Origin: Bacteroidota bacterium
GTDB taxonomy: Bacteria > Bacteroidota > Bacteroidia > NS11-12g > UBA955
Direction of reading: 5' to 3'
Assembly: GCA_030834125.1 (NCBI GenBank)
Contig: JAURFW010000014.1
Location: forward strand, 1-50,488
DNA length: 50,488 nucleotides
In this document: piece after piece, positions 1 to 50,488 of the stretch
Position numbering within the stretch: position 1 is the first letter of the stretch
Layout: each line of letters starts with the position of its first letter
Program-made: the position numbers and the translations under genes
The notes under the pieces: generated by a model
The model's input: only the letters and a program-made list of their open reading frames with translations
The model's database searches: none
What the model was told of the DNA's origin: nothing

Positions 1-747
1 GTATTCCTCTATATACCAGCCGATGGCTTTAACGTGTTTTAATTTTCCCGGAATACGAATAGGTTCACCATTTTCATCATTCACCACTGGGCCCGATATA
101 GGGTTACCTTCTCTTTTTACCCGTCCTGCTTCTCTAATATCGAACGCTATCCGATTTGCAATTCTTGCGCTTTTTGTATTGATGTTAAGATTATAAGCAA
201 TAAGAAAATCTCTAGCTCCAATGCAAGTAGCACCTGTTTGGGCGTTCATTTTTGCAGGCCCAAAGTCTGGTTTCCATTCTTCTTTTTGAATTTTATCAAA
301 AAAACCTTCGTATTCACCTGAACGGATGACACTTAAGTTTGATCTTTTCTTATTAGGTTGTGCCGATTCATATAAATATGCAGGTATTTGTAATTCCTCA
401 CCTACACGATGCGCCAATTTTTGAGCGTATTCGGCAGTTTCTTCCATTGTGATTCCTGAAATTGGTATTAGTGGGCAAACATCAGTAGCACCCATTCTTG
501 GGTGTTCTCCCTTATGTTTACTCATATCTATAAGTTTACTCGCTTTTTGAATGGCCAAAAATGCAGCTTCAATAACGGGTTCGGGTTCACCAACAAAAGT
601 TACAACTGTTCGATTTGTTGCTTTTCCGGGATCAACATTCAACAATTTTACACCCTCAACGGTTTCAATTACATCTGTTATTTGTTGGATAACTTGAAGG
701 TTGTTCCCCTCGCTAAAATTTGGTACACATTCAATTAGTTTACGCAT
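1..747 (-). CDS. ftcD: Glutamate formimidoyltransferase, N-terminal part (cut by window start)
   Basis: The first 249 codons read from an ATG at 747 down to base 1 with no stop, so the gene continues outside the window. The protein opens with MRKLIECVPNFSEG, the hallmark start of formiminotransferases, and carries GEHPRMGATDVCPLIPI. The His of that motif is residue 82, the same number as the catalytic His82 of the pig enzyme. The family transfers the formimino group from N-formiminoglutamate to tetrahydrofolate in histidine degradation, in the cytosol. Whether a C-terminal cyclodeaminase domain follows cannot be seen. No other hut gene lies in the window. A TAnnTTTG box ends four bases before the ATG, which suggests a leaderless mRNA. 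The assignment is firm; only the full length is unknown. Confidence 0.93.
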   Translation of the reverse strand, partial: MRKLIECVPNFSEGNNLQVIQQITDVIETVEGVKLLNVDPGKATNRTVVTFVGEPEPVIEAAFLAIQKASKLIDMSKHKGEHPRMGATDVCPLIPISGITMEETAEYAQKLAHRVGEELQIPAYLYESAQPNKKRSNLSVIRSGEYEGFFDKIQKEEWKPDFGPAKMNAQTGATCIGARDFLIAYNLNINTKSARIANRIAFDIREAGRVKREGNPISGPVVNDENGEPIRIPGKLKHVKAIGWYIEEY

Positions 748-751
748 GCAA

Positions 752-759
752 CAAAGGTA
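752..759 (-). promoter_or_regulatory. Bacteroidota -7 box for ftcD
   Basis: Read on the minus strand this is TACCTTTG, an exact match to the Bacteroidota sigma-A -7 consensus TAnnTTTG. Four bases separate it from the ftcD ATG. No TTG -33 element is seen at the usual distance. The match is seen directly; promoter function is inferred. Confidence 0.45.
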
Positions 760-882
760 CAATTCATTCTGTAATCTTAATTTTTGATATTCATTAACTC
801 GAAAAAATCATTTGTTTACAAAAAATATGATTATTTCCACTTATTCTTTGATGAGAAACTTTATCAAGCCAAGCAAAACGGT

Positions 883-890
883 TATTTTTG
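883..890 (+). promoter_or_regulatory. Bacteroidota -7 box for glmM
   Basis: TATTTTTG matches TAnnTTTG and lies 14 bases before the ATG at 905. This supports 905 rather than 812 as the glmM start, because a start at 812 would put the box inside the gene. No convincing -33 TTG is present. Confidence 0.35.
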
Positions 891-904
891 CCTCTCATTT
901 TTAT

Positions 905-2284
905 ATGTCATTAATCAAATCAATTTCAGGGATTAGAGGAACAATTGGCGGAGTCCCCAATGAAAATTTAACTCCATTAGACGTAGTTAAGTTTGCTTCG
1001 GCCTATGGAACGTGGATTTTAAGGCAAAATCCAACAGCTAAAGTAGTGGTTGGTCGCGATGCACGAATTAGTGGACCAATGATATCTGAGTTATTGATTC
1101 AAACTCTTCTTGGTCTTGGTATAACTGTTATAGATTTAGGGTTGTCTACAACTCCAACGGTAGAAATGGCTGTGCCAGCAGAAAATGCAGACGGTGGGGT
1201 AATTTTAACGGCTTCTCATAATCCAAAGCAATGGAATGCTTTAAAATTATTGAATAATAAAGGTGAATTTATTAGTGGCGAAGAAGGCCAATTATTACTA
1301 GAGATAGCGAGCAATGAAGATTTTTCTTTCGCAACTGTAGACAATTTGGGCCAGCGTATTAATAAAGATTATCTTCAATATCATATCGATGAGATTTTGA
1401 AACTTCCATTGGTGAAACCTGAATTAATAAAATCGAAAAAATTTAAAATTGCCATAGATCCCGTTAATTCAGTAGGAGCCATAGCAATTCCAGCAATGCT
1501 AAGAGCCTTGGGAGTTGAGGATATTATTGTAATAAATGATGAGGTTAATGGGCATTTTGCTCATAACCCAGAGCCACTTACTGAGCACTTAGGAGAGATT
1601 TCTTCTTTAGTGAAATCGGAGAAATGTAATTTGGGTATTGTGGTTGATCCCGATGTAGATAGATTAGCATTTATATCTGAGGATGGAGAAATGTTTGGTG
1701 AAGAATATACCTTAGTTTCTATTGCAGATTATGTCATTAAGCATAATCCAGGTGCTACGGTAAGTAATTTATCTAGTACCAAAGCTCTTAGAGATGTAAC
1801 CGAGAAAGCCGGACAACAATACTTTGCAAGTGCTGTAGGAGAAGTGAATGTTGTTAAAGCAATGAAGGAAAATAATGCAGTTATTGGTGGTGAAGGGAAT
1901 GGAGGAATTATTGTACCTGAGTTGCATTATGGTAGGGATGCTTTGGTAGGAGTAGCTCTTTTTTTAAGCCATTTAGCCGAAATGGATATGAAAATATCTC
2001 ATCTTAGATCTAAATATCCAACATATCAAATGTCCAAAAATAAGGCAGAATTAAACCCTGAAATGGATGTAGATTTTGTTTTAGCGGAGATTGAAAAGAA
2101 ATATTCAAAGCATCCAATTAATACTATTGATGGTGTGAAAATTGAATTTGATGGTGATTGGGTACATTTACGAAAGAGTAATACTGAGCCAATTATCCGT
2201 ATTTATGCTGAAAGTACAAGTCTAACAACAGCTGAGAATCTTACGAAAAAAATACTTCAGGATATCGGCGATATAATAGAATAA
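905..2284 (+). CDS. glmM: Phosphoglucosamine mutase
   Basis: This 459-residue protein belongs to the alpha-D-phosphohexomutase family. The catalytic phosphoserine is in TASHNP (Ser104), the metal loop is DPDVDR (residues 248-253), the sugar-binding loop is GEGNGG, and the C-terminal phosphate-binding motif is RKSNTEPIIRIY. It most likely converts glucosamine-6-phosphate to glucosamine-1-phosphate for UDP-GlcNAc, feeding peptidoglycan and LPS synthesis. An in-frame ATG at 812 would add 31 residues with no family resemblance, so I start at the ATG opening MSLIKSISGIRGT. ychF follows after three bases, so the two are probably co-transcribed. A phosphomannomutase role cannot be fully excluded from sequence alone, but the length and N-terminus fit the Bacteroidota GlmM group. 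Confidence 0.9.
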   Translation: MSLIKSISGIRGTIGGVPNENLTPLDVVKFASAYGTWILRQNPTAKVVVGRDARISGPMISELLIQTLLGLGITVIDLGLSTTPTVEMAVPAENADGGVILTASHNPKQWNALKLLNNKGEFISGEEGQLLLEIASNEDFSFATVDNLGQRINKDYLQYHIDEILKLPLVKPELIKSKKFKIAIDPVNSVGAIAIPAMLRALGVEDIIVINDEVNGHFAHNPEPLTEHLGEISSLVKSEKCNLGIVVDPDVDRLAFISEDGEMFGEEYTLVSIADYVIKHNPGATVSNLSSTKALRDVTEKAGQQYFASAVGEVNVVKAMKENNAVIGGEGNGGIIVPELHYGRDALVGVALFLSHLAEMDMKISHLRSKYPTYQMSKNKAELNPEMDVDFVLAEIEKKYSKHPINTIDGVKIEFDGDWVHLRKSNTEPIIRIYAESTSLTTAENLTKKILQDIGDIIE

Positions 2285-2287
2285 TTT

Positions 2288-3388
2288 ATGTCATTACAAT
2301 GTGGTATCGTGGGTTTGCCCAATGTTGGGAAGTCTACTCTTTTTAATGCAGTTTCTAGCGCAAAGGCACAATCTGCAAATTTCCCTTTCTGTACTATTGA
2401 ACCCAATATTGGGACAATAACTGTTCCCGATGATAGACTTACTGCACTTACTGAATTGGTAAGCCCTCAGAATGTCATTCCTACCACCATTGAAATAGTT
2501 GATATTGCAGGTTTAGTAAAAGGAGCATCCAAAGGCGATGGTTTAGGAAATCAATTTTTAGGTAATATACGATCTACACATGCTATTTTACATGTGCTGC
2601 GTTGTTTCGATGATGATAATATTATTCATGTGGATGGTAGTGTCGATCCCATAAGAGATAAAGAAATTATTGATACTGAATTACAGTTAAAAGATTTAGA
2701 AACTCTTGAAAATAGAATTTCTAAAATTGCAAAACAAGCTCGAACTGGGGGTGATAAAGACGCAGTTAAAATTTTAGAAGTATGCGAGCAGTTTAAAGCC
2801 CATTTGTTGCAAGGGAAGAATGCCCGTTCACTCGAAATGGATGCTGAACGCAGAGCTTTAGTTAAAGAACTCACGTTGCTTACGGATAAACCTGTGATGT
2901 ATGTATGTAATGTTGATCCGGGCTCGGCTGTTTCAGGTAATACTTACGTCGATAAAGTTAGGGAAGCAGTAAAAATCGAAGAAGCAGAAATTCTAGTCAT
3001 ATCAGCGGCTATTGAAGCCGAAATTGCAGAACTTGAAAGTTTTGAAGATAGGGAATTGTTTTTGGAGGAATTGGGTCTTACCTCTAGTGGGGTTCAAAAA
3101 CTCATTCAAGGAGCCTATTCTTTACTAAACTACATTACTTATTTTACTGTAGGCGTAAAAGAAGTAAGAGCATGGACAATCACCAAAGGAACCAAAGCAC
3201 CACAAGCAGCTGGAGCAATACATACAGATTTTGAGAAAGGATTTATACGAGCTGAGGTTATCGCTTACAAAGATTATGTTCAATATAAAACTGAATCTGC
3301 GTGTAGAGATGCCGGTAAACTTAGAGTTGAAGGAAAAGAGTATATAGTTGCCGATGGCGACTGCATGCACTTTAGATTCAATGTTTAG
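2288..3388 (+). CDS. ychF: Redox-regulated ribosome-binding ATPase YchF
   Basis: At 366 residues this is the standard length of the YchF/OLA1 branch of Obg-type P-loop proteins. The Walker A motif is GLPNVGKST near the N-terminus and the G3 region is DIAGLVKGASKGDGLGNQFL. The G4 position reads CNVD rather than NKxD, which is the known reason this family prefers ATP to GTP. The C-terminal TGS/ubiquitin-like domain is present, ending with the family-typical ADGDCMHFRFNV. It acts in the cytosol on ribosomes. It starts three bases after the glmM stop. Its stop codon overlaps the stop codon of the convergent gene on the other strand by four bases, with no terminator between them. Confidence 0.95.
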   Translation: MSLQCGIVGLPNVGKSTLFNAVSSAKAQSANFPFCTIEPNIGTITVPDDRLTALTELVSPQNVIPTTIEIVDIAGLVKGASKGDGLGNQFLGNIRSTHAILHVLRCFDDDNIIHVDGSVDPIRDKEIIDTELQLKDLETLENRISKIAKQARTGGDKDAVKILEVCEQFKAHLLQGKNARSLEMDAERRALVKELTLLTDKPVMYVCNVDPGSAVSGNTYVDKVREAVKIEEAEILVISAAIEAEIAELESFEDRELFLEELGLTSSGVQKLIQGAYSLLNYITYFTVGVKEVRAWTITKGTKAPQAAGAIHTDFEKGFIRAEVIAYKDYVQYKTESACRDAGKLRVEGKEYIVADGDCMHFRFNV

Positions 3389-4497
3389 AATACGAAGTTT
3401 AAAGACGCATTGTAAAGTATTCCTCTAGTATTTCTATTTTCTTCATTTATTGGTAAGAAGTACGCCGCTCTAGAATCCAGTAAGATGTGTTTAGTTTTAA
3501 GTAGTTCAATACCTATACTTAAACTTCCTACGGGTACTGATTTCTGCTTGATGTCATTGTATTGGTTAGGTAACATTACGCCAACGGTATAACCGCTATA
3601 CAGATTAAGGAATTTTCTCTTTCCTCTACCAAAATGCCTTGAATAAAAATCCTGACCAAATTGGATTAAGAAAAAGTCATTTTTTGTATTTGATAATACT
3701 GGATCTAACTGTTCCAAAGTAGTTAATGTCGATAAAGGTTTTAATACACCAATTTCAATATAACTTTTACCACGAGTAAACATATATTTTAAGTTAAAAC
3801 CTGCATATTGGTCATGGCTAATTCCTGTCTTTGGATTCTCTATTTGTAGGAATGAATATGAAACACCGGGCATATTTACCCATGACACTTTCTGTTTTCT
3901 GCCATCTGGGGTAGCTACATCATCATGAATTTCCACAGTAACATATATTGTGCTTGATAGTTTCTTGATTTCATCTATGGATTTTCTAATATCTTCTATG
4001 CGGTTTTCAGCATTTCTTATTGTTGTAACATAATTGTTTTCATTATACCTATGGTTTCCAGAGCTAAAACCATTCTTAGGGTAATTTGATTGCGTGTCAT
4101 TTTGGATTCGCAATAAATCTTCTTTATTGTTTTCTATGATTCTTTCTTGTTTAACAATTTCTTCCTCATAGTTTTTAATCGTTTTTTGCAAATTATTGGT
4201 TTCAATATTTGAGCTAAAAATATAACCCCATTCGTTTAAGTTTTGATCTAATACAGACACAAGATTTTCGGGCATTTCAAATTGATATGTGGATGAATTT
4301 AAGTCCATATCTTTTTTAATAAGGACAACACCTTGCTTATTTACAAACTCATCCATTGAGTCTAAGCTTGAATTGTATCTTGCAGAATACAATCTAGCGC
4401 TTTTGTTTGCAGCGTATGAACTTCGGTTGTAATATTGACCGCTAATTGGTAAAGCAATCGAGATTAAAAGAAGAATAGTTATATGCCTGATTTTCAT
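3385..4497 (-). CDS. Secreted protein: DUF4349-like coiled region plus predicted outer membrane barrel
   Basis: The 370-residue product has a signal peptide (residues 1-20, ending near PISGQ). Residues about 48-190 read like a DUF4349 domain: a short alpha/beta stretch (VNKQGVVLIKKDMDL), a P-x-x-L segment, a long heptad-rich coiled coil broken by an Asn/Ser-rich loop, and a closing strand (LSSTIYVTVEI). Residues about 195-370 alternate polar and hydrophobic positions and end in Phe, as small outer membrane beta-barrels do. I infer an envelope protein with a periplasmic coiled coil attached to a barrel. It lies head-to-head with the ECF sigma gene, 87 bases away, so it may share control with it. 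The DUF4349 reading is by pattern only. No exact function is assigned. Confidence 0.6.
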   Translation of the reverse strand: MKIRHITILLLISIALPISGQYYNRSSYAANKSARLYSARYNSSLDSMDEFVNKQGVVLIKKDMDLNSSTYQFEMPENLVSVLDQNLNEWGYIFSSNIETNNLQKTIKNYEEEIVKQERIIENNKEDLLRIQNDTQSNYPKNGFSSGNHRYNENNYVTTIRNAENRIEDIRKSIDEIKKLSSTIYVTVEIHDDVATPDGRKQKVSWVNMPGVSYSFLQIENPKTGISHDQYAGFNLKYMFTRGKSYIEIGVLKPLSTLTTLEQLDPVLSNTKNDFFLIQFGQDFYSRHFGRGKRKFLNLYSGYTVGVMLPNQYNDIKQKSVPVGSLSIGIELLKTKHILLDSRAAYFLPINEENRNTRGILYNASLNFVF

Positions 4498-4584
4498 AAT
4501 TATAAATTTTACAGTCTGAATTCAGCAAATTAGTATTTTTTTTTGCAACCTTTTGAATTTCTCACGTCATAATATCGAACCCAC

Positions 4585-5127
4585 TTGGAAAGCAATGAGA
4601 TAATCATAGCGGGGTGCAAGAAGAATGACCGTAAAGCGCAGCAAAGTCTTTACGAGAAATTCGGACCAAAAATGTACGGTCATTGCCTTCGTTATGCAGG
4701 AAATGTTGAAGAAGCCCAAGATGTTTTGCAAGATGGTTTCATAAAGGTCTTTGAAAAAATCAGTTCGCTAAAAGATGCAAATGCATTAGAAGGTTGGATG
4801 TCGAGAATTTTTATCAATTTGGCACTTTCTTATTATAGAAAGAAAAAGTCAGGACCAGATTGGGTAGAAATGGAACCACTTCAAGAAGTGCTTTCAGAAG
4901 AAAATGATATCCCCAATAATGACTTGGATCCCAAGCTTGTTCTAAAGCAAATTCAAAGTTTGCCAGAAAAATATCGCTTAGTTCTAAATGCTTACGCGAT
5001 AGACGGTCTGAGCCACAAAGAAATTGCTGACTTGTTAGAAACTACCGAAAGTAATACTAAATCAATTTTAAGTAGGGCAAGAAAAATGATGAGAGACTGG
5101 TTGAATGAAAAAGACAACAAAAAATAG
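4585..5127 (+). CDS. ECF-type RNA polymerase sigma factor
   Basis: This is a 180-residue sigma-70 family protein of group 4 (ECF). Region 2 includes AQDVLQDGFIKVFEKI, and after a variable linker, region 4 holds the helix-turn-helix YAIDGLSHKEIADLLETTES followed by SILSRARKMMRDWL. There is no region 1 or 3. The start must be TTG at 4585: an in-frame stop lies at 4570-4572, and the only nearby ATG (4595) is out of frame and stops at once. The next gene begins 16 bases after the stop and encodes a membrane protein whose N-terminal layout fits an anti-sigma factor. The sigma factor therefore probably answers a signal sensed in the envelope. Target promoters are unknown. Confidence 0.92.
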   Translation: MESNEIIIAGCKKNDRKAQQSLYEKFGPKMYGHCLRYAGNVEEAQDVLQDGFIKVFEKISSLKDANALEGWMSRIFINLALSYYRKKKSGPDWVEMEPLQEVLSEENDIPNNDLDPKLVLKQIQSLPEKYRLVLNAYAIDGLSHKEIADLLETTESNTKSILSRARKMMRDWLNEKDNKK

Positions 5128-5143
5128 ACAGTAATGACTCCCA

Positions 5144-6475
5144 ATGGAGAAAAATAGACCAAATATCGACCAATTGATTCAATCGTCATTCGATGCGTTT
5201 GAACCACAATTGCCAATTGGTATTTGGAATAATATCGAAGATAAGTTAAATCAGAATGACGCATCAAAACGTAAAAAGGTTTTAACATGGTCTTCAGTTG
5301 CTGCAGTTGTTTTCATCGGCTTGTCAGGAATGTTCTACTCAAACATACCTGACAATGCTACGGTGGATCACAAAACTGGAATTAAAATTAGTAATACAGA
5401 ATTAAAGTCAGGTTCTTTCGAAAATAAACTTTCACAATCATTACCAATAGGAAATGGTAATTCAGACCTTGATCTAAACGATGTTGATTTAAATAATTCT
5501 CTTGATAATAAGGATGTTAAAACAACAGGAAAAAAATTGGTGGTGGAAAATAATCGCAATATTACAGAAATAGCTTCTATTAATAAAAACAGCGTCGTTC
5601 CTAATCTATTCGACATAAATCAAGAGCCAATTTTGACTCAGGAAAATTATGAGAATATGAACGAAGCCAATTTTGATTTTCTTAATTCAAAGAAATTAGG
5701 ATTAATAAATACTAAAATTTTACAGTTGCCAGCATCATCCCAAATCCCTCAAAGGCCAACAAAACAGAAACGGTCAATCTGGGCTTTTGAGGTTGGGTAT
5801 GATCAAAATCAAACTGCAATAAATTATGCGGTTAACACCCAACTGTCTAAATACGTTCACAAGAATTTTGTAAATAGAATTAAGGAGGGCGAGTTCGCTC
5901 TTGCGGCTCCTCAACTTCATGCCGCCCTTAGATATCAATTTAACCCGAATTGGTCGGTTGCCATCGGGTTAGGTTTTTCACAAACTAGAATTTCTCAAAG
6001 TTTCAACTTCCAAGATAGCACGCCTGTGAGCATGGCTCAAGGAAACGAAGCAGATATTAACGGAAACTATCCAATTTTTGGATATGTTGGATTAGGTATG
6101 CCAGTTGCTTATAATGGGAATCAATCTATTTCAATGGTTTCAATTCCATTGAGTGTTGGATATCAAAGACCAATTAATCGATCATGGGCATTCAGTTCTG
6201 AGATTTCCATGAGATTTAATAAATTATTAACCACAACTGGAAAAACATTGGATTACCACGATTTGTCTTTAATGGATGTCCCAAATTATAGAAGTCAAAT
6301 ATGGTCAGCCAAGCTTTCTATAGGTGCGGAAAAGCGCGTTTCACTGCGTGATATATGGGGTGTTAGATTAAATACTCAAGGTGCATTAACCCCATTTAAT
6401 TCAGTAAATTCACCGGTTTCTAATAGGGGTTGGTCAATTGGTATGTCGGTTTTTTATCGTTATTCAATTTGGTAA
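5144..6475 (+). CDS. Probable anti-sigma/trans-envelope protein with C-terminal outer membrane barrel
   Basis: The 443-residue product has no cleavable signal peptide. Residues 1-44 are hydrophilic and of the kind found on Bacteroidota anti-sigma-like proteins (DQLIQSSFDAFEPQLPIGIW, then a short helix). A single hydrophobic segment covers about 46-66. An Asn/Asp/Ser-rich low-complexity linker spans about 67-205. Residues about 207-443 look like a beta-barrel of the OmpA/PorT type, ending YRYSIW. The cytosolic N-terminus and the adjacent upstream sigma gene point to sigma-factor control. The barrel would place the other end in the outer membrane, so one polypeptide might span the periplasm. 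The sigma-binding role is inferred from position, not from a conserved zinc anti-sigma motif, which is absent. Confidence 0.65.
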   Translation: MEKNRPNIDQLIQSSFDAFEPQLPIGIWNNIEDKLNQNDASKRKKVLTWSSVAAVVFIGLSGMFYSNIPDNATVDHKTGIKISNTELKSGSFENKLSQSLPIGNGNSDLDLNDVDLNNSLDNKDVKTTGKKLVVENNRNITEIASINKNSVVPNLFDINQEPILTQENYENMNEANFDFLNSKKLGLINTKILQLPASSQIPQRPTKQKRSIWAFEVGYDQNQTAINYAVNTQLSKYVHKNFVNRIKEGEFALAAPQLHAALRYQFNPNWSVAIGLGFSQTRISQSFNFQDSTPVSMAQGNEADINGNYPIFGYVGLGMPVAYNGNQSISMVSIPLSVGYQRPINRSWAFSSEISMRFNKLLTTTGKTLDYHDLSLMDVPNYRSQIWSAKLSIGAEKRVSLRDIWGVRLNTQGALTPFNSVNSPVSNRGWSIGMSVFYRYSIW

Positions 6476-6486
6476 TAATCAAGAAT

Positions 6487-8967
6487 ATGCATAAAAAATC
6501 ATTCATATCGAGTAAATTGCAGATAGTGAAACGAATAATCCTCATTTGGTTTCTTGGTTTAGCGACTTTTCCATTGTTTTCTCAAGTCTTAGAGCCTTTG
6601 GGTACTGGACTTCCAGGAAGAGTTGTTGCTTCATATGCTACGGATGATGAATATTTTGCTCTTTATGATGATGTATCTACTTCTGATACAACAGATTATG
6701 TTTTGGCAAGATGGAATGGTGCGTACTGGTCTTATTGTCCGGGGTTGAAAACTCCAGCACCCATTATTCCTACTGAGGGTAATTACAATTTCCATTCAAT
6801 AGCCTATTTTAATAACACCATTTATGTTGGAGCATATTTGGCAAATGCTTCCAAAGATGCCGAAATTCCAGTTACTCATTTGTATAAGTGGAATGCAAAT
6901 ACCCAAGAATGGGATCCAGAGGTTGGAGTAGTCGATACAAGAAATAATGGTATCATTACAATGGCGGTTTTCGACAATAAACTCATTATTGCTGGAAAAT
7001 TTCAGAGCACCTTAAATGGTAAGAGTGTTCAGAATATTGCCTCATTCGACGGAACGAATTGGGATTATTTAGGAACTAGTAACCTAGATCAGGGTGCCGA
7101 TGGAATAATCAGATCTTTAATGGTTGTTGGTAACAGATTATATATCGGAGGTGATTTTACAACCTTTGCAGGTAAACAAACTGGGAATATTGCATATTAC
7201 ACGGCTGCAAATGGAGGATGGGGTGGAATTGGAAGTCCTTTCATTGGAGAAATTTTAGAATTAGCTTCATGGAGCGGTTCACAAATAGCTGCCTTGGGTA
7301 AAGATTCGAGTGGAAATAAATCAGTACGAGTATTTAATGTTAATTGGAGTTCAAAATTAGATTTTACTAATTTCACTTCGGCAGAGATAAAAACTATTGC
7401 AGGAACTAAATCTTATTTATTGTTGGGTGGGACTTTTGTTAAGGATGGAAACGGTTCTTCTCTGTTGAGATTTGAAAATGATAATCTTGCTTTTACTGGC
7501 AACAGACTTCAAGGCGATTTTAGATTAGGTCAAAGAGGTTCTGGTGCATTTGTTTGGGGTGATTTTAATGAACTTAATACAGATATAAGGTTTTTCTCAA
7601 GCATTATAAGCGAAAGCGGTAATTTAACCGGTGATTTATTTTATGATTTCGATGGCGACTGTCAAAGAGATGAGGGAGAAAAGGGTTTGCCCGCTGAGGT
7701 TTTAAAATTAACAAATAAAACTACAGGAGAGTATTTCTTCACAGTAACAGATGAATTCGGGCATTTTACAGTAGGTCTACCTCAAGGAGATTATACTATA
7801 CAACATAAAAACAAAAGACACTTTTACCATGTTTGTGCGGGTAATTATGCCACACAAATAAGAAATGGTAAATATTCCTATGTAAGCTTAGGTGAGTACA
7901 TGGATCCTCAAACCAAGGACATTGAGGTAAATGTAGAACCAATATATCCTGATGAATTGAAAGCGGGCGATACCATTCAGGCTTTAGTGACTGTTAAAAA
8001 CCATGGGGCGAATACATTGAATAGTGCAACACTTTTGATTTCTCATGCATTACCCCTAGCTGATTTCTACAGTGAACCAGCTGCCGATAATTACGATGGC
8101 ATTGAAGCGACATACTCACTTGTTAATTTAGAACCATTTGAAGTGCGATTTATATTGGTTAGATACAAAATGCCCTTATCTGCTAATTCAAAGGACGAAT
8201 ATAATATTAGAGTTTCAACGGGCAGTTTAATAACTGGTCAAGATGAAACTCAAGAGGATAATATTAATGTGGCATCATTGAAAATAGGTAAGCGAGGAAA
8301 TGGTGGTGTTGTAGAAAAAAACTCTGTATTAGGAAATGAGATAGATCAAAAGATCGCAACATGGAAATATACAATTGATTTTAAGAACACAAGTAGTTCC
8401 AAAGTGAATAAAGTGATTCTAGTTGATACTCTAGCTGGAGACTTACCACTGCAGCGTGTAATAGTAAATTCATTTTATCCTCAAAAAGCACAATTCTTTA
8501 TTCAACAAGGAAGAATTTTAGTTGTGAATTTTGATCCAGCCAATTTAAAAACTTATGAAGCATCACCTTCAAATGCTGTGGGTTGGGTTAAATATCAAGT
8601 AGATTTATACCAAGACTTAGCGCTTCAAACTAAAATAAACAATATAGCTCATATTGATTTTGATAGCAAATGGTGGGGTGTATCTAATGATTGTTGGGTT
8701 ACTGTTGTTGATAAGCAGTCAGCTGTCAGAAAATTAAAACTTCAACCCTTGGACGTTTATCCTAATCCTACGGGCGATTTCCTAAACGTGGAATGGGATA
8801 GAACAGAAACAGGGAGCGAATGGATAATAATAAATTTACAGGGTCAACGATTGATGGAAGGTAAAATTCATAATTCCACTGGTCATTTAAATATTTCTAA
8901 GTTAGGATCTGGATTGTATTTCTTGCAAACACCAACCACTACGACCCGGTTCAGTGTAGTTAAATAA
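6487..8967 (+). CDS. Secreted T9SS type A cargo with beta-propeller-like, SdrD-B-like and DUF7619-like regions
   Basis: The 826-residue product starts at the ATG at 6487; an in-frame upstream start would overlap the previous gene. A signal peptide covers about residues 1-32 (ending PLFSQ). Residues about 35-375 hold repeats of the form GGDFTTFAG and ASFDGTNWDYLG, resembling propeller repeats. Residues about 378-440 match an SdrD B-like or carboxypeptidase-regulatory fold (GDLFYDFDGDCQRDEGEKGL). A DUF11/DUF7619-like domain follows at about 600-700. The last 70 residues form a T9SS type A sorting domain with the signature VYPNPTGDFLNVEW and a closing GSGLYFLQT segment. It is expected at the cell surface or outside. 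It follows the sigma/barrel pair by 11 bases, so it may be part of that regulon. No enzymatic motif is visible. Confidence 0.85.
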   Translation: MHKKSFISSKLQIVKRIILIWFLGLATFPLFSQVLEPLGTGLPGRVVASYATDDEYFALYDDVSTSDTTDYVLARWNGAYWSYCPGLKTPAPIIPTEGNYNFHSIAYFNNTIYVGAYLANASKDAEIPVTHLYKWNANTQEWDPEVGVVDTRNNGIITMAVFDNKLIIAGKFQSTLNGKSVQNIASFDGTNWDYLGTSNLDQGADGIIRSLMVVGNRLYIGGDFTTFAGKQTGNIAYYTAANGGWGGIGSPFIGEILELASWSGSQIAALGKDSSGNKSVRVFNVNWSSKLDFTNFTSAEIKTIAGTKSYLLLGGTFVKDGNGSSLLRFENDNLAFTGNRLQGDFRLGQRGSGAFVWGDFNELNTDIRFFSSIISESGNLTGDLFYDFDGDCQRDEGEKGLPAEVLKLTNKTTGEYFFTVTDEFGHFTVGLPQGDYTIQHKNKRHFYHVCAGNYATQIRNGKYSYVSLGEYMDPQTKDIEVNVEPIYPDELKAGDTIQALVTVKNHGANTLNSATLLISHALPLADFYSEPAADNYDGIEATYSLVNLEPFEVRFILVRYKMPLSANSKDEYNIRVSTGSLITGQDETQEDNINVASLKIGKRGNGGVVEKNSVLGNEIDQKIATWKYTIDFKNTSSSKVNKVILVDTLAGDLPLQRVIVNSFYPQKAQFFIQQGRILVVNFDPANLKTYEASPSNAVGWVKYQVDLYQDLALQTKINNIAHIDFDSKWWGVSNDCWVTVVDKQSAVRKLKLQPLDVYPNPTGDFLNVEWDRTETGSEWIIINLQGQRLMEGKIHNSTGHLNISKLGSGLYFLQTPTTTTRFSVVK

Positions 8968-8968
8968 A

Positions 8969-9868
8969 TTACATGAAATAGTTTTCTACAAAAGAAAACA
9001 GATTGAAATTATTCCCATTTTTAAAATTCTCAATATCACTTTCAATTTGCGTAATAGACAGATTACTCATTCTTTGACTCTGAATTAGTTTAAATGCCTT
9101 TTCTGCTAATAGTTTTATTCTTTTTTGGGCATTTTTAGAGCTAATTAAAAAATGTGAGTCTATTCTTTCAATAAGCTCGTCTAATCCAGTATTATTAATA
9201 GCTTGGGTAAGAATAACCGGCGTTTCCCAATTCTTAACTGCACGTTCATGTGCAAGCTTTTTTAAGTGGGATGCAAAAGTTGCAGCTCCTTCACGATCTG
9301 CTTTATTCACAACAAAAATATCTGCTATCTCCATAATTCCACTTTTCAAAGTTTGAATTTCATCACCACTTTCGGGAACACTCACTACTACAGTGGTATC
9401 AGCTATACCGGCAATTTCAATTTCGCTTTGCCCTACACCAACAGTTTCAATAATGATATAATCGAAAGGAGCCAGCTTCAATACTTCAACAACTTCAATA
9501 ATTGATGTTGTTAGACCTCCCAACGATCCCCTAGATGATAAACTTCTAATATATACATTCGGTAGCATATATAGGTTCTGCATTCTCAATCTATCACCTA
9601 ATAAAGATCCTAAATTAAATGGACTACTTGGGTCTACTGCGAGAATAGCAACTTGCTTACCCGCTTTACTCATGGATTGAACTAAGCTATTTACTAATGT
9701 ACTTTTTCCTGCTCCGGGTGGTCCTGTTATTCCAATAACAGGGGTGTTCCCAATTGTAGATTTTAAAAGCTCCCAATACCCATCAGTATGATTTTCCACC
9801 CAACTAATTGCGCGTGCAATATGCAGTTGATTGCCATTGGTTATTTCATTTAGTTCTGGAATAAGCAC
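8969..9868 (-). CDS. meaB: Methylmalonyl-CoA mutase-associated GTPase MeaB (ArgK family)
   Basis: This G3E-family P-loop GTPase has the Walker A motif GITGPPGAGKST, the switch-like DPSSPFNLGSLLGDRLRM, the Walker B region IIETVGVGQSEIEIA and the base-recognition motif VNKADREGA. The family protects and reloads adenosylcobalamin-dependent methylmalonyl-CoA mutase. The mutase genes are not in this window. No ATG is available: after the tsaD stop the frame runs ACA TTA TAT TTG ATT GTG. I choose GTG at 9868 (299 residues) because a TATATTTG promoter box ends three bases before it; TTG at 9874 would add two residues. tsaD lies just upstream in the same reading frame. The 3' end faces the T9SS cargo gene with a one-base gap. 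Confidence 0.92.
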   Translation of the reverse strand: MLIPELNEITNGNQLHIARAISWVENHTDGYWELLKSTIGNTPVIGITGPPGAGKSTLVNSLVQSMSKAGKQVAILAVDPSSPFNLGSLLGDRLRMQNLYMLPNVYIRSLSSRGSLGGLTTSIIEVVEVLKLAPFDYIIIETVGVGQSEIEIAGIADTTVVVSVPESGDEIQTLKSGIMEIADIFVVNKADREGAATFASHLKKLAHERAVKNWETPVILTQAINNTGLDELIERIDSHFLISSKNAQKRIKLLAEKAFKLIQSQRMSNLSITQIESDIENFKNGNNFNLFSFVENYFM

Positions 9869-9871
9869 AAT

Positions 9872-9879
9872 CAAATATA
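9872..9879 (-). promoter_or_regulatory. Bacteroidota -7 box at the tsaD-meaB junction
   Basis: On the minus strand this reads TATATTTG, an exact TAnnTTTG match placed between the tsaD stop and the meaB GTG, three bases before the GTG. It overlaps the alternative TTG start. If used, it gives meaB its own leaderless transcript inside the operon. Function is inferred. Confidence 0.4.
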
Positions 9880-9883
9880 ATGT

Positions 9884-10882
9884 TTATGATCGGGTGAATG
9901 GGAGAGAATCTAATGAAAGAAATTCACCCTTTTCAAACAATAATGACCCAGCCATCGCTATCATACCTGCATTATCGGTGCAATATTGCACGGAAGGTAT
10001 GTATACAGGTAAGTTGTTTTTCATACCAATTTCTTGGGTGATTTTTCTGAGTAATAGGTTTGCAGAAACACCTCCTACTAAAGAAATAGATTTTGGACTA
10101 TTTTCTTGGATTGATTTTATTAATCTCTTAGCAGTCATTTCTATCAATGAGTGTTGATAGGAAGCACAAATATCATTAAGGTTGTTTTGAACAAAACCTG
10201 AATCTTTCTCAAGTTCTTTTTTTAAGAAATATAGCAATGAAGTTTTTATTCCTGAAAAGCTAAAGTCTAGGTCTTTAGTTTTTGCATCAGGGAAAGTAAA
10301 TCTTGGTTCGCCTAGTACTGCAAATTTGGATATTTGTGGTCCTCCTGGGTATCCTAATCCTAATAATTTTGCACCTTTATCAAAAGCCTCACCAATTGCA
10401 TCATCTATAGTATTACCAATAATTTTATAATTAAAATGATCTTCTACCAGAAGTAATTGAGTATGTCCACCGCTAACTAATAAACAAATCATAGGAAAAA
10501 CTACTTCATGCTCTATATAAAGGGCAGAAACATGTGCTTGCAAATGATTTACACCTATTAATGGTTTGTTTAGTGAAAGTGATAAGCCTTTAGCTGTATT
10601 GAAACCGACAATTAGCGATCCCATAAGACCTGGCCCTTGTGTGACAGCAATTGCGTCTAAATCCTCCACCGCAGTTTCTGATTGTTTTAATGTTTGATCA
10701 ATTACTGGAATTATATTGGCTTGATGCGCCCTAGATGCCAATTCTGGTACAACTCCACCATATTTTCGATGAACGTCTTGGCTTGAAATAATGTTGGCCT
10801 TGATTTTACCGTTTTTAATTATAGCAGATGACGTGTCGTCACAACTACTTTCAATGCCCAATATTGTGGAATTAAACTGCAT
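9884..10882 (-). CDS. tsaD: tRNA N6-adenosine threonylcarbamoyltransferase
   Basis: This 332-residue member of the Kae1/TsaD family has the N-terminal ATP-binding GIESSCDDTSSA motif, the metal-binding HLQAH (His113 and His117), the loop SGGHTQLLLV, and the C-terminal YCTDNAGMIA with the third metal ligand. It transfers threonylcarbamoyl to A37 of tRNAs that read ANN codons, working with TsaB, TsaC and TsaE, which are not in this window. I start at ATG 10882, because the upstream in-frame TTG at 10900 adds six unconserved residues. It is divergent from tamB over a 40-43 base gap and is followed in the same frame by meaB. Confidence 0.96.
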   Translation of the reverse strand: MQFNSTILGIESSCDDTSSAIIKNGKIKANIISSQDVHRKYGGVVPELASRAHQANIIPVIDQTLKQSETAVEDLDAIAVTQGPGLMGSLIVGFNTAKGLSLSLNKPLIGVNHLQAHVSALYIEHEVVFPMICLLVSGGHTQLLLVEDHFNYKIIGNTIDDAIGEAFDKGAKLLGLGYPGGPQISKFAVLGEPRFTFPDAKTKDLDFSFSGIKTSLLYFLKKELEKDSGFVQNNLNDICASYQHSLIEMTAKRLIKSIQENSPKSISLVGGVSANLLLRKITQEIGMKNNLPVYIPSVQYCTDNAGMIAMAGSLLFEKGEFLSLDSLPFTRS

Positions 10883-10889
10883 AAGTGGA

Positions 10890-10918
10890 TTGACTGTCAA
10901 TTGCTCAAATTAACTTTG
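10890..10918 (+). promoter_or_regulatory. Promoter of tamB
   Basis: TTG at 10890-10892, an 18-base spacer and TAACTTTG at 10911-10918 form a good Bacteroidota sigma-A promoter. The box ends four bases before the TTG and seven bases before the GTG candidate starts of tamB, so the leader would be absent or only a few bases. On the other strand a near-match box (TTAATTTG, 10913-10906) could drive tsaD, overlapping this one. Confidence 0.55.
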
Positions 10919-10925
10919 TATATTG

Positions 10926-13900
10926 GTGAAAAGGTCCTCAAAAATACGAAAGAAGCTTTTACTCACGCTGTTTTGGGTGGTTTTTCTTTCTGCCTTTTTA
11001 GCAATACTCACTAGAAATAGGTGGGTTCAAAAACAACTATCGCAATGGGTAGCCTCGGAAATAAGTGAATCCTTAGGAGCTGAAGTTACTGTGAATTATG
11101 TTGAAGTCGACTTTTTGAGGAATTTTCATATTGAAGGATTATTACTTAAAGATCAGCAAAAAGATACTCTCTTATCTATAGGTTCAATTGATTTGAAGTT
11201 GGATGATTGGAAGATTGCCAAAAAGAAATTCGATATCATCAACTTAGATTTATTTAAGCCACGTGTATTTATGGGAGTTTATTCAAATACAAACAGAATT
11301 AATCATGAATTTTTATTTGATAATTTGCAACAAGATACACAAAAGAGTAAGCCATTCAATTTTAGCTTTTCTAATACCCGTATTATAGACGGTGAGTATG
11401 TGTTTTATCGAGGATATAGAAATAAACTAATGCAAACGCCGGGCGATTTTAATCCAAATTTTATACAATATTCAAAAATTAATTCTGAGATCCCCGAGTT
11501 TAAAATAGATACTGCAGGCTTACACTTCGATATTAAATATCTCAAAACAAAAGAGGGTACAGGCAAGATGGTTTCAATTATAACTAAATTTAATATCAAA
11601 GACGGGATTTTAGATTTCAATCCATTGGTATTGACTTATAATAATACTGAATTAAATGGTCAATTTACTATGTCGCCAATACCTAATATGCCTAAAAACC
11701 CATTTTGGGATATTAACTATTATTTGCGGGTCGATAATGGTGAATTTGATATTTCAGATTTGGGAGTATATGCAGATTATTTAAAAAACCATTCGTTGAA
11801 ACTGTCCCCTACTTTCGAAATCCAAGGACCATTGAACAATATAAAAACAAAATATTTTAATGCTATCACTGAAAATGGGTCTCAGATCGATCTTGAATAT
11901 CATATAAAAGGGATGGAAAAACCGGATTCTATTTGGCAAAAAATTGTTTTTAATGGAACCTATTTAAGTCAAGAAGATATTGAAAAATGGTTTGAAAATG
12001 ATGATTTTAAAGAATACTTAAATCCAATCCAGGATATTGAAATGGATGCTGAATTTACACTTCCTGCGGGGAGGTTAATTATGAATGGCTCAATTAATAG
12101 TTCGGTAGGTCAATTTTCAGGGAATTATTCTTTGAATTATTCAAAGCGGGAAAATTCAATTCCTATGAGTATTAATGGGAAATTGGACAATCTTAGACCT
12201 AAGTTATTTAGAAATATTGGATATGATTTACCCATTGATCATGTGTATGGTAAGGTAAATATTTCTGGGAATGATTTTAATGAATTGGCCAGTTGGAATT
12301 GTAAGTTAAATCTTACTTCACTAAAGTATAACAATGTCGTTATAACCGGTTTAGATATTTTAGGTAAAATTGACCAAGGAAACCTTAGTATTAACTCTTA
12401 TTCAGATGCTCAATCATTAAGTCATAATTTAGACCTTCAAGTTACTGGAGTTTTTAACGCTAAACATCGGATGCAATTATTAGCAGATCTAAAAAAAATG
12501 GATCTTCAGTCTTTGGGGTTGGATACCACAAATAGTAAATATTTTGGTCAGGTTAAGTGCGATATAACCGGGTCGTGTATAGATGATTACATTGGCTTTA
12601 TATCAATCGAAAATTCTAAAATCAGCAGAGGATTTGGAGAATTTCAATTAATAAAGCAAGAGGTTTCACGGTATGAGGCTGATAAGATATCTCTTAATGG
12701 AGATTGGGTGGTTGGTGAAATTACAGGGCCAATTAAATTTTCAAATACCTCAGACTGGATAAATCATTTTGCTCATTATGTTGCCCCTGAAAGATTTGTA
12801 GATTCTCGAAAACAACTCACTGATTCCATTTTTATTGATCTATTTATTCCGCAAACTGGTTGGATTGATGCTTTTGTTTTGCCCGGACTGCAATTTGGCC
12901 CTTTGCGGATTAAAGGCAATTACTTCGCAAAGGACAATATATGCAAGTTAAAAGTTGGACCATTCTCAATGGAATATGGTGATATTCAAATGGAAAGGGT
13001 GAACTGTTTTATTGATAAACCTACTAAATATGGATTAGCTAAAATGTCAATAAACACAGACTACGTTAAGGTAAATAAAACCGTTTACGATACATTTGGT
13101 TTGGCATTTGATATGTTAAAAGGAGGGTATTCGATTACCTCTCGAATTCACGATAAATCGGATAGGTATAGTTTTTTGATAAACGCAAATGGCTCTATTC
13201 ACAAGGACTTCGCAAATATGTATTTTGGTAGCACCTACATTAATATTCTAAATCAAATTTGGGTGCTTGATCCTAAAGCACGTATAGATTTTACAAAAAA
13301 TAGATGGACTGTCAATGATTTCTATCTTGCGGATGAAAATCATTACATTGAAATAGACGGTGTTGCAGGTGCATCAAATTCTGACACCCTACATATTGAC
13401 TTTGGTAACATTACTCCAAATGTGTTAACTCCATTTTTTGCTAAAGGGACATTCGATTCATTATTATTTAGATCGAACGGTGATGTACGGATTTCGTCAA
13501 CATTGGGATCTCCCAAGTTTTTAGGAAACATTGATGTTAATCAAATATTTTATCAAGGATACTCCTATGGGGATGCATCTACTTGGGTTCGTGAGACAGA
13601 CGTTAATGGGTTGTTAAATTTTGAAACAAGCTTTAGAGATGGGCCAATAGCAAATACTGATTTCAGGGGTACTGTGAAGTTAATGGGAAAAGATCCGACT
13701 CAAATAAATATTTTAGGTAATATACCTAATGAATCAAGTTTAGATATATTAAGGCCATTCTTGGCAGGTGTAGTTACGATTAAAAATGGAAAATTTGGAG
13801 GAAATGTTCGAATTTCTGGAACGTCAGAAGAACCTAAAATATTGGGTTTATTAACGACTAATAAATTTGGATTAAATATTGATTATCTAGGCACAGAATA

Positions 13901-15368
13901 TTTAATTGGGGGCAATTTTAAAATTACAGATGAAGGGCTTTATACTATGAGCCCTATTAAGGTAAGTACTCCATCAAAAAGAGGATCAGCGCTTTTTACT
14001 TTAGAATTAACACATGACGGATACAAAGATTTTAGATTAAACTTGAAAGTCGATTCAATAAAGCAGATGCAAATATTGAATACAACCGAAAAAAGTAACG
14101 ATCTCTTTTATGGTAAAGCATGGGCGAGCGGAGACTGCAGAATACATGGGCCATTAAGTTTAATTGACATGGATATTAATTTAACTACCGAAAATGGATC
14201 AGATTTATCAATACTTTACCCTCAAGTATCTCAAAACAGTTTGGTGGGATCAGTAACTTTTGTGAAAAAAGGTCATAGCACGGATAAAAAACAATTAAAA
14301 GAAAATGAACAATTACAATCTGGAGAAGATGATGCACTTGGTGAGATAAACTTAAATATAAATGCCAATCAAAATGCTCAAGTGAATTTTGTAATTGATA
14401 AAAGATTAGGGGACGTAATAAGTGGAAGAGGTGTTGGCGATATTAGGCTTTTATATAGTAAAGAAGGTGATTTTTCACTTTTTGGCACATATAAGGTTGG
14501 AAGCGGTAGTTATTCATTTTCACTGCCAGGAATTAATATTATAAAGAAAATTGATCTAATTCAAGGTGGTACAATTAGATGGGATGGAGATGTTTTTGAC
14601 GCGGTTGTTGATTTGTCAGGTTCATTCGAAAAAAGAGTTTCCCCATCTGCTTTAATGATTACCTCAGGAAGTAGCGAGAGTTCTTATCCTACCACAAGAT
14701 TTTTAAGTGTTTTAAGAATGAAAGGGAATCTGTTTAGTCCTTCAATTTCTTTCGATATTCAAGCACCTGATCTGAAATCAAATACTTCTAGTAACACAGC
14801 AGAAGTAGTTTCAATAGTTGAGCGGATACGTTCAAATAAGGATGAAGCCATGCGGCAATCGATTTCACTTTTACTATTTGGTAATTTTCTACCTCCTTCT
14901 TTTATGGCTAGTACCGCTCCAACTACCTCTAATTTCAGTAGTACGGGAATTGCGGGAAATAGCATTTCTACATTGGCAAGCTCAGTAGTAAACGACCTCT
15001 TTGTAAAATATGGTATACCAACAAGAATTCAGGTTAATATTGATGACATTCGTAATACGACGGGTACCACAAATACGCAACTTTTTGTTAACAGTGAGTG
15101 GTTCTTATCGGATAGATTACGTTTAGACTTGAATTACGATCCAACAGTAGCTATGCTGGTCAATAGCGTAGCACTTCCATTAAACTTCAATTTAGAGTAC
15201 AAAACAAAAGATGAGAATTGGCGATTAAAAGCCTTCTCAAGGTCTAATAATTTAATTTTAAATAATACAACCACAACCAATGGGGTTTCAGGAAATACTT
15301 TAGGTGCCGGGGTATTGTATCGTCGTGATTTTGATACTTTTAAACGAGAAAAAAAAGATGAAAAGTAA
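10926..15368 (+). CDS. tamB: TamB-like translocation and assembly module protein (DUF490)
   Basis: This is a very long protein, 1480 residues. One N-terminal membrane anchor (about 10-28) is followed by a short AsmA-like region and then about 1,100 residues of beta-rich sequence with repeated strand patterns. The DUF490/TamB C-terminal domain (about 1150-1480) includes GSYSFSLPGINIIKKIDLIQ, GGTIRWDG, an SILLFG-type motif and a C-terminal barrel-like run. In proteobacteria TamB works with TamA in outer membrane protein assembly and is linked to phospholipid transport; Bacteroidota homologues are thought to act similarly. It starts at GTG 10926 or TTG 10923, with no ATG nearby. It is divergent from tsaD. 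Length and architecture make the call secure; the exact transported substrate is unknown. Confidence 0.88.
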   Translation: MKRSSKIRKKLLLTLFWVVFLSAFLAILTRNRWVQKQLSQWVASEISESLGAEVTVNYVEVDFLRNFHIEGLLLKDQQKDTLLSIGSIDLKLDDWKIAKKKFDIINLDLFKPRVFMGVYSNTNRINHEFLFDNLQQDTQKSKPFNFSFSNTRIIDGEYVFYRGYRNKLMQTPGDFNPNFIQYSKINSEIPEFKIDTAGLHFDIKYLKTKEGTGKMVSIITKFNIKDGILDFNPLVLTYNNTELNGQFTMSPIPNMPKNPFWDINYYLRVDNGEFDISDLGVYADYLKNHSLKLSPTFEIQGPLNNIKTKYFNAITENGSQIDLEYHIKGMEKPDSIWQKIVFNGTYLSQEDIEKWFENDDFKEYLNPIQDIEMDAEFTLPAGRLIMNGSINSSVGQFSGNYSLNYSKRENSIPMSINGKLDNLRPKLFRNIGYDLPIDHVYGKVNISGNDFNELASWNCKLNLTSLKYNNVVITGLDILGKIDQGNLSINSYSDAQSLSHNLDLQVTGVFNAKHRMQLLADLKKMDLQSLGLDTTNSKYFGQVKCDITGSCIDDYIGFISIENSKISRGFGEFQLIKQEVSRYEADKISLNGDWVVGEITGPIKFSNTSDWINHFAHYVAPERFVDSRKQLTDSIFIDLFIPQTGWIDAFVLPGLQFGPLRIKGNYFAKDNICKLKVGPFSMEYGDIQMERVNCFIDKPTKYGLAKMSINTDYVKVNKTVYDTFGLAFDMLKGGYSITSRIHDKSDRYSFLINANGSIHKDFANMYFGSTYINILNQIWVLDPKARIDFTKNRWTVNDFYLADENHYIEIDGVAGASNSDTLHIDFGNITPNVLTPFFAKGTFDSLLFRSNGDVRISSTLGSPKFLGNIDVNQIFYQGYSYGDASTWVRETDVNGLLNFETSFRDGPIANTDFRGTVKLMGKDPTQINILGNIPNESSLDILRPFLAGVVTIKNGKFGGNVRISGTSEEPKILGLLTTNKFGLNIDYLGTEYLIGGNFKITDEGLYTMSPIKVSTPSKRGSALFTLELTHDGYKDFRLNLKVDSIKQMQILNTTEKSNDLFYGKAWASGDCRIHGPLSLIDMDINLTTENGSDLSILYPQVSQNSLVGSVTFVKKGHSTDKKQLKENEQLQSGEDDALGEINLNINANQNAQVNFVIDKRLGDVISGRGVGDIRLLYSKEGDFSLFGTYKVGSGSYSFSLPGINIIKKIDLIQGGTIRWDGDVFDAVVDLSGSFEKRVSPSALMITSGSSESSYPTTRFLSVLRMKGNLFSPSISFDIQAPDLKSNTSSNTAEVVSIVERIRSNKDEAMRQSISLLLFGNFLPPSFMASTAPTTSNFSSTGIAGNSISTLASSVVNDLFVKYGIPTRIQVNIDDIRNTTGTTNTQLFVNSEWFLSDRLRLDLNYDPTVAMLVNSVALPLNFNLEYKTKDENWRLKAFSRSNNLILNNTTTTNGVSGNTLGAGVLYRRDFDTFKREKKDEK

Positions 15369-15401
15369 GTTCCAAAAAATTGGACTTAAACTTGTTTTGC
15401 A

Positions 15402-16673
15402 ATGACGCTCAAAATACTATTAGTTGAATCTCTAAGGATGTCTTGGAATGCGGTTAGGCTAAATAAATTGCGTAGCGCATTATCTGTACTCGGAATAACT
15501 ATTGGTATCTTTTGCATTGTTAGTGTTTATGCTTTGGTTCATTCATTAGAATTAAGTTTGAATAACCAATTTACTAAGTTAGGTGCCGATGTATTATTTA
15601 TTCAAAAATGGCCCTGGGATGATATGGGTAATAATTATCCATGGTGGGAATACATGAAACGTCCTAAATCAAGTCCTCAAGATGTACAGTCATTAAAAAA
15701 AATAGTGGATAACCAAAAGATTCAGGCCATTGCTTATGCGTATAATACTAACTTTAATATTACAAATAGTAAAAAAACACTAAGTAAAATCAATATTCGT
15801 TGCGTCTCGCATGAGTTTAATGAAATCCAACCCGTTGAATTAGAGGATGGCAGATATTTTACGATTGATGAAGCCCGATCCGGACGACCCATTGCCGTGA
15901 TTGGTAATACCATTGCTTTGGAATTATTTGGAAGCGTAAAAGCAGCGATGGGCAAGCCATTTAGAATTGGTAATAAGGAAGTTCGAGTTGTTGGTGTGGC
16001 AAAATATCAAGGAAATAATATTATTGGTGCAAGTAATGATAATCTTATTTATGTACCATACAAATGGTCTATGGCATTATCGAATTACAGACAAAGTGAT
16101 GATGCCCAAATTTTAGTAAAAGCATCAAAAGGGACTAATTTAGATGATTTGAAATTCGAGCTCCAACAATTAATGCGTCAAGTGAGAAGAATAAAACCAA
16201 AACAAGAATCAGATTTTGCTGTTAATAAAATGACCATGATTACCGATGCCATTTCTGGATTATTTAGTCAAATTCGAAAAATTGGATTTGTGATTGGCGG
16301 TTTTGCCATGTTAGTTGGTTGTTTCGGTGTAGCTAATATTATGTTTGTGTCTGTGAAAGAAAGAACGAGAGAAATAGGAGTTCAAAAAGCTCTTGGCGCA
16401 AAAAACTTTTTTATTAGTTTACAGTTTTTATTAGAGTCCATATGGCTAAGCATTGGCGGAGGGATAATAGGTTTATTTTTGGTGTCGGGTGTTTTGAAGA
16501 TACTAGATTCTATAGCACGTGAAAATATGGGTGGTGGGGTAGAATTAATTTTAACTGGACAAGATGCTCTATTAGGTATTGGTATTTCTGTTTTAGTTGG
16601 AATAATTGCTGGTTTTCTTCCGGCTAGATCAGCGGCAGCATTAAACCCAGTAGAGGCAATAAGATCAAGTTAA
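15402..16673 (+). CDS. MacB/FtsX-type ABC transporter permease
   Basis: The 423-residue product has the standard architecture of a MacB-like permease. One transmembrane helix lies near residues 23-45 (SALSVLGITIGIFCIVSVYA). A large periplasmic core domain follows (MacB_PCD, about 46-270). Three C-terminal helices carry the FtsX signature KERTREIGVQKALGAKNFF and the closing GFLPARSAAALNPVEAIR. Such permeases couple cytosolic ATP hydrolysis to extrusion or lipoprotein handling across the envelope. No ATP-binding subunit is encoded next to it, so the partner must lie elsewhere. It starts 33 bases after tamB. A barrel receptor gene starts one base after its stop, implying co-translation and a possible joint role. 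Confidence 0.9.
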   Translation: MTLKILLVESLRMSWNAVRLNKLRSALSVLGITIGIFCIVSVYALVHSLELSLNNQFTKLGADVLFIQKWPWDDMGNNYPWWEYMKRPKSSPQDVQSLKKIVDNQKIQAIAYAYNTNFNITNSKKTLSKINIRCVSHEFNEIQPVELEDGRYFTIDEARSGRPIAVIGNTIALELFGSVKAAMGKPFRIGNKEVRVVGVAKYQGNNIIGASNDNLIYVPYKWSMALSNYRQSDDAQILVKASKGTNLDDLKFELQQLMRQVRRIKPKQESDFAVNKMTMITDAISGLFSQIRKIGFVIGGFAMLVGCFGVANIMFVSVKERTREIGVQKALGAKNFFISLQFLLESIWLSIGGGIIGLFLVSGVLKILDSIARENMGGGVELILTGQDALLGIGISVLVGIIAGFLPARSAAALNPVEAIRSS

Positions 16674-16674
16674 A

Positions 16675-18906
16675 ATGTGTACTTTTTACAATAGGATATT
16701 TAGAGGTTTAGTAAGTTTCATTCTTGTTTTTTATTCAGTAAAACTAAAGAGTCAAACTGATTCAACATCTGCTGCAGATACTATAAAAACAGTTGAAATA
16801 AAGGTTAAAAAGAACCTAATTGAAAACAGGGCTGATGCATTGGTATATAATGCAGATGAGGATTTAACTAGCAAAGGGCAATCTGCGAGTGAATTGCTTG
16901 CAAAAGTACCAATGGTTGATGTAGATATGGATGGAAATGTATCATTGCGTGGAAATAGAAATATTCGGTTTCTAATCAATGGCAGGCCTTCAGGACTACT
17001 TTCAGGAAGCCCTTCAGATGCTCTACGTGCAATGTCAGCTGATGATATTGCTACTGTAGAGGTGATGACAAATCCTACATCGAAGTATGATGCAGAAGGT
17101 AGTGGAGGTATAATAAATATAGTGCTAAAAGAAAAGAAGGTAGAAGGATTAGTTGGAAGTTTAAGTGGCGGTATTGGAACACGAAGTGCACATTTTGGTG
17201 GGAATTTGGCATCTCAAAAAGGAAAAACCACTTATAATTTATCTTTAGGAAGCCATTTTTGGAGAAGTTGGGGAAATTTAGAAACTAAAAGGAATAATAC
17301 AGATGAGAAGGGAATAAGCTACCAATTAATACAGCATTCAGATCAAGTAAATTGGGGTGGCGGCCCTCGAATAACATTGAGTTTGGACCATCAATTTACA
17401 GAGTCTCAATCCTTAGTTCTTAACGCAACAGGAAGATACAGATTACGGAATTCTGTCGATAATTGGTCAACAAATTATGGCGTTATTGATAGTTTAGATT
17501 TCTTATGGCGTCAAGAATCTGATTATTTATCTCAAGGATGGGGTTATGACCTTGGTTTTGATTATAGAATAAAAGGGAAAAAGCCAAAAAGCGAATTTGC
17601 AATTGCCGGCCTATTAACAGACGGAATAAGTGGTGATGGCTATGACGCTCTGCGCTACAGTAAGTCAAATATCCTTTCTTTTCAAGAACATAGTTTGAAC
17701 AATAATAGTAACAAAGAATTTTCACTTCAATTAGACTGGATAAATCCATTGACTAAGAATTTAATGCTTGAAACTGGAGTAAAAACTGTTTTTAGATGGG
17801 TAAAATCCAACTATAATTTTGATAGTTTTGATTTCGCGAAAAAAAAATTTGTACCTAATGAACTATTAAATAATGGCTTTGGTTATTTTCAAAATGTCTA
17901 TGCAGGTTATTCTCAAATCACCTATGAATTTCTAACCAAATATTCTGCTAGGTTGGGAGTTCGTTACGAGGCCACGAAATTTGGAGGAGATATTGAAAAA
18001 GGTGTTTTTGAAAACATAGGAATAAATACTTTTGTTGGTCAGCCTTATTCAAATTGGGTACCGAGTATTTCCTTGTCCAGAGTAATTGGCGCAGGAGGTT
18101 ATGTGCGTTTAAATTATAATATGCGCATCCAAAGGCCCAGTTTAATTTTCTTAAACCCGTATGTCAACTACAGCAACCCAGTTGATATTACGGTTGGAAA
18201 TCCTCTATTAAATCCCGAAGTTTCAGATAATTATGAATTATCGTTTGGTAATTATACTAAGATTGGAGGCTTTGGATTAAATTTTTATCACAAAAGGCTA
18301 AATAATGCAATTGAAACATATAGGTTTATAAATTCCTCAGGAGTATACATTACTACATATTCTAACATCGGTCGAAATGTTCAAAATGGAATGGATTTAA
18401 ATTTAAATTTTAGAGGTAAAGGTTGGATGTTGTTTTTCAATGGAGGTTTAGGGCATGTGAACATTTCAAGCACTGTTGATACAGGTGCTGTTTCGGGTAT
18501 TTCAGCGAGTGGGTGGACATATGTAGTTGGCCTAAGAGGTAATTACTCAATTAATGACGATTGGTTGGTCGAGGGGTTTTCACGTATCAATGCACCTCAA
18601 TTTTCACTCCAAGGGTTTAGTCAAAATTGGATGTTTCATACTATTGGTATAAAAAGAATGTTTAATGAAGGAAAAGGGGGATTAGGACTGGGGCTAGATA
18701 ACCCTTTTACTCCTAGAATTACCCTTAAAACTGAAAATTTAGGGCAATCGTTCGAGTTGTACTCCCAAAGGGTATTAAATATGTGGGGGGTGAGAATAAA
18801 TTTCAATTATTCCTTCGGAGATGTGAAGACAAAAAACACAAATATCAGGAGTATCCGTATTAAAAATGAAGATTTAAAAAATGGTTCTGGAGCAGGTGAA
18901 ATGTAA
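16675..18906 (+). CDS. TonB-dependent receptor-like outer membrane beta-barrel protein
   Basis: This 743-residue outer membrane protein has a signal peptide at about 1-27 (ending KLKSQ), then a plug-like domain at about 40-155 with LAKVPMVDVDMDGNVSLRG, FLINGRP and KYDAEGSGGIINIVLKE. A large beta-barrel runs to the C-terminus. The layout fits the outer membrane beta-barrel family often annotated as PF14905, which lacks the carboxypeptidase-like N-terminal extension of SusC. The TonB box is not obvious; the stretch KTVEIKVKK may serve. The ligand is unknown. It begins one base after the ABC permease stop, so the pair are almost certainly co-expressed and could form an export or import route across both membranes. 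Confidence 0.82.
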   Translation: MCTFYNRIFRGLVSFILVFYSVKLKSQTDSTSAADTIKTVEIKVKKNLIENRADALVYNADEDLTSKGQSASELLAKVPMVDVDMDGNVSLRGNRNIRFLINGRPSGLLSGSPSDALRAMSADDIATVEVMTNPTSKYDAEGSGGIINIVLKEKKVEGLVGSLSGGIGTRSAHFGGNLASQKGKTTYNLSLGSHFWRSWGNLETKRNNTDEKGISYQLIQHSDQVNWGGGPRITLSLDHQFTESQSLVLNATGRYRLRNSVDNWSTNYGVIDSLDFLWRQESDYLSQGWGYDLGFDYRIKGKKPKSEFAIAGLLTDGISGDGYDALRYSKSNILSFQEHSLNNNSNKEFSLQLDWINPLTKNLMLETGVKTVFRWVKSNYNFDSFDFAKKKFVPNELLNNGFGYFQNVYAGYSQITYEFLTKYSARLGVRYEATKFGGDIEKGVFENIGINTFVGQPYSNWVPSISLSRVIGAGGYVRLNYNMRIQRPSLIFLNPYVNYSNPVDITVGNPLLNPEVSDNYELSFGNYTKIGGFGLNFYHKRLNNAIETYRFINSSGVYITTYSNIGRNVQNGMDLNLNFRGKGWMLFFNGGLGHVNISSTVDTGAVSGISASGWTYVVGLRGNYSINDDWLVEGFSRINAPQFSLQGFSQNWMFHTIGIKRMFNEGKGGLGLGLDNPFTPRITLKTENLGQSFELYSQRVLNMWGVRINFNYSFGDVKTKNTNIRSIRIKNEDLKNGSGAGEM

Positions 18907-18910
18907 CCAC

Positions 18911-18941
18911 TTTTTGAATTGATGTTAATTACCTAATTTTG
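18911..18941 (+). promoter_or_regulatory. Promoter of the DUF3127 gene
   Basis: TTTTTG at 18911-18916, a 17-base spacer and TAATTTTG at 18934-18941 give the best -33/-7 pair in the window. The ATG follows four bases after the -7 box, so the transcript should start at or next to the start codon. Confidence 0.6.
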
Positions 18942-18945
18942 TTTT

Positions 18946-19359
18946 ATGGATTTATCAGGTAAAGTTATACAAATACTACCATTACAAAACGGAGAAGGAC
19001 GCAACGGCGCTTGGAAAAAGCAAGAATATATTATTGAAACTCAAGGACAATACCCCAAAAAGGTATGCTTTTCAATATGGGGTGATAAGATCACTGAATT
19101 CAATATTCAAGAAAATGAATTTATTACAATCGGTATGGATATTGAAAGCCGAGAATATAACAGCCGATGGTATACAGATATCAAAGCTTGGAAAGTTGAT
19201 AGACCCGGAACTTCGGGAATGGCAGCACCCGCTTCTCAAAATTCAAACAGTTTAAATGCAAGCTCAGCAGATGATCCATTTGAATCAACTCCTACAGTAG
19301 ATGATCCATTTGCTTCGGGAACTGACTCATCAAGTCCGGATGATGACTTGCCGTTTTAA
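18946..19359 (+). CDS. DUF3127 protein (OB-fold-like) with SSB-type acidic C-terminal tip
   Basis: This 137-residue protein fits the Bacteroidota DUF3127 family. Residues 1-88 hold the conserved segments ETQGQYPKKVCFSIWGDKI and ESREYNSRWYTDIKAWKVD, with strand spacing suggestive of an OB-fold. Residues about 90-137 are a disordered Ser/Ala/Asp-rich linker with two copies of DDPF, ending in DDDLPF. That ending closely resembles the DDDIPF tip of bacterial single-stranded DNA-binding protein, which docks replication and repair partners. I infer a cytosolic nucleic-acid-binding protein that recruits SSB-interacting partners. It is monocistronic by spacing, with its own promoter. The family assignment is good; the function is inference. 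Confidence 0.85.
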   Translation: MDLSGKVIQILPLQNGEGRNGAWKKQEYIIETQGQYPKKVCFSIWGDKITEFNIQENEFITIGMDIESREYNSRWYTDIKAWKVDRPGTSGMAAPASQNSNSLNASSADDPFESTPTVDDPFASGTDSSSPDDDLPF

Positions 19360-19441
19360 TCATGAATTTGTCATAAAATAGTGGTAGACATGACTGATTG
19401 AATTAATCCCTTTGGAAAACTAAATTGATAAAGAATAAAAC

Positions 19442-22400
19442 ATGTTGAATATAAAGAAATACCTTGTTGTTTTAATGCTTATTACATCAGGGTTTGCTGT
19501 TGCTCAAACTACATATTACGTAGATGGAGTAAATGGTGATGATGTAAATAACAGTGGTGCAAGTGGTTCACCATTTAAAACCATTGGAAAGGCAATGAAC
19601 TCTGTTGCTTCTGGTGATATTATTGAAGTAGAGGGCGGTGCTTATACAGAATCTGTAGATGTTACTGAAAATGTAACGATAAGCGCAGTTACTGCTGGAT
19701 TAACAGTAGATAAGTTGAGGCTTTCAAGCGGAAAAAACTTAACTATTGGGTCTACATCTGAAGTTATTACAGTAAAAGATAGTTTGTTACTAAATTATGG
19801 TTTAGTTAATGTTAATTCATACAACCGTCTACATACATCGGCTACGGCAGAAGTGGCCGGTGGTAATGACACTAGTTTTATTGTCAATGGATATACCATT
19901 CATCACGTTGGAAACACTTCCAAAACCTACACCTGGCATATTGGGCATACAACAGGTGATTATCGCCCTATAACTTTAAGTAGTTTTAGTACATCTAAAA
20001 CCACAGATCAATATTTTTATGCGCGGTGTATAAACGGAGGCCCCTCGTTTAGTGTATCGCTGCCAACCAATACTAAAAATATTTCTAGTGTCAATCATTG
20101 GGAAGTAGGCGCTCAGGAAGCTGCCGGCGTAACAAACGCTTATACATTAACTTTTGATTACGATTCAGCTACCAATGATGATGGAGTATGGGATGCTCCC
20201 AATCTTCAGCTTTTAAATACTGACGGTCTCGCTGCTTGGGTTTTAAAAACTCAAGGTGGAACAAATGCAAGAAAGGGTTCAATTTCAGCAACTGCGACCA
20301 ATACACTTGGTTATTTTATTTTAGGAAATAAAAAAGGTGGAGCTACATTTTTAGGAGGGGCCAACAACTTAGGTAGCGCCGATCCATTTGTGAGTTTTGA
20401 ATATAATGCTGCTGGTCTGTGCGAAGGCGATACCATATTCTTTAATAATCTCACGACGAATCGCTCAGGGGCTACGTTTACATGGATTTTTGGTGACGAG
20501 TCAGAAACAAATCCAAAATATAAGGGGATTACTTATCCTAATGCTTCGGCTGAACACCCATATCACATTTATAATAAGGCAGGTAGCTATACGGTGAGTC
20601 TCCAAGTGCAAAATGCGACCAACAATCCAGATGTGGGGTACATGGCATTTACCATTGGTATTTTACCAAGGCTTCCAGGTTATAAATCTGTTGAAGTATA
20701 CAGATATCCATATAATGGCCTTGATACTTTTGACGATCTAACCATTTGTGATGGTGAGAGATTTTGGGCCGTGGATAATTATGACGCTACATTTCAATGG
20801 AATCCTAATGGTGATGTAGTTACAAAAACCGTTTATGTTATTCAGGGATTAACACCGGAACCAACATTGCCGGTCATGAATCCTATACCAAGTAATGATA
20901 CATTTTTTAATACAATTAATGGACCAGGAAATTATAAAGTTGTTGTTACTCGCACAACTAATAAAGGCTGTGTAGCTGAAGAAACTCAAGATTTAATCAT
21001 TTATGCTCGTCCTGCGCCAGTTATTGATGCATTGGATAAATGTGAAACTCCCCCCAACACTACCTTATTTGTAACAAATAGTACAACTGATCCTTCACCA
21101 ACGAATACTATTAAACAATGGTCATGGGAATATGAGGGTACTTTTGTATTGAATGAGAAAGTAAACAAAAGTCATATTTTTCAAAATGCACACAAAGGAA
21201 TAAATCAAGTTAAATTGATAGTAGAAACAAAAGTAGGTTGTATAGATTCTATTACTAAAGACGTGGAAATATTCCCTAAACCCAAAATAGATATGGACCT
21301 AGATTATTTCTGTGAAGGCCAAACCTTAAGTGCAGATGCTTCTAGTTCAAGTATTACTGGTTCAAGCAATATTGATATGTATATCTGGAATTTTGATTTT
21401 GGTAAACCAAATCCACAATATGACTCTAATGCGGTTACAAATTATCAATATCCAGGACCTGGTTTATACAGAATTCAGTTAAGGTTGGTATCAGATAAAA
21501 TGTGTTTGAGTGATTCTGTTCAACAGATAAGAATTCATCCCAAACCAACTCCTGACTTTGATGTAAAAGAGGTATGTTTCGGAGACTCAACCGAATTGCG
21601 AAGACTGATTCAAACATACCCAAATGATGATAGTATGACGTATTATTGGTATTTAGATTACCAATTTATAAAGGATGATACAGCATTCAAATATTTATTG
21701 CCAAATCCGGGGTCATATCAATTGAAAATGGAAGGTATTTCTGATGCTGGTTGTACAGATTCTATCATCAAAACCATTAAATCTTATTATGTTCCTAATG
21801 CATCATTTATTTTAGACACAATGGTGACAGGAAATGATTCAATTCAATGTTTTAATGGTAATAATTTTGTGTTCGATTATGATTTGGGAATAGATCCATA
21901 CGATACACTCGATATTTCAAAATGGGTTTGGGGGGATACTATGATTGAATCTCCAATAGTTGGTAATAATCATTCTTACACAACATTAGATACCTTTGAA
22001 ATATTACTATTTGTGCAAAATATTAATGGTTGCGCTGATAGTTCTTCATTAACCGTTATAACGGTGCCATCTCCCACAGCAGGATTTGATTGGAACGGAT
22101 TATGTGTTCCAGACACTGTTAAATTCTTTGATACAAGTTCAGTTTCTGTAAATCCAATTACAAGTAGATTCTGGGATTTTGGAAATGGAGAAGCAGATAC
22201 GAACATTACAACTACTCAAACATTCTACTCCAATTCAGGACCATATTCTGTAAAATATACAATTGAAAGCGATAATGGCTGTCGCGATTCAATAACTAAA
22301 TCAATTGATACGCTTATAGACATTCCGGTTGCAAATTGGCAATTAATTAATGGAAGTATGCCACTATGTAAAGGTGATAGTGCAACATTCCAAATTAACG

Positions 22401-23047
22401 GAGGCGACTCTGCAGTATGGTTAATTGATTTGGATACAAATAGATCTAAAGCTTTCTCAGTTACCGGAGTGTATAAATTTGAAGTGATTAACGGAGGACG
22501 TTGTAAATCAACTGATAGCGTGCAAGTATTTGCCTATACAGCTGCTGATATTAAAGCATACAGCGATACGGTCATTTACAGAGGACGTAGAGCAGAATTT
22601 AGATTAGTAAAGGCTTCGTCAAACATAAAATGGTCTCCCTCAGAATTTCTAGAAGATAGTACAAGTACTTATGTTACCACGAAACAACTTATTGATTCAA
22701 TGAGGTTCTATGTTACTGCATTGGATTCAAATGGTTGTGAGGATATGGATTCGGTAACTGTATTAATTATTGATCCGCCATTAGTTAAAATTCCGAATAT
22801 AATTACACCAAATGGAGATAATGAAAATCAAACATGGAACCTAATAGATATTCCGGATTTATTCCTATACGACATAGTGATTTCTGATCGTCAAGGAAGA
22901 CGAGTATATGAAAGTACGGATTATAAAAATGATTGGGCAGCTAGAGATATGAATGGATTAGAGTTACCAAATGGTGTATATTTCTACTACATGAAAAACA
23001 GACAAACTAACGAAATTTACAGAGGTTACATTCAAGTGATAAGATAA
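19442..23047 (+). CDS. Large secreted protein: beta-helix-like N-terminus, PKD domains, T9SS type B sorting domain
   Basis: The 1201-residue product has a signal peptide at 1-21 (ending FAVAQ). Residues about 22-130 resemble a DUF1565/right-handed beta-helix start (YYVDGVNGDDVNNSG, GSPFKTIGKAMNSV). Several PKD-like domains follow at about 310-1000, recognisable by strings such as FTWIFGDESETNP, WNFDFG and FWDFGNGEAD and by repeated Cys-Asp-Ser ladders. The last 85 residues form a gliding-motility-associated C-terminal domain (CHU_C type, T9SS type B): NIITPNGDNENQTWNL and GVYFYYMK. It should be exported by T9SS and may be a surface adhesin like SprB-family proteins. A PorP/SprF gene follows after one base, which is the known partner arrangement for type B cargos. 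No catalytic motif is evident. Confidence 0.88.
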   Translation: MLNIKKYLVVLMLITSGFAVAQTTYYVDGVNGDDVNNSGASGSPFKTIGKAMNSVASGDIIEVEGGAYTESVDVTENVTISAVTAGLTVDKLRLSSGKNLTIGSTSEVITVKDSLLLNYGLVNVNSYNRLHTSATAEVAGGNDTSFIVNGYTIHHVGNTSKTYTWHIGHTTGDYRPITLSSFSTSKTTDQYFYARCINGGPSFSVSLPTNTKNISSVNHWEVGAQEAAGVTNAYTLTFDYDSATNDDGVWDAPNLQLLNTDGLAAWVLKTQGGTNARKGSISATATNTLGYFILGNKKGGATFLGGANNLGSADPFVSFEYNAAGLCEGDTIFFNNLTTNRSGATFTWIFGDESETNPKYKGITYPNASAEHPYHIYNKAGSYTVSLQVQNATNNPDVGYMAFTIGILPRLPGYKSVEVYRYPYNGLDTFDDLTICDGERFWAVDNYDATFQWNPNGDVVTKTVYVIQGLTPEPTLPVMNPIPSNDTFFNTINGPGNYKVVVTRTTNKGCVAEETQDLIIYARPAPVIDALDKCETPPNTTLFVTNSTTDPSPTNTIKQWSWEYEGTFVLNEKVNKSHIFQNAHKGINQVKLIVETKVGCIDSITKDVEIFPKPKIDMDLDYFCEGQTLSADASSSSITGSSNIDMYIWNFDFGKPNPQYDSNAVTNYQYPGPGLYRIQLRLVSDKMCLSDSVQQIRIHPKPTPDFDVKEVCFGDSTELRRLIQTYPNDDSMTYYWYLDYQFIKDDTAFKYLLPNPGSYQLKMEGISDAGCTDSIIKTIKSYYVPNASFILDTMVTGNDSIQCFNGNNFVFDYDLGIDPYDTLDISKWVWGDTMIESPIVGNNHSYTTLDTFEILLFVQNINGCADSSSLTVITVPSPTAGFDWNGLCVPDTVKFFDTSSVSVNPITSRFWDFGNGEADTNITTTQTFYSNSGPYSVKYTIESDNGCRDSITKSIDTLIDIPVANWQLINGSMPLCKGDSATFQINGGDSAVWLIDLDTNRSKAFSVTGVYKFEVINGGRCKSTDSVQVFAYTAADIKAYSDTVIYRGRRAEFRLVKASSNIKWSPSEFLEDSTSTYVTTKQLIDSMRFYVTALDSNGCEDMDSVTVLIIDPPLVKIPNIITPNGDNENQTWNLIDIPDLFLYDIVISDRQGRRVYESTDYKNDWAARDMNGLELPNGVYFYYMKNRQTNEIYRGYIQVIR

Positions 23048-23048
23048 A

Positions 23049-24374
23049 ATGAGAAAAAGTATTTTTACCCTTGCAATAAGTGGATTAACAATTTTTGGAT
23101 CCACAATGGCTCAAATGGGAGCACGCATAGATCAATATTATCTTGATCGCTCAGTATTAATTCCTGCCGCAATTGGCGAAAGTGAGGAAGGTTATGCTAC
23201 AATAATATATAATAAACTATTCACGGATATTCCAGGTTCGCCGCAGCATACTGTTCTTAATATGGCGATGCCTTTGCCACAGAAAAATACATCTTTTGGG
23301 CTCTTTTATATGAAAGAGAATATTGCGTTCTCTGAAATGCATAATGCGTATGCAACATATGATTACAGAATTCAATTAGGTGCAGATATCAATTTGAATC
23401 TTGCTGTAAGTGCCGGAGTGTTATCGCAGAATTTTGATGCTACAAAAGCAGTGTATTACGATGAGAATGATGACAAGATAACAGCATTAATGTTTAGCCC
23501 ACCTGTTGTGAGAGCCGATCTTAGAGCGTCGTTATATTTAAGTTCGGAGAAGTTTTACGGAGGATTTTCTGTGACTCGATTGCCACGTCCGCATTTTGAT
23601 TATACTTACTATAATTATGCAGCGGGTTATGACCTGCAAACCCAAGCAAATGCACTTTTAGGTTACAACTCAGTTATTGACGATAACTTTACCCTTAAAC
23701 CAAGTTTCCATTTTAATATGTATAACTGGGATTACATGTATTTCCAAGGTAACGTAAGTATAGATTTTAAAGATGTTATGTGGGTAGGTTTCGGAATGAA
23801 TAATTTATTTCAAGCTGGTGTAAATGCAGGTTTCAAACCTCAGGATGATATCTTAGTAGGCTACAGTTATACGGTGCCTAATGGTGAGCAACGCGGTCTT
23901 TTGGGACCAATGCATGAATTTACAGCCAAAATTGGATTCTCTGCTCTTGGCGGTGGTTCAAGAAACAAAGACGGTGACGGAGATGGTATAGGTTCAGATT
24001 TTGATGGTGATGGTAGCGCTATGATGGAAAATGAGAGAACGTACAAAGAAGCTATCGTAAAATCTTATGAGGATATGGAGAACTTTGGACTTGGGCATGA
24101 TAGTTCAGGAATTAAACTTCCTCCAATTCCTAAGTTGAATCCTGAGCTTGGACATTATTTAGTTTCTGGCCTACACTCGAGTGAAGAGAAAGCAAATGAA
24201 CAAATTAAGCAGCTTTATATGAAGGATGTAATAGCTTTTAAATTCTATGATATGAGAAATAAAAGTTATTACGTATTCGTGAAACGCTACAATACTGAAA
24301 AAGAGGCAAATAAAGGGGAATTCTATTATGAGGGTAGCGTACCACGTGTTTGGGTACGTGAAATACATAAATAA
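23049..24374 (+). CDS. PorP/SprF-family T9SS outer membrane protein with acidic linker and SPOR-like C-terminus
   Basis: This is a 441-residue protein. A signal peptide (1-21, ending STMAQ) precedes a barrel of about 280 residues that matches the PorP/SprF pattern: early RIDQYYLDRSVLIPAA, then paired strands describing a small outer membrane barrel ending near FTAKIGFSALGG. Residues about 305-322 form an Asp/Gly linker (DGDGDGIGSDFDGDGS) like calcium-binding thrombospondin type 3 repeats. Residues about 361-441 read like a SPOR domain (HYLVSGLHSSEEKANEQIKQ, YYVFVKRYNTEKEANKG). PorP/SprF proteins hold type B cargos at the surface, and this one lies one base after such a cargo gene. The C-terminal extension is beyond the usual family length of about 300. 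The SPOR call is by pattern only. Confidence 0.82.
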   Translation: MRKSIFTLAISGLTIFGSTMAQMGARIDQYYLDRSVLIPAAIGESEEGYATIIYNKLFTDIPGSPQHTVLNMAMPLPQKNTSFGLFYMKENIAFSEMHNAYATYDYRIQLGADINLNLAVSAGVLSQNFDATKAVYYDENDDKITALMFSPPVVRADLRASLYLSSEKFYGGFSVTRLPRPHFDYTYYNYAAGYDLQTQANALLGYNSVIDDNFTLKPSFHFNMYNWDYMYFQGNVSIDFKDVMWVGFGMNNLFQAGVNAGFKPQDDILVGYSYTVPNGEQRGLLGPMHEFTAKIGFSALGGGSRNKDGDGDGIGSDFDGDGSAMMENERTYKEAIVKSYEDMENFGLGHDSSGIKLPPIPKLNPELGHYLVSGLHSSEEKANEQIKQLYMKDVIAFKFYDMRNKSYYVFVKRYNTEKEANKGEFYYEGSVPRVWVREIHK

Positions 24375-24389
24375 GAATAACACCAAATA

Positions 24390-25055
24390 TTAATTCTCAC
24401 CTCGAAAGGCATAAGAAATGAGATTTGCTCCCATTTCGAGTGCCTTTCTTCGTTTTTCGGAAGAATCATTATATACTTCAGGGTCTTCCCATCCATTCCC
24501 TAGATCACATTCATAATCGTAAAAACAAATTAACTTACCTTCCCAAAATAGACCGAAACCCATTGGCGGTTTAGCATCATGTTCATGAACTTTAATTAGA
24601 CCATTTGGGAATTTGAACTTCTTATTATAAATAGCATGGTCTAAAGGAACTAACTGAAATATTAATTCTGGAAAGACTTTCTTCATTTCCCTCCTTATAT
24701 AATGGTCTAGACCGTAATTATCGCATATATGAAGGAATCCTCCTCCAATTAAATATTCTCTTAAGTTTAAAGCCTCAGATTCACTAAATACTATATTACC
24801 ATGCCCTGTTAAAAATAAAAATGGGTAATAAAAGATGTCTGAAGATCCTATATCGACAATGTCTTCTTCAGAATCGATATTCGTATTAATATGTTGATTA
24901 CAAAAAATGGTTAGATTTTTTAATGCTGTTCTGCTGCTATACCAGTCACCCCCTCCAGAGTATTTTACCCTGCCAATTCTAATCGATGATTGACAGAAAG
25001 TTGAGCTTGTAGCAATGAATAATATAAAAAATAGGATGTTTCTTTTTAACTGCAC
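24390..25055 (-). CDS. DUF4159 secreted protein
   Basis: The product has 221 residues from a GTG at 25055. That start sits one base after the uppP stop and directly precedes a signal peptide (QLKRNILFFILFIATSSTFC). An in-frame TTG at 25091 would extend it into uppP. The mature protein fits DUF4159: the opening RVKYSGGGDWYSSRTALKNL, the middle motif LTGHGNIVFSESEALNLREY, then YLIGGGFLHICDNYG, a glutamine-amidotransferase-like fold. The family is found in Bacteroidota and others without a proven reaction. It closes the ftsX-DUF3098-uppP operon. Its 3' end is convergent with the PorP/SprF gene, only 15 bases away. Confidence 0.82.
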   Translation of the reverse strand: MQLKRNILFFILFIATSSTFCQSSIRIGRVKYSGGGDWYSSRTALKNLTIFCNQHINTNIDSEEDIVDIGSSDIFYYPFLFLTGHGNIVFSESEALNLREYLIGGGFLHICDNYGLDHYIRREMKKVFPELIFQLVPLDHAIYNKKFKFPNGLIKVHEHDAKPPMGFGLFWEGKLICFYDYECDLGNGWEDPEVYNDSSEKRRKALEMGANLISYAFRGEN

Positions 25056-25056
25056 A

Positions 25057-25821
25057 TTACAAATATAATGTGAGTAAGAAGGCAGAACCAACTATTATAC
25101 GATAGATAGCGAAAAATTTAAAACCACGTTTTTGAACCATTTGTATGAAGAATTTCACGGCTAATAGTGCGGTGAAAAAACTCAATACATTACCGAGTGC
25201 TATATCACTAATATTAGTAGCAGAGAGTGTTTCCCAATTCTTAAAAACTTTATAAAATGACGCTGCAGTTAGCGTAGGAATGGCTAGAAAAAATGAAAAC
25301 TCCGTAGATTCTTTTAAGGATAATTTACAACCTAATGCTCCTCCAATGGTCGCAGCACTTCTGCTTGTTCCAGGAATCATTGCAATGGTTTGCGCAAAAC
25401 CAATAATTAAACTGTCTTTCCATGTCATTGAGTCAACTGTTTTTGTACCAGGTTTAAAAATATCTTCAATAAAGTATAAAAGAACACCGACAGCAATGAG
25501 CATAATTCCTACTACAACACCACTTCCCAAAAGGGTTTCAAGAAAATCATCAAATAATAGCCCTAATACAGCAGCCGGTATGAAACCAATTAGTAGTTTA
25601 GTATAAAATGCGAGCCAATTTTTATTAAAAAATCTTTTGAAATACAATCCAACTACTGCGAGTATTGCACCAAATTGAATACTAATAATGTAAGTATCTA
25701 TATTGGCATCGTTTATATTCAGCCATTTTTGGAACATTATTAAGTGTCCAGTGCTGCTAACAGGCAAGAATTCAGTGATCCCTTCAACAATTGAAAGAAT
25801 TACATTTTCAATTAGCGTCAT
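25057..25821 (-). CDS. uppP: Undecaprenyl-diphosphatase
   Basis: This 254-residue polytopic membrane protein is of the BacA/UppP family. The two signature segments are present: EGITEFLPVSSTGHLI near the N-terminus with the catalytic Glu, and PGTSRSAATIGGALG near residue 150. About seven or eight hydrophobic helices are visible. It dephosphorylates undecaprenyl pyrophosphate in the inner membrane, recycling the carrier for peptidoglycan and O-antigen synthesis. Its ATG overlaps the stop of the DUF3098 gene by four bases (ATGA), and the DUF4159 gene follows directly, so expression is operonic. Confidence 0.97.
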   Translation of the reverse strand: MTLIENVILSIVEGITEFLPVSSTGHLIMFQKWLNINDANIDTYIISIQFGAILAVVGLYFKRFFNKNWLAFYTKLLIGFIPAAVLGLLFDDFLETLLGSGVVVGIMLIAVGVLLYFIEDIFKPGTKTVDSMTWKDSLIIGFAQTIAMIPGTSRSAATIGGALGCKLSLKESTEFSFFLAIPTLTAASFYKVFKNWETLSATNISDIALGNVLSFFTALLAVKFFIQMVQKRGFKFFAIYRIIVGSAFLLTLYL

Positions 25822-26063
25822 TTTTTACGATAGAATATCGCGTATATCCCAAGGATAAATCCAATAATTACAACTATTGGAGCAAGCGTAATTCTTCTGA
25901 AGTCGTAAATATCACCATCTGAACCGCTCATTAATATAAATCCTATAATTACCACCGCAATACTGGCAATTAAAAGGTAGTAATTCTCTTTTGTGAATAA
26001 TAATTCCCGGATTTCTTTAGGTTGGTTGTTTTGATCAACCTTGGTTTTATTTTTTTTGCTCAT
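25818..26063 (-). CDS. DUF3098 small membrane protein
   Basis: The product has 81 residues: a charged N-terminus (about 1-28), then two transmembrane helices (about 29-47, YYLLIASIAVVIIGFILMSG, and about 58-77, APIVVIIGFILGIYAIFY) joined by a short loop with GSDGDIYDFRR. This is the DUF3098 pattern, known in Bacteroidota between ftsX and uppP. Its ATG overlaps the ftsX stop by one base (TGATG), and its stop overlaps the uppP start by four bases. The function is unknown; the context suggests a role linked to cell division or wall precursor recycling. Confidence 0.88.
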   Translation of the reverse strand: MSKKNKTKVDQNNQPKEIRELLFTKENYYLLIASIAVVIIGFILMSGSDGDIYDFRRITLAPIVVIIGFILGIYAIFYRKK

Positions 26064-26947
26064 CAGTAAAGATTTTCAATTTTAGTTTTTAGAAATTTTC
26101 TCGTGCTTAGCCAACTTGTTAGTGCAGCTAAAACGATTCCAAAAATAGCAATAGAAATTGAAAGAATCCCTAATAAATTTAATTCAATATGTTGGTTAAA
26201 AGAACTAAGCATTTTTAATTCGTCTTTACTCCAAAATGGCAATCCCCAAAAAATAGCTGCTATTGAAACTGCTGCAATAGGTAAAGAAATTAATGAATAT
26301 CCAATAAATTTCGAAACAAAGGGGCGAATAATAAAGCCATTAGTTGCTCCAACCAATTGCATGCTTTTAATATTATGTCTATTGGCGAAAATCCCCAAGC
26401 GCACTGAACTTTGTATAAGGATGATTGATATAATAATCATTAATAGAGCAAATCCCCCAAAGAAGTATTGCACTCTTTTTAAGTTTTCAGTAATCGATGC
26501 AAGCCAGTTTTCCTGATAAATAACATCTTCAACTTTGTTGTTTTGTTTGAAAAAATGACTAACCTCAGAAAGGAACTTTGTATTTGCGTACTCGGCTTTT
26601 GGATAAATTTCAATGCTTAAAGGAAGTGAAACCGTTTCAACATAAGACATGAAATTTGGATCGTATTTTTGACCCATCTCTTCAATGGCTTGCTCTTTGG
26701 AAATGTATTGTACGTCGCGAACCCAAGATTTTTTTTTCATCTGTTTCTGAAAATCTTTCACATATTCATCTGTAACTTCAGGATGAAAATAAACATCGAT
26801 ACTGCTATTTTCTAGCCAATATTTCCCTAATCCATTAAATCCAATTATACTTACACCAAGTAAACCTAAAATAAACATCACAGATGCCAAACTCAGAATA
26901 CTTGGTAATGCCGATGGTTTTTTGCGTTTAACGCGATTATTTTCCAT
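26063..26947 (-). CDS. ftsX: Cell division permease FtsX
   Basis: The 294-residue product starts at ATG 26947 (MENNRVKRKK). The longer in-frame version to 27022 adds an unlikely second hydrophobic segment and a non-ATG start. TM1 lies at about 15-38. A periplasmic domain of about 110 residues contains VYFHPEVTDEYVKDFQKQM and ISKEQAIEEMG, matching the FtsX extracellular domain. Three more helices end the protein, with the FtsX motif NRHNIKSMQLVGATNGFIIRP. With FtsE it couples ATP hydrolysis to activation of septal peptidoglycan hydrolases. ftsE is not adjacent. It heads the tight operon with DUF3098, uppP and DUF4159. Confidence 0.92.
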   Translation of the reverse strand: MENNRVKRKKPSALPSILSLASVMFILGLLGVSIIGFNGLGKYWLENSSIDVYFHPEVTDEYVKDFQKQMKKKSWVRDVQYISKEQAIEEMGQKYDPNFMSYVETVSLPLSIEIYPKAEYANTKFLSEVSHFFKQNNKVEDVIYQENWLASITENLKRVQYFFGGFALLMIIISIILIQSSVRLGIFANRHNIKSMQLVGATNGFIIRPFVSKFIGYSLISLPIAAVSIAAIFWGLPFWSKDELKMLSSFNQHIELNLLGILSISIAIFGIVLAALTSWLSTRKFLKTKIENLY

Positions 26948-27009
26948 AAAACTAATTACGAAAATCAGATAAATTAGAGCAAATAGAAAAATAAGTTTTC
27001 CGCATGTGC

Positions 27010-27017
27010 TAACTTTG
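27010..27017 (+). promoter_or_regulatory. Bacteroidota -7 box upstream of the exonuclease gene
   Basis: TAACTTTG matches TAnnTTTG, 27 bases before the ATG at 27045. It implies a leader of about 20 bases. No clear -33 TTG is seen. Confidence 0.4.
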
Positions 27018-27044
27018 TCCAATCCTGATAACGTATACGGTTAG

Positions 27045-27770
27045 ATGCATTTGCTTCAAAATATTGACATAAACAAAGTACTTTTTCTAGACATTGAAAC
27101 GGTTCCTGCTTATCCTTCCTATAAGGCTATGCCCAAAGAATGGAAAAGCTTATGGGATCGAAAGTCTAAATCTCTTGTTAAAGAGAATATTACGCCATCA
27201 GACATGTACGATCGGTCTGCCATATATGCTGAATTTGGAAAAATTGTATGTATTTGTGTTGGAATAATTACAGGTTTCCCGGATTCTCCTAAGCTTCGAT
27301 TAAAAGCATTTACCGGAGATAATGAAAAGAAACTATTACAAGATTTTGCTCAACTTCTAAAAGTATATTTTAGTACGGATCGCTCAAAATTATGTGCTCA
27401 TAATGGCAAAGAATTTGATTTTCCTTACCTTTCAAGAAGGTTGTTGGTTCATGGTATTGAATTGCCTTTGTTACTTGATAATGCTGGAAAAAAACCTTGG
27501 GAAATAGGGCATTTAGATACAATGGACTTGTGGAAGTTTGGCGATTATAAAAGTTATACTTCGTTGGATTTATTGGCCAATCTATTTGGTATTCCTACCC
27601 CGAAAGATGATATAGATGGATCTATGGTTTGCGATGTGTATTATAACGATAAAGATCTCCAACGAATTGAGAAGTATTGTCTTAAAGATGTTGTTACACT
27701 ATGCCAATTATTTTTAAGGTTAATGAATAAACCCCTAATCGATAGTCGAGAGATTATTTTTCCATCTTGA
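27045..27770 (+). CDS. DEDDy-type 3'-5' exonuclease (PolB-exonuclease-like)
   Basis: The 241-residue cytosolic protein has an RNase H-like exonuclease fold. The DEDDy residues are visible: Asp16 and Glu18 in FLDIETVP, Asp in HNGKEFDFPYL, and Tyr/Asp in YCLKDVV near the C-terminus. The spacing and the segment HLDTMDLWKFGDYKSYTSLD fit the predicted exonuclease family related to the proofreading domain of family B polymerases (PF10108-like). Bacteroidota carry it as a stand-alone gene. Its DNA or RNA substrate is not known. It is divergent from ftsX and followed by an unrelated secreted-protein gene with its own promoter box. Confidence 0.85.
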   Translation: MHLLQNIDINKVLFLDIETVPAYPSYKAMPKEWKSLWDRKSKSLVKENITPSDMYDRSAIYAEFGKIVCICVGIITGFPDSPKLRLKAFTGDNEKKLLQDFAQLLKVYFSTDRSKLCAHNGKEFDFPYLSRRLLVHGIELPLLLDNAGKKPWEIGHLDTMDLWKFGDYKSYTSLDLLANLFGIPTPKDDIDGSMVCDVYYNDKDLQRIEKYCLKDVVTLCQLFLRLMNKPLIDSREIIFPS

Positions 27771-27818
27771 GATGCCACATATTAATGGGTTTAAATGTCT
27801 AAACAAATAAGGATTTTG

Positions 27819-27826
27819 TATATTTG
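27819..27826 (+). promoter_or_regulatory. Bacteroidota -7 box that decides the start of the type B T9SS cargo gene
   Basis: TATATTTG lies one base before ATG 27828 and four bases before ATG 27831. An upstream in-frame ATG at 27795 would place the box inside the gene, so a start at 27828 or 27831 is favoured. Confidence 0.4.
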
Positions 27827-27827
27827 T

Positions 27828-29951
27828 ATGATGCTGAAAAGTCGGGGTCTTTTTATTTTCTTTTTTGTTAGCGCATTTGTTTTGAAAGCAAGTGAGCCAA
27901 CTACTGCTCCGTCTAACCCCAAAGCAGGAACCATTACTTGTACATCTGCGGTAATAAGTTGGACGAATGGAGATGGTGGTTGGAGATTGGCCATAGTTAA
28001 AGAAGGCTCTGCTGTTGATGATTTGCCTGTAGATGGTACAAATTATACGGCCTTTTCGGATTTTACAGCTGGTGAGGAAATTGGATCTGGTAATTACGTC
28101 AGTTACAATAATATTACCACCAACTTTGAACTAAAAAACTTAAAACCCAATACCACATATTATGTGAGTATTTTTGAACATGACGGAGCTTCAAGCCCTG
28201 ATTATCTTACTAGTACTTATGCATCTTTTTCCTTTACAACATATAATATCGAACTGGATTTTGATTTTGCAATTGATGATAGTTGTAGTAAAACAAACAC
28301 TGTAACATTTACGAACAAATCAAAAACTAATTTTTCGGGAATAACCTATACATGGGTATTGAAAGATGGTAACACAAAACAGGGAAAAGATATCACCCAT
28401 ACCTACGATGAAGGCGGGAATTATCAAGTTATGCTAGTTGCAGCGCCAAGTTATGGATGTAAAGATAATTTTATTAATTACGATCCAGTAAAAATTATTC
28501 CTAGGCCTATCAGTAGGCCAATTGAAAAAAATAATCAACTTGCCCAGTGTTTAGAGGGTAATTTATTCCAATTTGCTGATAACACTTCTCTTATAAATCT
28601 TCCTAAAATAGCGTATACCAGAACTTGGTATTGGACTCCATCTGATTCATCTACACTGCCTAAACCTGTCAAAACTTTTCCAAGTCCTGGTACTTATAAA
28701 ATAGGTTATCGAGCAGAGACATATTTTGATAATGTTAGAACTGGTTGTGATGATACGGCATCTCTTTATATAAGAGTGATTGATAACCCTTCTAGTGGTA
28801 TTGATATAAACGATTCAATTCAATGCTTCAGTACCAATGCATTTATTTTTGACAATGTGTTTCCTGGATTGACGAAGTTTTCTTGGGATTTAGGAGATGG
28901 AACCACTTCAACATTAAAACAAATTACTCATACTTATTCTGCCATTGGAATTTATCCCATAATTCACGAAGCGGAGAGTCCTGAAGGTTGTAAATCAAAG
29001 GATACTGTTTTTATTGAGGTTAAGCCCAATGTAAATCCGTCATTTACGGGTTTGCCGGGAACAGCATGTGAAGGCGGAAATTTGGCCTTATTGAATCCTG
29101 CTAATCCCAATGGGACATTCTCAAGTACATCAGGAACCTTTTCTGGTTTTTTATATTCTCCAGGGACTTTTGGGACACACAAAGTTAAATACGTAGTAAA
29201 TGATGCTTTTTGTAAAGACTCTTCAGAACAAACTATTTTAATCTACGAAAAACCTAAATTTTCATTAGGACGAGATACAATCATTTGCGACAATGATAAC
29301 TTTCAACTTTCTGTTTCGGGTGCTGGTACTTTAACATGGGAGGATGGAAGTGATGACAATCCAAGACCAATAGATCAGCCAGGTGTCTATTGGGCAGAAA
29401 TGGATAATTTGGGTTGTGTTGGAAGAGATACAATAAATGTTGGGTACGAGCTTACTCCATATGCAGATTTACCAGATGATACCTTGATATGTAAAGGGCA
29501 AATTTTACAATTAAAACAATATTGGCCTAATGCAATCATCACCTGGTCTAACGGAAGTAATGATACTGTCATTTATGTAACTGAACCAGGGTTTTATTCA
29601 GTCGCAGTTTCAAACTTTTGCGGAACTGCCGGAGATGTTATGGAGGTAATTGTTTCTGACGGTTATTGCGATATTTTCATGCCAAATGCCTTTACTCCAA
29701 ATGGAGATGGGCGTAATGAGTATTTTGAAATTTTAGGTAGAGATATTGAACCTGTTCTATTGCAAATTTTTAATAGATGGGGTGAGTTAATATTCGATAG
29801 TAAGCGCGTTGGTGATTATAAATGGTACGGCGATGCAAATGGTGAGCTTTGTCAAGAAGGACTTTATCCATTTATTTACAGATATCAACAAAAAGTAGGT
29901 GACAGATACCGCAGAAAAACGGTTAAAGGAGCAGTGTTATTACTGCGTTAG
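27828..29951 (+). CDS. Secreted protein with fibronectin III-like and PKD domains and T9SS type B sorting domain
   Basis: The product has 707 residues from ATG 27828; ATG 27795 (718 residues) is possible but puts charged residues ahead of the signal peptide MMLKSRGLFIFFFVSAFVLK. Residues about 24-140 form a fibronectin type III-like domain (TCTSAVISWTNGDGGWRLA, LKPNTTYYVSIFEHDG). PKD-like domains follow (TYTWVLKDGNTKQGKDITHT; FSWDLGDGTTSTLKQITHTY). Two short repeats of the form LPDDTLICKGQILQL precede the C-terminal CHU_C/T9SS type B domain (MPNAFTPNGDGRNEYFEI, IFNRWGELIFDS). It should reach the cell surface by T9SS. Unlike the other type B cargo here, no PorP/SprF gene lies beside it. Binding partner and function are unknown. 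Confidence 0.87.
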   Translation: MMLKSRGLFIFFFVSAFVLKASEPTTAPSNPKAGTITCTSAVISWTNGDGGWRLAIVKEGSAVDDLPVDGTNYTAFSDFTAGEEIGSGNYVSYNNITTNFELKNLKPNTTYYVSIFEHDGASSPDYLTSTYASFSFTTYNIELDFDFAIDDSCSKTNTVTFTNKSKTNFSGITYTWVLKDGNTKQGKDITHTYDEGGNYQVMLVAAPSYGCKDNFINYDPVKIIPRPISRPIEKNNQLAQCLEGNLFQFADNTSLINLPKIAYTRTWYWTPSDSSTLPKPVKTFPSPGTYKIGYRAETYFDNVRTGCDDTASLYIRVIDNPSSGIDINDSIQCFSTNAFIFDNVFPGLTKFSWDLGDGTTSTLKQITHTYSAIGIYPIIHEAESPEGCKSKDTVFIEVKPNVNPSFTGLPGTACEGGNLALLNPANPNGTFSSTSGTFSGFLYSPGTFGTHKVKYVVNDAFCKDSSEQTILIYEKPKFSLGRDTIICDNDNFQLSVSGAGTLTWEDGSDDNPRPIDQPGVYWAEMDNLGCVGRDTINVGYELTPYADLPDDTLICKGQILQLKQYWPNAIITWSNGSNDTVIYVTEPGFYSVAVSNFCGTAGDVMEVIVSDGYCDIFMPNAFTPNGDGRNEYFEILGRDIEPVLLQIFNRWGELIFDSKRVGDYKWYGDANGELCQEGLYPFIYRYQQKVGDRYRRKTVKGAVLLLR

Positions 29952-29994
29952 TAACTAAGCACTATTTTAGGTCTGAGTTCTGACTTGAAGAACT

Positions 29995-30002
29995 TATTTT
30001 TG
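29995..30002 (+). promoter_or_regulatory. Bacteroidota -7 box for purL
   Basis: TATTTTTG ends five bases before the purL ATG at 30008, consistent with a leaderless transcript. No TTG is found at the usual -33 distance. Confidence 0.45.
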
Positions 30003-30007
30003 CACTA

Positions 30008-32227
30008 ATGAATGCCTCTTTATTGGAGCAAGCACAACAATTAGGTCTGCTTGCCGAAGAATATAATCAAATCTGTGACATTTTAAGACGTGAACCAAAC
30101 TTTACAGAATTATCTATTTTTTCTGTGATGTGGAGTGAACATTGTAGTTATAAAAATTCAATTGTTTGGTTGAAAACATTACCAAAGGAAGGAACTAAAT
30201 TGCTAGCAGAAGCAGGAGAGGAAAATGCGGGTTTAGTGGATATAGGAGATGGATTGGCGTGCTGTTTCAAAATTGAAAGTCATAATCACCCTAGCGCTAT
30301 TGAACCCTATCAAGGTGCTGCTACTGGTGTTGGAGGTATTAACAGAGATATTTTCTCAATGGGTGCGCGTCCAATTGCACAGCTAAACTCATTAAGATTC
30401 GGTAATATCAATTCAGATAGAACCAAATGGTTGGTTAAAGGTGTCGTTAAAGGTATCGGAGATTACGGCAATGCATTTGGTATTCCCACGGTAGGTGGAG
30501 AAGTTTATTTTGATGACTGTTATGAGCATAATATCCTTGTTAATGCAATGAGCGTGGGTATCGTTGAGGTAGGTAAAAATATATCAGCCGGTGCAGGACA
30601 ACCTGGAAACCCTGTTTATATTTTCGGCTCTGCTACAGGTAAAGATGGAATTCATGGTGCTGCGTTTGCAAGTAAGGATATGAGTGAAGATAGTATTAAT
30701 GACTTACCTTCTGTTCAAGTAGGAGACCCGTTCTGGGAGAAGTTGATATTGGAAGCTTCAATGGAAATCATTGAAACTGGTGCAGTTATTGGAATGCAAG
30801 ATATGGGTGCCGCAGGTATCACTTGCAGTACGAGTGAAATGAGTGCAAAAACCAATGTTGGAATGGATATTCATTTAGATAAAGTTCCAATGCGTCAATC
30901 CGACATGAAGGGATGGGAACTTTTATTAAGTGAAAGCCAGGAAAGAATGTTGGTTATTGTAGAAAAAGGAAGAGAAGCTGAAATTGAAAAGGTATTTGAA
31001 AAGTGGGATTTAACCTATGCACATATTGGGAAGGTAACGGATTCTGGTAATGTTCGCTATTTTATGAATGATGAGTTAGAGGCAGATATTCCAGCAGAAT
31101 CTTTAGTTTTAGGTGGTGGAGCACCCGTATATAAGCGTACTTGGAAAGAACCTGGATATTTAACAGAAATCCAAAAATTCAATATTGATGATGTTCAGGA
31201 TTTACCTGAAGATCAATGGAAAAGTGTCACAATAAAAATGTTGCAGTTACCTAATATTGCGAGTAAACAATGGGTTTACCAGCAATATGATAGCATGGTA
31301 GGAACCGTTAATCAATCAACTAATAATCCAACGGATGCATCAGTTGTAAAAGTAAAAGGAACTGAAAAGAGTTTGGCTTTAACCGTAGATTGTAATAGCC
31401 GTTACATTTATGCAAATCCTAATAAAGGAACACAAATAGCAGTGAGCGAAGCAGCCAGAAATATAAGAGTTACTGGCGGAGTGCCCACGGCAATCACAAA
31501 TTGTTTGAATTTTGGTAATCCATATAACGAGGAAGTGTATTACCAATTTAAATCTGCAATTGAAGGTATGGGAGTTGCTTGTAGAAAATTTGACACCCCT
31601 GTTACTGGTGGTAATGTGAGTTTTTATAACCAAAGTACTAATGGTCAAGCTATATACCCAACACCAACTATTGGAATGGTCGGGATTATTGAAAATCAAG
31701 ATCATGTAATGAGCATGAATTTTAAAGATGAAGGGGATTCAATATTATTAGTTGGACCGATCCATAATGATCTTGGTAGTTCACAATATTTAGCAAAAGT
31801 TAAAGAGGTTGAATACTCCAATTGTCCTGAATTTGATATTGATGTTGAATACAAATTGCATCAATTTTTAGAAGAACTTTCAAAAAGTAATATGGCAAAG
31901 TCTCTTCATGATTTAAGTGAAGGAGGTTTAATGGTAGCTTGTGCAGAAAGTGCAATGGCTGGAAATAAAGGATTCAACCTTTGTAGCAACCCGGCATACA
32001 GAAATGACGCATGGTTTTTTGGAGAATCACAGAGCCGAGTAATTGTTTCAATTGATGAATTCAATAAACATGCTATAACAACGCTTGCAGGGAATTTTGA
32101 TTTACCTATTTTGCACGTAGGAACGGTTACAAAATCCCAAGTTGTTATAAACGATAATTCTTGGGGAAGCATAGAAAACTTCAAGTCGTTATACAACACA
32201 TCAATAGGTAATACTATTGAGTCTTGA
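30008..32227 (+). CDS. purL: Phosphoribosylformylglycinamidine synthase subunit PurL (small type)
   Basis: At 739 residues this is the small-type PurL, which needs separate PurS and PurQ subunits; neither is in the window. Diagnostic segments are SEHCSYKNS near the N-terminus, [20 protein letters not shown] with the catalytic His, [31 protein letters not shown] and, in the second half-domain, [20 protein letters not shown]. It converts FGAR to FGAM with ATP and ammonia, the fourth step of purine synthesis, in the cytosol. It stands alone between a secreted-protein gene and a hypothetical gene, with its own promoter box. Confidence 0.96.
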
Positions 32228-32230
32228 GAA

Positions 32231-32249
32231 AAATCTATTTTTTAGATTT
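32231..32249 (+). terminator. Weak AT-rich hairpin after purL
   Basis: AAATCTA and TAGATTT form a seven-base stem with a five-T loop, starting four bases after the purL stop. There is no T-run after the stem, so termination is uncertain. A second inverted repeat (GTTCTT/AAGAAC, 32273-32289) lies further along. Confidence 0.25.
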
Positions 32250-32340
32250 ATAATTATCGCAACTTCTTAAATGTTCTTGTCGAAAGAACTAGTAAGACTT
32301 TAATTTTACCTAAAGATTTCATATTTTCACTGAATATTAA

Positions 32341-32826
32341 ATGCGTAAGTTTTTAATCTTAATAATATTTCTTTTTACTATTTTGCCTCAATTGATGGCT
32401 CAAGAAAAAGTGGAAATGGAAATTGGTACTGGAGATACTGCTGTTATAGGTAAATCTACAGGTGCTGAAGTATTTGCATATTTAGATATTTTTAGAAAAA
32501 CCCGATGGGATCCAGATCCATTACCTTTGGATTCATTTTCTATTAAGTTCCCAACCTACGACAGTTCAACTGGAAATGGGTTTTATCGTTATTTTTTTAG
32601 GGGGGATTTTGATGCAGCCGAATTACCCAATGCTTTTGAGGGAAGAGGGTTAGAGATTTTAGGTATTGAGGTTTTAGTAGATACAAAAACTGGTGATCCC
32701 AAAAATATTATGTATCTGAAAAGTGAAATCACAGATACGGTAATTTGGGTAGATTTTGACGATGCAATGAAATACGGAGAAATCGAAACTTTTGTTCTAA
32801 ATAATAATAAAAATATTGGTCGATAA
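32341..32826 (+). CDS. Hypothetical secreted protein
   Basis: The 161-residue protein has a clear signal peptide (about 1-20, MRKFLILIIFLFTILPQLMA). The mature part is acidic, rich in Asp, Gly and aromatic residues, and looks beta-rich. I recognise no family. It contains no cysteine, so it is not a lipoprotein and has no disulfides. It ends inside the next gene: the TTG start of the PolX-like gene lies 11 bases before the end of this ORF, so the two are probably translated from one mRNA although one product is exported and the other cytosolic. A near-match promoter (TTG 32277-32279, 21-base gap, TAATTTTA 32301-32308) lies upstream. Confidence 0.7.
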   Translation: MRKFLILIIFLFTILPQLMAQEKVEMEIGTGDTAVIGKSTGAEVFAYLDIFRKTRWDPDPLPLDSFSIKFPTYDSSTGNGFYRYFFRGDFDAAELPNAFEGRGLEILGIEVLVDTKTGDPKNIMYLKSEITDTVIWVDFDDAMKYGEIETFVLNNNKNIGR

Positions 32827-34474
32827 TTCAACTGTCAACTCACTATTAAGTTTATACGCTAAACTTGCTGAACTACATGGTGAAAATCCATTTAAATTTC
32901 GAGCGTTTTCGAGTGCAGCCTTTAATTTAAAGAAAATCCATACCGACTATAAAATTATGGGAGATGATGAATTATTATCAATTCCAGGTGTTGGTAAGTC
33001 AGTTGTACTTGGAATTAGACAAATATTAGAAACCGGTTCATTTTTTGAACTTCAAGAACTACTAATGTCTACACCCGAAGGTGTTGTGCAAATTCTAAAG
33101 ATAAAGGGTTTAGGCCCTAAAAAAGTTCAGTTAATTTGGAGGGAGTTAGGCATTGAATCCCCTGGTGAATTATTAGACGCTTGTCGCCAGAATAGACTTG
33201 TTGCGATTAAAGGTTTTGGTATTAAAACTCAATCTGAAATAATACGATCTATTGAATTTTCAATGGCGGCAAATGGCAAATGGCATTTTGCACGTATAGA
33301 ACCAATTGCTCAAGATTTTTTAACTTCTTTAAAGCAGGCTATCCCAAATTCAAGGGTTGAATTTACTGGAGATTATAGAAGAACATCTGAAACCATTGCT
33401 AAAGTTGAAATAATAGTTGATGGTAGTTATTCAGAAGTTCTGAAGTTTCTAAATGAGAATCAATATAACATTGAACTTGATAGTGAAGAAGAGATTCAAA
33501 CAACTTTGATGGGACAATATCCTGTTTCTATCATAATAGAAGAATATGATTTTGATAGGAAGTGGTTTGAAACAACGGGATCATGGGAGCATTTAAAGGA
33601 AATTTCGTACGATGCTCAAGAGCCATTTGATAACGAAAAGGATTATTATGAAGAGCTTGGATTACCTTACATTGCTCCTGAACTTCGTGAAGGACTTAAT
33701 GAATTAAAAGATGACTTCCCACGAGAAAATAGAATCGAATATTGGCAGCTCAAAGGTGTTTTGCATAATCATACAACCTATAGCGATGGATTAAACACAC
33801 TTAAAGAGATGGCAGATTATGCCTGTTCTGAGAAATTTGAATACTTAGGAATCTGTGATCATAGTAAATCTGCTGGATATGCTAATGGCTTATCAGTTGA
33901 AAGGTTGTTAAATCAATTACAAGAAATAGATGAGTTGAATAAGACATATACAGGATTTAAAATTTTTAAAGGAGTTGAAAGCGATATACTTTCAGATGGC
34001 AGTTTAGATTATCCAAATGAGATTTTAAAAGAACTGGATTTTGTTGTTGCTTCGATTCATTCGGGTTTAAAAATGGATGAGAATAAAGCTCATATGCGAC
34101 TTATAAAGGCAATTGAAAATCCCTACACTACGATATTAGGGCATATGACAGGGAGGTTGATTTTAATGCGTGAAGGATATCCAGTAAATCATAAATTTAT
34201 TATTGATGCTTGTTCCGAAAATGGTGTTGCTATAGAATTAAATGCTCATCCTTACAGATTGGATATAGATTGGAGATGGATCTACTATGCTCAAAATAAA
34301 GGGGTTATGATTTCAATAAATCCAGATGCTCATGAAAAATCAGGATATCATGATATGTATTTTGGGGTATTGGCAGCAAGAAAAGGTGGTTTATTAACCA
34401 AAAATACATTAAACGCTATGGGACTTGAGGAGTTTCAAGCATATCTTAAAAAAAGACAGCCATTAATAAAGTGA
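32816..34474 (+). CDS. PolX-like protein: helix-hairpin-helix, degenerate polymerase domain, intact PHP domain
   Basis: The 552-residue protein is built like bacterial PolX. Helix-hairpin-helix motifs are LLSIPGVGKSVVLGI (about 54-68) and LKIKGLGPKKVQLIW (about 94-108). A Pol beta-like region at about 160-260 keeps the frame GDYRRTSET (185-193) and TGSWEH, but the aspartates of the catalytic GDxD and xD motifs are replaced: AKVE at 195-198 and VSI at 237-239. The C-terminal PHP domain retains all visible metal ligands: HNH (317-319), ICDHS, GVESDI, SIHSG, GHMTGR and NPDAH. I infer a nuclease or phosphatase that grips DNA but does not polymerise. Only a TTG start is available; a stop lies just upstream in frame. 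The GT9 gene start overlaps its stop (TGATG). Confidence 0.85.
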   Translation: MVDNSTVNSLLSLYAKLAELHGENPFKFRAFSSAAFNLKKIHTDYKIMGDDELLSIPGVGKSVVLGIRQILETGSFFELQELLMSTPEGVVQILKIKGLGPKKVQLIWRELGIESPGELLDACRQNRLVAIKGFGIKTQSEIIRSIEFSMAANGKWHFARIEPIAQDFLTSLKQAIPNSRVEFTGDYRRTSETIAKVEIIVDGSYSEVLKFLNENQYNIELDSEEEIQTTLMGQYPVSIIIEEYDFDRKWFETTGSWEHLKEISYDAQEPFDNEKDYYEELGLPYIAPELREGLNELKDDFPRENRIEYWQLKGVLHNHTTYSDGLNTLKEMADYACSEKFEYLGICDHSKSAGYANGLSVERLLNQLQEIDELNKTYTGFKIFKGVESDILSDGSLDYPNEILKELDFVVASIHSGLKMDENKAHMRLIKAIENPYTTILGHMTGRLILMREGYPVNHKFIIDACSENGVAIELNAHPYRLDIDWRWIYYAQNKGVMISINPDAHEKSGYHDMYFGVLAARKGGLLTKNTLNAMGLEEFQAYLKKRQPLIK

Positions 34475-35445
34475 TGAGAATCGGAATAATTCGGTTTAGC
34501 AGTATTGGCGATATTATATTGTGTACACCTGTTTTTAGGTGGTTAAAAGAGAATATTTCCGATGTTGAAGTTGTATTTTTAACTAAAAAAGGATTCACCG
34601 ATTTACTAAAGGGTAACCCTAATATAGATAGGGTTTTAGCGTGGGATGATCCTAAGGATAGAACGGACTGGAAAAATTATCATTTCGATTTTATCATCGA
34701 TTTACATAACAATCTAAGAAGTCGCCGTGCTACTTTAAATCACTGGTTTGTCCCTAAAACTCGATTAGATAAACAAAACTTCAGGAAAACCTTAATGGTG
34801 CTTTTTAGAAACACCATATTATTTGAATGTAAACCTATTACGGAAAGGATAATGCAAACAGTTGAGTCTTTGGGGGATGTAAGTTCCTATAACTCAACAT
34901 TAGATTTTTTCAATATTTCTAAACCTGATAATATATATTTCCCAAAAGAATACGGAGTAATCGTGCTTGGTGGAAGTTTCAAAACCAAACAAATACCAGC
35001 TGAGAAAGTCGTAGAAATCATAAATAAGGATATTAATAACTGGATTTTAATTGGTGGCCCTCAAGATAAAAATATTGCAGCCTCCATAGAAAAGAATTGC
35101 AGTAATGGGAATTGTATAATTAACTTGGCAGGAAAGATTTCTATCCATGAATCAGCGTATTGTATACAAAACTCCAATATTACCGTCACGTCTGACACAG
35201 GAATGTATCATATTGCGGTTGCCTTGGGTAAGCCGGTAGCCGTATTTTGGGGAAATACCGTTCCAGAAATGGGAATGGTGGCGCCAAATAAGGGGTTAGA
35301 AAAAATGGTTCACATGGAAGTTAGAAATTTAAGTTGTAGACCTTGTTCAAAATTGGGATTTGATGATTGCCCTAAAGGTCACTTTCGATGTATGATGGAT
35401 CAGAAAATTGATTCACTATTCGAGGAGATTGAAAAAATCCTTTAA
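34474..35445 (+). CDS. Glycosyltransferase family 9 (heptosyltransferase-like)
   Basis: The 323-residue product starts at ATG 34474, overlapping the previous stop by one base; an in-frame GTG at 34471 is the alternative. The N-terminal Rossmann half opens with RIGIIRFSSIGDIILCTPVF, the ADP-heptose:LPS heptosyltransferase signature. The C-terminal half holds the sugar-nucleotide site SDTGMYHIAVALGKPVAVFW. It acts at the inner face of the inner membrane on LPS core or a similar glycan. The exact sugar is not deducible. A Cys-rich C-terminal segment (LSCRPCSKLG, DCPKG, FRCM) is notable and is common in Bacteroidota members. Confidence 0.88.
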   Translation: MRIGIIRFSSIGDIILCTPVFRWLKENISDVEVVFLTKKGFTDLLKGNPNIDRVLAWDDPKDRTDWKNYHFDFIIDLHNNLRSRRATLNHWFVPKTRLDKQNFRKTLMVLFRNTILFECKPITERIMQTVESLGDVSSYNSTLDFFNISKPDNIYFPKEYGVIVLGGSFKTKQIPAEKVVEIINKDINNWILIGGPQDKNIAASIEKNCSNGNCIINLAGKISIHESAYCIQNSNITVTSDTGMYHIAVALGKPVAVFWGNTVPEMGMVAPNKGLEKMVHMEVRNLSCRPCSKLGFDDCPKGHFRCMMDQKIDSLFEEIEKIL

Positions 35446-35526
35446 TACACTCAAAATTAGAGGGAAAACATACTTTTTTTCCTTAATTTCGCGCACTAAA
35501 TAATTACAAACGAGAAACGTAAACAA

Positions 35527-38430
35527 ATGAAAAGCAATAAATCTCTTGTCATTTTATCAGTAATCTTAGCGTTGGCTGCATTGTTTCAGTTAACCTTTAC
35601 ATTCAAAGCCAGAGCCTTCGAAAACGAAGCACAGGAATTTGCGGTTACAAAAGCCAAGCTAGGTCAAAGTGAAAAAGAAATGTATCGTCGATACATTGAC
35701 AGTTTAGGAAATCAAGAATACTATAGTTTCCTTGGTATGGCAACATACAGCTATTTTGAGTGTAAACAACGTGAATTAAACCTAGGTCTTGACCTTAGAG
35801 GTGGTATGAACGTAATTTTGGAAGTAGAAAAAGATGCTATTATTAAAGTTCTTGCTAATGATCCTTCTGATGAGGATATGATAAAAGCATTAGAACTTAC
35901 AGATATTGAAGTACGTGATAAAGGAACTGAATACGTAACTGCTTTTACATCCAATTTTAAATCTGTCGCGAAAGATAGAAATATGGCTGTATTGTTTGTG
36001 AAAGGTAATAATTTACAAATCCAAGCGAATAGTTCTGAGCAAGAGGTTATTAATTACCTTAGAGCATCCATCTCAACAGCGGTTTCAAACGTAAAATCAG
36101 TTGTTGAAAAACGTATTAACCAAGCTAATGTAACCCAGCCTGTTGTTCAAGAGGTTGAAGGTGGACGTATTAGTGTGGAATTGCCAGGTGTAGATAATCC
36201 ACGCCGTATGGAGGATCTTGTAGAAAAAAGTGCGCAATTAGAATTTTATGAAGTATTTACAGGTAATGAGGCTCAACGTTTATATACTACTTTAACCAAA
36301 GGTGGTGCAGTAATGGTTGATTCAACCTCAATAACAGATTCTACTTCAAATGACTCTGCAGCAGAAGCATCTGTGATATCCAATCCAATAGCGAAAATTC
36401 TTACTCCTTTAGCACAAGCGGGTTCTGCAATAGCAAAAATCAACGCTGCCGATCGTCGTATCCTTGAAAATCTTGTCGAACAGGAAGAAACTAAAAATTT
36501 ACTAGGTCCTAATGTTAAAATAGCATATAGTGCAAAGCCAATTGAGAGCGATGGGCAAGCATCTAATCTCGGTACAGCCAATGAATATTATGTTTATTTC
36601 CTGCGAAAAGATCGTGAGGGGAATGCCGCTTTAGCATCAGATGATGAGAATATTATTGATGACGCTAGAGAGAATACTTCTCAAACAGGTCAAATTGAGG
36701 TTAATATGCAAATGACTCCAACAGCGGCTTCTCGTTGGGCTCAAATTACAGGATCCAACATTGGTAAGCCAATTGCAATTGTTCTTGATAATCGCGTTTA
36801 TTCGGCTCCAGTAGTTAACGGTAAAATTCCAAATGGTAGTTCTCAAATTACAGGAAATTTCGATATCAAAGAAGCCCAAGATTTAGCGAACGTTTTAAAA
36901 GCCGGTAAATTACCTGCTCCTGCAAGAATTGTAGCAAGTGAGGTAGTTGGACCTTCACTAGGACAAGCCTCTATCGATAGAGGTCTAAATTCCTTATTAA
37001 TCGGTTTCCTATCTGTAGTTGTATTTATGATATTATATTATAACCGTGCAGGTTGGATTGCCATTGTTGCAGTATTGGGTAATGTATATTTATTATTAGG
37101 TATCCTTGCTAGTTTGGGAGCTGCATTAACACTTCCTGGTATCGCTGGTATTATCTTAACAGTAGGTATGGCGGTCGATGCTAACGTACTAATTTATGAA
37201 AGAATAAAAGACGAACTGGCAGCGGGTAAAGGTCTTCGCTCAGCAATTGAGCTAGGATTTAAGCACGCCTTAAGCGCAATTATTGACTCGAATATAACAA
37301 CTTTATTAGCAGGATTCATCCTGACATTCTCGGGTGCGGGTCCAGCTTATGGTTTCGCAATAATTCTTGTAATCGGTATTTTCTGTTCAGTATTTACAGC
37401 ATTGTTTATTACGCGTTGGTTGCTAGAAAATAGAGCCTCCAAAGGGAAAGATATTTCGTTCGATACATCTTGGAATAAAAACTTCCTTAAAGGAAAAACT
37501 ATTGATTTTGTAAAAAATCGTAGGAAATACTACATTTTCTCTTCATTGTTCATCATTGCCGGTATCATTTCATTTGCAACTAAAGGTGGAATAACTACAG
37601 GTATTGATTTCAAAGGAGGTAATTCATTTATCATTCAATTTGATCCTTCGAAAGCGTACGCAACTGAGAACATCAAGAGTGCATTAGATAAAAGTTTAGC
37701 TGAATCTAGTAATGAAGTTAAATCTTTCGGTAACGAAGGGCAATTCAAAATTGTTACAACTTACTTAGTTAATGATAATAGCAAAGAGTCTAGAGAAAAG
37801 GTACGTACTGATGTATTAGCAGCCTTGAATAAATTTGAATTAGTGACACCGAAAGGTTCGGAAAGTCCAATTTTACAAGCAACTAGCGTTGGTGCTGCAA
37901 TTGCAACAGAAACTAGAAATACTTCGAGTATTTTAGTATTTGTAGCAATTGTTGGAATATTCTTGTACATCGTTTTACGATTCCGTTCAGTAGCTTATGG
38001 TTTAGGTGCAACTGTTGCGTTGGTTCATGACGTAGCATTTGTATTATCGGCTTTTGCAATTCTTGATGGACTGTTACCTTTTGCAACTGAATTTGATCAG
38101 CATCTCATTGCCGCATTACTAACAATATTGGGTTACTCAATTAATGATACCGTAATTGTCTTTGACCGTATTCGTGAATACCTGTCTTCTAAGAGAACTG
38201 ACCGTAACGACGAGTCAATGATTAATGCCGCGATTAACAGCACATTGAGTCGTACGGTGATTACTGCTGCAACCGTATTCTTTGTATTAGTGATCTTGTT
38301 CATCTTTGGCGGTGATGCCTTAAAAGGATTTTCTCTTGCCATGTTAATTGGTATTATTGCAGGTACATATTCTTCTATATGTATTGCAACTCCAGTAGTA
38401 GTTGACTTCACCAAGAAAAAGAAAAAGTAA
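35527..38430 (+). CDS. secDF: Protein translocase SecDF fusion
   Basis: This is a single 967-residue chain combining SecD and SecF, the usual Bacteroidota form. The SecD half has TM1, the P1 start LGLDLRGGMNVILEV, a periplasmic domain with a Ser/Thr/Asp-rich insert at about 260-285, and TM2-6 with the proton-relay motif AVDANVLIYERIKDEL. The SecF half starts near residue 660 with GIDFKGGNSFIIQF and carries SINDTVIVFDRIREYL. It uses the proton motive force to pull secretory proteins out of SecYEG. Many exported proteins in this window depend on Sec. A near-consensus box (TTAATTTCG) lies about 34 bases before the ATG, and a strong terminator follows. Confidence 0.97.
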   Translation: MKSNKSLVILSVILALAALFQLTFTFKARAFENEAQEFAVTKAKLGQSEKEMYRRYIDSLGNQEYYSFLGMATYSYFECKQRELNLGLDLRGGMNVILEVEKDAIIKVLANDPSDEDMIKALELTDIEVRDKGTEYVTAFTSNFKSVAKDRNMAVLFVKGNNLQIQANSSEQEVINYLRASISTAVSNVKSVVEKRINQANVTQPVVQEVEGGRISVELPGVDNPRRMEDLVEKSAQLEFYEVFTGNEAQRLYTTLTKGGAVMVDSTSITDSTSNDSAAEASVISNPIAKILTPLAQAGSAIAKINAADRRILENLVEQEETKNLLGPNVKIAYSAKPIESDGQASNLGTANEYYVYFLRKDREGNAALASDDENIIDDARENTSQTGQIEVNMQMTPTAASRWAQITGSNIGKPIAIVLDNRVYSAPVVNGKIPNGSSQITGNFDIKEAQDLANVLKAGKLPAPARIVASEVVGPSLGQASIDRGLNSLLIGFLSVVVFMILYYNRAGWIAIVAVLGNVYLLLGILASLGAALTLPGIAGIILTVGMAVDANVLIYERIKDELAAGKGLRSAIELGFKHALSAIIDSNITTLLAGFILTFSGAGPAYGFAIILVIGIFCSVFTALFITRWLLENRASKGKDISFDTSWNKNFLKGKTIDFVKNRRKYYIFSSLFIIAGIISFATKGGITTGIDFKGGNSFIIQFDPSKAYATENIKSALDKSLAESSNEVKSFGNEGQFKIVTTYLVNDNSKESREKVRTDVLAALNKFELVTPKGSESPILQATSVGAAIATETRNTSSILVFVAIVGIFLYIVLRFRSVAYGLGATVALVHDVAFVLSAFAILDGLLPFATEFDQHLIAALLTILGYSINDTVIVFDRIREYLSSKRTDRNDESMINAAINSTLSRTVITAATVFFVLVILFIFGGDALKGFSLAMLIGIIAGTYSSICIATPVVVDFTKKKKK

Positions 38431-38462
38431 TAAGAATTCGATCACTTCGAAATAATAATACT

Positions 38463-38491
38463 AAGCGGGGTGACAAGCCCCGCTTTTTTTT
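38463..38491 (+). terminator. Intrinsic terminator of secDF
   Basis: AAGCGGGG (38463-38470), loop TGACAAG, CCCCGCTT (38478-38485) and a continuing T-run to 38491 form a strong GC-rich hairpin with a U-tract. The lysA ATG follows only nine bases after the T-run. Any lysA promoter would have to overlap this element, or lysA depends on readthrough. Confidence 0.92.
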
Positions 38492-38500
38492 GAATTAAAA

Positions 38501-39715
38501 ATGAAAGAAATATCAAATAATACGTTAGAAAAAATTTCTCAGCAATATAGTACACCTGTTTATGTATATCATGCTGAACGAATCGAGTTTCAATATAATA
38601 GATTAAAAAGCGCATTTAAGAATGTTGATGTGCAGTTGCATTATGCTATGAAGGCGCTCAATAATATTAACATCCTTAAACTTATGAAAAATATGGGTTC
38701 AGGGCTCGATGCTGTGTCAATAGAGGAAGTAGAGCTAGGGCTAATGGCAGGTTTTGAACCACATCAAATTATGTATACCCCTAATTGTGTGGATTTCGAT
38801 GAGATTATATCTGCCGTAGAAAAAGGTGTAGTAATAAATATTGATAATATCTCAATACTAGAGCAATATGGGGCTAAATATGGTTCAAGTGTGCCATGTT
38901 GCCTACGATTAAATCCACATATTATGGCAGGCGGTCATTCACATATTTCTGTGGGTCATATAGATTCGAAATTTGGAATATCAATATACCAACTTAGACA
39001 TGTTCAAAGAGTAGTTGAATCACAGGGTATCCGTGTGAATGGATTACATATGCATACGGGGAGTGATATTTTGGATGCAGACGTATTTCTTAGGGGAGCC
39101 GATTTGTTATTTGACGCCGCTGCCGATTTTCCCGAACTAGAGTTTATGGACTTTGGTTCTGGTTTTAAAGTTGGGTATAAGGAAGGTGATATCGTTACAG
39201 ATATAGAAGAAATGGGAGCGAAAATTTCTACGGCATTTAATGAGTTTTGTGAACGATACGGTCGTAAATTGAGTTTGTGGTTTGAACCAGGTAAGTTCAT
39301 TGTATCAGAGGCGGGTTCATTGCTTGTTAAGGCTAATGTAATTAAACAAACAACCTCTACTGTGTTTGTTGGAGTTAACAGTGGTCAGAATCATTTAATT
39401 CGGCCTATGTTTTATGATGCATATCATCATATAGAGAACATTTCAAATCCTAAGGGAACAACTAGACTTTATAGTATTGTTGGCTACATTTGTGAAACAG
39501 ATACTCTAGGTTACGATCGCCAATTGCCTGAGGTTAGGGAAGGGGATATACTTAGAATTCGAAATGCTGGTGCTTATGCATTTTCTATGTCGAATAATTA
39601 CAATGCTCGACTTAGACCTGCTGAAGTATTGGTTAAAAATGATAATTATTATTTAATTAGAGAAAGGGAGAAGTTACAAGATTTACTCGTTAATCAAATA
39701 GAACTAGATTTATAA
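38501..39715 (+). CDS. lysA: Diaminopimelate decarboxylase
   Basis: The 404-residue protein is a PLP-dependent fold-type III decarboxylase. The PLP lysine is Lys51 in HYAMKALNN. Other markers are GLHMHTGSDI, FGSGFKVGY, the active-site WFEPGKFIV, and the CETDTLGYDR segment, where the Cys and Glu contact substrate from the partner subunit. NAGAYAFSMSNNYN holds the conserved C-terminal Tyr. It converts meso-diaminopimelate to lysine in the cytosol, linking lysine synthesis to peptidoglycan precursor use. It lies alone between two terminators, and its start is unusually close to the upstream one. Confidence 0.95.
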   Translation: MKEISNNTLEKISQQYSTPVYVYHAERIEFQYNRLKSAFKNVDVQLHYAMKALNNINILKLMKNMGSGLDAVSIEEVELGLMAGFEPHQIMYTPNCVDFDEIISAVEKGVVINIDNISILEQYGAKYGSSVPCCLRLNPHIMAGGHSHISVGHIDSKFGISIYQLRHVQRVVESQGIRVNGLHMHTGSDILDADVFLRGADLLFDAAADFPELEFMDFGSGFKVGYKEGDIVTDIEEMGAKISTAFNEFCERYGRKLSLWFEPGKFIVSEAGSLLVKANVIKQTTSTVFVGVNSGQNHLIRPMFYDAYHHIENISNPKGTTRLYSIVGYICETDTLGYDRQLPEVREGDILRIRNAGAYAFSMSNNYNARLRPAEVLVKNDNYYLIREREKLQDLLVNQIELDL

Positions 39716-39746
39716 AAAAAGGGCTACAATTTGTAGCCCTTTTTTT
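39714..39746. terminator. Bidirectional terminator between lysA and the SusCD operon
   Basis: GGGCTACA (39721-39728), loop ATT, TGTAGCCC (39732-39739) with seven A before and seven T after form a near-perfect symmetrical hairpin. It gives a U-tract on both strands and so can stop transcription of lysA (+) and of the SusCD operon (-), which converge here. Confidence 0.92.
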
Positions 39747-39761
39747 AAATAATTTTCGCAG

Positions 39762-40652
39762 TTATTCACAAATAGTATTAAACCAATACTCTGGTGATTC
39801 TGCTACCCAATCATATTGCTTTCTGATGTAACCACTGGTAATTTTATATTGTACAGATAAAATTCTTTGATTTCCAGTGTTGATGCTTTCAAAAAGGTTT
39901 TTAGGGATAAAGCTGAATCTAAATTTACCGTTCCCAATATTCTTCATTCTCATTTGAGGTACTGCTGATGCAATATCTCTATCGGCTGCTTTAATATTGT
40001 CGCCGTCGACGAAATAAATGAATTCATTGGTCCCCAAACCTACTCTTGCCTTAACAACGCAATAAATGTCGTCTTTACCAATTAACGTATCATTATCCTC
40101 TAATTTCGTGTCATAGAAAATACTTAAAACATCAGATGGTGTAATACTAAGTGTATCTTTCTCTTTTTCTTTTGGAAAAGGATAAAGTTTTCTTGGTCCA
40201 GTAGTGGGTGCATCTATTTTAATTTCTAAATCTTCGGTTTTACACTCAGACCCTCCACAATCATCAGACCCATTTTTCTTTTTAATAAGAAGTGAAATAC
40301 CATCAGCATAAAGTTTAGCCGCATTTACCTCGTAAAATTCAGTGGGAATCATTTTAAAGTAAACAACACCATTTCCTGATTTTTGTACTTTAAGAGCTTC
40401 ATTAGATTCTCCCCAAGATCCATTATTCAAAGGGTGTCCTGTTGGGTGCTCGTTGGGTCTCCAGGTCCACATATACAAATCATCAGTTGTAGTAGCGAGA
40501 ACAGGTCCTCCAAAATCCGCACATTTGGTAAGGTCTACCCAAATGGTAATGCTATCGTTAGGATTTATTGGGTCTGGTTCTATCCATGCCTTTTGAGCAT
40601 TTGCAAAATAGCTGCCCAATATCATTATAGTAATTAAAATTTGTTTTTTCAT
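39762..40652 (-). CDS. Secreted protein with two tandem Ig-like domains, end of SusCD operon
   Basis: The 296-residue product starts at ATG 40652, directly before a signal peptide (MKKQILITIMILGSYFANAQ); the longer in-frame version adds 14 unconserved residues. Two similar beta-rich halves are visible. The first (about 22-150) has PINPNDSITIWVD and NGVVYFKMIPTEFYEV; the second (about 170-296) has SITPSDVLSIFYD and NGKFRFSFIPKNLFES. This repeat suggests a tandem domain duplication. It may match DUF4961-type proteins that accompany SusCD pairs, but I am not certain. It is likely a periplasmic or surface binding protein for the same ligand as SusCD. No catalytic motif is visible. Confidence 0.65.
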   Translation of the reverse strand: MKKQILITIMILGSYFANAQKAWIEPDPINPNDSITIWVDLTKCADFGGPVLATTTDDLYMWTWRPNEHPTGHPLNNGSWGESNEALKVQKSGNGVVYFKMIPTEFYEVNAAKLYADGISLLIKKKNGSDDCGGSECKTEDLEIKIDAPTTGPRKLYPFPKEKEKDTLSITPSDVLSIFYDTKLEDNDTLIGKDDIYCVVKARVGLGTNEFIYFVDGDNIKAADRDIASAVPQMRMKNIGNGKFRFSFIPKNLFESINTGNQRILSVQYKITSGYIRKQYDWVAESPEYWFNTICE

Positions 40653-40659
40653 TTTGTTT

Positions 40660-41157
40660 TTATTTACGTGTAAACCATAAATGATATGATACAATTCTGT
40701 TGTCTCCGCAGAACTTATTGTATTTAATCGCTAAATACGGGTCTTGTGGACGCACCGGTCTGATAAGAGGATAGTTGGATTCTTGATTGGTTCCTTTGTT
40801 AAACACAATCATTGATGGATATTCATCATTATCAAAACCCCAAGTACCGGTATTTAGAGAATCAAACATATTACGACCATCTCCATCGGTAAATGTATAT
40901 GTTCCATCTCCATAAATATTCACTTCCATTGGGATAGAAGTCAGTATTGCTTCACTAACATCTAAAAGTGTATCACTTTCTTGGAATGCTAATTCTACAT
41001 TAACGTCAATTTGATCAACCTTAGTTAATATCCAATTATTAACTATTCCATCTACCTGGCTTGCTTTTGGCCCTAATTCTTGTTTTTCTTGTTTACAGGA
41101 ACCAAAAGAGGTAATTATTACAGCCGTTACTAAGGCAATTTTTATTTTCTGTTTCAT
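40660..41157 (-). CDS. DUF5004-like lipoprotein
   Basis: The 165-residue product starts at ATG 41157, overlapping the susD stop by one base (TAATG). A type II signal peptide ends in SFGSC, making Cys about residue 21 the lipidated residue. The mature part follows the lipocalin-like DUF5004 pattern: NNWILTKVDQIDVN, then DGTYTFTDGDGR and TGTWGFDNDEYPSMIVF. Such lipoproteins often accompany SusC/SusD pairs. It probably sits at the outer membrane and contributes to ligand binding or stability of the complex; the role is inferred from operon context. Confidence 0.72.
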   Translation of the reverse strand: MKQKIKIALVTAVIITSFGSCKQEKQELGPKASQVDGIVNNWILTKVDQIDVNVELAFQESDTLLDVSEAILTSIPMEVNIYGDGTYTFTDGDGRNMFDSLNTGTWGFDNDEYPSMIVFNKGTNQESNYPLIRPVRPQDPYLAIKYNKFCGDNRIVSYHLWFTRK

Positions 41158-42527
41158 TAGTCGCACCCTCCTGTTGGATTAATATTAAATATATCAGTTT
41201 TTTCAGTTATTGGGAATTGTAATAACATTCCCTTACAGTTCCATTCATGTCCGCGGATAAATAAGTTTTCACCCTCAATCGCACCTAAACGTTTTACTTC
41301 GTGAATTCTATCTCCTTGAAATAAGAATTCAATCTTTCTTTCTGCACGAACAGCTTCAATTATTTGACTTGCTGTAGCGCCTGCAGCTAATAAATCTGGT
41401 GTTACATAAGCTCTATTACGGATGTCATTAACATCTTGAGCTGCTACATTTAAATCAATCCCTTGCTTCGCATATGATTCAGCTCTAATTAAATGCATCA
41501 GGGTTAAATGAAGTACCGGTATGTTAAAATATGGAGCATTAAATTGAGTTGTTTTAATGAATTCATTTTGAGCTCCTTTATTTATTACTTCTAACATCTG
41601 TAAACGCTTATCATTGTCAATATTATTGAATGAAGCGTAAAGTGCTTTGTCCATTTGTATCACAGGTACAGCTGCTGCGAAATTAGATGTGTATGAACCT
41701 GATCTTTGATCATTTACTCCGAAACTAATGATGGAGTAAATATGTTCGGAAGTTGCACTAGCATCAAAAACATTTACAGTATCAGCTAGAGTAAATTGTC
41801 CAGATTTAATAACATCATTTGCCATATTTCCTGCTGTAGTGTAATCACCCATTTGAAAAGCTACTTGAGCCATAAGTGCTTTTGCCGCCCAAGAAGTAGC
41901 GTAGCCATTATTTTCTTCAGGAAGTTTGTTGATGGCATTCTCTAAATCATTGACAATAGCATCGTAAGCAACTTTTACTGATTCGCGCTTTTGTGGTGTT
42001 GTACCCACACTAGTAGTAACTGCAATTCCATCGTGGCTGTTATCTGAAGTATATCCATACGGCTGAGCATACATTCTAACAGCTGTGAAATGTCCTAAAG
42101 CTCGAATAAAAGCAACTTCACCTAAGATTCTATCTCTTGATTCTTGAGTTAAATCTGTAGCATCGTTAATGTGAGTTTCAACAAAGTTAGCCCTGAATAT
42201 GCCGCGATATAACTGTGAGTAAAATGCACCACTTGTAGAATTAAAAAATAATACATTGTGATTGTAAACTTCACGGAAATCGTTATTATTTGGCAACGCT
42301 ACATTGTCAGACATTAATTCTGCAAGAGTTTGATAGAAGCCACCAAAAGTATTTGCCATTTCATGATAGCTGCCGTTTAGTAATTGTTGTAAATCATCTT
42401 CTGATTTTATAGCGTCGTCAACCAAAATCTCATTTGGTGGAGGTGTTTCAATCATTTCTTCACATGAGGTATTGAACATCAATACTCCTGTGATGATTGT
42501 TAATCCTAAAAATAAATTCTTTTTCAT
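41157..42527 (-). CDS. SusD/RagB-family nutrient-binding lipoprotein
   Basis: The 456-residue product has a type II signal peptide ending NTSC (Cys about 22), followed by the acidic residues EEM, as expected of Bacteroidota surface-export signals. SusD landmarks are the early DDLQQLLNGSYHEMA, TPR-like helices with LGEVAFIRALGHFTAVRMYA, and the C-terminal DVNDIRNRAYV and AVRAERKIEFLFQGDRIHEVKR. With SusC it forms the bed-and-lid nutrient importer: SusD closes over the barrel once ligand binds. The ligand cannot be told from sequence. It begins one base after the susC stop and overlaps the DUF5004 start. Confidence 0.95.
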   Translation of the reverse strand: MKKNLFLGLTIITGVLMFNTSCEEMIETPPPNEILVDDAIKSEDDLQQLLNGSYHEMANTFGGFYQTLAELMSDNVALPNNNDFREVYNHNVLFFNSTSGAFYSQLYRGIFRANFVETHINDATDLTQESRDRILGEVAFIRALGHFTAVRMYAQPYGYTSDNSHDGIAVTTSVGTTPQKRESVKVAYDAIVNDLENAINKLPEENNGYATSWAAKALMAQVAFQMGDYTTAGNMANDVIKSGQFTLADTVNVFDASATSEHIYSIISFGVNDQRSGSYTSNFAAAVPVIQMDKALYASFNNIDNDKRLQMLEVINKGAQNEFIKTTQFNAPYFNIPVLHLTLMHLIRAESYAKQGIDLNVAAQDVNDIRNRAYVTPDLLAAGATASQIIEAVRAERKIEFLFQGDRIHEVKRLGAIEGENLFIRGHEWNCKGMLLQFPITEKTDIFNINPTGGCD

Positions 42528-42528
42528 C

Positions 42529-45411
42529 TTAGAAACTTAAATTAATTGCCAAACTGAAACTCTTCTCTTGTGGAGGAGTTAAATACGTTATTGAACCACT
42601 CATATTTCTATCTGTTGCATTTTCAAAATCACGAGCAATTTCAGGATCCACCCCTGTATAATTTGTCCATGTCAATAAGTTAGTAGCTACAAACGTGATT
42701 TTTGCACTTTCAAACTTCCAACGCTCTAACATTTTCTTTGGAATTCTGTACGAAAATGAAACATTTCTTAATCTAACATAAGTACCGTCATGTAACCAAA
42801 GGTCGGTATTTATCCAAGGGGTTGTTGAACCGTGATTAAATGTATTAAGGGTCATTCTTGGAATAAGAGTTTCATCTCCCGGCTGTTGCCAGCGATCTAA
42901 TACTCTACGGTCCATATTCCAATCTGTTACTAACGACATTTGACGCTTCCAAGAACTTTCATAAATATTACCACCAATATTATAGTAGATATTTGCTGAA
43001 ACTTCCCAATTTTTATAACTAAACGTGTTTGAGAAATTACCAAATGCATCAGGTAAAATATTACCAACTGCAACACGATTAGATGGATCCCATTGCGTGG
43101 TAATGTTGCCATCAATATCATAATACAATGGAGCACCATTATTTTTATCGACTCCAGCATATCTAACTAGGAAGTTGGTACCCACAGGCTCACCAACAAC
43201 TACACGCGTGTCGTTTGTACCCCCACTAATAGCATCAGGTTGATATACCCCAATGCTCGTAATAGCATTCCAGTTTCTGGCAATGTTTAAATTAGAAGAC
43301 CACTTAAACTCTCGTGTTCTAACATTAATAGTTTTTAAACTGAATTCTAATCCTTGATTTTCAATAGTTCCTACATTATCATAGAAGCTACCAAATCCAA
43401 TGTGTGTTGGGATAGAAACATTCATAATAACATCTTTAGTATTCTTGCTGTAATAGGTTAATTCAGTACTCATCCTACCACGGAAGAATTGTGCTTCGAT
43501 TCCTGCATCAAAGTTTGTTGTAGATTCCCATCTAAGGTTAGGATTTTCTAAACGAGCTGGAGCAAGCATGGGTTGTCCATTATACAACGGTAAGTTTCCG
43601 CTTGGAGTAATAGTACCCCAACGTGCATAATTGTCAAAATTTGCATTACCAGATCTACCTATACCGGCACGAACCTTAAGGAAGCTAATGGATCTAATGT
43701 TTTTAATAAAATCCTCTTCACTTAATATATATCCTAAAGCGGCAGCAGGGAAGAAACCGTATCTATTATTGCTACCAAAACGACTACTTCCATCCCAACG
43801 CGAGGTCAATTGAATATTTAATTTTCCACCATAGTTATAGTTGAAACGTCCAAAGAAACTTAAAAACGCCCATTCATAAGGAGTATTGTAACGGCTTACC
43901 AATGCAGTATCTGGAATTGGGGTTTCATCAATTGGACCCATAGCATCAAAGTTTTCTACGTATTTACTTTCTGAATACGAGTTTTGATATTCGTTACCTA
44001 ACATTAAGCTAATACTGTGTTGATCGGATAATTTCTTATTCCAATCTGCAGTAACAAAATAGTTATAATTCCTAGTCCATCGAGGCCACCACTTTGCATT
44101 TCCATTTTGAGCATATGTAGGGGAGTAATACGTGATGAGTTTTGATGGTTCATACAAATACTCATTGTAATCCATATAATCCATACTCGCACTTGCATTT
44201 ATTGATAATTCAGGATTAATACGATATGAAGCACTCGCATTATTAATAGTTCTGACTTCGATAGATCTCCAATTCTTTAAATCACGAATAGTATGTAATC
44301 CCAATGGAGATAAGTAAGAACTAGAAGTAGAATCGTATATCGGATCTAAGGGATATATATTCAACATAGTACTCATGGCAGAACCCAATCCACCAGCCCA
44401 TGCCGCATCAACACGATTATTGGTACCTCTTGACAATGAGAGAGATAATTGGATATTTAAATCTTTCATTGGACGTATATCTGCATTTAAACGGTGACTC
44501 AAACGTTCATATGAATTTCCTTTTATGTAAGAACCATTATTGTCGTAAGTTGAAATGTCTTTAATAGCAATCCAGTTGTTCTTGTAATTAGTTCCTATAC
44601 TGTAATTCTGCTTTGTTCCAACGCCAATCATTTGGTCAATCCAATCGGTATTTACACCTTGTACATCATCCCAATCTAAACGAATTCCAATAGCACCAAG
44701 ATCTGGCTTGCCTACATTTCCGTCGTTATACCATGCTTCTTCGTAAAGCTGAAGCCACTCATCTCCGCTAAGCATATCCGGACGTTTCGTTGGAACCCCA
44801 ATGCCAAATCGAGTAGAAACATCGAACTTAAGACCATTTTTCTTGGCGCGTTTTGTGGTGATTAAAATTACACCATTAGCACCACGAGAACCATAAATAC
44901 TTGTTGCTGCCGCATCCTTTAAAATTTCGATATTTTCGATGTCTTCAGGATTAATACTGGCCAATGGGTTATTTGCGAATCCACCACCATAATTGTATCC
45001 ATTTGAGCGATTTAAAAAGTAATCTTGAGTAATCGGTATACCATCAATCACGTATAGCGGATCACCTGCTGCCGAAATAGACGCAGCACCACGAATACGA
45101 ATTAATGAAGCAGAACCGGCCATTCCACTTCCAACAATTACTTGAACTCCCGAAGCCTTACCTTGTAAAGAAGCTTCAAAACTTTGGGTTGGTAACTCGG
45201 TAATTTCTTTTCCGTTTACAGTGGAGATTGATCCAACGACATTTCTTCGATTTTGGCTACCGTAACCAATAATCACGACGTCCCCAACTCTCTCCACATC
45301 ATCAGGACCTTGTGCAGTGTCAGAATTCGTTTGTGCTCCAATAGGAAACACAAAGGTTAAACCCAATAACGACAAACACAAATTTCTGATCTTATGGTAG
45401 TTAATTTGCAT
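42529..45411 (-). CDS. SusC/RagA-family TonB-linked outer membrane transporter
   Basis: This is a 960-residue SusC homologue. A signal peptide (1-26, ending PIGAQ) is followed within about 20 residues by the TonB-box-like VERVGDVVIIGYG. The plug domain (about 50-190) carries LQGKASGVQV, PLYVIDGIPI and KDAAATSIYGSRGANGVILI. The 22-strand barrel ends in LAINLSF. The carboxypeptidase-like domain of about 80 residues that most SusC proteins carry before the plug is missing. It imports a ligand delivered by SusD using TonB energy. It heads the operon. No glycoside hydrolase, protease or regulator gene lies nearby, so the substrate is open. Confidence 0.96.
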   Translation of the reverse strand: MQINYHKIRNLCLSLLGLTFVFPIGAQTNSDTAQGPDDVERVGDVVIIGYGSQNRRNVVGSISTVNGKEITELPTQSFEASLQGKASGVQVIVGSGMAGSASLIRIRGAASISAAGDPLYVIDGIPITQDYFLNRSNGYNYGGGFANNPLASINPEDIENIEILKDAAATSIYGSRGANGVILITTKRAKKNGLKFDVSTRFGIGVPTKRPDMLSGDEWLQLYEEAWYNDGNVGKPDLGAIGIRLDWDDVQGVNTDWIDQMIGVGTKQNYSIGTNYKNNWIAIKDISTYDNNGSYIKGNSYERLSHRLNADIRPMKDLNIQLSLSLSRGTNNRVDAAWAGGLGSAMSTMLNIYPLDPIYDSTSSSYLSPLGLHTIRDLKNWRSIEVRTINNASASYRINPELSINASASMDYMDYNEYLYEPSKLITYYSPTYAQNGNAKWWPRWTRNYNYFVTADWNKKLSDQHSISLMLGNEYQNSYSESKYVENFDAMGPIDETPIPDTALVSRYNTPYEWAFLSFFGRFNYNYGGKLNIQLTSRWDGSSRFGSNNRYGFFPAAALGYILSEEDFIKNIRSISFLKVRAGIGRSGNANFDNYARWGTITPSGNLPLYNGQPMLAPARLENPNLRWESTTNFDAGIEAQFFRGRMSTELTYYSKNTKDVIMNVSIPTHIGFGSFYDNVGTIENQGLEFSLKTINVRTREFKWSSNLNIARNWNAITSIGVYQPDAISGGTNDTRVVVGEPVGTNFLVRYAGVDKNNGAPLYYDIDGNITTQWDPSNRVAVGNILPDAFGNFSNTFSYKNWEVSANIYYNIGGNIYESSWKRQMSLVTDWNMDRRVLDRWQQPGDETLIPRMTLNTFNHGSTTPWINTDLWLHDGTYVRLRNVSFSYRIPKKMLERWKFESAKITFVATNLLTWTNYTGVDPEIARDFENATDRNMSGSITYLTPPQEKSFSLAINLSF

Positions 45412-45459
45412 AATCTATAAATTTTCAGGCGGCAATTTAGCAAAAAAACTAATAAGTGT

Positions 45460-45467
45460 CAAAAATA
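45460..45467 (-). promoter_or_regulatory. Bacteroidota -7 box for the SusCD operon
   Basis: Read on the minus strand this is TATTTTTG, matching TAnnTTTG, 48 bases before the susC ATG. It gives a leader of about 40 bases, longer than those of other genes here. No -33 TTG is seen. Confidence 0.35.
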
Positions 45468-45534
45468 CATTTACTAAAAAATGATAATTTCTTAACTTTA
45501 TTTTCGACCGATGACTTTTACACATTATGGAGTT

Positions 45535-46728
45535 TTATTTCCAATTTTCTGGAATTATCCTGATTACGGTTCTAAAACCAATATCCTTTGATTTATAGTC
45601 TCCCCGTTTGAACTTAACACTACAAGGATCAAGGTAAAAGAAATCATCTGTCCAACTACCTCCTTTTACGGCGAAGTATTTATCAAGGTTATTTTTTCCA
45701 TGTAAGTATCCGGAGAGATCTTCTTCGGTGTAAGGAATATCTAAATTCATTACAATGCTTTTTTTCAAGGTGATGTACCATTCTACATCATTATAAAGGT
45801 GCCCCATTGCTTTGGTTGAAGTCCATTCCGCAACATTTCCAAATATATGTTTGACAGGGCCCGGTCCTGATTGAGATTCTAAGATATTATATCTTTTTGA
45901 TTCGAATTTTTTGAGATTAAGTAATCTTTCAGTTCGTTGAGTTTTAAAATTGATCAAGGGATGAGTCTTTAAGTAATTAAAGCAGATTATTTCATCATCT
46001 TCAGATTGTAACAAGTCAAAGCGATGCACCCCATCTTTTTTCGGTAGTGTTTTAAGCACAGAACTATCTGCATAGCAATGCTCAATTTGCGCTAACATGA
46101 ATTCAGCATCTGTAGGTATTTCAACAACTAATTTATACCCTTTTGGGATAAACTCGTTATATAAAAGGTTGAGCTGTAATTCTTTCCATTTGCAAAATTG
46201 TTGTGCCTGATATAGTCCAACTCCAACAACCGGGAAATTATTATATGCCGTGTGTTGGAAATAATAATCCTTGTACGTTGGTTGTTGATCTTCCTCGTCA
46301 CCATGTTCCCAAACTGTAGTATCAGGATAAACATATTTTCTTGTGACGCCGTGGTTTTTGAAAAAACCTATGCTTGTGTCAGTTATAAATTCTCTATATT
46401 CAAAATTGGTTATTTCGTGGTTCAATATAAAGAATGGGTTGAGTGCAAATTTCTTTGCCACGGTTCTTATTGTGTCGTAGCCCCATTGTTCCCAAATATC
46501 CAAAATAGTTGAATGTGAAGTTGGGTCTACGTAGTTTTCCGATAGGAATTTACTCAATGGATTAGTAGTATCATAGAGGCGAATACCCCTTGACGGGTAT
46601 TCATTATGATCGAGAAAATATTTTAGTTGAAATTTGGGATTAGGTAAATCAGGCTCTTGCGCAAATAAATCAAACGTACTCGTTGATAATATATAAAATA
46701 TTGATATTTTGATTAGTTTATTTATCAC
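45535..46728 (-). CDS. Secreted FGE-sulfatase-fold protein, GldJ/GldK-like
   Basis: The 397-residue product starts with GTG at 46728, overlapping the lptD stop (GTGA). The signal peptide ends STFDLFAQ with no lipobox cysteine. The mature part shows the formylglycine-generating-enzyme fold: HEITNFEYREFI (about 103-114), FPVVGVGLYQAQQFCKW, IPTDAEFMLA, FGNVAEWTST, VKGGSWTDDF and the closing IGFRTVIRI. The paired cysteines of true FGE are not evident, so it is probably structural, like the gliding/T9SS proteins GldJ and GldK/PorK. Those are lipoproteins; this one appears soluble and periplasmic. It shares an operon with lptD. Confidence 0.8.
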   Translation of the reverse strand: MINKLIKISIFYILSTSTFDLFAQEPDLPNPKFQLKYFLDHNEYPSRGIRLYDTTNPLSKFLSENYVDPTSHSTILDIWEQWGYDTIRTVAKKFALNPFFILNHEITNFEYREFITDTSIGFFKNHGVTRKYVYPDTTVWEHGDEEDQQPTYKDYYFQHTAYNNFPVVGVGLYQAQQFCKWKELQLNLLYNEFIPKGYKLVVEIPTDAEFMLAQIEHCYADSSVLKTLPKKDGVHRFDLLQSEDDEIICFNYLKTHPLINFKTQRTERLLNLKKFESKRYNILESQSGPGPVKHIFGNVAEWTSTKAMGHLYNDVEWYITLKKSIVMNLDIPYTEEDLSGYLHGKNNLDKYFAVKGGSWTDDFFYLDPCSVKFKRGDYKSKDIGFRTVIRIIPENWK

Positions 46729-49310
46729 ATTAATGCGGGATTAGAATAAACTCTTTTATTTAATTTTAAATCTTGCAATAGTCTGCTTACAGGCCTTAAG
46801 GTGAAAATCCATTGCTTACCATATCCAGTGGGTACCCAACTAAATTCTAATTGCCAGCAATGCAAATTTCTTACAACAGAAAACTGAGAACCAGCTACCA
46901 TTTTACTTCTTAAATCATAACCGGATTGGAATGCGATTTTCCAACCTTTTGTGATAGAAATATCACCTGAAAATGTAATTTGATTAGTGGAGATTTTATT
47001 ATCAGCCAAAGCAGATTCGTTATTATAGTTTACCATGTAGGCGAGATTAAGCGACCATGGTATATTGAAGTCATAATAGGCTTCCTTATTCTGATAAATT
47101 TGATATAACTCAGATTCCTCTTCTATTATTTTTTGCGTAGGCTTATTGTCTTTCTTTTTTTCTGTGAACATGTCGGGAGAAAGTCTAGCATTTAAATTCA
47201 AATTAGCATTTCTAAATCGCAATAATCCGTCATTTCTATTGAAATAGAATTCATTTAAAGTTCTACCAGATGCATCTCTATAGTAGGGGCTATATGTTGC
47301 ACTTGAATTGATTCTTAATACTTTAAACAATACAGTATTGAAACTCGCTCGTACATCGGAGAAGTTTAAACTGTCGGCATATAAATTATAGTTTCCACTT
47401 AAATTGAGTTGATCAATAATGTTGAATTTTTCGGATTTCTGTTTGCCCGTTGTGTCATTTAGGGGTTTGCGCTTGCCTTGAATGTTATTATTGAGTCCAT
47501 ATGTCAAAAATCCACTTTTGTTTTGTACTAAATTACCAACTGGGCTTGAAGAAAATAAACTGTATTCAATAAGTTTTCCAGCGCCATCAATGTATGTTCG
47601 ATTCCAATCTTTCTCTAACGGATTTATTTCTGGACTATAAGATAAGTTTATTGTGGGAGTTATAGTATGCCTGAGTGCCTCAATTCGGCCCCAATTAAGA
47701 TTGGTAAAAGTACCATAAATTTGAGTTTTGAATGAAGTTGAAAAGCTGTAAGCATATTGTCTAAAAAATCCAGTTGTATCTTTAGAGATAACAGAATTGG
47801 TATTTACATCGTATTCCTTTTTTTGACCTTTTAAGTGCCAGTTTTCACGATAATTTATACTCGGTGATAAATTTAAAATACCACTAAATAATTTTATATT
47901 AGTACTAATTGGAATATTATGTCTTAGCCCTGAAGCAAAATCATCAAAGGCTTGTTTGTATCTTTCAGAGAAAATAATAGTATCTTTTGTATATATTTTA
48001 TTATCCCAATTTCCGCTGTAACTTAATCGAATTTGTTGGTACCATTTATTATTACTACCTGTTTTTGAAGCAAATGGAGTTAAACTAGAAATTCCGACGT
48101 TAACCGCTGGTAGATCGAGTCTAAAATCCCCATTGGACGTATTTTGGGTGTGCCTTGCAGCCATCGATAAATTTAATTTATTATTGAAAAAAGATTTACC
48201 AAAATTAATACTAGATGTAAATTGATTATTTGAAAGGCTATTAATATCTCTACTATTTCTTTGGTTGAATCCGGATGTTACAATATTAATATTTCCTGAT
48301 AACCGAATACCTGGAATATTTTTTGGATCTATACTAAATTGAGACCTAATTGAAAAATCATTACTGTAGCCAAAATTAGGTGATGTTTCTTCCGCACCAT
48401 TTGAAAATCTACTAAATTGGAGTGCTAGAGTTCCTCTAAACTTATATCTCTTATAATATTGAGTATTAACTCCTAGTCGAAAATCTCCGTTTAAATATGC
48501 ATCAGAGTTAATTTGAAGGTCAGAAAATTGGCCTAATCCAATGTAATAACCAAAATTTTGAAGATAGAAACTTGAGTTTGCAGCATTGAAACCTAAACTT
48601 GGAAATAAGATACCGTCCCGTTGACCTTTCTTTAAAGGAGCAAGTCCAAAAGGCAGCGCAACGGGTGTGGGTATGCCTTGAATTATTAAATTAGCTGGCC
48701 CAAAAAGTGATTTATTGTTAGGAATAACTTTTACTGTACGAGCATTCAGATAGAAATGTGGAACATCAGCATCACAAGTTGTTATTTTACCGTTATTACC
48801 CGTGAAACTGCCATCCTTTAGTTTTAAAACAGCACCTAAATGAATATGTGCTTGGTCCTGTTTCATGCGCAAACCATAAACTTTCCCTTTACCAGATGTG
48901 CTATTATAGCGCATGCTGTCAGCCGTGAATCTTTCTCCTTTATCAGCTAAAATTGGCTTGTCGATATAATTATCATTTGTATCTCTCGTCCCTTTTGCGA
49001 ATAATTCCTTGGTTTTTAAATCAATCTGAACGAAATATGATTCTAATTCGGTTTCTGAAGTATTAATTTTTGCCTTATTATATAAATAGGCTTGCTTAGC
49101 ATTAAAATCCATCACCATGGAATCTGTAGCTTCGAACTCTATAATTTTCATTAAACCAGATTTCTTAATAGGATTGATTTTTATACTGTCCATTTGCTTG
49201 GACAACGTATCTGAAGTACTCACTTCAGCCGTGTCGCTTTGAGTTAAAGCAATACGTGGCATTAAAATCCACAACAAGGTTAGAATAGTAAAATTGATGC
49301 GTTTTAGCAT
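46725..49310 (-). CDS. lptD: LPS-assembly outer membrane protein LptD
   Basis: The 861-residue product has a signal peptide at 1-23 (ending RIALTQ), then an OstA-like beta-jellyroll (about 50-210) with MVMDFNAKQAYLYNKAKIN, DKGERFTADSMRYNSTSGKG and ITTCDADVPHFYLNARTVKV. A large barrel follows, with PVALPFGLAPLKKGQRDGIL at its start, the typical LptD insert motif. Together with LptE it places lipopolysaccharide in the outer leaflet. It is divergent from the amidase gene (62-base gap), an order also seen in other Bacteroidota. The FGE-fold gene follows with translational overlap. Confidence 0.9.
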   Translation of the reverse strand: MLKRINFTILTLLWILMPRIALTQSDTAEVSTSDTLSKQMDSIKINPIKKSGLMKIIEFEATDSMVMDFNAKQAYLYNKAKINTSETELESYFVQIDLKTKELFAKGTRDTNDNYIDKPILADKGERFTADSMRYNSTSGKGKVYGLRMKQDQAHIHLGAVLKLKDGSFTGNNGKITTCDADVPHFYLNARTVKVIPNNKSLFGPANLIIQGIPTPVALPFGLAPLKKGQRDGILFPSLGFNAANSSFYLQNFGYYIGLGQFSDLQINSDAYLNGDFRLGVNTQYYKRYKFRGTLALQFSRFSNGAEETSPNFGYSNDFSIRSQFSIDPKNIPGIRLSGNINIVTSGFNQRNSRDINSLSNNQFTSSINFGKSFFNNKLNLSMAARHTQNTSNGDFRLDLPAVNVGISSLTPFASKTGSNNKWYQQIRLSYSGNWDNKIYTKDTIIFSERYKQAFDDFASGLRHNIPISTNIKLFSGILNLSPSINYRENWHLKGQKKEYDVNTNSVISKDTTGFFRQYAYSFSTSFKTQIYGTFTNLNWGRIEALRHTITPTINLSYSPEINPLEKDWNRTYIDGAGKLIEYSLFSSSPVGNLVQNKSGFLTYGLNNNIQGKRKPLNDTTGKQKSEKFNIIDQLNLSGNYNLYADSLNFSDVRASFNTVLFKVLRINSSATYSPYYRDASGRTLNEFYFNRNDGLLRFRNANLNLNARLSPDMFTEKKKDNKPTQKIIEEESELYQIYQNKEAYYDFNIPWSLNLAYMVNYNNESALADNKISTNQITFSGDISITKGWKIAFQSGYDLRSKMVAGSQFSVVRNLHCWQLEFSWVPTGYGKQWIFTLRPVSRLLQDLKLNKRVYSNPALM

Positions 49311-49372
49311 TCAAGAACAATAATCGCGAAATTCGGCAATGTTTTTGTAGTGTACAAAATAGAATCAAACAA

Positions 49373-50209
49373 ATGAATCAAAATATCGGATATAAGGTAA
49401 CTAAAAGTCCTAGGTTTTTGAAAATAACGAGTTCAATAGTTCTGGCATTCTTGTTATTGATTGCCATGCCTGCTGCAAAAATGCCAAAAAGGAATATTAA
49501 TCAAGTTAAAACGATTGTACTTGATGCAGGTCATGGAGGTTCTGATCCTGGTTGTAATGGAGCAAATGAAATTTGGGAGAAGGAAGTAACTCTGGATGTT
49601 GTCCTTAAAGTGGGAAAGTTGCTATCCGAAAAAATGCCAGATGTTAAAGTATTGTATACTCGAACCACAGATAAAGCTTTGAAATTATCCGATAGACCTA
49701 ATTATGCAAATAAACAAGGGGCCGATTTATTCATTTCTGTTCATTGTAACGCAAATAACGACAATAGAGCAAAAGGAAGTGAAACCTATTTTATGGGATT
49801 GCATAAAGAGGAAGGTAACCTTAACGTAGCAAAACGAGAGAATTCAGCAATTACGTTTGAGTCAGACTATAGAAATAATGACTTGTATGGTGGATTTGAT
49901 CCGAATAGTCCTGAAAGTCATATTATTTTCTCCCTAGTCCAAAACGCATATTTGAATCAAAGCCTTCGACTTTCTTCTTACGTAGAGGAAGAAACTTCCA
50001 AACTCACCGAAATACGGTCAAGAGGGGTGAAGCAGGCGGGTTTTTTGGTGCTTTGGAAGACCTCAATGCCATCAATACTCATTGAGACTGGTTTTTTAAC
50101 AAATTCCGAAGATAGAGGATACTTAAAAACAGAAGTTGGACAATGGAATGTTGCCAATGGAATTTACAATGCCGTTGAAAGATATAAAAAACATATTGAA
50201 AAAAAGTGA
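49373..50209 (+). CDS. N-acetylmuramoyl-L-alanine amidase (Amidase_3)
   Basis: The 278-residue product has an N-terminal hydrophobic segment (about 19-36) serving as signal peptide or anchor. The Amidase_3 zinc site is complete: His54 in LDAGHGGSDPGC, Glu in EIWEKEVTLDV, His in FISVHCNAN and the catalytic Glu in ILIETGFLTN. It cleaves the amide bond between MurNAc and the stem peptide in the periplasm, for daughter cell separation or turnover. An insert around GGFDPNSPESHIIFSLVQNA covers the active-site region, where amidases of the AmiA/B/C class carry a regulatory helix. Activation by an FtsEX-type system (ftsX lies earlier in the window) is possible but not shown. Confidence 0.93.
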   Translation: MNQNIGYKVTKSPRFLKITSSIVLAFLLLIAMPAAKMPKRNINQVKTIVLDAGHGGSDPGCNGANEIWEKEVTLDVVLKVGKLLSEKMPDVKVLYTRTTDKALKLSDRPNYANKQGADLFISVHCNANNDNRAKGSETYFMGLHKEEGNLNVAKRENSAITFESDYRNNDLYGGFDPNSPESHIIFSLVQNAYLNQSLRLSSYVEEETSKLTEIRSRGVKQAGFLVLWKTSMPSILIETGFLTNSEDRGYLKTEVGQWNVANGIYNAVERYKKHIEKK

Positions 50210-50359
50210 GGTTCTGTTATTGTTTTTTGAGGTATTAATCACTGAATTGTAAGAAGTTTACAAATGTACCTTATTGTATTGTTATTAGGTAGGGATTTTC
50301 TGCAACGTTTTTCGTTTCTTGCATCCTAACAGATAAAATATAACGAAAAAGGAATATCT

Positions 50360-50488
50360 ATGAAATCAACAATTACTATGTTTAAAAAAGCGCTGATTTA
50401 CGGGGCCATGGCATTTGGATTCTTTACGACTCCGAATGTTCAGTCTCAGTCTATCTGCTCAGGCGCGATGGCTTATGGCTGCGGTAAC
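50360..50488 (+). CDS. N-terminus of a secreted protein, cut by the window end
   Basis: An ATG at 50360 opens a frame that runs to the last base without a stop (43 codons). It begins MKSTITMFKKALIYGAMAFG and has a hydrophobic core and a likely cleavage site after NVQSQ. The mature start SICSGAMAYGCGN resembles the Cys-rich opening of secreted Bacteroidota proteins with GEVED-like domains, but the fragment is too short to classify. An AGGA sequence lies about seven bases before the ATG, rare in this window. The 150 bases between the amidase and this gene hold no clear promoter box or hairpin. Confidence 0.7.
   Translation, partial: MKSTITMFKKALIYGAMAFGFFTTPNVQSQSICSGAMAYGCGN

Follow-up and report, generated by a model that had tools for sequence, protein, structure and literature searches.

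The window analysed here, a stretch of 50,488 nucleotides of bacterial DNA, carries an open reading frame with an ATG start whose product ends in SSSPDDDLPF (Table 1). The earlier note had described it as a DUF3127 protein with an SSB-type DDDLPF end, and this is borne out by the ORF, its C-terminus and a match to the Pfam model of DUF3127 (PF11325; E 2.2e-33, 114.7 bits against a cut-off of 27). This is the only Pfam match of the protein, with none to the canonical SSB family PF00436, and a search of NCBIfam also gave no match. Over its full length the product is matched by a phage profile, PHROG 4932, whose label is 'single strand DNA binding protein' (7.1e-20, residues 1-137, profile positions 1-117 of 117). 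Immediately upstream of the ATG, at 18911-18941, lies TTTTTG followed after 17 nt by TAATTTTG, an arrangement which we take to be similar to the Bacteroidota promoter pattern and which, if used, would yield a nearly leaderless mRNA. A weak terminator-like hairpin at 19331-19350 overlaps the codons of the tip. The products of the neighbouring genes (16675-18906 and 19442-23047) resemble an outer membrane protein of TonB/OMP type and a large protein of PKD type; a near relative has such a pair, in which the PKD protein carries the CHU_C domain of type IX secretion.

Table 1. Features of the DUF3127 gene, in window coordinates
Feature	Position	Strand	Basis or remark
Coding sequence, DUF3127 protein	18946..19359	+	137 aa, TAA stop
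OB-fold domain (predicted), residues 2-85	18949..19200	+	Pfam residues 3-84; AlphaFold2 model; SSB/PriB fold matches
Disordered linker (predicted), residues 86-131	19201..19338	+	pLDDT 51-55 in blocks 91-130; linker composition, 79 relatives
Internal DDPF motif 1, residues 109-112	19270..19281	+	Sequence; kept at genus level
Internal DDPF motif 2, residues 119-122	19300..19311	+	Sequence; kept at genus level
SSB-type acidic tip DDDLPF, residues 132-137	19339..19356	+	Genome pattern count; conservation surveys

An AlphaFold2 model of the protein, built from 127 sequences, shows a disordered tail and, for residues 1-80, a pLDDT of about 97. The order of the elements in its globular part (b1, b1', b2, b3, a short helix, b4 and b5; pLDDT about 96-97) allows the domain to be predicted with confidence to be an OB barrel, and the low pLDDT of the following blocks agrees with the SSB-like disordered linker that had been postulated ahead of the tip. 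A Foldseek search with the model recovered a list headed by SSBs and PriBs, the best hit being the SSB domain 3koj (5.9e-5). Structural superposition of the predicted model with VIA-align gave Z 11.4 with Rim1 (rmsd 2.1 over 84), Z 11.0 with the Salinibacter SSB (rmsd 1.9 over 84) and Z 10.8 with PriB 3klw (rmsd 2.2 over 82), values that are tied, Z differences under 1 counting as ties; MCM OB domains also score 10.4. Profile-profile comparison with hhalign aligned DUF3127 with canonical SSB profiles at a probability of 86.7 (E 4.3e-6, 49 columns), and the PF00436 model recognises one phage member of DUF3127, that of Cellulophaga phage phi10:1, weakly (E 1.8e-4, 17.2 bits, below its cut-off of 26). 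Plain sequence searches of the PDB recovered no SSB, either with a single DUF3127 protein (one match, E 1.1) or with the family profile (best match Cmr4, E 1.3); the homology thus rests on the fold and on profile-profile comparison.

Several aromatic residues of the domain are nearly invariant (W23, W75 and Y76 at 100%, Y71 and W82 at 99%, W45 at 92%), as are two basic ones (R69 and R74, both 98%), in a domain whose net charge is about -1, i.e. not basic. The base-stacking residues of the E. coli SSB are given as W40, W54, F60 and W88 in the accessible text of PMC3991886. Two of these four positions, F60 and W88, are occupied by W45 and Y71 in the hhalign alignment, with the numbering transferred in this analysis.

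The short C-terminal tip was examined both for chance occurrence and for conservation. When all 2,296,609 bases of the organism's own genome are scanned with a degenerate nucleotide pattern that encodes D-[DE]-hydrophobic-P-F-stop (GAYGANNTNCCNTTYTRR), there are two matches, namely the DUF3127 gene and one canonical SSB; the backward-read control of this pattern has one match in the same bases. The tip, whose lack of conservation in orthologues would, according to the earlier note, have refuted the suggestion, proved to be conserved: PF ends were found in 79 of 80 DUF3127 ORFs from named genomes (the best 80 of 588 confirmed loci), in all 59 read from phylum-sample loci, window included, and in all 20 of a set of further regions, four of them from genomes already counted. 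As the named-genome loci are the best-scoring ones and the phylum-sample DNA comes from the best-scoring genomes only, the most divergent DUF3127 members are under-sampled in these counts. A stricter end, [DE].?[LIVM]PF, is present in 77 of the same 80 ORFs (again the best 80 of 588 loci), and in 1 of the 668 remaining ORFs (100 aa or longer) that those loci contain. This single control ORF is itself a PF00436 SSB, so that in this sample the tip all but marks out SSB-type proteins. The genome-wide count, the 668-ORF control and the conservation survey together led us to reject a chance resemblance of the tip to that of SSB. When 79 unique proteins are right-aligned, the last five positions carry 3.43, 2.47, 3.56, 4.32 and 4.32 bits, whereas positions -6 to -32, where the linker varies freely among relatives, carry about 0.7-1.4. 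Apart from the OB domain, no part of DUF3127 is better conserved than the tip. The sole non-PF case (L122) has a premature in-frame stop inside the domain, and the same frame downstream still spells a DDDDIPF end. This copy (6001-6360 of its locus) is one of two in Alphaproteobacterium 46_93_T64, the other being L078.

The two DDPF repeats to which the earlier note had drawn attention are indeed present in the linker; they are mainly limited to the genus, since at least one DPF occurs in all ten same-genus orthologues fetched and a [DEN]PF motif within the linker in only 11 of the 79 unique relatives. The tip itself follows the local style of SSB ends: the canonical SSBs decoded from the Bacteroidota phylum mostly end in DDLPF or DDDLPF. 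In the accessible text of PMC3991886 a Flavobacterium SSB is listed with DLPF and SSBs of Psychrobacter with DIPF. Seven alphaproteobacterial genomes have isoleucine at position -3 in both DUF3127 and the main canonical SSB, and these are the only DUF3127 proteins with isoleucine there among the 79. The seven form one clade in the OB-domain tree (support 90/87), so the change from L to I in Alphaproteobacteria amounts to one event and is suggestive at most; the apparent correlated switch of tails (7/7) was accordingly discounted.

The organism's genome of 2.30 Mb has one DUF3127 gene and also encodes two canonical SSBs (L031, L032; C65, C14). The ORF of one of these ends in FGSHE and has no tip; the other ends in TDDEVPF and has almost no linker. 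Among these three proteins, DUF3127 hence has the longest tail that ends in a tip, and it is the third SSB-type protein and the second with a tip. The suggestion of a 'second SSB-like hub', made from the bare sequence, is well supported by sequence and predicted fold, with the ordinal corrected to third among the SSB-type proteins. PriA and RecQ, candidate partners of the tip, are likewise encoded in this genome. DUF3127 was found in 36 of 38 relatives searched and in 222 of 395 genomes of a phylum sample; about 44% of the latter are without it, indicating that it is dispensable there. Among the same-class genomes listed in the phylum sample 95 have the gene and 2 do not, with 153 matchless genomes being unlisted and, as the order of the list suggests, probably not of this class.

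The bacterial neighbourhoods of DUF3127 are diverse. In Bacteroides finegoldii (a record labelled as a plasmid that has chromosomal-type genes) DUF3127 is divergent from dnaN, a 3'-5' exonuclease gene, coaBC and recN, and the same block stands divergent to it in Phocaeicola massiliensis and Prevotella sp. F0039. No such block adjoins DUF3127 in the 80 genome loci (the best 80 of 588), in the 20 further regions, in locus L001 or in the window. A conserved operon was looked for and rejected, the block being seen in Bacteroides, Phocaeicola and Prevotella and lacking in the window and the 101 other loci searched. Nine hand-picked bacterial neighbours examined with Pfam included none related to repair. 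A further copy occurs near tra genes on a Runella conjugative plasmid (L289, 5001-5570), where a hydrophobic, cysteine-containing, lipoprotein-like tail takes the place of linker and tip.

In phages the surroundings are more telling. A tblastn search of GenBank phages recovered at least 39 records with DUF3127, the named bacterial hosts among the matches listed being Bacteroidota, and several RefSeq phage records already name the protein SSB. Around 30 representative tip-bearing viral loci, 141 neighbouring ORFs were surveyed; they include RecE-like exonucleases, helicases, Erf annealing proteins, replication initiators, primosomal proteins and NinB/Orf mediators, as well as terminases and structural proteins. 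Among named phages, DUF3127 likewise lies near Erf in phage 11b, near an exonuclease, NinG and a primase/helicase in phi10:1, near a primase/helicase and NinG in morran9-1, near RecT in phi46:3, and near Erf, exonuclease VIII, a replication initiation gene and a primase/helicase in Panino. No clear replication or recombination module was seen in the stretch examined of PV4-TP1, Dulem virus 40 and PF672P1. In Maribacter phage Panino (L292, 5969-6309) the annotation splits DUF3127 into two ORFs that overlap but lie in different frames; the second ends in GDDLPF. PF00436 scored above its cut-off in none of 36 virus contigs, which are possibly fragments, and in none of 8 phage records. Such surroundings, combined with a missing canonical SSB, are what one would expect for a phage SSB, as judged from gene content.

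The tail is more variable in viruses. Among 70 viral loci, some of which (from IMG/VR) may be bacterial, 46 have the strict tip and 47 a PF end, 19 encode a tailless, domain-only form of 84-89 aa, and 4 end differently; clustering at 80% identity yields 30 groups with the tip and 6 without. The tailless forms also adjoin exonuclease and helicase genes. Near two of them a helicase-like protein (phrog_5482; L193, ~3265-4194, and L205, ~5945-6910) ends in NNNDIIPF, which reads as if an SSB-type tip had moved to another protein. Tailless-DUF3127 phages also encode a protein of 792 aa whose N-terminal part is primase/helicase-like and which ends in KTDIPF or KTEVPF (L189, 7560-9938; also L195, L202 and L209).

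The fold, the profile homology, the phage context and the PHROG assignment all point to an SSB-type protein. Taken with the sequence data, they make it probable that DUF3127 is a divergent and compact OB protein of the SSB/PriB branch that acts as an accessory SSB-type hub. Its OB domain would bind ssDNA at forks, gaps or restart sites by means of the conserved aromatic and basic residues, as suggested by the fold, the homology and the conservation of these residues. The flexible acidic linker would then carry DDDLPF to PriA, RecQ, RecO and other partners, whose pockets, going by the identity and conservation of the tip, would be those used by the host's canonical SSB. Enzymes would thereby be recruited or handed over alongside canonical SSB, with repair, recombination or replication restart as the likeliest settings. 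The phages of Bacteroidota, in turn, probably use DUF3127 as their SSB, in view of its module context and of the lack of another SSB.

Among the other functions that might be considered for such a protein, a specialised PriB-like factor of the primosome or of restart is the strongest contender, even if an unlikely one. Such a factor would bind ssDNA at stalled forks through its OB domain and recruit PriA through its tip, making it a natural counterpart of the PriB-SSBc chimera, an artificial construct which, in the accessible text of PMC8509808, surpassed PriB in ssDNA binding and had a stimulating effect on PriA. The place of PriB among the top fold matches, the presence of PriA in the genome and the primosomal proteins among the phage neighbours all count in favour of this role. 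However, PriB has no SSB-type tail, SSBs equal it in fold rank, and in phages DUF3127 seems to serve as the only SSB.

Alternatively, the protein could act on canonical SSB itself as a competitor or regulator, its tip filling the SSB-binding pockets and thereby tuning the traffic of partners, while the protein itself would bind ssDNA weakly if at all. The host SSB style of the tip and the overall non-basic OB domain would fit such a function; yet the strong conservation of the aromatic and basic residues of that domain and the phage module context suggest that it works on nucleic acid, and we consider a pure competitor quite improbable. OB folds bind many ligands, and this general versatility, along with the lack of the dnaN/recN block beside DUF3127 in most genomes, might be taken to favour a cold-shock-like RNA-binding protein that borrows SSB partners incidentally. 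With SSBs and PriBs heading the fold matches, and with the phage and dnaN contexts of the family, we give this last proposal hardly any credence. An accessory SSB-type hub remains the preferred reading.

A more far-reaching version of the accessory-hub reading is also conceivable, although we hold it to be rather doubtful. Here the Bacteroidia would possess a two-hub system, in which canonical SSB and a near-universal, functionally distinct DUF3127, in effect a naturally occurring 'PriB with an SSB tail', operate on the same pockets; phages would have taken DUF3127 as their sole SSB, and some of them would have shed its tip and placed a similar one on a helicase. In any event, a gene found in nearly every sampled same-class genome and labelled as of unknown function gains a testable role in DNA maintenance. 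If true, models of SSB traffic with one tip-bearing hub would fail for these bacteria, and a family left unnamed by annotation pipelines could be named.

A search of the literature, in which subscription papers and preprints were thinly covered, recovered no description of the near-universal chromosomal DUF3127 or of its tip; none was found on PF11325, and none of the DDLPF literature, judged by titles, dealt with DUF3127. As phage DUF3127 is already annotated as SSB and the chromosomal form and its tip are apparently undescribed, the novelty of these observations is moderate. A precedent is offered by ORF6 of phage Enc34 (DUF2815), a phage DUF that was recognised as an SSB with an OB fold and a C-terminus devoid of structure; its OB fold is of the T7 gp2.5 type, and it belongs to another family than DUF3127 (PMC5686142, accessible text). 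Both an SSB domain and DUF3127 have been noted in one phage SSB, gp25 of Pantoea phage AAS23, but this protein was identified by its similarity to the E. coli SSB, and the accessible text of that report mentions neither the chromosomal DUF3127 nor the tip (PMC8004638).

The phage SSBs of PHROG 4932 (e.g. those of phages 11b, phi10:1, PV4-TP1 and morran9-1) share the domain, the linker and the tip with the protein of the window, the name of this group being an annotation-level label; in contrast to them, the window gene is chromosomal, accompanied by two canonical SSBs in its genome and situated outside a replication module. Canonical SSBs of the PF00436 family are similar in their disordered acidic linker, in their acidic-hydrophobic-P-F tip and, by the predicted model, in the SSB-type OB fold, but the PF00436 model does not match DUF3127, whose domain spans 85 model positions as against 104. 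PriB is comparable as a small, single OB domain that ranks in the top tier of fold matches, whereas natural PriB is devoid of an SSB tail and the window protein has one of 51 residues with a conserved tip. DUF3127 also lies outside the rpsF-priB-rpsR setting described for PriB in the accessible text of PMC8509808, and in combining its domain with such a tail it is reminiscent of the artificial PriB-SSBc chimera of the same study.

Follow-up and report, generated by a model that had tools for sequence, protein, structure and literature searches.

Type B cargos of the type IX secretion system (T9SS) meet one of two fates: they are held in place on the cell surface or glide along it. A type B cargo leaves the cell via the translocon, on its cognate PorP/SprF carrier, and then stays bound to that carrier (PMC9143113, PMC12618676, PMC12635249), and a recent proposal assigns wall-anchored cargos to PorE and gliding ones to a cysteine-containing carrier tail. 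The locus described here lies in a window of 50,488 nucleotides (contig JAURFW010000014.1 of assembly GCA_030834125.1, a freshwater Bacteroidota bacterium) and encodes a type B cargo next to a carrier with an unusual C-terminal extension. Better-known bacteria employ a separate anchor protein; here, and recurrently across Bacteroidia, a carrier-anchor fusion probably links surface protein and wall in one piece.

The cargo gene (19442..23047; this and all further features are on the forward strand unless stated otherwise) encodes 1201 amino acids with a signal peptide, a DUF1565-like N-terminus, PKD domains, and a type B C-terminal sorting domain (CTD). The CTD (residues 1115-1201, 22784..23044) was recognized above the curated cut-offs by both CHU_C (Pfam, 2.5e-17) and TIGR04131 (NCBIfam, 2e-10), and four PKD_4 stretches were found in the protein (Pfam, 1.5e-30). 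The original prediction of a type B PKD/beta-helix protein was hence right about the PKD domains and the CTD. The beta-helix did not hold up, as its sole basis is a DUF1565 match, the start of a right-handed beta-helix family, at residues 30-72 (19529..19657; Pfam 6.1e-5). Its role as an adhesin is guessed from the PKD repeats. The cargo is orthologous over its full length in four of six same-genus loci, the remaining two being cut by contig ends.

As predicted, the open reading frame of the PorP/SprF carrier (23049..24374) begins after a single intervening base. A gene on the opposite strand at 24390 converges on it, so that no further operon member follows the PorP gene. Both the extension of the carrier and the operon order were retained in approximately 28 orthologous loci, even where identity falls to about 20-40%, which argues against a chance arrangement. 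In the host genome, sprA, the gene of the T9SS translocon, is accompanied by 23 type B sorting domains and seven PorP proteins. A second type B cargo of 718 amino acids with PKD domains and CHU_C is encoded at 27795-29951 (+) with no adjoining PorP; between its CTD and that of the 1201-residue cargo, identity is only 33%. It may use a different shuttle or share the neighboring carrier.

The carrier comprises 441 amino acids. Its PorP_SprF barrel (residues 21-293, 23109..23927; Pfam 6e-31, TIGR03519 1e-35) ends at about residue 295, and the protein scores above the curated cut-offs of PF11751 (108.4 versus 22.3 bits) and TIGR03519 (123.6 versus 90.55 bits). The barrel is followed by an acidic, glycine-rich linker (residues 296-360, 23934..24128) that includes DGDGDGIGSDFDGDGS and by the C-terminal domain (residues 361-441, 24129..24371). 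When the C-termini of the seven PorP proteins of the host genome were inspected, this was the only one with a long folded extension. The extension would face the periplasm, as published for the SprF C-tail. The linker had been described as calcium-type, a description that the data do not support: no TSP3-type match was obtained with Pfam, and the DxDxDG repeat is absent from the linkers of the orthologs, which differ in length and sequence, the shortest being a few acidic residues and the longest a stretch of Gly/Asp/Asn/Ser about 50 residues long. Similarly, the suggested rigidity of the mount is doubtful, because about 65 variable residues rich in Gly, Ser and acidic side chains part the barrel from the terminal domain. 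Their composition suggests a flexible spacer or tether instead.

The C-terminal domain had been predicted to be SPOR-like. By itself, the extension gave nothing convincing in Pfam, NCBIfam, or PHROGs, and the single 441-residue sequence did not match PF05036 (SPOR), but many of its orthologs did. The same C-terminal domain was found in orthologs from the genus, the family, and the order; 14 of 21 orthologous C-termini matched Pfam SPOR at E ≤1 (best 1.1e-11), and five full-length relatives (L027, L030, L031, L033, and L036) exceeded its gathering score. A profile made exclusively from 13 family members was then compared by hhalign with SPOR domains of non-PorP proteins and aligned over residues 361-439, nearly the whole of the predicted segment, with 98.5% probability (E 2.4e-15). 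The non-PorP set had itself been retrieved by a profile containing order-level relatives; the six members checked individually all pass the Pfam SPOR cut-off. Forty column-shuffled profiles peaked at 56.7% (score 27 versus 79), and OmpA (0.3%) and CTD profiles, used as controls, both remained below 1%. Searched against all PDB sequences, the combined profile of 31 domains (A6) returned CwlC (2.4e-7), FtsN (9.6e-4), and DamX (0.05) as its top three matches.

Structure prediction of the protein alone was weak. With only seven usable sequences, AlphaFold2 modeled the C-terminus at a pLDDT of 40 and the entire protein at 35; the order of elements predicted in the low-confidence pLDDT 40 model, b-a-b-b-a, is that of SPOR, whose RNP-like fold is b-a-b-b-a-b. 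A Foldseek search with the C-terminus model gave no significant match, the DamX SPOR domain being third with an E-value of 0.8. Judged by the profile comparisons, the extension is a divergent SPOR domain. In the host genome, Pfam SPOR matched no protein at all, and the family model matched the 441-residue PorP solely. Close relatives of the host encode a separate SPOR protein of about 150 amino acids.

Fusions of this kind are not a local peculiarity. Within the order, SPOR and PorP matches above the cut-offs share open frames in families f1 and f2, and the best SPOR relatives from the class outside the order were again PorP fusions. In the class Bacteroidia, operons of a cargo and a PorP-SPOR are spread over at least 14 families (f1, f2, f5, f7, f10, f13, f15, f16, f20, f28, f29, f32, f41, and f56). 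A gene with a type B CTD lies immediately upstream in 32 of 33 fused loci, in support of the noted pairing of type B cargo and PorP. Several other SPOR proteins of 640-815 aa were checked as candidates for PorE with a SPOR domain: those of family f34 proved to be such, two turned out to be further PorP-SPORs (in G163 and G108), and the others were rejected. In G163, a second PorP of 570 amino acids is encoded directly downstream of a PorP-SPOR gene (L109:1213-2922); its C-terminal extension yields only a weak CarboxypepD_reg match.

A survey covered 80 type B CTD loci from 119 genomes of the class, taken as the best-scoring rows and picked regardless of PorP type. An adjacent PorP was present in 61 of these 80 best-scoring loci; six of the 61 carried SPOR, two carried OmpA, and the rest were short or otherwise extended. 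With SPOR on one of seven PorPs in the host genome and six of 61 in the class sample, the extension is not common to ordinary family members. Among the short PorPs of the class sample, five adjoin an OmpA-bearing gene and three a SPOR-bearing gene. Most have neither module nearby, so that a wall anchor is not obligatory. In a tree of the barrels, most extended PorPs fell into one broad, poorly supported group (34 SPOR, 3 OmpA, and 7 short), and about eight label changes were counted overall; this pattern points to an old fusion with gains, losses, or swaps. Three PorPs of 417-449 amino acids in family f12 (L195, L205, and L224) adjoin type B cargos and bear a charged, apparently helical C-terminal extension; the closely related L163 (400 aa) groups with them.

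PorP-OmpA architectures are listed in protein-family databases, and we found OmpA at the place of SPOR on the carrier itself in three loci (L037, Pfam 1.7e-22; L165; and L182). The reverse exchange was seen on PorE. Sixteen PorE loci were scanned, with OmpA in 16, PD40 in 13, and CarboxypepD_reg in seven. In family f34, however, the operon consists of a cargo, a short PorP, and a PorE in which SPOR replaces OmpA, a TPR-PD40-CarboxypepD_reg protein with a C-terminal SPOR domain. This order was found in five genomes (L159, L178, L204, L225, and L227), and the N-terminal part of these proteins is homologous to PorE at 99.7%. Two unrelated wall-binding modules that swap at two positions of one complex are what would be expected if their job is to hold the wall. 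The interchange thus speaks for a static tether to peptidoglycan, a counterpart of the PorE-PorP-cargo complex.

The distribution of the anchors in cis and in trans is consistent with replacement of PorE but does not prove it. In the order sample, a gene for PorE with OmpA lies directly downstream in 15 of 16 short-PorP type B operons. PorE was absent from all 33 fused loci, 20 of which belong to the order and 13 to other parts of the class; an OmpA match downstream of one of them (L103) turned out to belong to a small lipoprotein-like protein. The host genome has PorP and PorE together in operons at C89 and C28, whereas no OmpA domain was found on the contig of the cargo/PorP pair. Cis/trans exclusivity gave p = 3e-12 on raw counts, which are not independent of descent, because the loci fall into few orthologous groups, and p of about 1 on independent pairs, which are too few; in the class sample alone it was not significant. 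A general rule that a fused SPOR replaces PorE was rejected, since it is not descent-independent and most short PorPs across the class have no PorE nearby. It stands only as a tendency. The 441-residue PorP contains none of the PorE domains (TPR, beta-propeller, CarboxypepD_reg, and OmpA) and is not a PorE, although it can act in the same manner.

We consider it likely that the pair is a static surface-display unit whose carrier itself tethers the cargo to the wall. The SprA translocon would export the cargo, and the dedicated PorP barrel would collect it via the type B CTD and then keep hold of it at the outer membrane. From the periplasmic C-terminus of the barrel, the flexible linker would reach to the SPOR domain on the peptidoglycan. 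The adhesin would thus be held to the wall by its carrier, a cis equivalent of the separate PorE in the complex of PorE, PorP, and type B cargo. One basis of this model is what is described above, namely the homologies, the gene order of the operon, the wide occurrence of the fusion, and the SPOR/OmpA swapping; the other is provided by published relatives, in which PorP anchors cargo and PorE bridges to peptidoglycan. The model further supposes that the SPOR domain binds peptidoglycan and that the cargo is an immobile adhesin.

In RlpA, Q270 and three arginines contact denuded glycan, most other contacts being made by the main chain; the glycan strands to which known SPOR domains bind have lost their stem peptides and are enriched at the septum (PMC6895207). 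The 441-residue PorP has Val372 at the position of Q270, and all 31 Bacteroidota sequences compared have Val, Ile, or Met there, including SPOR domains that pass Pfam. Its arginine-patch positions are occupied by Tyr408 and Phe410; Tyr at position 408 is found in 22 of 22 PorP-SPORs versus two of nine other SPORs. The equivalent of RlpA F274 is His376 in the family of this carrier and Phe or Tyr in the others compared. Trp435 in the last strand is invariant in all 31 sequences, and the order members compared have a basic residue at 437. The two positions resemble W416/K418 of DamX (PMC6895207), a correspondence that is based on the motif and not on structure. Peptidoglycan binding by this SPOR domain is therefore inferred, and with the canonical Gln and Arg contacts replaced it is doubtful whether the domain is specific for denuded glycan. 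The predicted tie between outer-membrane carrier and wall stands as a probable cell-wall link that lacks those canonical contacts. These residues also lower the odds that SPOR acts as an address label, which would steer carrier and cargo towards denuded glycan at the division septum and thereby to new poles, and so position the adhesin at a specific site instead of just holding it. The septal enrichment of known SPOR ligands and the DamX-like Trp435 and basic 437 speak for such a role. The lost glutamine and arginine, however, and the presence of OmpA, which binds the stem peptide and has no septal preference, at the same place in relatives make it unlikely. A variant in which a T9SS-specific SPOR subtype (Tyr408, invariant Trp435, and no Gln) reads a particular state of the peptidoglycan and so sites adhesins at the septum and new poles is equally improbable in our view.

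The loss of the canonical glycan contacts and the PorP-specific Tyr408 could also be read as signs that the SPOR fold was kept for binding a protein, for instance a component of the T9SS ring or track, and helps to load or eject cargo and does not attach to the wall. Contact of PorP with PorK has been reported (cited in PMC9143113), but that OmpA and SPOR stand in for each other on PorP as well as on PorE is hard to reconcile with a specific protein partner, and we rate this reading slightly lower still. A gliding system with a mobile adhesin, as in SprB-SprF, suggested by the type B cargo and its adjoining SprF-family protein, is very improbable. SprF is bonded to GldK via a Cys-X-Cys motif in its short C-tail (PMC12635249). 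The 441-residue carrier contains no cysteine, its orthologs have no Cys pair in the tail, and it was rejected as an SprF-type gliding carrier; attachment to the gliding track in the manner of SprF is accordingly unlikely. Mobile substrates of F. johnsoniae, moreover, are not encoded in an operon with a PorE gene (PMC12618676), so that a module that binds the wall is more in keeping with the static class.

The PorP-SPOR family indicates that an anchoring module can be fused onto the carrier and that SPOR and OmpA can replace each other, on the carrier as on PorE. A sequence rule for the fate of an adhesin may follow: what comes after the barrel, or which gene comes after the carrier gene. Such a rule could predict the fate of many uncharacterized adhesins, and the anchoring model is open to a simple tail-swap test. 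In the open-licence literature we found nothing relevant on PorP-SPOR or on SPOR together with T9SS, and an earlier mention may exist elsewhere.

The closest known systems are the bridge of PorE, PorP, and PG1035 to peptidoglycan in Porphyromonas gingivalis (PMC9143113) and the PorE-linked type B operons of F. johnsoniae, exemplified by Fjoh_3952-3951-3950 with a static cargo, in which the PorP/SprF protein is needed for secretion and anchoring of its partner cargo (PMC12618676). Static type B cargos are proposed to be held via PorE and the wall (PMC9143113, PMC12618676). These systems likewise combine a type B cargo, a dedicated PorP, and a peptidoglycan-binding module encoded or bound alongside. 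They differ in that OmpA resides on a separate multidomain lipoprotein, PorE, whereas here SPOR is fused to PorP in a locus without PorE. The SprB-SprF pair shares the type B cargo and the adjoining carrier, but SprF is attached to GldK, on the moving track, by a bond from its short Cys-X-Cys tail, and the cysteine-free carrier described here has a SPOR domain in its stead. The SPOR domains of CwlC, FtsN, and DamX are homologous to that of PorP-SPOR by profile, and a periplasmic location is expected. Compared with those of FtsN, DamX, RlpA, and CwlC, the domain of PorP-SPOR lacks the Gln and Arg patch conserved in the solved SPOR domains and sits on an outer-membrane barrel, while sharing the invariant Trp of the last strand with other Bacteroidota SPORs.
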